50,757 nt of DNA from NCBI GenBank assembly GCA_020723105.1, contig DYJL01000022.1, positions 1-50,757 of the forward strand, written 5' to 3'. Shown here in pieces: positions 1-50,757 of this stretch; position 1 is the stretch's first letter, and every line of letters starts with the position of its first letter. A program made the position numbers and the translations under genes. Below the pieces are notes generated by a model, which was not told where the DNA came from, ran no database searches, and saw only the letters and a program-made list of their open reading frames with translations. The DNA is from Nitrospira japonica (GTDB taxonomy: Bacteria > Nitrospirota > Thermodesulfovibrionia > UBA6902).

Positions 1-1
1 T

Positions 2-271
2 TTCCACCTTAATTCAGCCCCAAAACTGTCCAACCATTGGGGTCCACCTCTGAGAATGGGCACAAAAGAGGAGTTCCTTAATTACAATCTTTATACTGAC
101 AGCAGCAGGACTATTATTTGGGGAGACGGCACCAACGATACTAAAACCGTAAACATAAGAGCCCGTAAACACAAACATGCAGTCAATACTGTTTATGGAA
201 GAATACCGCCACTGCAGAACGTAGAAGCGGGCCATTATGAAGACGCACTTATGGTGACAATAACATGGTAA
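2..271 (+). CDS. C-terminal part of a spore coat U (SCPU) domain protein, 5' truncated by window edge
   Basis: The frame is open from base 2 to a TAA at 269-271, with no start needed before the window edge. The visible 89 residues match the C-terminal half of SCPU-domain secreted proteins, the subunit family of archaic (Csu-type) chaperone-usher pili. The marks are an LNYNLYTD strand, an IIWGDGT turn, then VYGRIPPLQNVEAGHYED and a final TITW strand. Family knowledge says such proteins are exported and often encoded with a chaperone and an usher, which would lie to the left of this window. The signal peptide and N-terminal half are out of view. An internal ATG at 56 would cut through the domain, so it is not taken as the start. 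The gene converges on acs, 28 bases away. Confidence 0.7.
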   Translation, partial: FHLNSAPKLSNHWGPPLRMGTKEEFLNYNLYTDSSRTIIWGDGTNDTKTVNIRARKHKHAVNTVYGRIPPLQNVEAGHYEDALMVTITW

Positions 272-287
272 TACTGTTTATACAGTA
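272..287. terminator. small hairpin between convergent genes
   Basis: A perfect six-base stem (TACTGT/ACAGTA) with a four-base loop starts one base after the SCPU stop and sits before the end of acs. There is no T-run on either side, so it is at best a weak bidirectional terminator. Confidence 0.25.
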
Positions 288-299
288 GCGCTGCCCTGG

Positions 300-2273
300 C
301 TATAACCGTTCCTTCACCAGATTATCCACTACCGACGGATCAGCAAGTGTGGAGATGTCGCCGAGATCTTCGATATCTCCTTTTGCAATTTTCCTGAGGA
401 TCCTTCTCATGATTTTACCGCTTCTGGTTTTTGGAAGTCCTGGCGCAAACTGGAGTTTGTCAGGTGTTGCAATAGGGCCAATAGCCGTTCTGACGTGGCC
501 CACGAGAATTTTCTTCAGTTCATCTGAAGGCTTTTGTCCATCCTTCAGAGTTACATAGACGTATATCCCTTCGCCTTTTATTTCATGAGGAAAGCCGACA
601 ACAGCAGCCTCTGCTACAGCCTCATGGCTGACAAGGGCTGATTCCACTTCAGCGGTTCCGAGCCTGTGTCCCGAGACATTGATAACGTCATCTATCCTTC
701 CCATAAGCCAGTAGTCTCCGTCTTTATCAATCCGGGCGCCGTCGCCTGTGAGATACTTGCCTGCAAATTTTGAAAAATAAATTTCTTTCACCCGCTTTTG
801 TTCAGGATCTCCGTAAGTGCCGCGTATCATTCCAGGCCAGGGTTTCTCAATAACGAGATAGCCGCCTTCATCAACTGCTGCGGGCGAGCCGTCTTCTTTT
901 AAAATCTTCGGCACCACGCCTGGAAACGGCCTGCATGCAGAACCTGGCTTTAATGTCATGGCTCCGGGCAGCGGGGTAATCAGTATCCCTCCGGTTTCTG
1001 TCTGCCACCACGTATCAACTATTGGAAGTTTTCCTTTTCCAACATTATTGTGATACCACATCCAGGCCTCGGGGTTGATAGGTTCACCGACTGAACCCAG
1101 CACCCTGAGAGATGAAAGGTCATATTTATGCACCCAGGTTTCACCTTCCTTCATCAAGGCCCTGATAGCCGTAGGCGCTGTATAGAAAATATTTACTTTA
1201 TGTTTGTCACAGATCGCCCAGAACCTTCCGGCATCAGGATATGTCGGGATACCTTCAAACATAAGGCTTGTAGCGCCGTTTGAAAGAGGGCCGTAAATGA
1301 TATAACTATGTCCTGTCACCCAGCCTATGTCTGCGGTGCAGAAATGAATGTCTTCATCGTGATAATCAAATATCCACCTGAAGGTAAGGTTTGTGAACAG
1401 GAGATAACCGCCTGTTGTATGTAGAACACCCTTGGGCTTTCCCGTTGAACCTGACGTATAGAGTATAAACAGGGCATCTTCTGCATCCATTTGTTCCGGT
1501 TCGCAATAGTTTGCAATATCAGCGGCATTGATCTCATCATGCCACCATAAGTCCCTTCCCGGAGTCATGTCTATCCCATCGGTCCTTCTCACAACAATCA
1601 TCTTCCCTACAGTCGGGCATTCTGCCAAGGCTGTATCTGCATTCGTCTTGAGCGCAACCTGCCTGCCGCCTCTAACACCCCTGTCGGCAGTAATTACAAG
1701 CTTTGCCTTGCAGTCCTGTATACGGTCCCTCAAAGCAGTAGCGCTGAATCCGCCAAACACTATGCTGTGAATTGCGCCTATCCTCGCACATGCCAGCATA
1801 GATATGGCCAGCTCCGGTATCATCGGAAGATAAATAGTTACCCTGTCTCCTTTGCTCACTCCGTGTTTTTTCAGAACGTTGGCGAATCTGTTCACTTCAT
1901 AATAAAGCTGCTGATACGTATATGTTTTATAGCTGCCATCATCAGATTCCCAGATTATCGCAGCCTTATTCCTCGTAGATGTGTTGACATGCCTGTCAAG
2001 GCAGTTAACCGAGGCATTGAGTTTTCCACCCTGAAACCATTTTATTTCAGGCTTCTCAAAATTATATTCAAGTACCTTATCCCACTTCTTATGCCAGGTC
2101 AGGTTTTCTTCAGCCATCTCAGCCCAAAACTCTTCGGGATTTTCAACAGATCTCCTGTATATCTCTTCATATTCCTCCATACTCTTGATGTGAGCTCTGA
2201 TGCTGAACGCTACTGATGGTGGAAAGGTCCTTTCTTCAGCCATCAGGACTTCAATTTTTTGTGCATCGGCCAT
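300..2273 (-). CDS. acs: acetyl-CoA synthetase (acetate--CoA ligase)
   Basis: This enzyme activates acetate to acetyl-CoA through an acetyl-AMP intermediate in the cytoplasm. At 657 residues it has the usual full length. The adenylate-forming P-loop [11 protein letters not shown] is near residues 270-280. The WWQTETG motif is present, and the C-terminal SGKIMRR segment (near residue 620) holds the lysine that is reversibly acetylated in this family. A GGGAGG ribosome site lies a few bases before the ATG. It follows two amino-acid transporter permeases on the same strand after a 165-base gap. It may be read through from them or have its own weak promoter (TATAAT-like -10 near 2340). Acetate is a frequent end product of amino-acid breakdown, so co-expression would make sense, but that is inference. 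Confidence 0.96.
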
Positions 2274-2438
2274 TTGTGCCTCCCGTTTATATGAATATTA
2301 TTTAACCTGAAATGCCTGGTCTGAGACTAATAACGTATTATAATTATCAGCGCCACTAAAAAAAAGTATATATTGATACCCTTTCTTGCTGAAGTCCTTG
2401 ACAGGAGAAAAACGGGAAGGAGCAATACAAAATAAATA

Positions 2439-3212
2439 TTACTTCTGCGTCACCAGCAATCTCTTGACCGTCTTTGGCAGAGGTAATAACACGAGGTCCT
2501 GTCTGCATATTTCAGGTTTATATGATTCGTAATCGAGAATACCCAGCCTCTTCTCAAGTAACTGTGATGCATACGAAAGAATATAACATGCTATCCAGAA
2601 CCCTATTGCCATACAGATATACGCCGCATAAATCCTGTTGGGCTGACGCTGGCTGATGATTACACCTGTGCGTGTGAGGTCCACGATGCCGACTATATAA
2701 ACAATCGAGGTGCTTTTAAAAAGAGAATTAAAAAAACTGACAAACGAGGGCAGCATCTTCTTGAAGGCCTGAGGCAATATGACGAGCTTTATGGCCTGAT
2801 ACCGCGTCATTCCGGTTGACAGCGCTGCCTCCATCTGTCCCATTGGGACCGCTAATATGCCCGCCCTCACTATTTCCGCCTGATAAGCGGATGCGTATAC
2901 AGAAAGAGATATGACTGCACACCAGAAGAGAGGCATCTTGGCTCCTACAACCGGCAGAAAAAAATAAAACCAGAAGATAATAAGAAGCAGCGGCGTTGAT
3001 CTGATGACATCAACATAAAGACCGCAGGGATGCCGCAAGTAGCTCCTGCATGACGTCCTCCCCAGCCCAAACAGTATGCCGAAAAACAAACCGATTGTAA
3101 TGGAGAGCACTGCAAGAACAATATTTAAAGTCAACCCTGTCATCGGACCTTTTGGAAAGGCGCCTATCAGATAAAATTTCCAGTTTGCAAGCTGTTCCAG
3201 AAGGAATTCCAT
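2439..3212 (-). CDS. amino-acid ABC transporter permease (HisM/GltK family), second subunit
   Basis: This inner-membrane permease of the polar amino-acid uptake family has 257 residues and about five hydrophobic segments. The central cytoplasmic EAA loop (AALSTGMTRYQAIKLVILPQ) is the site that docks to the ATPase, and an IRSTPLLLIIFWFYF segment is characteristic of the HisM/HisQ family. It starts directly after the stop of the other permease (3213), so the two are translationally coupled and probably form a heterodimer. No ATP-binding subunit gene is found beside them, which is unusual for this family. The substrate cannot be told from sequence; an amino acid such as glutamate, aspartate or glutamine is most likely. 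Confidence 0.93.
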   Translation of the reverse strand: MEFLLEQLANWKFYLIGAFPKGPMTGLTLNIVLAVLSITIGLFFGILFGLGRTSCRSYLRHPCGLYVDVIRSTPLLLIIFWFYFFLPVVGAKMPLFWCAVISLSVYASAYQAEIVRAGILAVPMGQMEAALSTGMTRYQAIKLVILPQAFKKMLPSFVSFFNSLFKSTSIVYIVGIVDLTRTGVIISQRQPNRIYAAYICMAIGFWIACYILSYASQLLEKRLGILDYESYKPEICRQDLVLLPLPKTVKRLLVTQK

Positions 3213-3950
3213 TTAGCTCCTCATTTGCGTAATGCTTGTAACGTCAATTTTCAACCACCTCTCAAGACGTATCATGATGACTGCCAGAGTGAGAGATATA
3301 CCAATATAGAAAATTGTTGCGAGAAAGGTGGCCTCGAGTCCGCGGAACGTAATTGATTCAATCTGCTGGGTGGCCCAGGTAAGCTCGGGCGCAGCTATTG
3401 CCATACAAAGAGAACTGTTTTTGAAATTATGGATCATCCTGGTCCCCAGAGGAGGAAGTATGGCCCTGAACGCCATAGGTAAAATTATGTATTGTATCTG
3501 CTGAAACCTGTTGAGGCCTGTAGAGACTGCAGCTTCTATATGGCCTCTCGACACACTTAGAATTCCGGTCCTGACAATATCAGAGACATAAGCAGAATTA
3601 TCAACAGTAAGCCCGAGGATACCGGCTATGACCGAATAATAAATATACTGATTCAGAATATCTGTCAGACCGGAAGGTAACATTTGAGGGAAAATGAAAT
3701 AAAAAAATAAAATCCAGAAGAGTCCCGGGATATTTCTCACAATCTCAACATATAATTTGGCAGGTATGCTTAAAAATTTAAATCTTGAGGTCCTCATGAT
3801 GGCAAGCGTTGTGCCAACAACAAGTGATAACACAGATGTCACAGCAGCTATCAGGAAGGTGAGCTTTACTCCGGTAATCAGCCATCCAAGAAAAGGTTCT
3901 CTAAAGGGGATGCTCCAGTCAAAGTCATATCTTAAATTGAGAAACTTCAT
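3213..3950 (-). CDS. amino-acid ABC transporter permease (HisM/GltJ family), first subunit
   Basis: The protein has 245 residues and about five membrane segments. It carries the family signature VEIVRNIPGLFWILFFYFIF and an EAA loop (AAVSTGLNRFQQIQYIILPM). Together with the following permease it would form the membrane channel for the binding protein encoded upstream. A GGAG ribosome site lies just before the ATG. The 225-base gap to the binding-protein gene contains three hairpins, which probably lower permease expression relative to the binding protein, as is common for periplasmic uptake systems. Confidence 0.93.
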   Translation of the reverse strand: MKFLNLRYDFDWSIPFREPFLGWLITGVKLTFLIAAVTSVLSLVVGTTLAIMRTSRFKFLSIPAKLYVEIVRNIPGLFWILFFYFIFPQMLPSGLTDILNQYIYYSVIAGILGLTVDNSAYVSDIVRTGILSVSRGHIEAAVSTGLNRFQQIQYIILPMAFRAILPPLGTRMIHNFKNSSLCMAIAAPELTWATQQIESITFRGLEATFLATIFYIGISLTLAVIMIRLERWLKIDVTSITQMRS

Positions 3951-3999
3951 GCTCCATAAATATTACCCCGTCAGCATCTTTAAAAGCAATCCAACAAGT

Positions 4000-4022
4000 A
4001 GGGCGGGTATAAAACCCGCCCT
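4000..4022. repeat. short palindrome related to the 29-bp palindrome at 21080
   Basis: A perfect nine-base stem (AGGGCGGGT/ACCCGCCCT) encloses a five-base loop. Its core GGCGGGT...AAACCCGCC is the same as in the longer palindrome between ribBA and ribH, so both look like members of one dispersed palindromic family. It is transcribed between the binding protein and the permeases. Confidence 0.6.
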
Positions 4023-4077
4023 GTCCGTGAGAAACACATTGATGGATCTGGCTTTGAGCGGATTATTTTACTGATAA

Positions 4078-4139
4078 GTAAAGACAGGATGTCTTTACAG
4101 GCAAAATTCTCGGAGACGGGCAGGAAGCCCGTCGAGAAT
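4078..4139 (-). terminator. tandem hairpins downstream of the ABC binding-protein gene
   Basis: Two stems lie side by side. At 4106-4139 arms GACGGGC/GCCCGTC are extended by ATTCTC/GAGAAT, and read on the minus strand this hairpin is followed by TTTT. At 4078-4098 is a perfect nine-base stem (GTAAAGACA/TGTCTTTAC). They come right after the binding-protein stop and before the permeases. They are best read as a leaky terminator or mRNA 3'-end stabiliser that sets the subunit ratio. Confidence 0.55.
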
Positions 4140-4175
4140 GAGACGAAAAGACAGACCATTCAGTGTGTTTATGGG

Positions 4176-5045
4176 TTAATCAGGCCATACATAAAGCATG
4201 TCGCCGAATGTATCCTTCGGAAGACGCGGTCTTGCGTTTATTGGAAGAGGGGAAATCCCCTTTGAACCAAACCATTTCTGATAAATCTTTTCATAGGTGC
4301 CGTCCTTAAGCATATCCTGAAGGATGAAGCTTATCTTGTCTCTCCAATCGCTTTCGTTTTCAGGCACGCCAATGCCGTAAAGTCCGGGACTCCAGATAGC
4401 TCCACCCACTGCCTCATATTTTTCACCGAGGCTGCCTGCAACCGAAGCCATAATCTGTGCATCTTGTGAATAAGCGTCAATCTTTCCCTGTTTCAAAGCC
4501 AGGAAACCTTCAGCGCTGTTCTGAAATGAAAGCATCTCTGGTTTTTTGTTTGTATATTTTGTAATTTCCTGTGGAGCTGCGATAAAGGCGTTTGAGCCCT
4601 GATCCACGCCTATCTTCTTGCTGCCGAGGTCTTTAATAGATTTGATCTTGCCTTTCTTGGCATAAAATATCTTGCCGGTCCAGAAATAGGGCGGCTCCGC
4701 ATAATCCATCTGCTCCTCCCGGCTTCTGGTCTGGCTTATGTTTGCAAGTGAAATATCAATTGATCTGTTTGCAAGAAATGCTATCCTTGTCTTGTTATCC
4801 ACCAATACTCTCTCGATTTTCACTCCGAGCTTTTTCGCTATCTCTGTTCCGAGATCAACGTCAAAACCGGTCCATTCGCCGCTTTTTTCATCAATGTAGT
4901 TCATGGGTGGGGTGGTATTGCCGTGCCCGATGCGCACTACTCCTCTCTTTGTGACCTCATCGAGCAAACTCTCTGCTGATGCGTAAGCGACAAAAGACAT
5001 AAGGAACAACGCCGCCAGCATTAATACTGCTGTGCTTCTTTTCAT
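4176..5045 (-). CDS. amino-acid ABC transporter periplasmic substrate-binding protein (family 3)
   Basis: This is the periplasmic receptor of the uptake system whose permeases follow. It has 289 residues. A signal peptide of about 24 residues ends in ASA, and the mature protein starts with ESLLDEVTKRGVVRIGHG, the usual first strand of family-3 solute-binding proteins. The TGFDVDLGTEIAKKLGVKIE and NRSIDISLANISQTRSREE segments are classic for the fold. The gene is preceded by a strong -24/-12 promoter at 5133-5149, so it is probably the first gene of a sigma-54-dependent operon. The adjacent sigma-54 activator (5223-6626) is the obvious candidate regulator. The ligand is not predictable with confidence. 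Confidence 0.94.
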   Translation of the reverse strand: MKRSTAVLMLAALFLMSFVAYASAESLLDEVTKRGVVRIGHGNTTPPMNYIDEKSGEWTGFDVDLGTEIAKKLGVKIERVLVDNKTRIAFLANRSIDISLANISQTRSREEQMDYAEPPYFWTGKIFYAKKGKIKSIKDLGSKKIGVDQGSNAFIAAPQEITKYTNKKPEMLSFQNSAEGFLALKQGKIDAYSQDAQIMASVAGSLGEKYEAVGGAIWSPGLYGIGVPENESDWRDKISFILQDMLKDGTYEKIYQKWFGSKGISPLPINARPRLPKDTFGDMLYVWPD

Positions 5046-5063
5046 CTTTTCTTCTCCTTTCGA

Positions 5064-5112
5064 TTTAGTTGTTAGTTTTTTTAGTTGTCAGTTGTTAGTC
5101 TAAAAACTAAAA
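5064..5112. repeat. heptanucleotide-periodic tract (STRR-like)
   Basis: About 49 bases of degenerate seven-base units based on TTAGTTG / GTTAGTC / TAAAAAC. The tract lies in the predicted 5' leader of the binding-protein mRNA, between the sigma-54 promoter and the start codon. Related tracts are at 23775 and 36948. Confidence 0.65.
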
Positions 5113-5132
5113 CCGACATGGCGTTATCTTTA

Positions 5133-5149
5133 AGCAAGGTTTATGCCAA
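5133..5149 (-). promoter_or_regulatory. sigma-54 (-24/-12) promoter of the amino-acid ABC operon
   Basis: On the minus strand the sequence reads TTGGCATAAACCTTGCT. This matches the consensus TGGCA-N6-TTGCW with exact spacing between the invariant GG and GC. The predicted start of transcription is near 5122, giving a leader of about 77 bases. The gene immediately upstream encodes an NtrC-type activator, which such promoters require. Confidence 0.8.
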
Positions 5150-5185
5150 TAAACCGTGTTGAATTTTATGGGAAAAATAATTAGA

Positions 5186-5205
5186 TGCGCAATAAAAGTT
5201 GTGCA
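5186..5205. promoter_or_regulatory. candidate activator site (inverted repeat) upstream of the sigma-54 promoter
   Basis: TGCGCAA and TTGTGCA form an inverted repeat with one mismatch and a six-base spacer, about 65-85 bases upstream of the predicted start site. Placement and dyad shape suit a Fis-type dimer of the neighbouring activator, but no second copy was found to confirm it. Confidence 0.35.
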
Positions 5206-5222
5206 AAAACTGAGCATGATGT

Positions 5223-6626
5223 TCATTCTTTACGCAGATTGCCACCGTAGTCTGCAAGCATTTTCTCTCTCAGGGTATTTCTTGAAATGCCGAGGAGTTT
5301 TGCGGCAAGGGCCTGATTGCCCCTAGTCAGTTCAAGGGCCCTCTTTACCAGAAGGTGCTCGAATCGTGAAACAGCTTTTTTATAAATGTCTTCTCCGCCT
5401 CTGCGCAGGATCTCATTTACAGCATCGGCTAACGCCTTATCAATATCCATTTCAGCTCTGCCAATCAGCCCTGTCTGTGACAGCCCTTCGCGGTCTTTTG
5501 TTGAAAGATACTTCCCTGCACATAAAACCATTCCTCTCAGGATAACGCTCTGAAGCTCCCGCACATTGCCGGGCCAGTCATATTTTTTAAAGTCATCCAG
5601 TATTTCAGGTGAGAGACCTTTGACTTCTTTTCCAAACTCCCGGTTAAATTTTCGGATGAAATAATTGACAAGGTCTTCAATATCTTCCTTTCTCTCCCTG
5701 AGCGGCGGCACGTGGATGCTGACAACATTTAAGCGCCAGTAAAGGTCCTCTCTGAATTCTCCTGTGCTGATCAACGATTCAAGATTTTTGTTTGTTGCCG
5801 CAATAATTCTGACATCTGTATTTATCATTTCACTTCCACCGAGACGCTGAAAAGATCCGTCCTGCAGAACCCTGAGCATCTTGGCCTGAAGAGTAAGCGG
5901 CATATCACCGATCTCATCGAGGAACATGGTGCCTTTGTCGCACTGTTCAAATTTCCCTATCTTTCTCGTATCAGCCCCTGTAAAAGAGCCTCTCTCGTGT
6001 CCAAAGAGTTCGCTTTCAAGAAGAGTCTCCGGAATCGCTGCACAATTAACAGGAAGAAACAGTTGGTTACTCCGCTTGCTGTACTGATGAACGGCCCTCG
6101 CAATCAACTCCTTCCCGGTGCCGGTCTCTCCGCGTAAAAGCACGGTGACATCGCTATCTGCAACCTGCCCGATTTTTTTAAAAATCTCAAGCATGGCAGC
6201 GCTTCTGCCGATAATTGTATCACCTTCTTCTGCTTCCCCTTCAAAAGTAACGGGAGTATTCATTCTCCCCGCTGCAATGGCTTTTTCAATAAGGGCCATT
6301 AACTGAGCATTGTCAACCGGTTTTGTGATGTAATCGTAGGCCCCGTACTTCATAGCTGTTATCGCTTTTTCAGAGGCGCTGAAGGCAGTCATTATTATTA
6401 CGACAAGAGATGGATGCATTGACTTCAATCTTTTGAGAGTCTCAAGTCCGTCCATCCCGGGCATGTTGATGTCCATGATGACAAGGTCAGGGCACACTCT
6501 CTCTGCTGCCTCTACAGCTGCCTCACCGCTTGAGGCTGTGATGACTTCGTAATCGTATCTGCCAAGAAGTTTTCTGAATGAATGAAGTATGCCAGCTTCG
6601 TCGTCAACTACAAGAATTTTGTCCAT
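5223..6626 (-). CDS. sigma-54-dependent response regulator, NtrC family
   Basis: The 467 residues comprise an N-terminal receiver domain (about 1-120; phosphorylated Asp in VIMDINMPG, conserved Lys in YITKPVDN), a central AAA+ domain (about 145-375; Walker A GETGTGKE, sigma-54 contact loop GSFTGA, Walker B MFLDEIGD) and a C-terminal Fis-type helix-turn-helix ([17 protein letters not shown]). It activates transcription by sigma-54 RNA polymerase after phosphorylation. The partner kinase gene lies six bases upstream. The nearest downstream gene has a sigma-54 promoter, so the ABC transporter operon is its likely target. Confidence 0.96.
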
Positions 6627-6632
6627 TTTTTA

Positions 6633-8027
6633 TTAATCTCCCCTCGGCAGTCTTACGGTAAACACCGTCCCTGCCCCCTCACTGCTGTTGAAAAATACCT
6701 TGCCTCCGTGAGATTTTACAATATTATATACGATTGACAGGCCCAGGCCAGTGCCGTCTTCCTTCGTTGTAAAAAACGGATCAAATACTTTCGAGCGTAT
6801 ATCGGATGGTATGCCAGCGCCCTTATCCCTGATAACTACCTCAATAAATTTGTCATCCGTTTTGCCTGACATCCAGATATCGCCGCCGCCAGGCATAGCC
6901 TGAACAGCATTCAGGATGAGGTTCAGGAATACGTGTTCAAGGAGCGCGCGGTCACCTTTAACTTCAGGCAGGTTCTCAAGCATATCCTTGTGCACCACTA
7001 TGTCATGCCTGCAAATGTCAAAAGCTGCAAGCGACAGCGCCTTTTCTGTAAGAGCATTTATATTGATATCCGCAATTTCAAAGTCCTTCTGTTTTGCAAA
7101 GCCAAGAAATTTTGTTATGATGGCGTCAATCTTCTCTATCTCCCTGTTGATAATCTTCGCATCCTCTCTTGTCATATCCGGCTGCTCTTTAAAGGCCTGA
7201 AACAGCATTTTAAGCGTAGTCAGTGGGTTTTTCAATTCATGTGCAAGCCCTGCTGAAATCTGCCCTATGGTTGACAGTTTTTCAGCCTGCAATAAATGAG
7301 TGTAAGTATATGTCTCTTCCATTTTCTCGTTGACGTTTTTTAACTCCATAGACAGTCTGTTAAAGTTGCGGGCAAGATAACCTATTTCATCACCGTAGGG
7401 GACATCTACACGCTTGCCGAACTCCCCCCTGCCAAGCACCTTTGTAAACTCAATAAATTTATTCAGAGGCTTTGTAAGCAGACGGCTGAAGATAAACGAT
7501 GCAATCACACCTGAAAGTGTTACAAGCATAATGATGGGCACAGTTATTTTTCGTACCTGCATAACCGTTTGTCTAAGGTTATCCTCTCTAATTCCCAGAT
7601 GAAGTTCTGATTTTGTACCATTGGAAACCTTTACCCCGACATCTCTGATATATCCTTTCTCGGTGTCGAGAAGCTGGATATTTCTTGACTTGTTGTTCAC
7701 AGGATTCCATGAAAGTATATCCGGCGGGATTTCCTTTCCGAACGTATGCGCAGCAATTATGCCTCCCTCATTTGTAACAAAGATATACTCTATATCATTT
7801 TCTTTTTTGAGTACTTCATTGAGGGCTTTCTTTGTCTCAGAATAATCTTTTAGCAACATATGATTGGCAACCCTGTCAGCGAGATTGCCGGCAATGGAAG
7901 TTCCCCTTTTCTCAAGCTCGTCTCTGAAAGCATTGATAATAACGCCTCTGATTGACAGTAATGTGAAAAAGACCACGTTGACGGCAATTGCGGTTGTAAG
8001 GAAAATTATTTTTGTTCTGAGTTTCAT
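6633..8027 (-). CDS. membrane sensor histidine kinase (HAMP, HisKA, HATPase)
   Basis: This is the partner kinase of the sigma-54 regulator that follows. One membrane helix spans about residues 7-25 and a second about 165-185, with a periplasmic sensor domain between them. A HAMP linker follows (RLLTKPLNKFIEFTKVLGRG). The H-box is GLAHELKNPLTTLKM, and the ATPase shows the N-box NLILNAVQAM plus DKGAGIP and GTGLGLSIV. The chosen start (8027) is the ATG just before the first helix, four bases after the stop of the PhnD-like gene, with GAAGGA touching it. A TTG at 8054 would add nine residues and overlap the upstream gene. Confidence 0.95.
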   Translation of the reverse strand: MKLRTKIIFLTTAIAVNVVFFTLLSIRGVIINAFRDELEKRGTSIAGNLADRVANHMLLKDYSETKKALNEVLKKENDIEYIFVTNEGGIIAAHTFGKEIPPDILSWNPVNNKSRNIQLLDTEKGYIRDVGVKVSNGTKSELHLGIREDNLRQTVMQVRKITVPIIMLVTLSGVIASFIFSRLLTKPLNKFIEFTKVLGRGEFGKRVDVPYGDEIGYLARNFNRLSMELKNVNEKMEETYTYTHLLQAEKLSTIGQISAGLAHELKNPLTTLKMLFQAFKEQPDMTREDAKIINREIEKIDAIITKFLGFAKQKDFEIADININALTEKALSLAAFDICRHDIVVHKDMLENLPEVKGDRALLEHVFLNLILNAVQAMPGGGDIWMSGKTDDKFIEVVIRDKGAGIPSDIRSKVFDPFFTTKEDGTGLGLSIVYNIVKSHGGKVFFNSSEGAGTVFTVRLPRGD

Positions 8028-8031
8028 TCCT

Positions 8032-8664
8032 TCAGCAACCCATATCCTTTGCAAGCACCCTCAACTTCTCTATCTCAAGTTCGTCAACTTCTATGAAGCC
8101 CGGCAGCATTTTTGTCTTATCCCAGTCCTGGAGCATATCTTTATGCTTTCCCTCTGGTTTAAATGCAAGCAGTGCGGCCCTGACAGCTTCAACTGTCCTG
8201 CTGTCAACCAGGCTGTTGTAAGCTATGATAATACCCGGATATGGCTCTGAAGTTCCTTTTTTATTAACACCTCTTACGAGATATCTGATTCCGTACCTGG
8301 ACTCGCCTATTATGTAATTAAGCGTGCCGATTGCAGCAAAGTGAGTGACGCCTCTGCCGAGGTCTTCTATTGTATCCTTATGTGTATTGGAGAATTTTAT
8401 GCGGAAACGCCGGCCCGTGGCGCCTTCAAGATATTTAAGCAGTGGAATATAAACCTTCTCATCCTCTTCTTTGGCCCCAGGCCTGAGGCCTAAACCAAAC
8501 CAGACAGTGTCCTGTGGAGGATATTCAGTTTCCTCTACCTTATCAAGGTTTTTTTTAGTAAGGTTAACCTTTTTTGCTTCTTCCTTCTTTGTACAGCCCG
8601 GCAACATAAGGAAAAGGAACATCAAGAAAATTATGACACGCCTGAGCGACAAGGTAGTAAGCAT
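8032..8664 (-). CDS. PhnD/phosphonate-binding-like lipoprotein, lacking the middle lobe
   Basis: The N-terminus has an arginine-containing region, a hydrophobic stretch and a lipobox (MLPGC), so the protein should be lipid-anchored. The body starts like PhnD-type binding proteins (VWFGLGLRP, YIPLLKYLEGATGRRF, GVTHFAAIGTLNYI) and ends like them (RTVEAVRAALLAF, ML). However, it is only about 210 residues, against 287 for the homologue at 40515. The segment corresponding to DLKGKRFAFGDPESTMG and the rest of the second lobe, roughly 100 residues, is missing in frame. It heads a tight operon with a kinase and a sigma-54 regulator, so it may be a sensory accessory rather than a transporter component. 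The first ATG (8673) lies inside the TATAAT box, so 8664 is preferred. Confidence 0.75.
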   Translation of the reverse strand: MLTTLSLRRVIIFLMFLFLMLPGCTKKEEAKKVNLTKKNLDKVEETEYPPQDTVWFGLGLRPGAKEEDEKVYIPLLKYLEGATGRRFRIKFSNTHKDTIEDLGRGVTHFAAIGTLNYIIGESRYGIRYLVRGVNKKGTSEPYPGIIIAYNSLVDSRTVEAVRAALLAFKPEGKHKDMLQDWDKTKMLPGFIEVDELEIEKLRVLAKDMGC

Positions 8665-8671
8665 TAGAGAC

Positions 8672-8701
8672 ATTATAGGAAGTTATGATAAAGCAGGTCA
8701 A
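8672..8701 (-). promoter_or_regulatory. sigma-70-type promoter of the PhnD-like/kinase/regulator operon
   Basis: TTGACC (8696-8701), an 18-base spacer and TATAAT (8672-8677) on the minus strand. The -10 box ends seven bases before the preferred start codon at 8664, so the message would be leaderless or nearly so. Confidence 0.55.
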
Positions 8702-8729
8702 TATGGCTTCAAGTTCATGCTGGGTTAAT

Positions 8730-8766
8730 AAAAGAGGGAAGAAGCATTTTGCTTCTTCCCTCTTTT
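8730..8766. terminator. strong bidirectional hairpin terminator
   Basis: A perfect 17-base stem with a three-base loop begins with AAAAGAGGGAAGAAGCA and ends in CTCTTTT. It therefore has an A-run before and a T-run after on both strands. It follows the stop of the PEP-CTERM gene and insulates the kinase operon from it. Confidence 0.85.
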
Positions 8767-8792
8767 AGAAAATAAAATCTATTAATTATTGC

Positions 8793-9650
8793 CTACACCT
8801 TTTGTATCTTCCAAAACTGCCTCAAACCTAATATGGCTCCGCCGATGATAAAAAGGATCGTGCTCACCGGCTCGGGAAGAGTCGTAGGAATCTCGCCATC
8901 TGCGCCTGAGCCTCCAAAAGACTCTGTCTCACCGAATGCATACTGGGGCGCTGTATTGGATGTTGCAAAAAGTACCGGCGAATACTTATTTGTTTGTATG
9001 TGGTTAGAGCTGAGGCCCCAGCTCCAGCCTAAAATCCAGCAGTCTGCCCCTGCAGAGGGACATGCGCCTGCGGTATTTATTATCTCCACAGGGTCCTTTG
9101 CTACACCGGAATCACTGACAAGGCTTATATTTGATACGCTGACTGTAGAGGATGGCTGGCCATCTCCCAACCCTGTTACTGTACTGATATAATCATCACC
9201 TGGAAATGACGGGTCCGGATTTGAGAGGCTCCAGTTAGCAGCACTGATCTGCCCCGTGCCGTCATTGAAAACAATGTTGTCAAAATATCCTCCGGATGTA
9301 AAAGCAGAATGGTATCTTACATCGAATTTATAGACCGGATCATCACTTAAGGCATTTGTGTCCGGATCTTTGTTAACTATCTGGTACATATAGATGTATT
9401 GTGCACTGGTATCAAGCGTATTGTACTGATTCACCATGCTGCTTACATTAGAAAAGAATGGATCGTCAGTCCAATTGCTGTCTACAGCCTGATAAACAGA
9501 GAAGTTGACTATCGCATCACAATATGCACAATCGCTCATCTGGGTCCATCCGGAAAAACCATCAATCAGGCCAGCAACGGCTGAAGATGTTGCAACAAAT
9601 AGAACTGAAAACATTATCAAGACCGCACATAAACCAAGAACCTTTTTCAT
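8793..9650 (-). CDS. PEP-CTERM sorting-domain exported protein
   Basis: The 285 residues have a signal peptide of about 25 residues. A polar, Ser/Thr/Asp-rich secreted body follows with no recognised catalytic domain. The end is a typical PEP-CTERM tripartite signal: PEP at about 259-261, a hydrophobic helix (TILFIIGGAILGL) and a basic tail (RQFWKIQKV). Proteins with this tail are processed by an exosortase and usually linked to exopolysaccharide production. No exosortase is encoded in this window. The body has a few Cys (CAYC near the N-terminus). GGGAG precedes the ATG. It stands alone, with a strong terminator after it, and its function is unknown. Confidence 0.88.
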   Translation of the reverse strand: MKKVLGLCAVLIMFSVLFVATSSAVAGLIDGFSGWTQMSDCAYCDAIVNFSVYQAVDSNWTDDPFFSNVSSMVNQYNTLDTSAQYIYMYQIVNKDPDTNALSDDPVYKFDVRYHSAFTSGGYFDNIVFNDGTGQISAANWSLSNPDPSFPGDDYISTVTGLGDGQPSSTVSVSNISLVSDSGVAKDPVEIINTAGACPSAGADCWILGWSWGLSSNHIQTNKYSPVLFATSNTAPQYAFGETESFGGSGADGEIPTTLPEPVSTILFIIGGAILGLRQFWKIQKV

Positions 9651-9710
9651 ATTTAATCTCCCGTAATATAAAATGTAAATTTCTTAATTCATTAAGTAAC
9701 CTAGTGTAGT

Positions 9711-9833
9711 GTCAGCTAAATATCTTTACAGCTTTGTCATTCCGAGCGAAGCGAGGAATCTCGTAGTGAGATTGCTTCGGGACTTCGTCCCTCGCAATGA
9801 CAATGCTCTGAAATACTTTTTCAGCAGCCTGTT
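9711..9833. repeat. dispersed repeat copy 1 (CATTCCGAGCGAAGCGAGGAATCT type)
   Basis: Bases 9711-9800 are nearly identical to the reverse complement of 40384-40473, and 9810-9833 resembles the repeat at the right edge (50701-50725, opposite strand). The unit contains internal palindromes such as ATTCCGAGCGAAGCGAGGAAT and GGGACTTCGTCCC, typical of small non-coding REP-like elements. The 416-base gap 9651-10066 holds this repeat and the inverted pair at 9938-10058, and no gene. Confidence 0.85.
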
Positions 9834-9937
9834 GAATATTATGTTGTCTATAAAGCAATATTTATACCTTGAACCAAGCAATTCATTATCTTCTGATAAA
9901 TCAATATGTTATAAAATGCTTTCTTATCAGGCAAGAA

Positions 9938-10058
9938 ATAAAGGGGTGCAAGATATTCGTCATTATTTATCATAAAGTTATACAACATATTAAAATAATT
10001 CATTTTTTCGACATATAGAGAAATAGCCAGTAATGCAAATTATCTTGCACCCCTTTAT
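9938..10058. repeat. 121-bp element bounded by ~29-base inverted repeats
   Basis: The left arm 9938-9966 and the right arm 10030-10058 are inverted copies: the first 18 bases (ATAAAGGGGTGCAAGATA) are identical and about 24 of 29 match overall. The AT-rich interior has no open frame. The right arm ends eight bases from the stop of the response regulator. It could be a miniature mobile element or a pair of protein binding sites. Confidence 0.6.
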
Positions 10059-10066
10059 GATGGAAA

Positions 10067-11548
10067 TTATATCCGCTTTTTCGTATTCTTCAGTCTGCTG
10101 TTCAATGCCTGACGTGTGATGCCAAGAAGCGAGGCTGCGATTCCCTGATTGCCATTAGAGCGTTTCAAGGCCTCGGAAATCATAAATTCTTCAATCTCTC
10201 TCAGCGTAGGAAACCGACCGGAGATGTCCGGCATGGAAGTTGATCCGGAATTTGAAATTGAAATATCCGGCTGAGTATATTTCTCCTGCTTGCTGAAATA
10301 TTCTTTAATGCATCCTAATGACAGGACTCCTGAGCCATGCTTTGCAACAGCATCAAAGATTACTGCCTTCAGTTCGCGTATGTTGCCGGGGTAATGATAA
10401 CTGGAAAGCAAAGGTATGAGTTCATTTGGAGGAGTAGGTTTTTTCTTTTTCAGTGATTGCGCTGAAAGCTCCAGAAAATAATCTGCAAGCATCGCCAGGT
10501 CTTCCAGTCGTTCCCTGAGAGGGGGAATGTGAACCTGCACAGTGTTTAACCGGTAATATAAATCTTCCCTTAAGTTACCTTCCGACACCAGTTTATTGAT
10601 ATCACGATTAGTAGCCGCAATAATACGTGCATCACTCTTTTCCGGCAAGTCAGAGCCGAGGGGATAATAAGTGCCATCTTCAATCAAACGCAGGAGTTTA
10701 ATCTGAGACTTTATATTTAAATCCGCAAACTCATCAAGAAAGAGCGTACCGCCAGAAGCCCTGACTATAAGACCGTCCCGGTCTTTGTCCGCTCCTGTAT
10801 ATGCGCCCTTTTTATGGCCGAACAAGGTATCTGAAAAAATGGTGTCATCAAGTCCCGCTGCGTTAACAGCTACGAAAGCGCCTTTCATTCCGCTGATCTC
10901 GTAAATGGCCCTTGAAACAAGTTCCTTGCCAACTCCTGTTTCTCCGGTAACAAGGACCGGTTCCCGGGATTTTGAGATTGTCTCAATATAATGAAAGACC
11001 GCCCTCATCTTTTTGCTCTGTGTAAGGATAGATGAAAAGGCCTGCTCATATTCCAGCTTATCAGTGAGAAGATGTTGTCTCAGGGATAAAATGTGTTCTC
11101 TCAGAGATGTTATCTCTTCACGCAGGGAATTCAATTCCAGGGCCTTCTTTACACTGGATATGAAGCGGTTGTCTTCAACCGGTTTTACGAGATAATCGAG
11201 GGCCCCTTTTTTCATACACTCTACAGCACTCTCAACATCATTCGCTGCAGTTACTATGATAACTGCAATATGCGGAAACTCAGATTTAATTTCTTTGAGC
11301 AAGGCAAAACCAGGGATATGCGGCATGTTCAGGTCCAGAACAACTGCTGCTACATCTTCTTTGGCAAGCAACGGCAGGACCTTTCTGCTATCATTAACAG
11401 CCAGAATATTTTCAATCCCTTCGGTAAGAAGCATGGCCCTGTAACCAAGTAATATCTGCTGTTCGTCATCAACTAACAAGACTGGTGATGAATAATTGGT
11501 AATTGGCAATGGGTGACAGGTTATGGGTGATGGGTTATTTCTTTTCAT
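10067..11548 (-). CDS. sigma-54-type response regulator with repeat-derived N-terminus
   Basis: The receiver domain starts at about residue 23 (VLLVDDEQQ; Asp in AVVLDLNMPH, Lys in YLVKPVED). It is followed by a coiled stretch (SLREEITSLREHILSLRQHL), an AAA+ domain (Walker A GETGVGKE, loop GAYTGA, Walker B GTLFLDEFADL) and a Fis helix-turn-helix (GNQGIAASLLGITRQAL). GAYTGA is a conservative variant of the GAFTGA loop, so sigma-54 activity is likely. The first ~20 residues (SPITCHPLPITNYSSP) come from a seven-base-periodic DNA tract and look non-ancestral. The start overlaps the stop of the kinase gene by 14 bases. The target is unknown; the PEP-CTERM gene is next downstream. Confidence 0.93.
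   Translation of the reverse strand: MKRNNPSPITCHPLPITNYSSPVLLVDDEQQILLGYRAMLLTEGIENILAVNDSRKVLPLLAKEDVAAVVLDLNMPHIPGFALLKEIKSEFPHIAVIIVTAANDVESAVECMKKGALDYLVKPVEDNRFISSVKKALELNSLREEITSLREHILSLRQHLLTDKLEYEQAFSSILTQSKKMRAVFHYIETISKSREPVLVTGETGVGKELVSRAIYEISGMKGAFVAVNAAGLDDTIFSDTLFGHKKGAYTGADKDRDGLIVRASGGTLFLDEFADLNIKSQIKLLRLIEDGTYYPLGSDLPEKSDARIIAATNRDINKLVSEGNLREDLYYRLNTVQVHIPPLRERLEDLAMLADYFLELSAQSLKKKKPTPPNELIPLLSSYHYPGNIRELKAVIFDAVAKHGSGVLSLGCIKEYFSKQEKYTQPDISISNSGSTSMPDISGRFPTLREIEEFMISEALKRSNGNQGIAASLLGITRQALNSRLKNTKKRI
11482..11538. repeat. heptanucleotide-periodic tract inside coding sequence
   Basis: Read on the minus strand, the tract is a run of seven-base units such as ACCCATC, ACCCATA, ACCTGTC, ACCCATT and ACCAATT. 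It spans the stop of the kinase gene and the first codons of the response regulator. Confidence 0.65.
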
Positions 11549-12806
11549 TACAGCACCGTGTATCCTGCACCGGCAATTTAATGCAAACTGTAGTTCCCTT
11601 CCCGACTTTTGACTGAAACGTCAGAGAACCATTGTGCTCTTTTATGATTGTATGGGAAATAGAAAGGCCCAGCCCGGTGCCACCATTAGCAGATTTAGTG
11701 GTAAAAAAAGGCTCCGTAATCCGTTCCATAATATCATCAGACATGCCGATTCCGTCGTCTCTGACTTTAATTACAACATGCCTTGATTGTCTATCGTAAG
11801 ACGTTGATACTTTAATACCGGATTTTTTATCAGACAAAGCCTGAAGGGCATTCATGATTATATTTATGACTACCTGTTCCAGTTTTTGCGCGTTACCCTT
11901 TATCAAAGGCATATCGTCACAGCAATTGACATAAAATTTATCAGTAATTTTTTTTATCTGATTATTTAGAATGGACCTGGAAGTCATAACAACATTGTTG
12001 ACGTTGACATCCTCGTTCATACAGGTTATTTCAGGCCGTGCAAAATTTCTTAAATTCTCAACAAATTTTTTGATTCTCAGAGAACCTTCATTTATTCCAT
12101 CCATAAGTTCAGGCACAAGTGTCTGTAATTTGGGAAAGGATATGCCCGCCAGTTTAAAATTCCCTTTATCATGATGATATTGCCCGAGGATCTTAAGCGC
12201 ATCCTGCCAGATCCTGTTTAACGTCTGGGCATTGTGACGGATAAAACTGTTGGGATTATTAATCTCATGCGCAACCCCTGATACGAGCGCGCCAAGCGAG
12301 GTCATTTTATTGGTATGAATCAGTTGCGACTGAATGCGTCTTGATTCCTCTTCTATGCGCACTCCGGCAGTAATATCTCTGGTAACCTCTATGACGTTCT
12401 TTACTTTTCCGGAGCCGTCTATAATGGGAAAGGCCCTTTTGTCCAGTATCCTGCCTTCTGAATTTAAAACCCTCGCCGCTTCTTCCCTGCCCGATTTAAA
12501 ACTCTCATCCACAGGACAGCTTTTGCAGAGCGTTGGAATATTACAGCACAGTTTATAGCAATATTTTCCAATAATCTCGTCAGCGCTTTTTCTGACTTTA
12601 AACGCAAAGGCCTTGTTAGCCCATAAAACTACCATATCGCGGTTCAGGAGAATTATGTCATCAGGTATGGCGTCAAGCAGGGCATTGAATTCCTGCGAAA
12701 GCCTTTGATAGCGTTTCTCGCTCTCAATCAGCTCTCTCTCGGCACGACTGGGGGGTTTTCTGCTTTGCGATTTTGTTTTCTGCTTTTTCTTATTCTCTGC
12801 ATCCAT
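11535..12806 (-). CDS. PAS-domain sensor histidine kinase, soluble
   Basis: The 423 residues have no membrane helix. A Lys/Arg-rich N-terminus and a coiled coil lead into a PAS domain (about 40-160) with a cysteine-rich insert (YCYKLCCN...LCKSCP), a pattern seen in a subset of PAS folds. The H-box is GVAHEINNPNSFIRHN and the ATPase has DDGIGM and GTGLGLSIS. The gene overlaps the downstream regulator by 14 bases, so they form a cognate pair. The absence of membrane segments points to an internal signal, and the Cys cluster could bind metal or respond to redox, but that is speculation. Confidence 0.93.
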   Translation of the reverse strand: MDAENKKKQKTKSQSRKPPSRAERELIESEKRYQRLSQEFNALLDAIPDDIILLNRDMVVLWANKAFAFKVRKSADEIIGKYCYKLCCNIPTLCKSCPVDESFKSGREEAARVLNSEGRILDKRAFPIIDGSGKVKNVIEVTRDITAGVRIEEESRRIQSQLIHTNKMTSLGALVSGVAHEINNPNSFIRHNAQTLNRIWQDALKILGQYHHDKGNFKLAGISFPKLQTLVPELMDGINEGSLRIKKFVENLRNFARPEITCMNEDVNVNNVVMTSRSILNNQIKKITDKFYVNCCDDMPLIKGNAQKLEQVVINIIMNALQALSDKKSGIKVSTSYDRQSRHVVIKVRDDGIGMSDDIMERITEPFFTTKSANGGTGLGLSISHTIIKEHNGSLTFQSKVGKGTTVCIKLPVQDTRCCNEKK

Positions 12807-12948
12807 AAGATGATACCGCTTTTTATGGGCCCTTTTCCCGGATTCTGTTCAAGTGACATGAGGCAAGACAGCAAAATTGACTTGCTTAAAAAATAACATA
12901 ACATATTTATTTTTATCAATTTATTTTAGTCCAGGTCCATATTATTTC

Positions 12949-12957
12949 TGTTATACT
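12949..12957 (+). promoter_or_regulatory. extended -10 promoter of mfd
   Basis: TGTTATACT (TGn plus TATACT) ends five bases before the mfd ATG. No purine-rich ribosome site is present, and no good -35 is seen. The arrangement predicts a leaderless message. The rest of the 12807-12962 gap shows nothing else. Confidence 0.45.
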
Positions 12958-12962
12958 TTTAC

Positions 12963-15900
12963 ATGCCGCTTAACCTCTCCATCTTTCATGACGCCCTTGA
13001 CGCCTTTGAGGGAAAAAAGGCGGACACCTTCACATCATTGACAGGCTCTTCAGGCGCTCTGTTTTTCTCACTGTTTAAGGGGACCTGCCTGCTCCTTTGT
13101 TCTTCAGAAGATTCAGCGGCTGAATTTTATTCAAACGCACTCTTCTGGTCAAAATTATTGCAGGTTGAGACCCCGGTTCTTATTCCGGCGAAGGATAATC
13201 CGTTACGATCCAGAAATCTTCTCAATCTGTACACCCTGAACAAGGGGAAGTTTATTACCTCTGTTGACGCAATGGTTTCGCCCTTATGGAAGATAGAAGA
13301 GTTCCCTGTGTTCACTATCACAAAAGGGCTTATTATTGAACGGGATGTGATTGTTCAAAACCTTCAAAGGCAGGGATACCACATCGTCCCGGTTGTTACC
13401 GGAGAAGGCGAGATGAGCATACGCGGCGGCATCCTTGACATATACCCGCCCGATGAAGAGAATCCTGTGCGCATAGAATTTTTTGACGATGAGATTGAAT
13501 CTCTCAGGTTCTTTGATATTGATACCCAACTGTCTTTGAAAGAAATAAATGACATACATATATGCCCGGCAACCGAGCCGGAGGATGGGCCTAATCTCCT
13601 TGAATTATTACCTGACAGCATACTTATATTAAATGAGGCTGATGATATAAGAAGGCATTGGCCAAACCCCACCCTTCCTCAGGAACAAAAAATCCTTTCC
13701 TTCACCTCCCTTCCATTGCAAGACAGCGGTTTCTGCTTCCCCATTAACAGCGTGGCAGGACTCGGCCTTTTACCGGAGGAAAGGAGCACCGTAGACGATT
13801 TCATCAGCAAGACGCTTGAACTCAGAAAACAATATTTCATCTTGATAGCCTGCTCCTCGGAAGGACAGGCCCGGAGATTAAAGGAATTGTTCTTTGATCA
13901 TGATTCAGACGTTCCCATTCTCAGCAGTAACGCAGTTATCAAAGATACACGCAGCCCTGTAATATGCATCGGTGAACTGAGCAGAGGCTTTATCTGTCAG
14001 GATATTATAGTGCTTGCCGAGAGAGATATTTTCGGGCAAAGGCCTTCTTTTAAACCTGCAAGAAAATCCAGAATCTCTACCCTTATTTCTTCAATAGAGG
14101 ATTTCAAAGAAGGGGATTATCTGGTTCATGCCGAGCATGGAATTGGCAGATTTCTGGGACTTAGAAAACAGAAAATCGAAGATCATGAAGGAGACTTCAT
14201 AGCCATAGAGTATCTTGAAGGTGCAAGACTCTATGTCCCGCTTGAGCACATCAATCTTGTTCAAAAATATCATGCCCCTGAAAGCATCAGGCCGAAAGTG
14301 GACCGGCTCGGAGGAAAGACCTGGGAAAGAACAAAACAGAAGGTACGGCAGAAAATAAAGGACATGGCTGAACGGTTGCTGGCTATTTACGCAAAACGCT
14401 CAACAGCCACGGGACATCCATTCTCAGAGGACACGGAACTGCACAAAGAGTTTGATGGTTTCTTTCCCTATGAAGAAACCCCGGATCAATTGACTTCGAT
14501 CAATGAAATTAAACACGATATGGAAAATTCCGTACCAATGGACCGGCTATTATGCGGCGATGTCGGTTACGGTAAGACAGAGGTGGTGATGCGCGCATGC
14601 TTCAAAGCTGCTTATGATTCAAAGCAGGCCGCCGTGCTTGTGCCGACAACGATTCTCGCGGAACAGCATTACGAAACCTTTACCGCCCGCTTCTCTGCCT
14701 TTCCTATAAAGATTGATTATCTCAGCCGGTTTAAAAGCAAAGCTGAGCAGAAACTAACCCTCAAGGCGCTTGCTGAAGGAAATATTGATATCATTATTGG
14801 AACGCATCGTTTGTTAGCAAAAGACGTGAGCTTCTTTAACCTCGGCCTTCTGGTTATTGATGAAGAGCATAAATTCGGCGTGGCTCACAAGGAAAAATTA
14901 AAAGCGATCAAGGAGAATGTTGATGTGCTGACCCTGTCTGCAACGCCTATTCCAAGAACGCTCCATATGGCGCTTTCAGGCATCAGAGGAATGAGCGTCA
15001 TCGAGACCCCGCCGGAAGACAGGCTTGCAGTAAAAAGCCTTGTCTCACGGTTTAATCCTGCAACCATCAAAGAGGCTCTTCAGAAAGAACTCGACAGAGG
15101 CGGACAGGCCTTCTTTGTTCACAATCGTATTCATGATATCTACAAGATTGGGAACTTCCTGAGAGAACTGGTTCCCGATGCAAAGCTCGGTGTGGCCCAC
15201 GGCCAGATGAACGAGAAAGAACTTGAGCATGTGATGAGGGCTTTTTTTCACAAAGAAATAAACATTCTTGTTTCAACAGCCATTATCGGTTCGGGGCTTG
15301 ATATACCCTCTGCCAATACAATCATTATTAACAGGGCTGACCGGTTCGGGCTTGCAGATTTGTACCAGTTAAGAGGAAGGGTGGGGCGTTCCAGTGTAAA
15401 AGCATATGCCTACTTCCTGATCCCAGGAGAAGACATCCTCACAGAAGATGCAAGGAAAAAACTTCAGGCCATTCAGGAACTTGGATATCTTGGCGCCGGC
15501 TTCCGTCTTGCATTGAAAGACCTTGAAATCAGGGGTGCGGGAAATCTGCTTGGCGGTGAACAGTCCGGGCACATTGAGGCTGTTGGTTTTGATATGTACA
15601 TGGAGATGCTTGAAACAGCAGTCGCAGAATTAAAGGGAGAAAAAATAGAGCCCAGGACCGAGCCCGTTATTGATCTGAAGATTATGGCTGTAATCCCTGA
15701 AGAATATATTGAAGACCCTGACCTGAGATTAAGCATCTACAGAAAGATTGCCTCTGCCAAAGACATCAAAGCTCTCGAAAGGCTGCATGAAGAGTTGAAA
15801 GACAGGTTTGGGCCTCTGCCGGAAAAAACAAAGAGGCTTCTTGAAATTATGGAATTGAAAGTGCTGGCAAAAAAGTTCGGCATCACCAGAATACAAAATG

Positions 15901-16103
15901 CGTTCGGCAGGATACAGGTTGTCTTTGCCCCTGACAGTCCGGTTCCCTCAGAAAAAATATTTTCCCTCTACAACACCAGAAAAAAGATGCTCAAATTCCT
16001 CCTCGAAGGCGGAGTGGAACTGGATATGAGAGGCAAACCGTGGGGCGATATTTTTAAAGAATTAAAGAGAGTGGTTGAAGAACTGGAAGGAGAGAAAGCT
16101 TGA
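12963..16103 (+). CDS. mfd: transcription-repair coupling factor
   Basis: Mfd removes stalled RNA polymerase from DNA and recruits UvrA to the lesion. The 1046 residues are slightly shorter than the usual ~1150. An N-terminal UvrB-like module (MSIRGGILDIYPPDEENPVR near residues 145-165) is followed by the polymerase-interaction domain (GDYLVHAEHGIGRFLGL near 385) and the translocase: Walker A GDVGYGKTE near 532, box DEEH near 633, TATPIPRTLH, and the helicase motif QLRGRVGRS near 805. The C-terminal TRCF domain is present. It stands alone on the plus strand, divergent from the kinase at 12806, with a promoter box directly before the ATG. Confidence 0.97.
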   Translation: MPLNLSIFHDALDAFEGKKADTFTSLTGSSGALFFSLFKGTCLLLCSSEDSAAEFYSNALFWSKLLQVETPVLIPAKDNPLRSRNLLNLYTLNKGKFITSVDAMVSPLWKIEEFPVFTITKGLIIERDVIVQNLQRQGYHIVPVVTGEGEMSIRGGILDIYPPDEENPVRIEFFDDEIESLRFFDIDTQLSLKEINDIHICPATEPEDGPNLLELLPDSILILNEADDIRRHWPNPTLPQEQKILSFTSLPLQDSGFCFPINSVAGLGLLPEERSTVDDFISKTLELRKQYFILIACSSEGQARRLKELFFDHDSDVPILSSNAVIKDTRSPVICIGELSRGFICQDIIVLAERDIFGQRPSFKPARKSRISTLISSIEDFKEGDYLVHAEHGIGRFLGLRKQKIEDHEGDFIAIEYLEGARLYVPLEHINLVQKYHAPESIRPKVDRLGGKTWERTKQKVRQKIKDMAERLLAIYAKRSTATGHPFSEDTELHKEFDGFFPYEETPDQLTSINEIKHDMENSVPMDRLLCGDVGYGKTEVVMRACFKAAYDSKQAAVLVPTTILAEQHYETFTARFSAFPIKIDYLSRFKSKAEQKLTLKALAEGNIDIIIGTHRLLAKDVSFFNLGLLVIDEEHKFGVAHKEKLKAIKENVDVLTLSATPIPRTLHMALSGIRGMSVIETPPEDRLAVKSLVSRFNPATIKEALQKELDRGGQAFFVHNRIHDIYKIGNFLRELVPDAKLGVAHGQMNEKELEHVMRAFFHKEINILVSTAIIGSGLDIPSANTIIINRADRFGLADLYQLRGRVGRSSVKAYAYFLIPGEDILTEDARKKLQAIQELGYLGAGFRLALKDLEIRGAGNLLGGEQSGHIEAVGFDMYMEMLETAVAELKGEKIEPRTEPVIDLKIMAVIPEEYIEDPDLRLSIYRKIASAKDIKALERLHEELKDRFGPLPEKTKRLLEIMELKVLAKKFGITRIQNAFGRIQVVFAPDSPVPSEKIFSLYNTRKKMLKFLLEGGVELDMRGKPWGDIFKELKRVVEELEGEKA

Positions 16104-16164
16104 CAGCGCCTCTTACCGAGTTATAAAGTTAAAGGTCTCTCAACTAAACTTTTTTCATAACGTC

Positions 16165-16322
16165 GGAGCAAGGATGGATAAAAAACATCTTTAATGCGAT
16201 AAGTTTTTGAATGTTGAATTTTAAATCTTGAATTTATGGAATGTATTTCTTCTGTTTTCATTAAGGTATCGCGAAAAAGGTGTCGTATAGAAATTCTTCC
16301 ACAGTCTCCCATGTCTGCAACC
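16165..16322. mobile_element. MITE-like repeat, copy B (right end decayed)
   Basis: From GGAGCA at 16165 to about 16277 the sequence aligns without gaps beyond one base to the reverse complement of 27402-27538, at roughly 85 percent identity by eye. The right terminal repeat is poorly preserved; CCCATGTCTGC near 16309 may be its remnant. There is no coding potential. It fills most of the 278-base gap between mfd and the NDK-like gene. Confidence 0.8.
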
Positions 16323-16381
16323 ATTGCAACAGGGTTCACCATGAATTATGTGGGCTAAACTTTTTAAGAAAGGTGATTTAA

Positions 16382-17119
16382 ATGAATAAGAAAATGCTTG
16401 AACAGACCCTTGTGCTCATCAAACCGGATGCACTCAAAAACTCATTGACAGGCTATATACTTTCACAACTGTCAGAATTTCATACCGGCCTGCGTTTTGC
16501 TGCAACAAAGATTGTCCATGTCAGTAAAATGCTTGCTGAGGAGCATTATGCCGAACATAAGGGAAAGGTTTTTTTCCCTTCTCTGCTGGAATATATTATG
16601 GGGAATTTACATTATCCCGAGCAGCCGGAGAAACACAGAGTAATTGCGATTGTGTATCAAGGGCCTGATGCCGTAAAAAAGATGCGTGACATTGTGGGCC
16701 CGACAAATCCGCACATTGCCCGGGAGCAAAAGCCCGGATGTATCAGGGCGCTTGGGACGGTAGTTCCAATAAAGGATGCTGCGGGAAATGTAGTCGGTGA
16801 GCGTATGGACAATCTCATTCACGCCTCTGCCAATGATAGTGATGCAGAAAGGGAAATTAAACTATGGTTTAAGCCCAATGATATTCCGCCCTTTATGCAT
16901 GCCTATCCAACTGAGGCGAGCAAAGAATACTACTATATGAAAGACCACAAACTTTCCATGAAAGAAGAACCAGGCAGCCTCTGTTTTATTGTGCCCGGGG
17001 AGACGGTCTGGAAGTCCGATCTCGAGACTTTGCGCCTGCTGCAACAGGGCAGTTCAGCGCCTTGCACTCTTGAAACAGTGGTGGCCAAATATTTCATTAA
17101 CGAGAAGCAGATGGGGTAA
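16382..17119 (+). CDS. extended nucleoside-diphosphate kinase-like protein
   Basis: The N-terminal TLVLIKPDAL and NLIHAS (His147, matching the phosphohistidine site NxxHxS) identify the NDK fold. NDK transfers gamma phosphate between nucleoside triphosphates and diphosphates. The protein is 245 residues against about 140 for ordinary Ndk. It has extra sequence around residues 60-85 and a C-terminal extension of about 85 residues without a recognised motif. The usual GSD after the His is replaced by ASAND. GAAAGGTG lies before the ATG. Kinase activity is likely but the variation leaves room for a changed role. It is downstream of mfd, separated by a MITE-like repeat. Confidence 0.85.
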   Translation: MNKKMLEQTLVLIKPDALKNSLTGYILSQLSEFHTGLRFAATKIVHVSKMLAEEHYAEHKGKVFFPSLLEYIMGNLHYPEQPEKHRVIAIVYQGPDAVKKMRDIVGPTNPHIAREQKPGCIRALGTVVPIKDAAGNVVGERMDNLIHASANDSDAEREIKLWFKPNDIPPFMHAYPTEASKEYYYMKDHKLSMKEEPGSLCFIVPGETVWKSDLETLRLLQQGSSAPCTLETVVAKYFINEKQMG

Positions 17120-17122
17120 TAA

Positions 17123-17271
17123 CGGGCAAAGATGACTGAAAAAGCTCTATCAGCAACACCTTTGATTACTTGTGGATACTGCGTTCAGCAGTATAATTTT
17201 ATACAGGAAATTTGATATATGATTTTAAAAATCCTGTTGCTTTATAGAGGTTTTGAAGGCGTCTTTGCCCG
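17123..17271. repeat. 149-bp inverted-repeat element between ndk-like and mdh
   Basis: Arms 17123-17150 and 17244-17271 are inverted copies (22 of 28 matching, starting CGGGCAAAGA), and a further AGCAACA matches on the inner side. A smaller hairpin (TACTGC/GCAGTA, 17177-17193) followed by TATAATTTT lies within and could end transcription of the NDK-like gene. The element occupies the whole gap between two convergent genes. Confidence 0.6.
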
Positions 17272-17299
17272 CTTATGTGGTTGAATATATTTTTTAATT

Positions 17300-18226
17300 C
17301 TATATCGCCAGCTTTTTGACAAGTTTCCTTACTGCTGCACATGATTCTCTGAACATAGCCTTTTCTTCTCTGGTGAGCTTTATTTCCACTATCTCCTCAA
17401 CACCCTCTTTGCCGAGTACGACAGGCACCCCGACGTAGAGGTCTTTTACTCCGTATTCTCCGTTCAGATATGCAGCGCTTGGCAGCAGTCTTTTCTCATC
17501 ATGAAGTATGGATTTTATCATCTGAAATGTTGCAGCAGCCGGAGCATAATAGGCGCTTCCTGACTTAAGCAGGCTGACTATCTCGGCTCCTCCGCTTCGG
17601 GTCCGCTGTATTAATGCATTAATTGTTTTTTTCTTCATTAATTCACTTACCGGAATTCCTTTGACTGTAGTGAATCTCGGCATAGGGACCATCTGATCGC
17701 CGTGGCCTCCAAGCAGCATCGTCTCTATGTCTTCAGGCGATACATTTAATTCCCAGGCAAGAAATGTCCTGAAACGTGCTGCATCAAGAATCCCCCCCAT
17801 TCCCATAACCCGCTTATCTGAAAACCCTGTTGTCTTCCAGGCCAACTGTGCCATTGCATCCATTGGGTTGGTCACAACAATAATGATGGCTTTAGGGGAG
17901 GTTTTTGCAATTGCTGCAGATGCAGCTTTAACAACACCTGCATTTGCATGAAGAAGGTCATCACGTGACATGTTGGGTTTTCGCGGGAAGCCTGCAGTGA
18001 TTACTACAATGTCGGAGTTTTTTGTATCAGAATAACTATTCGTCCCTTTTATACAAGCAGCAGAACCCCAAAGCGGACAGGCCTCTGCAATATCAAGCGC
18101 CTTACCCTGAGGGATTCCTTCCGCAATATCGAAAAGAACGACGTCAGCGATACCTTCTTTTGCAATCAACTGTGCTGTAGAGGCGCCGACATTTCCTGCA
18201 CCTATGATGGTTATTTTCTTTCGCAT
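17300..18226 (-). CDS. mdh: malate dehydrogenase (NAD-dependent)
   Basis: The enzyme interconverts malate and oxaloacetate in the cytoplasm. At 308 residues it belongs to the LDH-like MDH group. The NAD site IIGAGNVGAS is at the N-terminus. The specificity loop reads GFPRKPNMSRDDLL with the Arg typical of malate enzymes rather than the Gln of lactate enzymes, and the catalytic His is in GGHGDQMVP. There is no clear ribosome site before the ATG. The gene stands alone, convergent with the NDK-like gene. The 239-base gap 18227-18465 upstream shows no gene. Confidence 0.96.
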   Translation of the reverse strand: MRKKITIIGAGNVGASTAQLIAKEGIADVVLFDIAEGIPQGKALDIAEACPLWGSAACIKGTNSYSDTKNSDIVVITAGFPRKPNMSRDDLLHANAGVVKAASAAIAKTSPKAIIIVVTNPMDAMAQLAWKTTGFSDKRVMGMGGILDAARFRTFLAWELNVSPEDIETMLLGGHGDQMVPMPRFTTVKGIPVSELMKKKTINALIQRTRSGGAEIVSLLKSGSAYYAPAAATFQMIKSILHDEKRLLPSAAYLNGEYGVKDLYVGVPVVLGKEGVEEIVEIKLTREEKAMFRESCAAVRKLVKKLAI

Positions 18227-18477
18227 AATAATATGTTATTAATCATCAAACATCTAAAAATTTATTAAGATCTTTTAACAGACATGGAAGCCTGTTTCAG
18301 AATTTCTATAAACGACAAACGGCATATTACATTTTTGCTTTATGGCAAGTATGCTCTCTCTTCCTTACCCTGACTACTAACTACTGTCTCATGAATAGTC
18401 TGGGATAGACATTATATCCAAGACATGTAATATTTCACAAGAGTTTGTTATCATAGAAACAATCAATGGAGGTACAA

Positions 18478-18651
18478 ATGGCTATCAGTAAAGAACTGCT
18501 TGATATACTTGCATGTCCCAAGTGCAAGGGGGATATAAGGCTGAACGAATCAGGAAGCGGCCTTATTTGCGACAGGTGCAAACTCCTCTATCATATTAAA
18601 GACAATATACCTGTCATGCTTATAGACGAGGCGGAAAAAATAGAGGGCTAA
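18478..18651 (+). CDS. Trm112/UPF0434-family small zinc-ribbon protein
   Basis: A 57-residue protein. It has the Trm112-like signature ELLDILACPKCKGDI, a second Cys pair (ICDRCK) and IPVMLIDEAE at the end. Bacterial members are small zinc-ribbon proteins of poorly defined role; eukaryotic Trm112 activates methyltransferases. GGAGG at 18468-18472 overlaps an earlier ATG (18466) and is correctly spaced for the ATG at 18478, which decides the start. The stop lies two bases from the convergent purB stop. Confidence 0.9.
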   Translation: MAISKELLDILACPKCKGDIRLNESGSGLICDRCKLLYHIKDNIPVMLIDEAEKIEG

Positions 18652-18653
18652 AC

Positions 18654-19946
18654 CTATTTAAATACCCTTTTGAAAATATAGTTCACGTTCTTCAGATAAT
18701 AAGACAAATCAAAAAGCCTTTCTATTTCTTTTGAGGATAAATATTTCTTAATCTCATGGTCTTCTTTTAAGACCTCTTTAAAATCTTTTTTGCTGCTCCA
18801 GCTCTCCATAGCGCTTCTCTGAACACACTGATAAGCATTTTCCCTGCTCATCCCCTTCTCGATAAGCTTAAGCAGAACGCGCTGGGAATTGTACAGGCCG
18901 TAGCTTTTATTGATATTCTCAAGCATTCTTTCAGGATACACATGAAGCCCTTTCAGGATTCCTGTTAAACGTGCCAGCATGTAGTCAATAAGTATGGTGC
19001 TGTCCGGAATTATTATTCTCTCTACAGACGAATGACTGATGTCACGCTCATGCCATAAGGCAATGTTCTCCATCGCAGCCATAGCATTTGAGCGTATAAC
19101 ACGGGCCAACCCGCTCAGATTTTCACTGCCTATAGGGTTTCTTTTGTGCGGCATGGCGGATGAACCCTTCTGCCCTTTTTCAAACGGCTCCTCGGCCTCA
19201 AGCACTTCGGTCCGCTGAAGATGCCTGATCTCAACAGCGATCTTCTCAATGGTTGCTGCCGTAAGCGCAAGTGCGTTCATGAATTCCGCATGCCGGTCTC
19301 TCTGAATGATCTGCGTTGATACAGGAGCCGGCTTCAGACCAAGTTTATTACATACATGAGTTTCAATGGATGGAGGGATATTTGAGAATGTGCCGACAGG
19401 CCCTGAAAGCTGCCCGTAACTTATAGTTTCCCGCGCGGCCGCAATCCTGAGCAGGTTGCGCTTCATCTCCTCATACCAAAGCGCAAACAAGAGGCCGAAT
19501 GTTGTGGGCTCTGCATGAATGCCGTGACTTCTTCCCATACGCAGGGTGGTTTTGTATTTCAGGGCCTTGGTTTTCAGAACCTTCAAAAGCTCTTTTACAT
19601 CACTGATAATAATATCCGCTGCCTCTCTCATCTGTAAGGCAAGAGCTGTATCGAGAATGTCTGAGGATGTAAGCCCTTTGTGAATGAAACGGGAATCAGG
19701 CCCGACATATTCGGCAACAGAGGTTAAGAAAGCAATGACATCATGTTTAACTGTCTGCTCTATCTTGTCAATCCTTTTGATGTTGAAATTCGCTTTTCTC
19801 TTTATGACGGCAAGACTCTTCTTCGGGATCTCTCCGAGATTCGCCCACGCCTCGCACGCGGCAATCTCAACGTCAAGCCATTTCCGGAATTTGTTTTCCG
19901 GTTCCCAGATTTTTGCCATTACAGGTCTTGTATAACGCGGTATCAT
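18654..19946 (-). CDS. purB: adenylosuccinate lyase
   Basis: PurB catalyses two fumarate-releasing steps, in IMP synthesis (SAICAR to AICAR) and in AMP synthesis. At 430 residues it is the usual size of the bacterial short type. The superfamily signature GSSAMPHKRNPIGSEN is intact and holds the mobile catalytic loop serine. GRSHGIHAEPTTFG carries the conserved His. It follows nusB at 114 bases on the same strand, so it may be the last gene of the lepA-to-nusB transcript or have its own promoter. Confidence 0.97.
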   Translation of the reverse strand: MIPRYTRPVMAKIWEPENKFRKWLDVEIAACEAWANLGEIPKKSLAVIKRKANFNIKRIDKIEQTVKHDVIAFLTSVAEYVGPDSRFIHKGLTSSDILDTALALQMREAADIIISDVKELLKVLKTKALKYKTTLRMGRSHGIHAEPTTFGLLFALWYEEMKRNLLRIAAARETISYGQLSGPVGTFSNIPPSIETHVCNKLGLKPAPVSTQIIQRDRHAEFMNALALTAATIEKIAVEIRHLQRTEVLEAEEPFEKGQKGSSAMPHKRNPIGSENLSGLARVIRSNAMAAMENIALWHERDISHSSVERIIIPDSTILIDYMLARLTGILKGLHVYPERMLENINKSYGLYNSQRVLLKLIEKGMSRENAYQCVQRSAMESWSSKKDFKEVLKEDHEIKKYLSSKEIERLFDLSYYLKNVNYIFKRVFK

Positions 19947-20060
19947 GATTACCTCACTTGAATAAAAAAATTAAATCAGAATTTGTGTAAATACTATATC
20001 ACAAGGCATCCTTTTTATTGTTATGAAATTTGCATGGTGATCATGAGACAAAAAGCTTAT

Positions 20061-20480
20061 TCAGATAGTCTTCTTAGTTGATATTATATGCGCAATCTTA
20101 TCCAATATTCCGTTTATGAAGGGCGCTGAGTCTTCTGTGGAATATTTTTTGGCAATCTCGAGGGCTTCATTCATTACAACAGAAGGGGGGATATCTTTTC
20201 TGTATAACAGTTCATATGTGGCTGCGCGGAGGATGTTTCTGTCAATCACCGCCATTCTTTCGATCAACCAGTTTTCAGCGGCTTTTTTAATTGCTTCATC
20301 TATCTCTGTGATGTGCTTTCTCGTGCTTGAAACAATATCATGGGTGAATTCTTTTACATCTTCTTCCTCTTCATTGCCTTCCCAGAATTCGTTCCATGCA
20401 ACTTCATCTAATTCATTGCTTGTAAGGTCCAACTGAAAGAGGATTTGCAATGCGTATTCTCTTGCCCGGCGCCGTTTCAT
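20061..20480 (-). CDS. nusB: transcription antitermination factor NusB
   Basis: NusB pairs with NusE (S10) on boxA RNA to protect rRNA transcription from termination. The 139 residues are the usual length, start with RRRAREYALQILFQLD and contain the RNILRAATYELLYR and PPSVVMNEALEIAKKY segments. In many bacteria nusB follows ribH, as here. The 121-base gap from ribH is filled by heptanucleotide repeats, and no clear ribosome site precedes the ATG. Confidence 0.95.
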   Translation of the reverse strand: MKRRRAREYALQILFQLDLTSNELDEVAWNEFWEGNEEEEDVKEFTHDIVSSTRKHITEIDEAIKKAAENWLIERMAVIDRNILRAATYELLYRKDIPPSVVMNEALEIAKKYSTEDSAPFINGILDKIAHIISTKKTI

Positions 20481-20485
20481 AAATA

Positions 20486-20519
20486 AAGTTGAAAGTTGAA
20501 AGTTGAAAGTTGAAAGTTA
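20486..20519. repeat. tandem heptamer repeat upstream of nusB
   Basis: AAAGTTG is repeated four times almost perfectly, directly upstream of the nusB start codon. Confidence 0.85.
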
Positions 20520-20576
20520 AGAAATACAAGTGATAAATAAACCGGAAAGCCGTCAATTGCCCTAAAGCCAGATTTT

Positions 20577-20614
20577 TTACTCTTAACTCTTAACTCGTAA
20601 CTCATAACTTTTTT
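20577..20614. repeat. heptamer repeat over the end of ribH
   Basis: Units of the form TTAACTC, GTAACTC and ATAACTT in seven-base steps run from the intergenic region into the last codons and stop of ribH. Confidence 0.65.
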
Positions 20615-21063
20615 AAGAGTTGCGCCATTTCAATGGCCACCATAGCAGCGTCCCAGCCTTTGTTGCCGCTTTTGGTGCCGGCACGTTCGACAGCCTGTTC
20701 TATGGTATCTGTAGTTAACACGCCAAAGGCTATCGGAATCCCTGTTTCCATAGAGGCTGTTGCAATCCCTTTGGCGGCCTCTGCTGCAACATAATCAAAA
20801 TGCGGAGTAGCGCCACGAATAATTGTTCCAAGACAGATAAGAGCGTCATAAGATTTCTTGTCAGCGACCTTTTTGGCCACAAGCGGTATCTCAAAGGAAC
20901 CGGGGACTTTTATGATGTCAATATTCTTTTCATTGGCGCCGTGCCTTATCAGTGCGTCCATAGCGCCGTCAAGAAGTTTACCGGTTATAAATTCATTAAA
21001 ACGGCTTACGATTATGGCAAATTTAAGTCCTTCTGCCTGCAGTTCACCTTCAAAACGTTTCAT
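20602..21063 (-). CDS. ribH: 6,7-dimethyl-8-ribityllumazine synthase
   Basis: RibH condenses the butanone phosphate made by RibBA with the ribityl-aminouracil to give lumazine. The 153 residues have the family features [42 protein letters not shown] and a C-terminal GNKGWDAA. The start at 21063 is fixed by AGGAGGT seven bases upstream; a longer frame to 21120 would read through the palindrome and has no family match. The last codons overlap a heptamer repeat. Confidence 0.96.
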
Positions 21064-21079
21064 GGTACCTCCTAAATTT

Positions 21080-21108
21080 GTAGAGGCGGGTTTGAAACCC
21101 GCCTCTAC
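21080..21108. repeat. 29-bp perfect palindrome between ribBA and ribH
   Basis: The arms GTAGAGGCGGGTT and AACCCGCCTCTAC surround a three-base centre. A shorter member is at 4000-4022. It lies in a transcribed gap, just upstream of the ribH ribosome site. Confidence 0.85.
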
Positions 21109-21116
21109 TTTAAAAA

Positions 21117-22331
21117 TCAAACATTTTCAAGAATGTGTCCCAGTTTTTTCTTTTTAGCCTTGAGATATTTGATATTTTTTTCATGCGGTGCTGTCTCAAC
21201 AGGAACCCGCTCAACTATGCGCAGGCCGTATCCCTCAAGGCCGATAAGTTTTTTGGGGTTATTCGTCATCAGGCGCATCCTGCGCACACCGAGATTGACG
21301 AGTATTTGTGCTCCAATGCCGTAATCTCTCAAGTCAGGTTTAAAACCAAGTTTTACATTCGCTTCTACTGTATCCAGTCCCTGATCCTGTAAGGCATAAG
21401 CTTTCAATTTATTTACAAGGCCGATCCCCCGGCCTTCCTGCTTCATGTAAAGGAGCACCCCTTTGCCCTCTTTCTTTATCATAGCCAGGGCCTTGTGCAA
21501 TTGATCCCCGCAATCGCATCTCTTTGAAGCAAAGACATCGCCTGTAAGACATTCGGAATGCACCCTGACCAGCACGTCTTCATCAGGAGAGATATTGCCT
21601 TTGACAAGCGCTACATGGAGCGAATCATCTACCATATTGCCAAATGCAATGGCTGTAAACTCACCGCCATATGCAGTAGGTATTTTTGTTGTGGCAAGTC
21701 TTGTTACCAGGCACTCATTACGCATCCTGTACTGAATAAGGTCTTTGATAGTGACCATCTTTAACCCATGTTTGCGGGCAAACTTTGCAAGCTGAGGAAC
21801 CCTCGCCATCGTGCCGTCATCATTCATTATTTCACAGATAACCCCGGCCGGACCAAGTCCTGCCAATCTTGCAAAATCAACAGAGCCTTCTGTCTGTCCT
21901 GCACGTTGCAGAACGCCTCCCGGCTGCGCCCTTAACGGAAAGATATGACCCGGACTCACTATGTCTTCAGGTTTTGCTTTTGGATTAATTGCAGTCCTGA
22001 TTGTCTTGGCCCTGTCATGAGCTGAAATGCCGGTGGTAACACCCTTTCTCGCTTCGATTGAAATAGTAAAGGCCGTGCCGAATTTCGACATATTCATATC
22101 TGACATCATCGGCAGATTAAGGGCCTTCACTTTCTCAGGGGTCAACGACAGACAAATTAATCCCCTGCCGTATTTAGCCATGAAGTTTATTGCATCGGGT
22201 GTTATTTTGTCTGCAGCAATAGTGAGGTCCCCTTCGTTTTCCCGGTCTTCGTCATCAACAAGCACAATCATCTTGCCAGCTTTGATATCTTTAATGGCTT
22301 CGTCTATAGTGTTAAATTTGAATTTATGCAT
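21117..22331 (-). CDS. ribBA: bifunctional 3,4-dihydroxy-2-butanone-4-phosphate synthase / GTP cyclohydrolase II
   Basis: The N-terminal half (about 1-205) is RibB ([16 protein letters not shown] with the acidic metal site; [21 protein letters not shown]). The C-terminal half (about 206-404) is RibA, with the zinc cysteines in [14 protein letters not shown] and the GTP site EGRGIGL. It makes both precursors of riboflavin. It sits between ribE and ribH. No FMN riboswitch was recognised upstream. Confidence 0.97.
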
Positions 22332-22378
22332 ATATGCTCTCCAATGAAAATCAAAAAAAATAATCTCTGATTTTTTAT

Positions 22379-23014
22379 TTAACCTGCAAACCCTTTCTCT
22401 TTCAGTAATTCCATAAGCCCCTTATCCGTATCTTTACTGCCCAGAAATTTTTCTACATATTTACCTATAATGTCGGCTTCAAGATTTACCTTGCCGCCAG
22501 GAACTTTGCCGTCAATGTTAGTAGCCTTAAGAGTATGCGGAATTATCGCCACACTGAAAGTCCTGTTATTAACCTCTACCACAGTCAGGCTTATTCCGTC
22601 AATCGCTATGGAGCCTTTCTTGACAATGTATTTCAAAACTTCTGAAGGCGCCTCAAAAGTAAAAAAGGTATATTCCCCTGCTGTTCTCCTGTCACTAATT
22701 GTGCCGACTCCGTCAACATGTCCGGTTACAAGATGTCCGCCAAGCCGGCCGGACAACGTCAGTGCACGCTCAAGATTCACCCGGTCTTTTGTCCGCAATT
22801 CACCAATAGTTGTACTGCGCAATGTCTCAGGCGAAATGTCAAAGGAAATATTTTTGCCGTGCTTTGTGACCGTAAGGCATACACCGTTGACGGAAACACT
22901 GTCGCCGAGCTGCACCGCAAATTCAAGTGACGGCATCAGAGACAATCTTATGCCATTTCCTGTTTTTTCAACAGAGGTAATAGTTCCAGTTGCCTCAATG
23001 AGCCCGGTAAACAT
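22379..23014 (-). CDS. ribE: riboflavin synthase, alpha subunit
   Basis: This enzyme dismutates two lumazines to riboflavin. Two lumazine-binding repeats are visible: [12 protein letters not shown]... with NGVCLTV, then [12 protein letters not shown]... with [10 protein letters not shown]. The start is taken at 23014 because family members begin MFTGLIE; the stop of lepB is two bases upstream, so the genes are coupled. The 211 residues are typical, with a short C-terminal tail. Confidence 0.96.
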
Positions 23015-23016
23015 AT

Positions 23017-23727
23017 TTAATGAATCAGTCTTCCTATCCTGCTCCATCTGACTTTGGAGAGGAAATTGCCGTCGTTATTCCAGGACCAGTACATAATAAA
23101 GGCCTTTCCCTTTATCTCTTCCATACTGACAACTCCCCAGTAACGACTGTCATAACTCTGGTCCCTGTTGTCTCCCATGACAAATACACTATTGCGGGGG
23201 ACCATGAAGGGGCCCAAATTATCCCTCTGAGAGTTCTCAGTATTAGAATCCGAATGTGCTATATACGGTTCGTTTTGCAGTGCATCGTTAATATATACTT
23301 TCTTGTCCTTTATCTCGACCTTGTCACCCCCGATACCAACAACCCTTTTTATAAAATCCTTGCAGTCATCCTGAAACAGGTAAAAAGGATTGCTGTGCCG
23401 CCATGTGTTTTCAAGCCGTTTTTCAATGCTGCTGACAACACTTGTGCATTCCGGCTTTTCTTTATTCTTGGGGAAAGAAAAAACAATGATGTCGCCTTTT
23501 TTCGGCTGATTAAACAGCAGGACTCTTGTGTCGGTAAAGGGTATTTTCAGTCCATAACTGAATTTATTTACAAGCAGATGGTCGCCTATAACCAGCGTTG
23601 GTATCATAGAGCCTGATGGTATTTTAAATGCCTGAACAACAAAAGTCCTGATAAAAAGGGCCAGAATAATAGCAATGGAAATGGCCTCTACGTATTCGCG
23701 GAATTTTGATTTTCTGTTTTTAGCCAA
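23017..23727 (-). CDS. lepB: signal peptidase I
   Basis: This membrane-anchored protease removes signal peptides. There is one N-terminal membrane helix (about 13-32), the nucleophile serine in IPSGSMIPTL, the general-base lysine in DFIKRVVGIGGD, and box E GDNRDQSYDSRYWG. The 236 residues are normal. It follows lepA on the same strand, a conserved pairing. The 108-base gap between them contains a heptamer tract. Confidence 0.96.
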   Translation of the reverse strand: MAKNRKSKFREYVEAISIAIILALFIRTFVVQAFKIPSGSMIPTLVIGDHLLVNKFSYGLKIPFTDTRVLLFNQPKKGDIIVFSFPKNKEKPECTSVVSSIEKRLENTWRHSNPFYLFQDDCKDFIKRVVGIGGDKVEIKDKKVYINDALQNEPYIAHSDSNTENSQRDNLGPFMVPRNSVFVMGDNRDQSYDSRYWGVVSMEEIKGKAFIMYWSWNNDGNFLSKVRWSRIGRLIH

Positions 23728-23774
23728 ACTGTGTTCTCCAAGACCCCTGTTTATAGAACATTCATATGATGAGT

Positions 23775-23828
23775 CGTTAGTTTTCAGTTGTTAATTGTTA
23801 GTCTAAAAACTAAAAACTGACAACTAAT
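23775..23828. repeat. heptanucleotide-periodic tract between lepA and lepB
   Basis: Seven-base units (GTTAGTT, GTTGTTA, GTCTAAA, AACTAAA, AACTGAC, AACTAAT) run over about 54 bases and share TTGTTAGTCTAAAAACTAA with the tract at 5064. Confidence 0.7.
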
Positions 23829-23835
23829 AATTTTT

Positions 23836-25629
23836 TTATTTCACCTTCAGCACTGCCAGAAACGCTTCCTGTGGAACCTCTACCCTTCCAACCTGCTTCA
23901 TTCTCTTTTTACCCTCTTTCTGTTTTTCGAGCAGTTTTCTCTTCCTCGTTATATCGCCTCCGTAGCATTTTGCAAGGACGTTTTTCCTCATAGCCTTGAT
24001 GGTTTCCCTTGCAATAATTTTGCTGCCTATAGCTGCCTGAATAACGACTTCAAACATCTGCCTCGGTATAACCTCACGCAGTTTTTCTGCAACCTGTCTT
24101 CCCTTGCTATGGGCTTGGTCCTTGTGAACGATCATTGAAAGGGCATCAACAGGCTCTCCGTTGAGAAGCAGGTCCAGCTTGATAAGCTGGGATTCCCTGT
24201 AACCGATGAATTCATAATCCATTGACGCATAACCGCTTGACAGGGATTTTAGTTTATCATAAAAGTCCCATAAAATCTCATTAAGCGGCATCTCGTAAGT
24301 CACAACTATTCTGTCTTTCCCGATGTAATGAAAATCTTTTTGCATGCCACGCCGTTCCTGACAGAGTTCGAGCATGGGCCCGATATATTTTTGTGGCACA
24401 AAGATCACAACCTTTACGAAAGGCTCTTCCATGCTCTCGTATTTTGCAGGGAGCTTTGCTGGGCTGTCAATATATACAATTTCGTCGGGAGATTTAATAA
24501 TCTTGTAAATAACAGTGGGGGCTGTATTTACAAGCTCAAGCTGAAACTCTCTTTCAAGACGTTCTTTAATTATCTCCATATGCAGCAGACCTAAAAATCC
24601 GCAACGAAAACCAAACCCGAGGGCCGATGAGGTCTCTGGCTCAAAACTGAAAGAGGCATCATTCAGCCGGAGCTTTTCAAGGGCATCTTTTAATGCTGCA
24701 TACTGATGTGTTTCAGTAGGGTAGAGACCGCTGAAGACCATCGGTTTTATATCTTTATATCCCGGACACGGTTCGTGAGTCGGATTTTCAGCATCAGTGA
24801 TAGTGTCGCCAACTTTTGTATCTGCCACATTTCTAATGCTTGCAATGATATAGCCGACCTCGCCGGCGCTCAGTAAATCAACCGTCCTTTTATGGGGCGT
24901 AAATATTCCTACCTCCAGCACTTCGTAAGTCTTCTGCACAGCCATAAGCAGGATCTTTGAGCCCTTCTTTACCGAGCCTTCAAAGAGCCTCACAAGCACG
25001 ATGACTCCCTGATAGTTATCAAACCATGAATCAAAAATTAGCGCCTTCAGGGGATTGTCTTTGCTGCCTGTGGGTGGCGGCACCTTCTTGACTACAGCTT
25101 CAAGCACCTCCCTGACACCCGTTCCTTCTTTTGCAGAAGTCAGTATAATGTCAGAGCAGTCAATGCCGACAGCTTCCTCAATCTGCGATTTTACCCTTTC
25201 AGGTTCGGCGCTCGGAAGATCAATCTTATTTATAATCGGAACTATTTCAAGGTTGTGGTCCAATGCCAAATATGTGTTTGCAAGAGTCTGCGCCTCAACC
25301 CCCTGGGAGGCATCCACTATAAGAAGCGCACCTTCGCAAGAGGCCAGGCTGCGCGAGACTTCATAAGAAAAATCAACGTGACCCGGTGTATCAATGAGAT
25401 TAAGGATATAATCCTTTCCGTCTGAGGCCGTATAGTTAAGCCTCACTGCATGCGCCTTTATTGTTATTCCCCGCTCCTGCTCCAGATCCATGGAATCCAG
25501 CACCTGCTTTGTAGTCATTTCCCTCTGTGTGAGAGCGCCTGTTATTTCGAGTATGCGATCTGCAAGCGTGGATTTGCCGTGGTCAATATGCGCAATAATG
25601 GAAAAATTTCTTATGTTATTTCCTGACAT
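23836..25629 (-). CDS. lepA: elongation factor 4 (LepA) GTPase
   Basis: This ribosome-associated translational GTPase back-translocates or remodels stalled ribosomes. At 597 residues it is full length. G1 is [10 protein letters not shown]2 QERGITIK, G3 DTPGHVD and G4 NKID. The C-terminal LepA-specific domain includes [26 protein letters not shown] lies upstream of the ATG. It is the first gene of the lepA-lepB-rib-nusB block. Confidence 0.98.
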
Positions 25630-25688
25630 GGTTATACATCCTTAATTAAGCTTCTATAGAAAAAATCATTTAAAGTCCAAACAATAAT

Positions 25689-26093
25689 TTAAATTAAAGA
25701 GGTGGATTTAGGCAAGATAATCACCAGACTCATTAAAAGATCAATGTAGCTGTCATCTACCCGTTTGTAAGGATCAGGCAGCACGTGGGGCCTGAAATCG
25801 CCTTTTCGGTCACGCGGCACATTGACCTGAAGCCGCCATGAACCCGTGGTCAAATCGCGAGGATAATATCCGTTGCCCTTGTTGTCCATGCTGTTTCCCA
25901 AAAATATGTTCCGCTCTCCTTTCATTATTGCATCAACCAGATCCTCCAGAAGATGTCGCATTGCCAGCTTCTGGGATACCTCTGCATTACTGTCAAGATA
26001 CTTCCCAAGCACTTCTTCTACTGCCCTCGTTTTGATGGCCTCTATTGCTTCAGCGCTCAATTTATTCTTTCCTCCTTTATTCTTCCCAGACAC
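25689..26093 (-). pseudogene. truncated IS256/mutator-type transposase (N-terminal fragment)
   Basis: About 125 residues match the start of IS256-family transposases: a Lys-rich N-terminus, then LLEDLVDAIMKGER, GNGYYPRDLTTGSWRLQVNV and PDPYKRVDDSYIDLLMSLVI. After that the homology stops and the frame ends ten residues later. The catalytic DDE region, more than two thirds of the protein, is absent. It lies head-to-head with a truncated vapC-like gene, suggesting the element inserted there and was later deleted. Confidence 0.85.
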
Positions 26094-26106
26094 AACATTA
26101 TCTTAA

Positions 26107-26346
26107 CACCCCACCGAGGAAGGGTTTAATAAATGTAAGAGGCTCCTTGAGACTGCTACTGTGTATACAGTAGATGAAAATATTGCCGACAAGGCAATTG
26201 AGTTGAGAAAGCAAACGAAGATTAAGCTTGCCGATGCCGTTATAGCCGCTACGGCCCTGCAGCATAATTTGAAATTGGCAACAAGAAACGTAGATGATTT
26301 TAAAATGATTGAAGGGCTTGAGGTTGTGAATATCTTCAATGACTGA
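26107..26346 (+). pseudogene. VapC-like PIN-domain toxin, C-terminal fragment
   Basis: The frame is open from 26107. From about 26140 it matches the second half of PIN toxins: LLETATVYTVDENIADKAIELRK, then KLADAVIAATAL with the conserved Asp, and LATRNVDDFK ending IVNIF-like. The N-terminal half with the first acidic active-site residue is missing and replaced by the transposase remnant. No VapB antitoxin gene is visible. It is probably not functional; a GTG at 26161 could start a 61-residue product without an active site. Confidence 0.75.
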
Positions 26347-26357
26347 GAAATCCAACT

Positions 26358-27335
26358 TTACTGCTCGGCAGAAATCTTTTTAAAGAGGAGACCCGCAGCT
26401 CCGATGGATCCGGCATCTTTTGCCATGGTGCTTTTGAGAATTTTTATGGTTGATGAATAAGGCTTAAAGCTGCGCTTAAAGGCTTCCTTTGTCAATTCTT
26501 CAATAAATAACTCCCATGCGTTAATGAGTCCTCCGCCAATGATTACAGCCTCGATGCTGAAAATATTTATCAAGTTTGAAATACCTATCCCAAGATAATG
26601 CCCCACTTCTCTGAAAATCTCCCTGCTCAGGCTGTCGCCGTCAAGGGCTTTCTGGAAAACAAGTTCAGGAGTAATCTTGTAATAATTTCCGCCGCAGCAA
26701 TCAACCAACAGGCTTTTCGTCCCGCTTTCTATTGAAGTAATGGCTCTATCAATGATAGCCCTGCCGGATGCGTAAGATTCAAGGCAGCCATGGCTGCCGC
26801 AGGGACAAACACGGCCCTTTGGTTCAATGATTATATGCCCTATTTCAAAAGGGCCTTCATAGAGCTTCCCCTTATATATATGTCCGCCGCCAAGACCGGT
26901 CCCAAGTGTAAGAACTACAAAACTATTGATATCCTTGCCAGTGCCAACCCATTTTTCTCCATACGCATATGCATTAGCGTCGTTTTCAACCACAACAGGC
27001 AGATCAAACTCTCTTTCAAATATTTCCTTAATATGTACACCCTCTAACGATGCGATATTGGGAGATTTTATTATTTTCCCGTTTTCCCTGTCTATCAGTC
27101 CGGCAACCCCTATGCCGATACCAGCAAGGCTCGCATTAGACAGCAGCATTTTTATTTTTTCATTCTTCAAGAAAGCCTGCAGGTTTTTAATCAGCAACTC
27201 TTCAATCCTGTCAGATGCTGACGTGGAAACAGGAGGGGTGGGACTTTGCAAACTTGAAAGCACTCTTCCGTCTTCAGCAGCCAGAATAGTTTTCGTATTG
27301 GTTCCGCCAATATCCAGCCCAATTGCAATTCTCAT
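26358..27335 (-). CDS. ROK-family sugar kinase, probably glucokinase
   Basis: The 325 residues have the N-terminal phosphate loop LDIGGTNTK, the sugar-binding ENDANAYAYGE, GTGLGGGHI, and the ROK zinc motif CPCGSHGCLE. These are features of bacterial ROK glucokinases (ATP plus glucose to glucose 6-phosphate), though related N-acetylsugar kinases cannot be excluded. A GGAG site precedes the ATG. It is alone on its strand, with a MITE-like element upstream. Confidence 0.9.
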   Translation of the reverse strand: MRIAIGLDIGGTNTKTILAAEDGRVLSSLQSPTPPVSTSASDRIEELLIKNLQAFLKNEKIKMLLSNASLAGIGIGVAGLIDRENGKIIKSPNIASLEGVHIKEIFEREFDLPVVVENDANAYAYGEKWVGTGKDINSFVVLTLGTGLGGGHIYKGKLYEGPFEIGHIIIEPKGRVCPCGSHGCLESYASGRAIIDRAITSIESGTKSLLVDCCGGNYYKITPELVFQKALDGDSLSREIFREVGHYLGIGISNLINIFSIEAVIIGGGLINAWELFIEELTKEAFKRSFKPYSSTIKILKSTMAKDAGSIGAAGLLFKKISAEQ

Positions 27336-27399
27336 TAATTATCTCCAAAAGTAAATTAGTAAACGTCTTGCTAAGAATTAACCCGCTCTCTTCATAAAT

Positions 27400-27540
27400 T
27401 TGGAGCAGATATGGGTAAAAAATATATTTCGCGATCCCTTAGCGAAAACAGAAGAAATACATTCTGTAAATTCAAGATTTAAAAATTAGTATCCAAAAAT
27501 TTATCGCATTAAAGATATTTATTATCCATGTCTGCTCCAA
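27400..27540. mobile_element. MITE-like element, copy A, complete
   Basis: A 141-bp AT-rich element with near-perfect terminal inverted repeats of about 25 bases (TTGGAGCAGATATGGGTAAA on the left, inverted on the right) and no coding capacity. It matches 16165-16277 on the opposite strand. Within the 331-base gap 27336-27666 it is followed by a small hairpin (27546-27564, CAGCTTAA/TTAAGCTG). Confidence 0.85.
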
Positions 27541-27666
27541 TATAACAGCTTAAGAATTAAGCTGGGTTAAGCAATGTTAATGTTATCATAATGCTAAAGT
27601 TTGTGTAAATCAGATCATCAGGGAACAATCATGCTTAATCCCGGGATAAAACCGGTCTCAGATAAA

Positions 27667-28758
27667 TCAGCTCTTAGCCGGTGAATGCAGAAGAATATTG
27701 TATATTTCTTCAAACTTGTGTGAGTGTTTGATAAACGCCTTTAACACATCCGGATCAAAATGGCCTGGATTTGTGCGTTCATTTCCCTCAACGATTATTT
27801 TGAAGGCCTCTTCGTGTGTAAATGCAGGCTTGTATACTCTCTGATTCCTTATTGCATCATACTGGTCCGCTATACCGACGATCCTTCCCTCAAAAGGGAT
27901 GTCTTCCCCCTTTAATCCCATGGGATACCCTGTTCCATCCCATTTTTCATGATGATTTAAGGCAATAGATGCAGCCAGTTGCAAGACAGGATGTGCGGAA
28001 CCTGTCAGGATTCTTGCGCCATGTGTTGTGTGAGTTTTTATTTTCTCAAATTCTTCGAAGGTCAGGCTGGCCGGTTTTAAAAGGATGCTGTCAACAATTC
28101 CTATCTTGCCAATGTCATGCAGAGGGCTTGCAAGTTTTACGGTCTGAATAAAGTCCTCAGGCATGCCTAATTCTCTGGCCAGCAGTTCTGAGTAAAAGCC
28201 TATTCGGGAGACGTGTTCCATTGCTTCTATATCTCTGAACTCTGCTACAGTTGTTAAACGCTTCACAATGTCATGGCTCAGATTTTCTGCGTGCTTCTTT
28301 GATATTTCCAGTTCTTCGGTCCTCTGTAAGACTATATTCTCCAGATAACGATTATAATCTTCCTTGAGTCTTAAGTAGTTATTGTGCTGAATGGCCTTCT
28401 TTATGGAGTGATGCAGGTAATCAGGGTGAAAAGGTTTCAGGATAAAATCAAAGGCGCCTTTCTTTATTGCAGATATTGCTACATCCAAATCCGCAAATCC
28501 GGTTATTAAAATTACAGGTAGTTGATTGTTAACCTGACGTATTTTCTCGAGTAATTCAATTCCAGACATTCCTGGCATAACAATATCAGTAAGGACCACA
28601 TCAATGTTATCCTTCTGGATTCTTTCCATTACATCTGCTGCACCGTCATAGGTAATTACTGAATAATCCTCCATCTCGCTGAGATACAAAAAGATAGAGT
28701 CCCGCACATCTGCGTCATCATCTACTACGAGAATTACTTTTTTATCTGTCTTGTCCAT
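27667..28758 (-). CDS. response regulator with HD-GYP domain (probable cyclic-di-GMP phosphodiesterase)
   Basis: The receiver domain (about 1-125; Asp in VVLTDIVMPG, Lys in FILKPFHPD) is followed by a coiled coil and an HD-GYP domain (about 165-355) with HDIGKIGIVD, HTTHGARIL, NHHEKWDGTGYP and a GYP-loop. Such proteins hydrolyse cyclic-di-GMP under phosphorylation control. It lacks a neighbouring kinase gene, so the partner is elsewhere. It has its own promoter at 28774-28801, overlapping the end of clpB. Confidence 0.95.
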   Translation of the reverse strand: MDKTDKKVILVVDDDADVRDSIFLYLSEMEDYSVITYDGAADVMERIQKDNIDVVLTDIVMPGMSGIELLEKIRQVNNQLPVILITGFADLDVAISAIKKGAFDFILKPFHPDYLHHSIKKAIQHNNYLRLKEDYNRYLENIVLQRTEELEISKKHAENLSHDIVKRLTTVAEFRDIEAMEHVSRIGFYSELLARELGMPEDFIQTVKLASPLHDIGKIGIVDSILLKPASLTFEEFEKIKTHTTHGARILTGSAHPVLQLAASIALNHHEKWDGTGYPMGLKGEDIPFEGRIVGIADQYDAIRNQRVYKPAFTHEEAFKIIVEGNERTNPGHFDPDVLKAFIKHSHKFEEIYNILLHSPAKS

Positions 28759-28773
28759 TTTTCACCCACGGTT

Positions 28774-28801
28774 ATTATAATACAATTAATTTTTTACGCA
28801 A
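28774..28801 (-). promoter_or_regulatory. sigma-70-type promoter of the HD-GYP regulator
   Basis: TTGCGT (28796-28801), a 16-base spacer and TATAAT (28774-28779). The -35 lies in the last codons of clpB. The leader would be about nine bases, with GGGTG before the ATG at 28758. Confidence 0.45.
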
Positions 28802-31401
28802 CTGGCTTCAGGGTCCGCTATGCTTCTGAAGACAGGCCGGTCCCCTTCCATATCCACCTCGATGCAAGCGCCTTCTTTGAAGGTCCTGCTGAGGAGTTTT
28901 GTGGCAAGAGGTGTGAGAATTTCTCTCTGAATAACACGTTTCAGAGGTCTTGCGCCATAAACCTGATCGTAGCCGATTTCTGCCAGGAAGGCCTTTGCCT
29001 TATCAGTCAGAACAATATCAACATTTTTATCTTTCAGATAGCGCTTTATCCTTTCAATTTGAATATCAACTATTGTCATTAACAATTCTTTTGTAAGCGC
29101 GCGGAATATGATAATCTCATCTACCCTGTTAAGGAATTCCGGCTTGAAGAATTTTCTCAGGTCCTCCATCACATATTTGCGTATCTGAATCTCCTCAGTC
29201 CATTCGGTAAGCATTTCCTGAATATGCTGGCTCCCTATATTCGACGTCATAATGACCACAGTATTTCTGAAATCAACGGTCCTTCCGTGCCCGTCTGTAA
29301 GCCTTCCGTCATCAAGCAGCTGCAGGAGCACATTAAACACCTCCGGATGAGCCTTCTCTACTTCATCAAAAAGTATTACGGCATAAGGCCTTCTCCTGAT
29401 TGCTTCTGTTAACTGCCCGCCTTCCTCATAGCCAACATATCCGGGAGGCGCCCCGATGAGCCTGGATACAGTATGTCTTTCCTGATATTCCGACATGTCA
29501 ATTCTGATCATCGCATCCTCGGCATCAAAGAGAAATTCGGCAAGGGCCCGTGCAAGCTCTGTCTTTCCCACTCCCGTAGGGCCAAGGAAGATAAAAGAGC
29601 CGATAGGCCTGTTTGGATCCTGTATGCCGGCCCGGGCCCTTCTTACAGCATCTGAAACTGCCTTTATGGCCTCCTCCTGTCCGACTACGCGCAGCTTCAG
29701 TCTTTCTTCCATCTTTAGAAGTTTCTCAATCTCGCCTTCAAGCATCCTGTTGACGGGAATGCCGGTCCATTTTGAGACAATCTCCGCAATATCTTCGTCA
29801 TCAACTTCCTCTTTCAGTATCCTGCTCTTACCTTCCTGCTTAAGTTTCTCATTTTCCTCTTCAAGCCTTTTCTGAAGGGAAAGAAGAATGCCGTATTTTA
29901 ATTCTGCAGCCTTATTGAGGTCTCCCTCTCTCTCTGCCTTTTCTGCCTCCATTTTAGTGCGCTCAATCTCTTCTTTTGTTGTGCTTATTTTCCCTATTCC
30001 CTCTTTTTCCCGAAGCCACTGGGCCTTCAATATATCACGCTGCTCTGAAAATTCAGCAATCTCCTTATTTATATGCTCAAGTCTCTGCCTTGAGGCCTCG
30101 TCTTTTTCCTTCATCACGGCCTGCCGTTCGATCTCGTGCTGCCTCAATTTTCTTTCAAGCTCATCAAGTTCTGCAGGCATACTGTCTATCTCCATCTTCA
30201 GCTTTGAGGCTGCTTCATCAATAAGGTCAATGGCCTTATCAGGCAGAAATCTGTCGGATATATATCTATGGCTCAATACGGCAGCAGATACAAGCGCAGA
30301 GTCTTTTATCTTTACTCCGTGATGGACTTCATACTTCTCTTTCAGCCCCCTGAGGATTGATATGGTGTCTTCAACATTGGGCTCCTGTATATAGATTGGC
30401 TGAAAACGCCGCTCAAGTGCAGGGTCTTTTTCAATATGTTTTCTGTATTCTGAAAGAGTTGTTGCTCCCACACATCTCAGCTCTCCTCTTGCAAGCGCCG
30501 GTTTCAGCATATTTGATGCGTCAATGGCTCCTTCTGCAGCGCCAGCGCCTACAACGGTATGAAGCTCATCAATAAAAAGAATTACATTACCCTGAGCCTC
30601 TTCTATTTCTTTCAGAACTGCCTTGAGCCTTTCCTCAAATTCGCCCCTGTATTTTGCACCGGCAACGAGTGCCCCCATATCAAGCGCCACGACCCTCTTG
30701 TCTTTCAGGCTATGTGGCACATCGCCTGATGTGATTCTCTGTGCAAGACCTTCGGCAATTGCTGTTTTGCCCACACCAGGCTCGCCTATCACAACCGGAT
30801 TATTTTTAGTCCTGCGGGAAAGCACCTGGATTACCCTCCTGATTTCCTCGTCTCTTCCGATAACAGGATCGAGTTTGCCTCTCCTGGCAAGGTCTGTTAA
30901 ATCCTTTGCATATCTTTTCAAGGCCTGATATTTTTCCTCCGGCGTCGGATCAGTAACCCGTTGGGTTCCTCTAATCTCCCGCATTGCTGAAAGAATGTTG
31001 TTATCATTTATGCCAAGTTTCTTGAGAAGCTTTTCTGCCTTATTTTTAGTTTTTATAATACCGAGAAGCAGATGCTCTACACTTACATATTCATCCTTTA
31101 AATGTCCTGCCTCCTGAAAGGCACTTTCAAATACGTCCTTTAATTCCTGCGTAATATACAGCTGTCCCACAGGTGAGGGGCCGAGGACTTTTGGAAATTT
31201 CTCTATCTCTGCCTCAATTTCTTTCCTGAGTACAGCTATATCAACTCCAAGTTTTTTTATAATATCTATTGCAATTCCTTCCTCAAGCAGGACGTGCAGA
31301 AGATGCTCTACACCCACCTGCTGGTTGCCTTTTTGCTGAGCCAGGTCCTGAGCCTTCTGAACCATCTCCTGACTCTTGATTGTAAATTTATCAAATCTCA
31401 T
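28786..31401 (-). CDS. clpB: ATP-dependent disaggregase ClpB
   Basis: ClpB rescues aggregated proteins with DnaK/DnaJ. The 871 residues are full length. It has the N-terminal repeat domain, a first ATPase (Walker [14 protein letters not shown] near residue 200, VILFIDELH), the long coiled-coil M domain (about 405-530) and a second ATPase ([11 protein letters not shown] near 605, [10 protein letters not shown]). Its start overlaps the hspR stop by four bases, so it is part of the dnaJ-hspR-clpB operon. Confidence 0.98.
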
Positions 31402-31742
31402 CTTTCCTCCTCAAATGCGTCCCGTATTCTCCTCTCAAATCTTTTTCTTGTATCTCTTTCAAGATAGTCCAGCATTTCCTCCATCTCAGTATAAAGAGCC
31501 TCCATCCTCTGTTTCATCCTGAGAATTATATCCACACCGGCCCTGTTAACACCGAGTTCCTTGGTCAGGCTCAGTATGGTTTTTATGCGTCTCAGGTCTT
31601 CCTGAGAATATAATCTGGCCCCGCCAACCCTCTTAGGATTCAAAAAACCTTCTCTTTCATATAACCTTAATGTTTGCGGATGGATATGAAACATCTCACA
31701 AACCACCCCGATCATAAATAATGGACGAGTCTTGTCTTTCAT
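31398..31742 (-). CDS. hspR: heat-shock repressor HspR (MerR family)
   Basis: The 114 residues have an N-terminal MerR helix-turn-helix ([32 protein letters not shown]-like) and a C-terminal coiled coil. Position between dnaJ and clpB, with ATGA overlaps at both ends, is diagnostic of HspR. It represses the operon by binding HAIR elements, usually with DnaK as co-repressor. A HAIR-like site lies in the dnaJ promoter. Confidence 0.92.
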
Positions 31743-32803
31743 GAGCGCTGCTCCCCTTTATATGCCTTTTCTATCTCATGCAGCGCTTCCTTTGTCTTTG
31801 CATTAATTGTCCTGGGGACCATAATTTTTATCACTGCAAATTCGTCCCCCTTTATTCCGGTCTTTCTGTTTGGAATGCCTTTACCTTTTAATCTGAATTT
31901 TTTCCCGCTGTCAGTTTCTGAAGGGAGTGTCATTGTAACTGGACCGTCAAGTGTCGGGACCTGGATTTTCCCACCAAGAACCGCTTCAACAAAAGTAACC
32001 GGAACTTCCACATAAATATTATTCCCCTCTCTTTTAAACAAAGGGTGCTGCGTCACAGCCAGTTCGATATATAAATCACCAGGAGGGCCACCTTTAGTAC
32101 CTGCACCGCCCATACCTTTGAGTTTAATTCTGCTGCCGGTTTCAGCTCCCGGAGGAATCTTGACCTTTATAGTTTCTGCCGCCATGCCAAGCCCTTTCCC
32201 CCTGCAAGTCTTGCAGGCCCTTGTGATTACTTTTCCACTTCCCTTACATGACGGACATGCATGGCTCATTCTGAAAACCCCTCTGCTTTGTTTTAATGAA
32301 CCAATACCCTTGCAATGCGAACATATTTGCGAACTTTCTGCTCCGCTGCCTGTACAGGTTTTACAAACAACCTCTTTTGTCAGACTAAGCGATTTTGTCG
32401 CTCCTTTGTATGCTTCTTCAAGGGAGATATCAAGAGATGTAACCAGGTCCGAGCCTTTTAGCGGAACATCCTCCTGCCTGAGATTCCTGAATAAATCTGA
32501 AAAGATGTCTTCAGTGCCTCCAAAACCAAAATCAAAACCACGCGTTCTGAACCCTTCAAATCCAGGGCCTGTTTCAAACTCGGCCTTGCCGAACTGATCA
32601 TATTCCGCTCGCTTCTTTGAGTCACTCAGGACCTCATATGCCTCATTGATTTCCTTGAATTTCTTCTCAGCGCCCTTGTCACCCGGATTTAAATCAGGAT
32701 GATGCTTTCTTGCCAAACGCCGATACGCCTTTTTTATCTCATCTACTGAAGCATCTTTCTTAACGCCAAGGATCTCATAATAATCCTGAGTTGTAGTAGA
32801 CAT
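31739..32803 (-). CDS. dnaJ: DnaJ-family co-chaperone
   Basis: The J domain (about 5-70) has the HPD tripeptide in [11 protein letters not shown] Gly/Phe-rich linker and a zinc-binding region with four CxxC motifs (CKTCTG, CSHCKG, CPSCKG, CKTCRG) follow, then the C-terminal substrate domains. At 354 residues it is a type I DnaJ. No dnaK or grpE is beside it. AAGGGA lies upstream of the ATG. It is the first gene of the HspR-controlled operon. Confidence 0.95.
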
Positions 32804-32850
32804 TGCACATCCCTTCTTTTTAGTTCAAATTGGCACTTTCTACAGATTCT

Positions 32851-32880
32851 ATAATATCACTTGATATAATACGTGTCAAT
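32851..32880 (-). promoter_or_regulatory. dnaJ-hspR-clpB promoter with HAIR-like HspR operator
   Basis: A near-perfect sigma-70 promoter (TTGACA 32874-32879, 17-base spacer, TATTAT 32851-32856). Overlapping it, CTTGA (32860-32864), 11 bases and TCAA (32876-32879) reproduce the geometry of the HAIR operator CTTGAGT-N7-ACTCAAG. HspR bound here would block polymerase. Confidence 0.7.
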
Positions 32881-32987
32881 TATTATTATACGTTGCCCCT
32901 CATATTGATGCCCCTTAAAAAGAAGATAGGTGCAGGGATTATTTATCATGTATTGCAGCACAAAGCAAGCAGAAATTTATGGCAGAA

Positions 32988-33012
32988 AGTAACCCTTCAG
33001 TGAAGGGTTACT
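32988..33012. terminator. hairpin downstream of the DUF2064 gene
   Basis: A perfect 12-base palindromic stem (AGTAACCCTTCA/TGAAGGGTTACT) with a single central base. It is downstream of the 33041 stop on the minus strand; only a weak T-rich stretch follows. It may end that transcript. Confidence 0.45.
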
Positions 33013-33040
33013 GGCAAAAGGTAAATAAAGGGGAAAGAAA

Positions 33041-33685
33041 TCAGAAGGCTGGAAGAAAGGGTTTCCTGTTTAAATACTTTAGGTGCTTTTTCAGAAGCCT
33101 CAGTTCTTCGATTGTATCAACATCATACCAAAACGGGAGGAGACATACCTTGATATCCAGATGTTCTATGTTATCGAGAGTTTTATTTAATACTTTGGCT
33201 GAGTCCCAAGGGATGTCATGAAATATATCAGGCACTATTTTATTTTTTGCACCTATCAAATACAGCCCGCCGTCACAGCAGGGGCCGAGCACAAAATCAT
33301 GCTTCTCAAGAGCAGCAAACGCCTTATTAATATACGTCAGAGGAATTGTCGGACTGTCACTGCCAATCAAAACTATTTCAGAATATCCTTTTTTAAAATA
33401 ATCCTTGAAAGCATTAACAATCTTCTCTCCAAGGTTTGAACCGCGCTGATTAAAACTTTTAAGTTTAAATTTCCTTGAAATCTCTGTCAGGAAGGCATGG
33501 TCTCTTGATGGAGCACAGCCTAAAAACCTGTCTACTCCTTTTAATCGTGCGCCTTGTGAAGCTATTTCAGTTATAAACGTTTTGTAGATTTCAGCAATCC
33601 TGTCAGGCTGAAGGTCCGGCTGCAGCCTTGTTTTTACTGTGCCGGGAACCGGGGCCTTAACAAAAGTAATAAATGCTTTTTTCAT
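33041..33685 (-). CDS. DUF2064 / TIGR04282-family glycosyltransferase-like protein
   Basis: The 214 residues have the GT-A-like N-terminal FVKAPVPGTVKTRL, the VLIGSDSPTIP motif holding the Asp that binds metal, and GPCCDGGLYLIG. Family members include the transferase annotated in arsenosugar biosynthesis, but most are of unknown substrate. There is no arsenic gene nearby, so the role stays open. There is no ribosome site; a TACATT box lies five bases before the ATG. It is divergent from the EndoQ-like gene. Confidence 0.85.
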   Translation of the reverse strand: MKKAFITFVKAPVPGTVKTRLQPDLQPDRIAEIYKTFITEIASQGARLKGVDRFLGCAPSRDHAFLTEISRKFKLKSFNQRGSNLGEKIVNAFKDYFKKGYSEIVLIGSDSPTIPLTYINKAFAALEKHDFVLGPCCDGGLYLIGAKNKIVPDIFHDIPWDSAKVLNKTLDNIEHLDIKVCLLPFWYDVDTIEELRLLKKHLKYLNRKPFLPAF

Positions 33686-33795
33686 GATTGAATGTAGTTT
33701 AATGAATCCTTGACAATGATTGCAATGTACGTAGCTCTTTCGTTAACATCCTGCCGAAAGTTAAGTTTTTATCGTAACTGAAATTAATTTCTTAA

Positions 33796-33804
33796 TGTTA
33801 TAAT
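33796..33804 (+). promoter_or_regulatory. extended -10 promoter of the EndoQ-like gene
   Basis: TGTTATAAT (TGn plus consensus TATAAT) ends five bases before the ATG at 33810, leaving no space for a leader. Confidence 0.5.
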
Positions 33805-33809
33805 CCTCC

Positions 33810-35039
33810 ATGCAATTTATTGCAGACCTTCATATACATTCAAAATATTCACGCGCTACAAGCAGGGACATGTCTCCTGAAAGTATCTGGAAATGGGCCC
33901 AGCTTAAAGGGATTACCATAATAGGCACTGGCGACTTCACACATCCCGGATGGCTAACAGAGCTGAAAGAAAAGCTTAATCCGGCTGATAACGGTCTGTT
34001 CAGGCTGAAAGAGGAATTCTTCCCGGATGATATACCTGCTTCCTGCAAGTCAGAGGTATTCTTCCTGCTCTCCGCAGAGATAAGCTGCATTTACAGCAAG
34101 AACGGAAAAACGCGCAAAATACATTCCATAATCTTTGCTCCGGATTTTGCCGATGCAGCAAAGATAAATTCGGTATTATCAAAAATCGGCAACCTCAAGT
34201 CTGATGGAAGACCAATACTGGGACTCAATGCAAAGGAACTCCTGAAAATCGTACTGGACGCCTCACCTGATGCCATGCTGGTCCCTGCTCATGCCTGGAC
34301 CCCGCATTTTTCCGTCTTTGGCGCCATGTCGGGTTTTGATTCCCTTGAAGAATGCTTTGAAGAATGGACCCCATATATCCACGCTATCGAAACAGGACTT
34401 TCATCGGACCCTGCAATGAACCGGAGGCTTTCGGCTCTTGACAGGATAACTCTTATTTCCAATTCTGATGCGCATTCTCCAGCAAAGATAGGGCGTGAGG
34501 CCAATATTTTCAACACTGAAATTTCGTATAAGCATGTTATGGATGCAATAAAGACTAAAAAAGGTTTTCTCGGCACCATAGAGTTTTTTCCGGAAGAAGG
34601 GAAATACCATTATGACGGGCATAGTTCATGTGGGGTAAGTCTATCTCCTGAAGAAACAATAAAGCATAACTACCTATGTCCGGTATGCGGCAAAAAAGTT
34701 ACGGTTGGAGTAATGCACAGAGTTGAAAAACTTGCCGACAGAAAAGAAGGTTTTAAATCCAGAGAGGCCCCGATTTTCCATTCAACAATCCCCCTCCCTG
34801 AGCTTATTGCCGAAACCCTGAAGGTTGGCGTAAACAGCAAAGCAGTTGCAAAGGCATATCAGCAACTTCTGCAGAAGCTCGGCAATGAATTTAAAATCCT
34901 CATGAGTCTCTCCTTGCATGAAATTGAAGAAGCCGGCAGCTCCCTTATCAGAGAGGCAATATCCAGGATGCGTTCAGGTGATATCCATATTACTCCTGGA
35001 TTCGATGGTGAGTATGGAAAGGTAAATGTTTTTGAATAG
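33810..35039 (+). CDS. endonuclease Q-like PHP-domain protein (TIGR00375 family)
   Basis: The 409 residues start with a PHP metal site (DLHIHSKYSRATSRDM, then GTGDFTHPGW), with further His/Asp in NSDAHSPAKIG. A C-terminal zinc ribbon (CG, then CPVCGKKV) and a helix-rich tail follow. This is the layout of EndoQ, which nicks DNA 5' of deaminated bases (uracil, hypoxanthine) in archaea and some bacteria. Older annotations call the family UvrD-like. Here it would be a stand-alone deaminated-base repair enzyme. Convergent with the GT-C gene, 12 bases apart. Confidence 0.85.
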   Translation: MQFIADLHIHSKYSRATSRDMSPESIWKWAQLKGITIIGTGDFTHPGWLTELKEKLNPADNGLFRLKEEFFPDDIPASCKSEVFFLLSAEISCIYSKNGKTRKIHSIIFAPDFADAAKINSVLSKIGNLKSDGRPILGLNAKELLKIVLDASPDAMLVPAHAWTPHFSVFGAMSGFDSLEECFEEWTPYIHAIETGLSSDPAMNRRLSALDRITLISNSDAHSPAKIGREANIFNTEISYKHVMDAIKTKKGFLGTIEFFPEEGKYHYDGHSSCGVSLSPEETIKHNYLCPVCGKKVTVGVMHRVEKLADRKEGFKSREAPIFHSTIPLPELIAETLKVGVNSKAVAKAYQQLLQKLGNEFKILMSLSLHEIEEAGSSLIREAISRMRSGDIHITPGFDGEYGKVNVFE

Positions 35040-35051
35040 TCCGGATTATAC

Positions 35052-36698
35052 TTACTGGATTAAAACAGGCTCTGTGTCCCTGTTTTTTAGAGAATAAATC
35101 GCTAACCCCTGTATCTCGCCATGAGTCAGCTCCCTGTATTGCGATAAAAACTGAGGGGCGCTGTCCGGGTCTCCCCAGAAAAAATAATAATCAATATTAT
35201 ACTTTCTTAATTCGTTCTCTAACTCATCATCCCTGATATTTTCCCTCGCCTGGCCATAATATCTGCTCTTTAACCAGTAAGCCAGGCGAAAGGTCTGATG
35301 CCATGCGTCGTGCGTTGAGGCTTCCAGCTTTTTTCTGTTTGAAGCTATATTGCCGTGAATGTCATACCGCTTATTCAATTCCATACCGAGAGTATGCATC
35401 TCCTTATTAATATTTTTTTTACTTGTCTCTACGTATACCTTTACCGGGGTCAGGATGAAAGACACTATGAAAAATAGTGCCAACATGTTTTTCATTGCCT
35501 TATTTTTAAAAAACTCGTTCTGAAATAATTCCTGAAGCACCCTGGCGCCCATCAGCAAAAGAAGAATATTAACGATCCATAAATACCGCGCCTCGAAATG
35601 GAATACCGTGTACCCCCCCGTGTATAACATAATAGTCAATAATGGATAAAGTATTTCCCCGCGTAAAAATACCTTATTAAGGGGCTGAGCAAATATCAGC
35701 AATATATAAGCAATAACGATTGTAATGGACAATCTGGAAAAAGATTCATATATGCTTAGGCCTTCAAAAATGTTCTCAGTAAAATTAGAAATAAAATATT
35801 TAAATGAACTTCGTGACTCCATCGGATTCCAGGTTTTTTTCCTCGCATAAGTCGGGTCTTCATAAATAACAAACGCCGTTTCATTGGGCGGCTCAAAAAA
35901 TCCTTCAAAAAATATGGGGTCGCCTTTTTCGAGCGTCTCATGTACAGAGCCCGGGCCTAAGGATGCAAAGACCCCTCTTCCCATATTTGAAATTGTGAAG
36001 CGATCATATTTATTACTGATTAATGCGATCCAGATACCACTTAAAAGGAAAAACAGGATAAAACCGGCCCATGCATTCCTGAGCACGTTTTTCTTATGTC
36101 CCTTTAATGAACTGCTAAAATAATGACATATATTAATCAACAAAAAGTGGCTGATAAAAAAAGGGAAGCCGTATGGTTTGGCAAAATATGCAACAGCGCC
36201 TAACACGCCGCTTAAGACAGCATTAGATACCCGGTCCGGATATTCTTTCTTAAACACAACGTTTAAATAAAAAACAAGTATGCATAAAAGTAAGAAATCC
36301 ATAGGTTCTATGATTGAAATAAATAAAAGAATGGGAACCATTGGGAGCAGGATAATACTTCTGATCTCCTCACTTATCTGAAAATGACAGGATAATTTCC
36401 ATACGCCTGTCAGTGTTAACAATCCGAAAATCAGATTCAGGGCATTTATCGCAAACAGATGAGATGCTCCAAGATACAGAAAAGGGATTAACAGCCAGGA
36501 AAGCAGAGGCCCCCAGTAACCATTGATCGCATTGCTGAAATCACCGGCTATATATTTTTCAGCAATGCTCAAATATAAGGTTGCATCACCCGTTAATCTC
36601 TCATAGTGATTAAAAGCAATGATGAATACAGAATACGTAAAAAGCGACAGGATGAGAAAAGGGGAATGCATGTTAGATTTATGGAGAGGACTTTTCAT
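35052..36698 (-). CDS. GT-C-type polytopic membrane glycosyltransferase (GT39-like)
   Basis: The 548 residues have about ten to twelve membrane segments. An acidic first loop (TGDATLYLSIAEKYIAGDFSNA) and the GYWGPLLSWLLIPF segment are the usual signature of dolichyl- or undecaprenyl-phosphate-sugar-dependent GT-C enzymes. A periplasmic C-terminal domain follows. The sugar and acceptor cannot be told. No glycan cluster is adjacent. There is no ribosome site; TACAAT lies seven bases upstream of the ATG. Confidence 0.8.
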   Translation of the reverse strand: MKSPLHKSNMHSPFLILSLFTYSVFIIAFNHYERLTGDATLYLSIAEKYIAGDFSNAINGYWGPLLSWLLIPFLYLGASHLFAINALNLIFGLLTLTGVWKLSCHFQISEEIRSIILLPMVPILLFISIIEPMDFLLLCILVFYLNVVFKKEYPDRVSNAVLSGVLGAVAYFAKPYGFPFFISHFLLINICHYFSSSLKGHKKNVLRNAWAGFILFFLLSGIWIALISNKYDRFTISNMGRGVFASLGPGSVHETLEKGDPIFFEGFFEPPNETAFVIYEDPTYARKKTWNPMESRSSFKYFISNFTENIFEGLSIYESFSRLSITIVIAYILLIFAQPLNKVFLRGEILYPLLTIMLYTGGYTVFHFEARYLWIVNILLLLMGARVLQELFQNEFFKNKAMKNMLALFFIVSFILTPVKVYVETSKKNINKEMHTLGMELNKRYDIHGNIASNRKKLEASTHDAWHQTFRLAYWLKSRYYGQARENIRDDELENELRKYNIDYYFFWGDPDSAPQFLSQYRELTHGEIQGLAIYSLKNRDTEPVLIQ

Positions 36699-36730
36699 TT
36701 AAATAATTGTAACATCAGTTAATATATTTA

Positions 36731-36886
36731 ATGGCACGCCGAAGAAAGAAGCTGAAGAAGAATCCCTGTCCGGACTGTAATTTCTGCCAGTGGTGCAGCG
36801 ATGAAAGATGCACTATCTGCAGACATACCGGTAAAAAATGCAAAAAGAAGAAAAAACCCCACAAGCCGCTGTTTCTCAGTTATTAA
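36731..36886 (+). CDS. 51-residue basic cysteine-rich protein
   Basis: A short frame encodes 51 residues, with seven Cys at 13, 16, 19, 22, 27, 30 and 37 (NPCPDCNFCQWC, then CTIC) framed by Lys/Arg runs (ARRRKKLKK and KKCKKKKK). The CxxC spacing fits zinc or iron-sulphur binding, and the basic ends suggest nucleic-acid contact. Non-random Cys spacing is the main reason to call it real. There is no clear ribosome site. It is divergent from the GT-C gene. I do not recognise a named family. Confidence 0.6.
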   Translation: MARRRKKLKKNPCPDCNFCQWCSDERCTICRHTGKKCKKKKKPHKPLFLSY

Positions 36887-36903
36887 CCCATCATTATATT
36901 ACT

Positions 36904-37008
36904 TATGGAGCAAGTATGGTTTAAAGACATATTGCGCGATACATATTTAGTTTTTAGTGGTTAGTTGTTAGACTAAAAACTATTTTCTTGACCTTGGCTT
37001 GCTCCATA
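36904..37008. mobile_element. MITE-like repeat copy C, interrupted by a heptamer tract
   Basis: The ends are TATGGAGCAAG and CTTGCTCCATA in inverted orientation, and the left ~35 bases (GGAGCAAGTATGGTTTAAAG... to GCGCGATAC) match the left end of the 27400 element. The middle is replaced by a heptanucleotide-periodic tract (36948-36982, TTAGTTGTTAGACTAAAAAC). Confidence 0.65.
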
Positions 37009-37026
37009 TACATATTTATGAATAAG

Positions 37027-37386
37027 CTACGGCATGCTTACAGTAAGTTCATAACTCCCAACTGATACCTTATCAGCCAGTCCTTTTTTCCAGAGGAGGT
37101 CTATAACCTTTGGCTTTGATACCTTTGGAATCATCAGAATCAACTTGACGCCGAGACCCGAAAGGGTCTTCCATTCATCCGCTTTTTCAGGAGTGATGCT
37201 TCCCTCTGTTTCAACTTCCATGATTGCAAGTACAAGTCCGTGACTTCCAAGAATCAGGTCCGGGTAATGCCCCTTGTAGGCGTTCTTAGCCTCTTCAATA
37301 TTTGCCTTGACGTCATTATAATCCCTTGAAAGCCTGTCTTTCAGGTAAGATACCATCCAGTCATGAATTAATTTTTCGTTTCTCAT
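37027..37386 (-). CDS. conserved hypothetical protein, possible PD-(D/E)XK-like fold
   Basis: The 119 residues are not assigned to a named family. PDLILGSHGLVLAIMEVETEG resembles the D...ExE core of restriction-endonuclease-like proteins, and the rest is alpha/beta with VKLILMIPK as a core strand. No catalytic Lys is in the usual place, so an inactive or divergent member is possible. It follows the DUF3187 gene by 13 bases on the same strand and has no clear ribosome site. Confidence 0.6.
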   Translation of the reverse strand: MRNEKLIHDWMVSYLKDRLSRDYNDVKANIEEAKNAYKGHYPDLILGSHGLVLAIMEVETEGSITPEKADEWKTLSGLGVKLILMIPKVSKPKVIDLLWKKGLADKVSVGSYELTVSMP

Positions 37387-37399
37387 AAGTTAATTGTAA

Positions 37400-38365
37400 T
37401 TACAAATTTATTTTGTACGTCAGGTTCAGTATAAAATCAGGAGCGCCTGAGGTATTCACATCTTCTGTCAGTGAAAGCTCAAAACTTCTTCCTTCCTTCT
37501 GGTAACGGCCCCCGATTGCAAGAAGCCAGGCCTCTCTGTCAACTGCCAATAAATCAGTCTCCGGATAAACGGGAGACTGTCCCTGAAGCTGTACAAGCAG
37601 GCTTAATCCCTTGCCTATATCAGCCTCAACCGCACCACCGCCGTGTATGAAATTTTTTAAATTCAGTTTTTCATGTCCCTGTAAGTCTCCGGGGAAAACT
37701 GCGCCAACATTCCAATATGTCACAATGCAGTCTGTAATTTTTTTATCAAGTAAAACAGCTACCCCTGCATCCAGGCTTCCGTTGCCATAACCTCTTTTGG
37801 CATTTCCCACAGGCAGTTCAATTTCCCCTCTTACACTCAGGCCAAATCCGTCAGTAACAATGAAAGGTTTTTTTATAGCCAGCCTGATATCGCCGAGACC
37901 TGTCCCGCTTTTCCCTTTGACGATCAATGCATCATTTTTTCGGACCTCATAGAGAAATTCATTATGCGGTCTCTGGTTTCTGCCATAATCAGGAAGCCCA
38001 AATGTATCGTGATAGGATTCAAGAAAACCGTCCATGAAACCGCCGCCGATAATAAGCACCGGTATATCCATATCAAATTCAAAAATCTTTTTAATGATTC
38101 TTTTGTATCTGAAATTCAGCGCAGTAATTTCCATATCAAGATTAATGTCCCAGTCCCCCGAACTTTGCACAGTATATGTGCTTGAATGCGAAAGGCTGTA
38201 TGACATGGAACTTTCAATGTCTGCTTTCTCCAGATACGGCTGATTCGCATGCAGGAATATCGGATAAAGATTGTTTACCTGAAGAGGGCCTTCAAAGGCA
38301 GATGTTGTTGACAGGGGATACGCAAGAAGCAGGATGATACATAAAACTGCACCCCAAATTTTCAT
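37400..38365 (-). CDS. DUF3187-family exported protein
   Basis: The 321 residues start with a signal peptide of about 23 residues (ending TSAFEG). The body alternates polar and hydrophobic residues, beta-strand-rich, ending in a C-terminal aromatic-rich strand (FILNLTYKINL), as expected for an outer-membrane barrel. The QVNNLYPIFLHANQPYLE start is typical of DUF3187 proteins, whose function is unknown. Its ATG overlaps the pgk stop by one base (TAATG), so it is coupled to pgk, an odd pairing. Confidence 0.8.
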   Translation of the reverse strand: MKIWGAVLCIILLLAYPLSTTSAFEGPLQVNNLYPIFLHANQPYLEKADIESSMSYSLSHSSTYTVQSSGDWDINLDMEITALNFRYKRIIKKIFEFDMDIPVLIIGGGFMDGFLESYHDTFGLPDYGRNQRPHNEFLYEVRKNDALIVKGKSGTGLGDIRLAIKKPFIVTDGFGLSVRGEIELPVGNAKRGYGNGSLDAGVAVLLDKKITDCIVTYWNVGAVFPGDLQGHEKLNLKNFIHGGGAVEADIGKGLSLLVQLQGQSPVYPETDLLAVDREAWLLAIGGRYQKEGRSFELSLTEDVNTSGAPDFILNLTYKINL

Positions 38366-39684
38366 TATATGCCCTTCCCTAATCTCTCCTTGTTTTCCAT
38401 AAGGGCCTGGATGGATTTCAAACCATAGGGGCTTCCTTTTTCTATAGCAGTCAGAACAGTCCCTCCCCCTGTAAAGAAATAATATTTTGTGCTGTCAAGG
38501 ATGGAGAGATACAACCCCGGGCACAGGTTCTTGAATTCCTGAAGGGTATCGCCGCCGCCGTACATTTTTAATGCGGTCTTGTTTTTGTCTATTGCTTCAT
38601 CCAGCGCCTTTGAACCTTCACAGAAGTGCGGCGTAAAGCCCATTACTGCATTAACAAAGATGGTGCTGGCCCCAAGGATTACTTCATCCACTTTTCCGTC
38701 TATGAAAGATTGCGGGTCAATATCGAGTATATATCCGTACCTGTTGTTCTTTTTGAAGTCATGGATTGATATCGTCCTGTATTCTCCGTCAACCTTCCCG
38801 TCCATCGTATCTGATTCAACAAGATAGGGAAGTTCGAGGATTTTCTTTTTTTCTTTATCTATAGTTACAAGGTCCCTGGCTGCCTTTATATCATCTTCCT
38901 CAATTCCTTCAATAGCAATATCATATTTAGCGCAGAGATAACCATTATATAAAACCCCGCCAAGTATTATATGGTCCGCCTTTTCATAAATTGCATAAAG
39001 GGGCCCTATTTTCGTATCGTATTTTGCTCCTGCAATAACTGCAAGAAAGGGCCTTTCGGGATTGATTACATTATTCAGGTTCGCTATCTCCTGCTGCATA
39101 AGGAAGCCCGCATACGAAGGGATGAACTTTGTAATATCATATGTTGAAACATGGGGCTGCCAGGAACCAAAGGCATCGTTCACATAAACATCTGCAATAT
39201 CAGAGAGCTGCACCGCAAAGTTGTCCCTGAAAAATCCTTCACCCTCCTCGCCGCGAAACCATCTTGTGTTTGGGAGATAGATGCCGCCTATTTTCCTGTT
39301 TTTCAAATCTTCCAGTGCATCAAATACACCGTCGCACAGACCTGCCATGCCAAGGTCCGGGTCTGCTTCACATTCAGGGGTATAGAAAGTGGTGTGAAGT
39401 TTACGCTGCAGATATTCAACAATCGGATCTACTGAATCGTTGGGATGGCAAGTGATTTTTCCGGTCTTTTTATCTTTAGGTCTTCCGACATGGGTCATAA
39501 GGATGGGACGTCCGCCCCTGTCTGCAATATAGTAAAGTGTACCGAGAGTCTTATCTATCCTGAAAGGGTCTTTTATTACACCCTTCTTTACTACATTATG
39601 GTCAAACCTGACAAGAACAACCTTGCCATTTAAGTCAGCTTCCTGAATAAGCGGGAGTCTTTTATCTAAGAAATTTGTTGACAT
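38365..39684 (-). CDS. pgk: phosphoglycerate kinase, divergent
   Basis: PGK transfers phosphate between 1,3-bisphosphoglycerate and ADP in glycolysis and gluconeogenesis. Recognisable parts are VRFDHNV, THVGRP, NTRWFRGEEG, NDAFG, AGAKYDTKIG, GGGDT and TGGG. About 439 residues is longer than the usual 390-400. Several normally invariant positions differ: the TAHRAH segment after NDAFG reads SWQPHVS and lacks the Arg, and NGPMG reads NAVMG. The start at 39684 (MSTNFLDKRL) is preferred over a TTG at 39699. It is probably a true PGK of an unusual subgroup. Confidence 0.85.
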   Translation of the reverse strand: MSTNFLDKRLPLIQEADLNGKVVLVRFDHNVVKKGVIKDPFRIDKTLGTLYYIADRGGRPILMTHVGRPKDKKTGKITCHPNDSVDPIVEYLQRKLHTTFYTPECEADPDLGMAGLCDGVFDALEDLKNRKIGGIYLPNTRWFRGEEGEGFFRDNFAVQLSDIADVYVNDAFGSWQPHVSTYDITKFIPSYAGFLMQQEIANLNNVINPERPFLAVIAGAKYDTKIGPLYAIYEKADHIILGGVLYNGYLCAKYDIAIEGIEEDDIKAARDLVTIDKEKKKILELPYLVESDTMDGKVDGEYRTISIHDFKKNNRYGYILDIDPQSFIDGKVDEVILGASTIFVNAVMGFTPHFCEGSKALDEAIDKNKTALKMYGGGDTLQEFKNLCPGLYLSILDSTKYYFFTGGGTVLTAIEKGSPYGLKSIQALMENKERLGKGI

Positions 39685-39753
39685 GTACCATTGTAGCAAA
39701 AGAGTTAAAATTTGAAAAGAAATTTTTCATCTTGTTGAATATTTTAATTCCGG

Positions 39754-39759
39754 TATAAT
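39754..39759 (+). promoter_or_regulatory. -10 box of the APS-kinase-like gene
   Basis: Consensus TATAAT, six bases before the ATG; TTGTTG sits 16 bases upstream as a possible -35. No ribosome site fits, so a leaderless start is implied. Confidence 0.5.
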
Positions 39760-39765
39760 TAAACC

Positions 39766-40338
39766 ATGCCCTGTGTCATATGGATAACAGGCCTGCCCGG
39801 AAGCGGTAAAAGCACCGTGGCCCTTGCTGTAAAGAATTTGATGCCTCATGCAGAAATCCTCAGGATGGATGAATTACGCAAGTTTGTCACGCCCGAACCT
39901 ACTTATTCAGACAACGAAAGAGAATGTGTTTACAGGGCGCTTGTTTATACCGCAAAGACGCTCTATGAACTCGGACATACCATTATCATTGATGCGACGG
40001 GGAACAAAAAATCCTGGAGAGAACTTGCGCGGAATTTAATTCCTGATTTCTGCGAGATTTATCTTAAATGCCCTCTTGAATTATGTATAGAACGTGAAAA
40101 AATGAGAAGCAATACGCACGGAGCGCCAAGAAACATTTACAAAAAAGCAAAAGCAGGCGCACCAGTGCCGGGGATGCAAGCCCCCTATGAAGAGCCGGAT
40201 AAACCGGATTTATTAATTGACACTGAAAAGGAATCGCCAGAGGAGGCTGCTGCAAAAATCCTGCTATTAATAATGAATAATGAAAAGGACCATCAGAATT
40301 TTTCGATTGACAAGAAACAGGGCTTTGGTAAACTATAA
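39766..40338 (+). CDS. adenylylsulfate kinase-like protein
   Basis: The 190 residues have the P-loop ITGLPGSGKST, a second acidic segment (RMDELRKFVTPEPTYSDNERE), IIDATG and a CPLELCIERE lid region, as in APS kinases (CysC). APS kinase makes PAPS for sulfation. The usual DGDNxR motif after the first strand is replaced by RMDELR, so substrate specificity may differ. There is no sulfate-assimilation gene nearby. It is divergent from pgk. Confidence 0.75.
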   Translation: MPCVIWITGLPGSGKSTVALAVKNLMPHAEILRMDELRKFVTPEPTYSDNERECVYRALVYTAKTLYELGHTIIIDATGNKKSWRELARNLIPDFCEIYLKCPLELCIEREKMRSNTHGAPRNIYKKAKAGAPVPGMQAPYEEPDKPDLLIDTEKESPEEAAAKILLLIMNNEKDHQNFSIDKKQGFGKL

Positions 40339-40383
40339 GAGCTATCGAAATTAGTGTGCTGTCCGTAACAGTTCTTTACACTC

Positions 40384-40473
40384 TCATTGCAAGGGACGAA
40401 GTCCCGAAGTAATCTTACTACGAGATTCCTCGCTTCGCTCGGAATGACAAAGCTGTAAAGATATTTAGCTGAC
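40384..40473. repeat. dispersed repeat copy 2, inverted relative to 9711
   Basis: The reverse complement of 9711-9800 with only a few mismatches; both contain GGAATCTCGTAGT and GGGACTTCGTCCC. It lies between the APS-kinase-like gene and the PhnD-like gene. Confidence 0.85.
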
Positions 40474-40514
40474 AGGACATTAGAATCTTATTCCTTGCAA
40501 GAAGGAGGAGCCCC

Positions 40515-41378
40515 TTGTCGAACAAAAGAATAATAATTTATTCGCTTGCGTTCTTAATTGTTTTAATCTTCGGCATTAGCAGAATTACATATACACAGGA
40601 TCATCTAAGACTGGGCCTTCATCCATACCTGCCTGCCACTGAATTGATTAACCGTTTTACTCCCCTTGCAGAGTATCTGAGCAAGGCTTTGGGACAACCT
40701 GTAGACATTCATATTGCAAAGGACTATAAGGATCATATTGACGGGGTAGGGACTGACAAGGTAGATATTGCCTTCCTGGGACCAGCAAGTTATGTAAGGG
40801 TAGTATCTCTGTATGGTAAAAAACCTATCCTGGCCCGTTTAGAGATTAAAGGTAAATCCACCTTTCAGGGAATATTTATTGTCAAAAAAGAAAGCACCCT
40901 GCGCACACTTAAGGACTTAAAGGGAAAACGCTTTGCCTTTGGGGACCCTGAGTCAACAATGGGCCATCATGTGCCGCGTTATACATTATTAAAAGCCGGG
41001 GTAAGAGTTGAAGATTTTTCAGGTCATGTCTTTCTGAACAATCACAACAACATTGCCATGGGAGTGCTTGTGGGAGATTATGATGCAGGAGCTGTGAAAG
41101 AAGATGTCTTTTATGAATACGAGAAACGGGGACTTAAAGAACTTGCAAGAACGCAGGAAATCCCGGAACATTTGTTTGTTGCAAGTAATAAGCTCCCGGC
41201 TAAAAAGGTACGGGCTCTGAAAAAAGCCTTATATCATCTTAAAGATACTATTAGAGGCAAGGTTATTTTATCAATTCTAAGAGATTCTACAACCGGCATT
41301 TCACCTGCCGCTGATAGAGATTATGACAACCTCCGCATTATCCTGCAGCAGCTTGAAAAAGAGGGCGTTACGCCGTGA
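40515..41378 (+). CDS. PhnD-family periplasmic binding protein, sensor-associated
   Basis: The 287 residues have an N-terminal hydrophobic segment (signal peptide or anchor, no lipobox). A full two-lobe PhnD body follows: LRLGLHPYLP, GTDKVDIAFLGPASY, DLKGKRFAFGDPESTMGHH and GDYDAGAVKEDVF. The start codon is TTG at 40515, fixed by GGAGGAG five bases before it. The stop overlaps the GTG of the following hybrid kinase (GTGA), so the pair likely act as a receptor-kinase unit, the binding protein presenting a phosphonate- or phosphate-like ligand to the kinase. No permease or ATPase gene is near. Confidence 0.9.
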   Translation: MSNKRIIIYSLAFLIVLIFGISRITYTQDHLRLGLHPYLPATELINRFTPLAEYLSKALGQPVDIHIAKDYKDHIDGVGTDKVDIAFLGPASYVRVVSLYGKKPILARLEIKGKSTFQGIFIVKKESTLRTLKDLKGKRFAFGDPESTMGHHVPRYTLLKAGVRVEDFSGHVFLNNHNNIAMGVLVGDYDAGAVKEDVFYEYEKRGLKELARTQEIPEHLFVASNKLPAKKVRALKKALYHLKDTIRGKVILSILRDSTTGISPAADRDYDNLRIILQQLEKEGVTP

Positions 41379-43555
41379 CTTCAAATCACTTCAGATATAA
41401 GCGAGCCCTGATTTCCTTCATGACAATCTTGCTGTTCTTTCTGATTGTTGCTGATGTGCTGATTGTCTCAAATCAACGCAGACTGATAACAAACGAAATG
41501 CAAAAGCACTGGCAGTCCGAACTGGATTTGACAGGGATATTTATTACCGAAGCACTTCTTAAGCATGAATATGCAAACGTTGAAAATTTTCTTATACAGT
41601 GGGCTGAAAAAAGCCCTGATATCATGGAAATCAATGGCACAACTCCCAACAGGTTTGCGGTTGTTCAGTACAAGAGCATAAAACAGTCGTTACACACCCT
41701 GCGCCAGAAAAGGCAGATTCACTACGGCGGCAAAAACCTGCTTACATTAAATGTAATGCGGGATTTTACCCCGCAGGAGGAAATACTGAACAGGCTCAAG
41801 ATGCAGTTAATCGGCGCATCAATTGTATTAATAATATGCCTGGGAGCGGCTTTATGGTTTAGCATACAGAAAATGGCTGTGAACCCGTTGAAAATGGAGA
41901 TTGCTACACGCAACGAGGCGGAAGAACTGCTCAAAAAAACAAAGGATGAATTAGAGATAAAAGTACGGGAACGCACAAAAGAACTCTATGACGCCAACAA
42001 AATCCTGATTCATGAGATAGATGAACGCAAACGCAGTGAAACAGCATTGATTAAGTCAGAGGACAAATTTTCAAAGGCGTTCCGCTCCAGCCCTACTCTT
42101 ATGATAATAAGCACTCTGGAGGGAGGGCGTTTTTTAGATGTAAATAATGCCTTCCTGAATGCCTTCGGATATATAAGAGAAGAAGTGGTAGGGCACACTT
42201 CATTTGAGCTTGGCATATGGGAGCGGTATACGGACCGGGATAAAGTCGTTCAGCAGCTTCACAAACAGGGGACTGTTCAGAATTTTGAGACCGCCTTGTG
42301 TAAAAAAAATGGAGAGGTCATTACAGTGCTGCTTTCTGCAGAAATAATAGAGCTTGAAAATGAACGCTGCATCATGGCCGTAGCGCTTGATATTACTGAC
42401 AGGAATAAACTCGAAGCCCAGCTCCTTCAGGCGCAGAAGATGGAAGCCGTAGGACAACTGGCCGGAGGCGTAGCACATGACTTTAACAACATTCTCAGCG
42501 CCATCATGAACTATTCCTATCTGCTTAAAAAGGACCTTGGTGAAGACAACTTTCAGAGCAATATCGTTGACAAAATAATACTCCTGTCAAATAACGCTGC
42601 AAAGATAACGCGTGAGCTTTTGACCTTCAGCAGGAAACAGCATATTGAATCCGCTCCGCTCAGCCTGAATGAGGTGGTTGAGAGCATGAATATCTTCCTG
42701 AATAATTTTGCCGGTGAAACTATAGAAATCAAAACAATGCTCGCAAGCGAACCCCTTACGATAATGGCGGACCGCGGTCAGATGGAGCAGCTTGTAATGA
42801 ATCTGGCAGCCAATGCACGCGATGCAATGCCTGATGGAGGGATATTAACAATAGAGACTGAGCTTGTTGAGATAACTGACAACTTTGTAATGCTTCATGG
42901 CTTTGGCAAACACGGGATATATGCCCTCCTGTCTGTAACAGATACCGGAACAGGTCTGGATGAAACAACCGGGCCCAAGATATTTGAGCCTTTCTTTACA
43001 ACTAAAGAGGTGGGAAAAGGCACCGGACTCGGACTTGCTATTGTATACGGGATAGTAAAACAGCACAACGGGTATATTGATGTTTACAGCCAGCCGGGCG
43101 AGGGTACAACTTTCAGGGTATATTTGCCTGTAACTCACTTGGAGGTTGAAGAAAAAAAGGAGGATTCGCCCCTGCTACACTTAAAAGGCAAAGGCGAGAC
43201 CATCCTCCTGGCTGAAGATGAACCAGCAGTAAGAGAACCCATAAAGAAAATACTTGAAGAGTTTAACTATAACGTGATTGAGGCCGTAGATGGAGAGGAT
43301 GCTGTCAAAAAATTCCTGATGCACAAGAACCTGATTACCCTTTTAATCTTTGATGTGGTAATGCCTCAGATGAGCGGCCCTAATGCTATAGAAAAAATAA
43401 GACGGGTAAAGCCGGATATAAAAGCCATACTTACAAGCGGGTATGCAGGCGATAAAATAAATATACAGGGGATAGAAGAAGAGGGGACGATGTTCATTCC
43501 AAAACCAGTGTCACCTGAGAATCTTTTATCGAAGATACGGGAAATTCTGACGTAA
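41375..43555 (+). CDS. hybrid sensor histidine kinase (PAS, HisKA, HATPase, receiver)
   Basis: The 726 residues start with GTG. Membrane helices are at about 12-32 and 145-165, with a periplasmic domain between. A coiled coil (to about 230), a PAS domain (about 235-340), the H-box GGVAHDFNNILS, the ATPase (DTGTGLD, GTGLGLAIV) and a C-terminal receiver (Asp in LIFDVVMPQ, Lys in FIPKPVSP) follow. There is no DNA-binding output, so phosphate must go to another protein. The PhnD-like protein upstream is the likely sensor partner. Confidence 0.95.
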   Translation: MTSNHFRYKRALISFMTILLFFLIVADVLIVSNQRRLITNEMQKHWQSELDLTGIFITEALLKHEYANVENFLIQWAEKSPDIMEINGTTPNRFAVVQYKSIKQSLHTLRQKRQIHYGGKNLLTLNVMRDFTPQEEILNRLKMQLIGASIVLIICLGAALWFSIQKMAVNPLKMEIATRNEAEELLKKTKDELEIKVRERTKELYDANKILIHEIDERKRSETALIKSEDKFSKAFRSSPTLMIISTLEGGRFLDVNNAFLNAFGYIREEVVGHTSFELGIWERYTDRDKVVQQLHKQGTVQNFETALCKKNGEVITVLLSAEIIELENERCIMAVALDITDRNKLEAQLLQAQKMEAVGQLAGGVAHDFNNILSAIMNYSYLLKKDLGEDNFQSNIVDKIILLSNNAAKITRELLTFSRKQHIESAPLSLNEVVESMNIFLNNFAGETIEIKTMLASEPLTIMADRGQMEQLVMNLAANARDAMPDGGILTIETELVEITDNFVMLHGFGKHGIYALLSVTDTGTGLDETTGPKIFEPFFTTKEVGKGTGLGLAIVYGIVKQHNGYIDVYSQPGEGTTFRVYLPVTHLEVEEKKEDSPLLHLKGKGETILLAEDEPAVREPIKKILEEFNYNVIEAVDGEDAVKKFLMHKNLITLLIFDVVMPQMSGPNAIEKIRRVKPDIKAILTSGYAGDKINIQGIEEEGTMFIPKPVSPENLLSKIREILT

Positions 43556-43593
43556 GTGAATGATAACGTCAGGGAAATGCTGTAAACTATGCC

Positions 43594-46910
<3,317 letters not shown>

Positions 46911-47040
46911 ATAGGGTGTAGGGGGATAAGAATAAACTGATTAAGCGGCTTAGACTGGTTATTTTTAGAAAGAGGAGTTGGTGATATCACCAGGTTTATT
47001 GGGTAATTTCACCGTTTCCGGCTTGATACTTTATATATCA

Positions 47041-47184
47041 CTAATCCTTTGCAGTGCAGGTGGAACAGGACTTGCCGGAGCAGTAAGCTGTATATTCTTC
47101 CATATATTCAACAACATCCGAAGGCATCTCTATTCCGAGCTTCTTTAATTCATCTATGATTTCACAACTGCTTAACGCTAACAT
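47041..47184 (-). CDS. 47-residue Cys-rich protein under sigma-54 control
   Basis: From the ATG at 47184 (or the adjacent one at 47187) the product has 47 residues. A hydrophobic-acidic helix (IIDELKKLGIEMPSDVVEYM) leads to a cysteine tail (YCSGKSCSTCTAKD; Cys 7, 35, 40, 43). AGGAGG at 47190-47195 fixes the start. The sigma-54 promoter at 47210-47225 lies inside a longer open frame reaching to 47301, which excludes that longer reading. I do not recognise the family. The tail looks able to bind metal or form disulphides. Confidence 0.75.
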   Translation of the reverse strand: MLALSSCEIIDELKKLGIEMPSDVVEYMEEYTAYCSGKSCSTCTAKD

Positions 47185-47209
47185 CATTACCTCCTGTATG
47201 ATAGAAGAC

Positions 47210-47225
47210 GCAAATGTTATGCCAA
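47210..47225 (-). promoter_or_regulatory. sigma-54 (-24/-12) promoter of the 47-residue protein
   Basis: On the minus strand TTGGCATAACATTTGC matches TGGCA-N6-TTGC with exact spacing. The predicted start of transcription is near 47198, so the ribosome site (47190-47195) lies within an 11-base leader. Confidence 0.75.
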
Positions 47226-47437
47226 ATAACAACTCGTTGGTTTTACGTGCAATCCTGGTTATTGTTACTGATTTAATTGACAAAATCTGACAGTATGACA
47301 ATAAATTAGCAATTATAGAGCGCTTCTTTATAAAATTTGTGTATCAATCATGACACATAGTTAAGATCTTTTAACCCATCTTCCGCAGTTCAAGAGTTGA
47401 AAGTAAATTAATTCAATAGATTACGCTTCAGATCAGG

Positions 47438-47915
47438 CGATTTTCTTCACTACATTTTCGATAATCTTCGCTCTATTGGGCATAAGAATTTTCATCCTAT
47501 GCAGCAGCACCTTCAGTTCTTTTGAAGGTGTAGAGACCACTCTCATTCTGATGGTATTGTCTTTTGCAGGAAGCAATACATCAAGGGATTTTACTTCCCG
47601 CATCTCCTCAATGAATTTTCTTGGGGCAGTACCGAGGCCTCATGCCGAGATCGTTCTTTTCTGTCCTGAAGGCATCTTCCACTTCGGTCAAATGTTTTTT
47701 CCTGTTGTTGTCTCCGTAACTGTCACGTCAAACAAAGAAGCAGCGCGGCTGTTTCTCTCAAGTAACCGCCCGATCCTTCTTTCCGCCTTCTGCCGGTCTC
47801 TGAGTTTTCCCTGTTCATCAGTGTTAAAACAGCTATCGCCCATCAAACTAACATTAGCCAGAAGACTGGCATCCACAGCCGCGCCAACCTTATCAAATTC
47901 GCCATATCTAAAGGG
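47438..47915 (-). pseudogene. decayed IS4-superfamily (IS1634-like) transposase remnant
   Basis: Pieces of one transposase are spread over frames on the minus strand. First KAERRIGRLLERNSRAASLF (ending at a stop near 47687), then in another frame LTEVEDAFRTEKNDLGMRPRY with the catalytic Glu region, then VKSLDVLLPAKDN through HRMKILMPNRAKIIENVVKK to a stop at 47438. Frameshifts and an internal deletion show it is dead. The 5' part is missing. The plus-strand open frame over the same bases is a shadow. The gap 47302-47437 holds no gene. Confidence 0.7.
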
Positions 47916-47925
47916 ATAATAACAC

Positions 47926-47955
47926 TTGACTTTTGCCGGAATATTTTTGTATATA
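47926..47955 (+). promoter_or_regulatory. sigma-70-type promoter of htpG
   Basis: TTGACT (47926-47931), an 18-base spacer and TATATA (47950-47955), about 50 bases upstream of the htpG start. No heat-shock operator was recognised. Confidence 0.55.
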
Positions 47956-48004
47956 AAACACCTGTGGTCTGATAAATACTATACATTGTGAGGTGTGCAA
48001 GGAA

Positions 48005-49915
48005 ATGACAAATACGAATCTTGAATTCAAGACTGAGGTTAAACAGCTCCTCGATTTAATGATCCATTCTCTTTATTCCCACAAAGAGATATTTCTGAGA
48101 GAACTTATCTCCAATGCGTCAGACGCCCTGGACCGGGCCCGTTACGAAGCGCTGATGAACAGCAGTATCACTGAGAATGACGGAGACTGGAAGATAAAAA
48201 TAATTATTGACAAACCAGCAGGCGCCCTGACCATAAGCGACAATGGAATCGGCATGACAAAAGAGGAAATTATAGAGGCCCTCGGCACCATTGCCCATTC
48301 AGGGTACAAGGCCTTCCTCTCCACATTGCAGAACAAGGAGATAAAAGACAACCCGGAACTCATAGGTCAATTCGGGGTCGGGTTTTATTCATCTTTCATG
48401 GTTGCGGACAAGGTTACGGTTATCTCGCGTAAGGCGGGAACAGACCGCAACAACGGCGTAAAATGGGAATCATCCGCTGATGGCTTTTTCACTATTGAAG
48501 ATATAGAGAAAGAGAAGAAAGGGACGGATGTAATATTGCATCTCAAACCGGATGAAAGGAAGTATCTCGAAGAATGGGAAATCAGGGGCATAATCAAAAA
48601 ATATTCCGATTACATTGAACATCCTGTTGTAATGGATGTAGAACGTGAAAAAGACAGTGAACTGAAAAAGGGCGAGAAGGTTCTGATAAGAGAAGAAGAG
48701 ACCTTGAATTCGATGAAGGCTATTTGGCTCAAGGATAAATCCGCTATCACGGAAGACGAATATAACGAATTTTACAAGCATATCTCTCACGATTTTTCAG
48801 ACCCTGCGAAGGTGATTCACTTCAAGGCAGAAGGCACTTCAGAATTTACGGCGCTTCTTTATATCCCGTCAAGGAGTCCTTTTGATATTTATTTTAAAGA
48901 CATCAAGACAGGGCCGTCTCTTTATGTAAAAAGAGTTCAGATTATGGATCATTGTGAGCAGTTAATTCCCGGATACCTGAGGTTTGTAAAAGGTGTAGTG
49001 GATTCGTCTGACCTGCCCTTGAATGTCTCAAGAGAGATATTGCAGAAAAACCATCAGATAGAGCTCATCAATAAAAATATCACCAGGAGGGTCCTGGACG
49101 CACTTGCTGATATGAAGAAGAATGAATATGACAAGTACCTCTCATTTTATAAGGAACTGGGACGGGTCCTTAAGGAAGGCATTTATTTTGATGTTTCAAG
49201 GAGAGAGGCTATTGCAGATTTACTCCTTTTTCAGTCCACACAAAGGCCTGCCGGCGCATATACAACACTTCAGGAATATATTGATAATATGAAAGAGGGG
49301 CAGGAAGGAATTTTCTACGTGCTGGGCGCATCGCGTGAAGAGGTTATAAAATCACCGTATCTTGAGGCCTTCAATGATAAAGGCTATGAGGTTTTGATAA
49401 TGCTTGATGAAGCAGATGATTTTGTAATGAGCACCCTGCAGGAATATAAAGGCCATAAGATAAAATCTGTCATCAAGGGTGATATAAAACTTGACAGGCC
49501 CGACGAAAAAGAAAAAGAGGCTGAGAGAAAATTTGAAACCCTCATGGCGCTTATCAAGGAACAATTGAAAGACGAAGTTAAAGACGTCAGACTTTCAGGA
49601 AGGCTTAAGGACACGGCCTGCTGTCTTGTTGCTGATGAAGGCGGCATGGATCCCCAGGTGGAAAAACTTCTCAAATCCATGGGACAGAAGACACCGGAAA
49701 ACAAACGCATACTTGAGATCAATCCCTCACATCCCATATTTGAGGCGATGAATAAAATATTCGGGAAAGACCAGAAGAGTGCGGTGCTCGATGAATATAT
49801 CAAACTCCTGTACGATCAGGCGCTTTTGCTTGAAGGCTCAAAACCCAAAGACCCTGCGGCCTTTGCAGGGGCAGTCATAAAATTGATGGTGAAAGAGGCA
49901 GAAAGAGTTTCCTAA
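48005..49915 (+). CDS. htpG: Hsp90-family chaperone HtpG
   Basis: A cytoplasmic ATP-dependent chaperone dimer. About 636 residues. The N-terminal GHKL ATPase has LRELISNASDALDRARY, DNGIGM, and GQFGVGFYSSFMVADKV; then come the middle domain (LYVKRVQIMD, VDSSDLPLNVSREILQ) and the C-terminal dimerisation domain. The start at 48005 is preferred (GAGGTG upstream), as family members begin four residues after the alternative GTG at 47993. The stop overlaps the convergent rlmB stop by four bases. Confidence 0.97.
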   Translation: MTNTNLEFKTEVKQLLDLMIHSLYSHKEIFLRELISNASDALDRARYEALMNSSITENDGDWKIKIIIDKPAGALTISDNGIGMTKEEIIEALGTIAHSGYKAFLSTLQNKEIKDNPELIGQFGVGFYSSFMVADKVTVISRKAGTDRNNGVKWESSADGFFTIEDIEKEKKGTDVILHLKPDERKYLEEWEIRGIIKKYSDYIEHPVVMDVEREKDSELKKGEKVLIREEETLNSMKAIWLKDKSAITEDEYNEFYKHISHDFSDPAKVIHFKAEGTSEFTALLYIPSRSPFDIYFKDIKTGPSLYVKRVQIMDHCEQLIPGYLRFVKGVVDSSDLPLNVSREILQKNHQIELINKNITRRVLDALADMKKNEYDKYLSFYKELGRVLKEGIYFDVSRREAIADLLLFQSTQRPAGAYTTLQEYIDNMKEGQEGIFYVLGASREEVIKSPYLEAFNDKGYEVLIMLDEADDFVMSTLQEYKGHKIKSVIKGDIKLDRPDEKEKEAERKFETLMALIKEQLKDEVKDVRLSGRLKDTACCLVADEGGMDPQVEKLLKSMGQKTPENKRILEINPSHPIFEAMNKIFGKDQKSAVLDEYIKLLYDQALLLEGSKPKDPAAFAGAVIKLMVKEAERVS

Positions 49916-50640
49916 CCTCTCTGCCTTGCTATTTCATGGGCGAAAATTGCGCAGGCCATTGCGACATTCAAAGATAACTGTGCGCCTTTCATTGGCAGGG
50001 TGATTTTCAGGTCCAGATGTTTCTGAATTCCGTAACGTATTCCAGTTCCCTCTGAGCCTAATACAAGGCATATTGGCAAAGGCAGGGTAACCCTGTTTAT
50101 ATCTTCTCCGCCTTCAACAACAGTTCCTGCAGCCCAGTAGCCTGCTTTCCTGGCCTCTATCAAGGCCCTTGTAAGATTGGTTACCAATGATACCGGGACA
50201 TAGTTCTCGCCTCCGGAGGCCACATGCAAAACAGTCTCATTAACTTCGCAGGAACCATGCTCTGGTATCACAAGTGCAAACCCTCCAAAACATGCTGCAA
50301 TCCGCATGATGGAGCCCAGATTATGAGGGTCGTTCAAACTGTCAAGGAAGATGATGGCAGGGCGTTCCTGTTCCGGCAAATTCAGCAGTTTTTCAAATGG
50401 CACATATTGAAATTTATCCGCCTCTGCAACAATTCCCTGCAGCCGGTCTGCGCGTTTGATCCTCAGCAGCTCTTTCTCATCCACTTTTGTCACAGGGATT
50501 TTCAGCGCATGAACAAGGTCTGTAATTTCAGAAGCGCGGAAATTGTCCTGCAGATAAATTTTGTGAATGCTCTTTGGGTCTGCCTTCAGCCGCTCCCAGA
50601 CCGAGTTCTTGCCGTATAAGTACATCCTGTTTTTAGCCAA
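49912..50640 (-). CDS. rlmB: 23S rRNA (guanosine-2'-O)-methyltransferase RlmB (TrmH/SpoU family)
   Basis: RlmB methylates G2251 in the ribosomal P loop. The 242 residues have an N-terminal substrate-binding domain (YGKNSVWERL, KRADRLQGIVAE) and a SpoU trefoil knot with the three signatures LNDPHNLGSIMRIA, LVLGSEGTGI and LSLNVAMACAIF. It is a single gene at the right edge, convergent with htpG. Confidence 0.93.
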   Translation of the reverse strand: MAKNRMYLYGKNSVWERLKADPKSIHKIYLQDNFRASEITDLVHALKIPVTKVDEKELLRIKRADRLQGIVAEADKFQYVPFEKLLNLPEQERPAIIFLDSLNDPHNLGSIMRIAACFGGFALVIPEHGSCEVNETVLHVASGGENYVPVSLVTNLTRALIEARKAGYWAAGTVVEGGEDINRVTLPLPICLVLGSEGTGIRYGIQKHLDLKITLPMKGAQLSLNVAMACAIFAHEIARQRG

Positions 50641-50700
50641 GCATGCCTCCGGTTACAGAGATTATCATGGTGATTATATTAACTCATTTAAAAATCTTTT

Positions 50701-50757
50701 AGCAGGTTGCTGAAAAAGTATTTTAGCTGTCTTTGCGTGCAGGTCCCTCGCTTGTCA
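50701..50757. repeat. right-edge repeat fragment related to 9810-9833
   Basis: Bases 50701-50725 (AGCAGGTTGCTGAAAAAGTA and onward) match the reverse complement of 9810-9833. The remainder continues with CTTTGCG and AGGTCCCTCGCTTGTCA, resembling the family but divergent. It is cut by the window edge. Confidence 0.65.

Follow-up and report, generated by a model that had tools for sequence, protein, structure and literature searches.

A conserved small-protein family of Nitrospirota with a putative sigma-54 promoter and candidate activator and IHF-like sites

Results

A 47-residue protein gene with its own promoter

On the minus strand of the window (the whole stretch of DNA analysed, 50,757 nt), we identified a gene for a 47-residue protein that belongs to a conserved family and is preceded by a conserved sigma-54-type promoter with activator and IHF-like sites. 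This combination is secure on comparative sequence evidence, and the sequences of the members indicate that the regulated small-protein family is almost certainly real and not a product of chance. An earlier note on this DNA had described a near-consensus −24/−12 box, an AGGAGG sequence, an ATG and a 47-residue frame, all of which were located (Table 1). Annotation often overlooks proteins of fewer than 50 residues, and Nitrospirota is a phylum with few laboratory systems; for this tiny gene, the comparative proof is unusually strong for both coding and control.

Table 1. Features of the small-protein locus (positions in the window)
Feature	Position	Strand	Remarks
Gene for the 47-aa protein	47041..47184 (including stop)	−	Product MLALSSCEIIDELKKLGIEMPSDVVEYMEEYTAYCSGKSCSTCTAKD; frame conserved, under purifying selection; predicted two-helix fold
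Shine-Dalgarno sequence AGGAGG	47190..47195	−	5 nt before the second ATG; comparable AGGAG sites in most relatives
Expected transcription start	47198..47199	−	About 12 nt past the −12 C; predicted from the box position
−24/−12 sigma-54 promoter TTGGCATAACATTTGC	47210..47225	−	Exact GG-N10-GC; box conserved in relatives
IHF-like site AACCAACGAGTTG	47230..47242	−	One mismatch to WATCAANNNNTTR
Candidate upstream activator site TGTCAGATTTTGTCA	47278..47292	−	About 87 nt before the expected start; conserved
Third TGTCA half-site	47296..47300	−	3 nt further upstream of TGTCAGATTTTGTCA

The frame occupies 47184-47044 (−) and ends with CSGKSCSTCTAKD before a TAG stop codon at 47043-47041. It starts at an ATGATG sequence at 47187-47182 (−), within TAATG-ATG; of the two ATG codons, the second, with a 5 nt spacing from AGGAGG, is preferred. 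On the same strand, 14 nt separate TTGGCATAACATTTGC from AGGAGG. The locus gave no Rfam match to a structured RNA.

Distribution and conservation of the family

A search of 101 relatives recovered the frame from every one of the ten genus genomes and from most family genomes, and a profile search with inspection of more than 50 members placed it in 31 of the 37 genomes of its Thermodesulfovibrionia family. The same approach found no true member in G014, G016, G019, G021, G028 and G032; the weak matches in G028 and G032 were UPF0175-like proteins instead. Outside this family only a few members were detected (L067, L068 and L072). An alignment-based profile scan of genome contigs yielded at least 19 loci; among the matches listed, 18 were titled as Nitrospirota-type and one as Deferribacteres, the named loci being mostly from groundwater and subsurface Nitrospirota genomes. 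Several genomes hold at least two copies, and that of the window holds one. Since related sequences are not independent, all member counts given here overstate the number of events.

Changes at the three codon positions numbered 462, 272 and 898 in the family, with a dN of 0.17-0.43 against a dS ranging from 0.8 to saturated and a dN/dS of about 0.1-0.3 where dS was measurable, which shows purifying selection at the protein level. The earlier note had made its case depend on conservation of the frame and the −24/−12 box in relatives, and both are conserved. None of 29 members gave a Pfam or NCBIfam match above cut-off, in agreement with the remark that the protein resembles no known family, and it is right to call the family undescribed in these two libraries. 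Searches of solved structures and folds returned nothing significant, and likenesses to IF2_N, UPF0175 and phi29 gp16.7 were rejected as short and below the family cut-offs.

In the AlphaFold2 model, residues 6-15 and 21-38 form helices (mean pLDDT 75.8, pTM 0.42), and the Cys tail has low confidence. Residues L4, E8, L13, G17, Y31 and Y34 are invariant across family members, and the conserved part is a predicted N-terminal helical hairpin of about 35 residues, SCEILDELKKLGI-xxPSELxEYLxEYxxY. The stress that the earlier note laid on the Cys-rich CSGKSCSTC tail did not hold beyond the closest relatives, since most members have few or no Cys residues there; judged from these sequences, the tail is variable and the Cys-rich label is a lineage-specific detail. 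A metal- or redox-sensing peptide acting through the tail (CxxxxCxxC) and Cys7 is improbable: three tail Cys residues occur in the window protein and three near relatives, Cys7 is common to the SCE group and the MATLT paralogue group carries CxxC, but most members, including L007, L008 and L012 of the same genus, lack tail Cys yet keep the promoter and hairpin. The conserved Cys pattern of Cys-rich metal-binding small proteins was likewise not found in the family, tail Cys being absent in most members. The pairing of a conserved N-terminal part with a variable C-terminal tail would also suit the precursor of a ribosomally made modified peptide (RiPP), with a conserved leader and a variable Cys-bearing core. 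This is very improbable, because no maturation or export gene constantly adjoins the gene in relatives, the tails are often devoid of Cys and the module occurs fused N-terminally to PilZ domains.

The −24/−12 box and the leader

The TTGGCATAACATTTGC 16-mer occurs once in the 3.13-Mb genome. The pattern TTGGCAYN5TTGC gave 11 matches in the genome versus none for the reversed control pattern, and some of them precede plausible targets (an apparent ammonium transporter, an amino-acid binding protein and a multihaem cytochrome). Upstream sequence was available for 52 members; the box reached a score of 9 or more in 39 of them and of 8 or more in 42. At 9 or more, dinucleotide shuffles predict 0.31 and control genes gave 2 of 338, comparisons that exclude only composition and chance as an explanation of the counts. 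When the search was anchored on [TA]GG[CT]A alone, 39-40 of 40 members proved to have TGC at −12.

The same stretch can be read as an ordinary sigma-70 promoter (TTGGCA, 16 nt, TATCAT) with an incidental −24/−12 likeness, and a promoter scanner scored it 10/12; a −10-like hexamer was present in 10 of 42 members versus 6.2 in shuffles. We consider this exceedingly improbable: TGC at −12 is nearly invariant in sequence and spacing and the −10 hexamer is not, and the activator and IHF-like sites are conserved as well.

From the end of the box to the ATG, the family median is 24 nt, indicating leaders of about 12-13 nt in most members, in which the ribosome site would lie almost at the very 5' end of the transcript. 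We infer a leader of about 13 nt for the window gene, with room for hardly anything besides the ribosome site. The proposal in the earlier note of sigma-54 control of a tiny, short-leadered protein is thus well supported, by the frequency of the box, by the upstream sites and by the presence in the genome of one rpoN (1 Sigma54_DBD match) and 25 activators (Sigma54_activat matches), two of which lie in the window (5223-6626 and 10067-11548); the specific induced role that it ascribed to the protein would presumably follow.

Other sigma-54-like boxes were seen in the window. One, TTGGCATAAACCTTGC at 5134-5149 (−), comes directly behind a two-component activator pair (5223-8054) and precedes an amino-acid ABC transporter binding protein; another, TTGGCACAACGCTTGC at 3802-3817 (−), falls within a permease frame (3213-3950) and is probably due to chance. 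We rejected a sigma-54 promoter antisense to the gene (47061-47076, accompanied by GGTNANNTNACC sites at 46980 and 47002), since its weak box is not kept in relatives. Just 3' of the gene stand two 12-bp palindromes, GGTGATATCACC and GGTAATTTCACC (46980-46991 and 47002-47013), serving no obvious gene; this class of site precedes the sigma-54 promoters of paralogues L101-L103, and a similar form precedes a cytochrome promoter of this genome (L090).

Candidate activator and IHF-like sites

Upstream half-sites are enriched in members, with 31 TGTCA versus 7.8 expected and 24 TGACA versus 7.2. Exactly one copy of TGYCRRATTWTGTCM was found per genome in the ten genus genomes, eight of them at the tiny gene, with one control match in all. 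It stands at about −87, within the range of about 80-200 nt before the start at which sigma-54 activator sites lie. Between activator site and box, an IHF-like site was present in 25 of 42 members, versus 5.2 expected and 4 when the other strand was read. The IHF consensus WATCARXXXXTTR is quoted in PMC7962754, where an IHF site between activator site and box is an arrangement described for RpoN promoters. A dedicated sigma-54 activator for the tiny gene is probable. In three 73-residue relatives with a basic C-terminal extension (L094, L112 and L030), TGYCA-N3-TGRCA inverted repeats upstream of the box present a clearer form of activator site.

The TGTC repeats led us to consider PilR, the activator of type IV pili. 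In the pattern searches used to predict a regulon, the tiny gene was the only match in this genome to TGTC-N4-12-TGTC followed by a box, and none of the pilin-like genes found there had a comparable promoter. As hallmarks of PilR, PMC6058289 names TGTN11AGA and GTCT elements. Neither a TGTCA nor a TGNCA string occurs in the main text of a study that surveyed the sigma-54 activators of Desulfovibrio vulgaris (PMC4641369).

Discussion

Where the flanks are long enough, almost every genome has the gene between a divergent htpG and a gene for a small TPR protein, with ligA and often cinA next in line; the window carries a ChaN-like gene in place of the TPR gene. The constant neighbours in relatives are htpG, the TPR protein, ligA, cinA and trmH. 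The gap between the gene and htpG is about 800 nt in the window versus about 300-400 nt in several relatives, and short overlapping frames, one of them transposase-like, lie in it at 47433-47919. Given the constancy of htpG and the lack of a PilZ gene at this locus, it is quite possible, if less than probable, that the same sigma-54-controlled gene encodes a stress-induced regulator or inhibitor of one non-PilZ enzyme or regulator, such as HtpG or a client. However, trmH, ligA and cinA are neighbours of much the same constancy, so that shared ancestry alone may explain the synteny, and paralogues at other loci have no htpG next to them.

The only functional clue found for the family is fusion with, and adjacency to, PilZ. 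In L026 and L093, the hairpin module is fused N-terminally to PilZ domains, and in four members of a paralogue group of 54-93 residues (L091, L095, L107 and L109, from two lineages), a PilZ gene follows on the same strand 93-143 nt downstream; Pfam confirmed PilZ in the fused and neighbouring paralogues. This group lacks the sigma-54 box, several of its members showing a TTGACA-type sequence instead. The box is retained in the MATLTKKEI paralogue group of five, where three members carry another upstream site, GGTNANNTNACC. An apparent 381-residue fusion in L100 was not used because its open frame runs through masked bases. The member at L100 (G033:C1:738900-742000, a stretch with masked bases) lies directly upstream of apparent electron-transfer genes of sulfate reduction (Qmo-like). 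In the genome of the window, near −24/−12 boxes, GTGGCATGTTAATTGC and TAGGCATTAAATTTGC, are found upstream of a response-regulator-PilZ protein and a PilZ gene pair (L137, G000:C86, and L125, G000:C79, respectively).

Because paralogues are fused with or adjacent to PilZ, the best explanation overall, plausible though somewhat short of probable, is that the window gene encodes a sigma-54-controlled small hairpin protein acting as a PilZ adaptor; we infer the step from these paralogues to the window protein. As a guess at function from sequence, and a tentative one, we accordingly favour a small adaptor of cyclic-di-GMP/PilZ signalling whose synthesis a sigma-54 activator would switch on when needed. 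Against it, the orthologue at the htpG locus has no adjoining PilZ gene, the PilZ-adjacent paralogues lack the sigma-54 box, the predicted fold has a pTM of just 0.42 and resembles no solved structure; moreover, some of the PilZ proximity could be coincidence, as PilZ genes are common in this genome (13). In bacteria at large, sigma-54 is associated with controlling the cell exterior (PMC3162934); this fits a cyclic-di-GMP role of the peptide, but does not prove it.

No transcription starts at a sigma-54 promoter until DNA bending has carried a bound activator to the box, where it opens RNA polymerase. Under the adaptor model, the tiny gene would stay silent until a sigma-54 activator binds TGTCAGATTTTGTCA; bending would bring this activator close, RNA polymerase would be opened at the −24/−12 box, and the activating signal would produce a pulse of the 47-residue peptide. 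Its hairpin would dock on a PilZ-type cyclic-di-GMP receptor, or on the target of that receptor, and change the output in surface, pilus or polysaccharide control, with the variable tail giving lineage-specific contacts. More doubtful is a wider version, in which the family would comprise lineage-specific PilZ-partner peptides whose module is fused to, placed beside or, as here, detached from receptors, the detached form answering to a dedicated sigma-54 activator; a transient signal would then supply peptide that re-tunes cyclic-di-GMP receptors. The PilZ fusions provide a concrete, testable link to cyclic-di-GMP signalling, and the promoter of the tiny gene is a ready, conserved reporter for whichever sigma-54 activator controls it.

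Comparison with known systems

UPF0291 (YnzC of Bacillus subtilis) is also a small two-helix protein and was the top Foldseek match, but its E-value of 1.7 is not significant and no sequence relation to the 47-residue protein was found. The IF2 N-terminal domain and the UPF0175 C-terminus share with the family a short KEILDELKKLGI-like helix motif, for which profile-profile comparison gave E-values of 2.5e-9 over 19 columns and 2.5e-6 over 33, in alignments picked as the best scorers. These are other proteins in another context, the family has no Pfam match to either, and the likeness is probably a convergent helix pattern. With PilZ domain proteins (PF07238), the family shares the hairpin module, as an N-terminal extension of two of them or encoded just upstream in paralogous loci; the window protein itself differs in having neither a PilZ domain (no match to PF07238) nor a PilZ neighbour. 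The closest parallel in control is with promoters of sigma-54 (RpoN) and enhancer-binding proteins that use IHF: as in those systems, we found a box, an upstream activator site, an intervening IHF-like site, rpoN and many activators. Unlike the usual systems of this kind, the promoter described here would drive one protein of about 47 residues from a leader of about 13 nt, and its candidate activator site is nearly private to the tiny gene in the genus.
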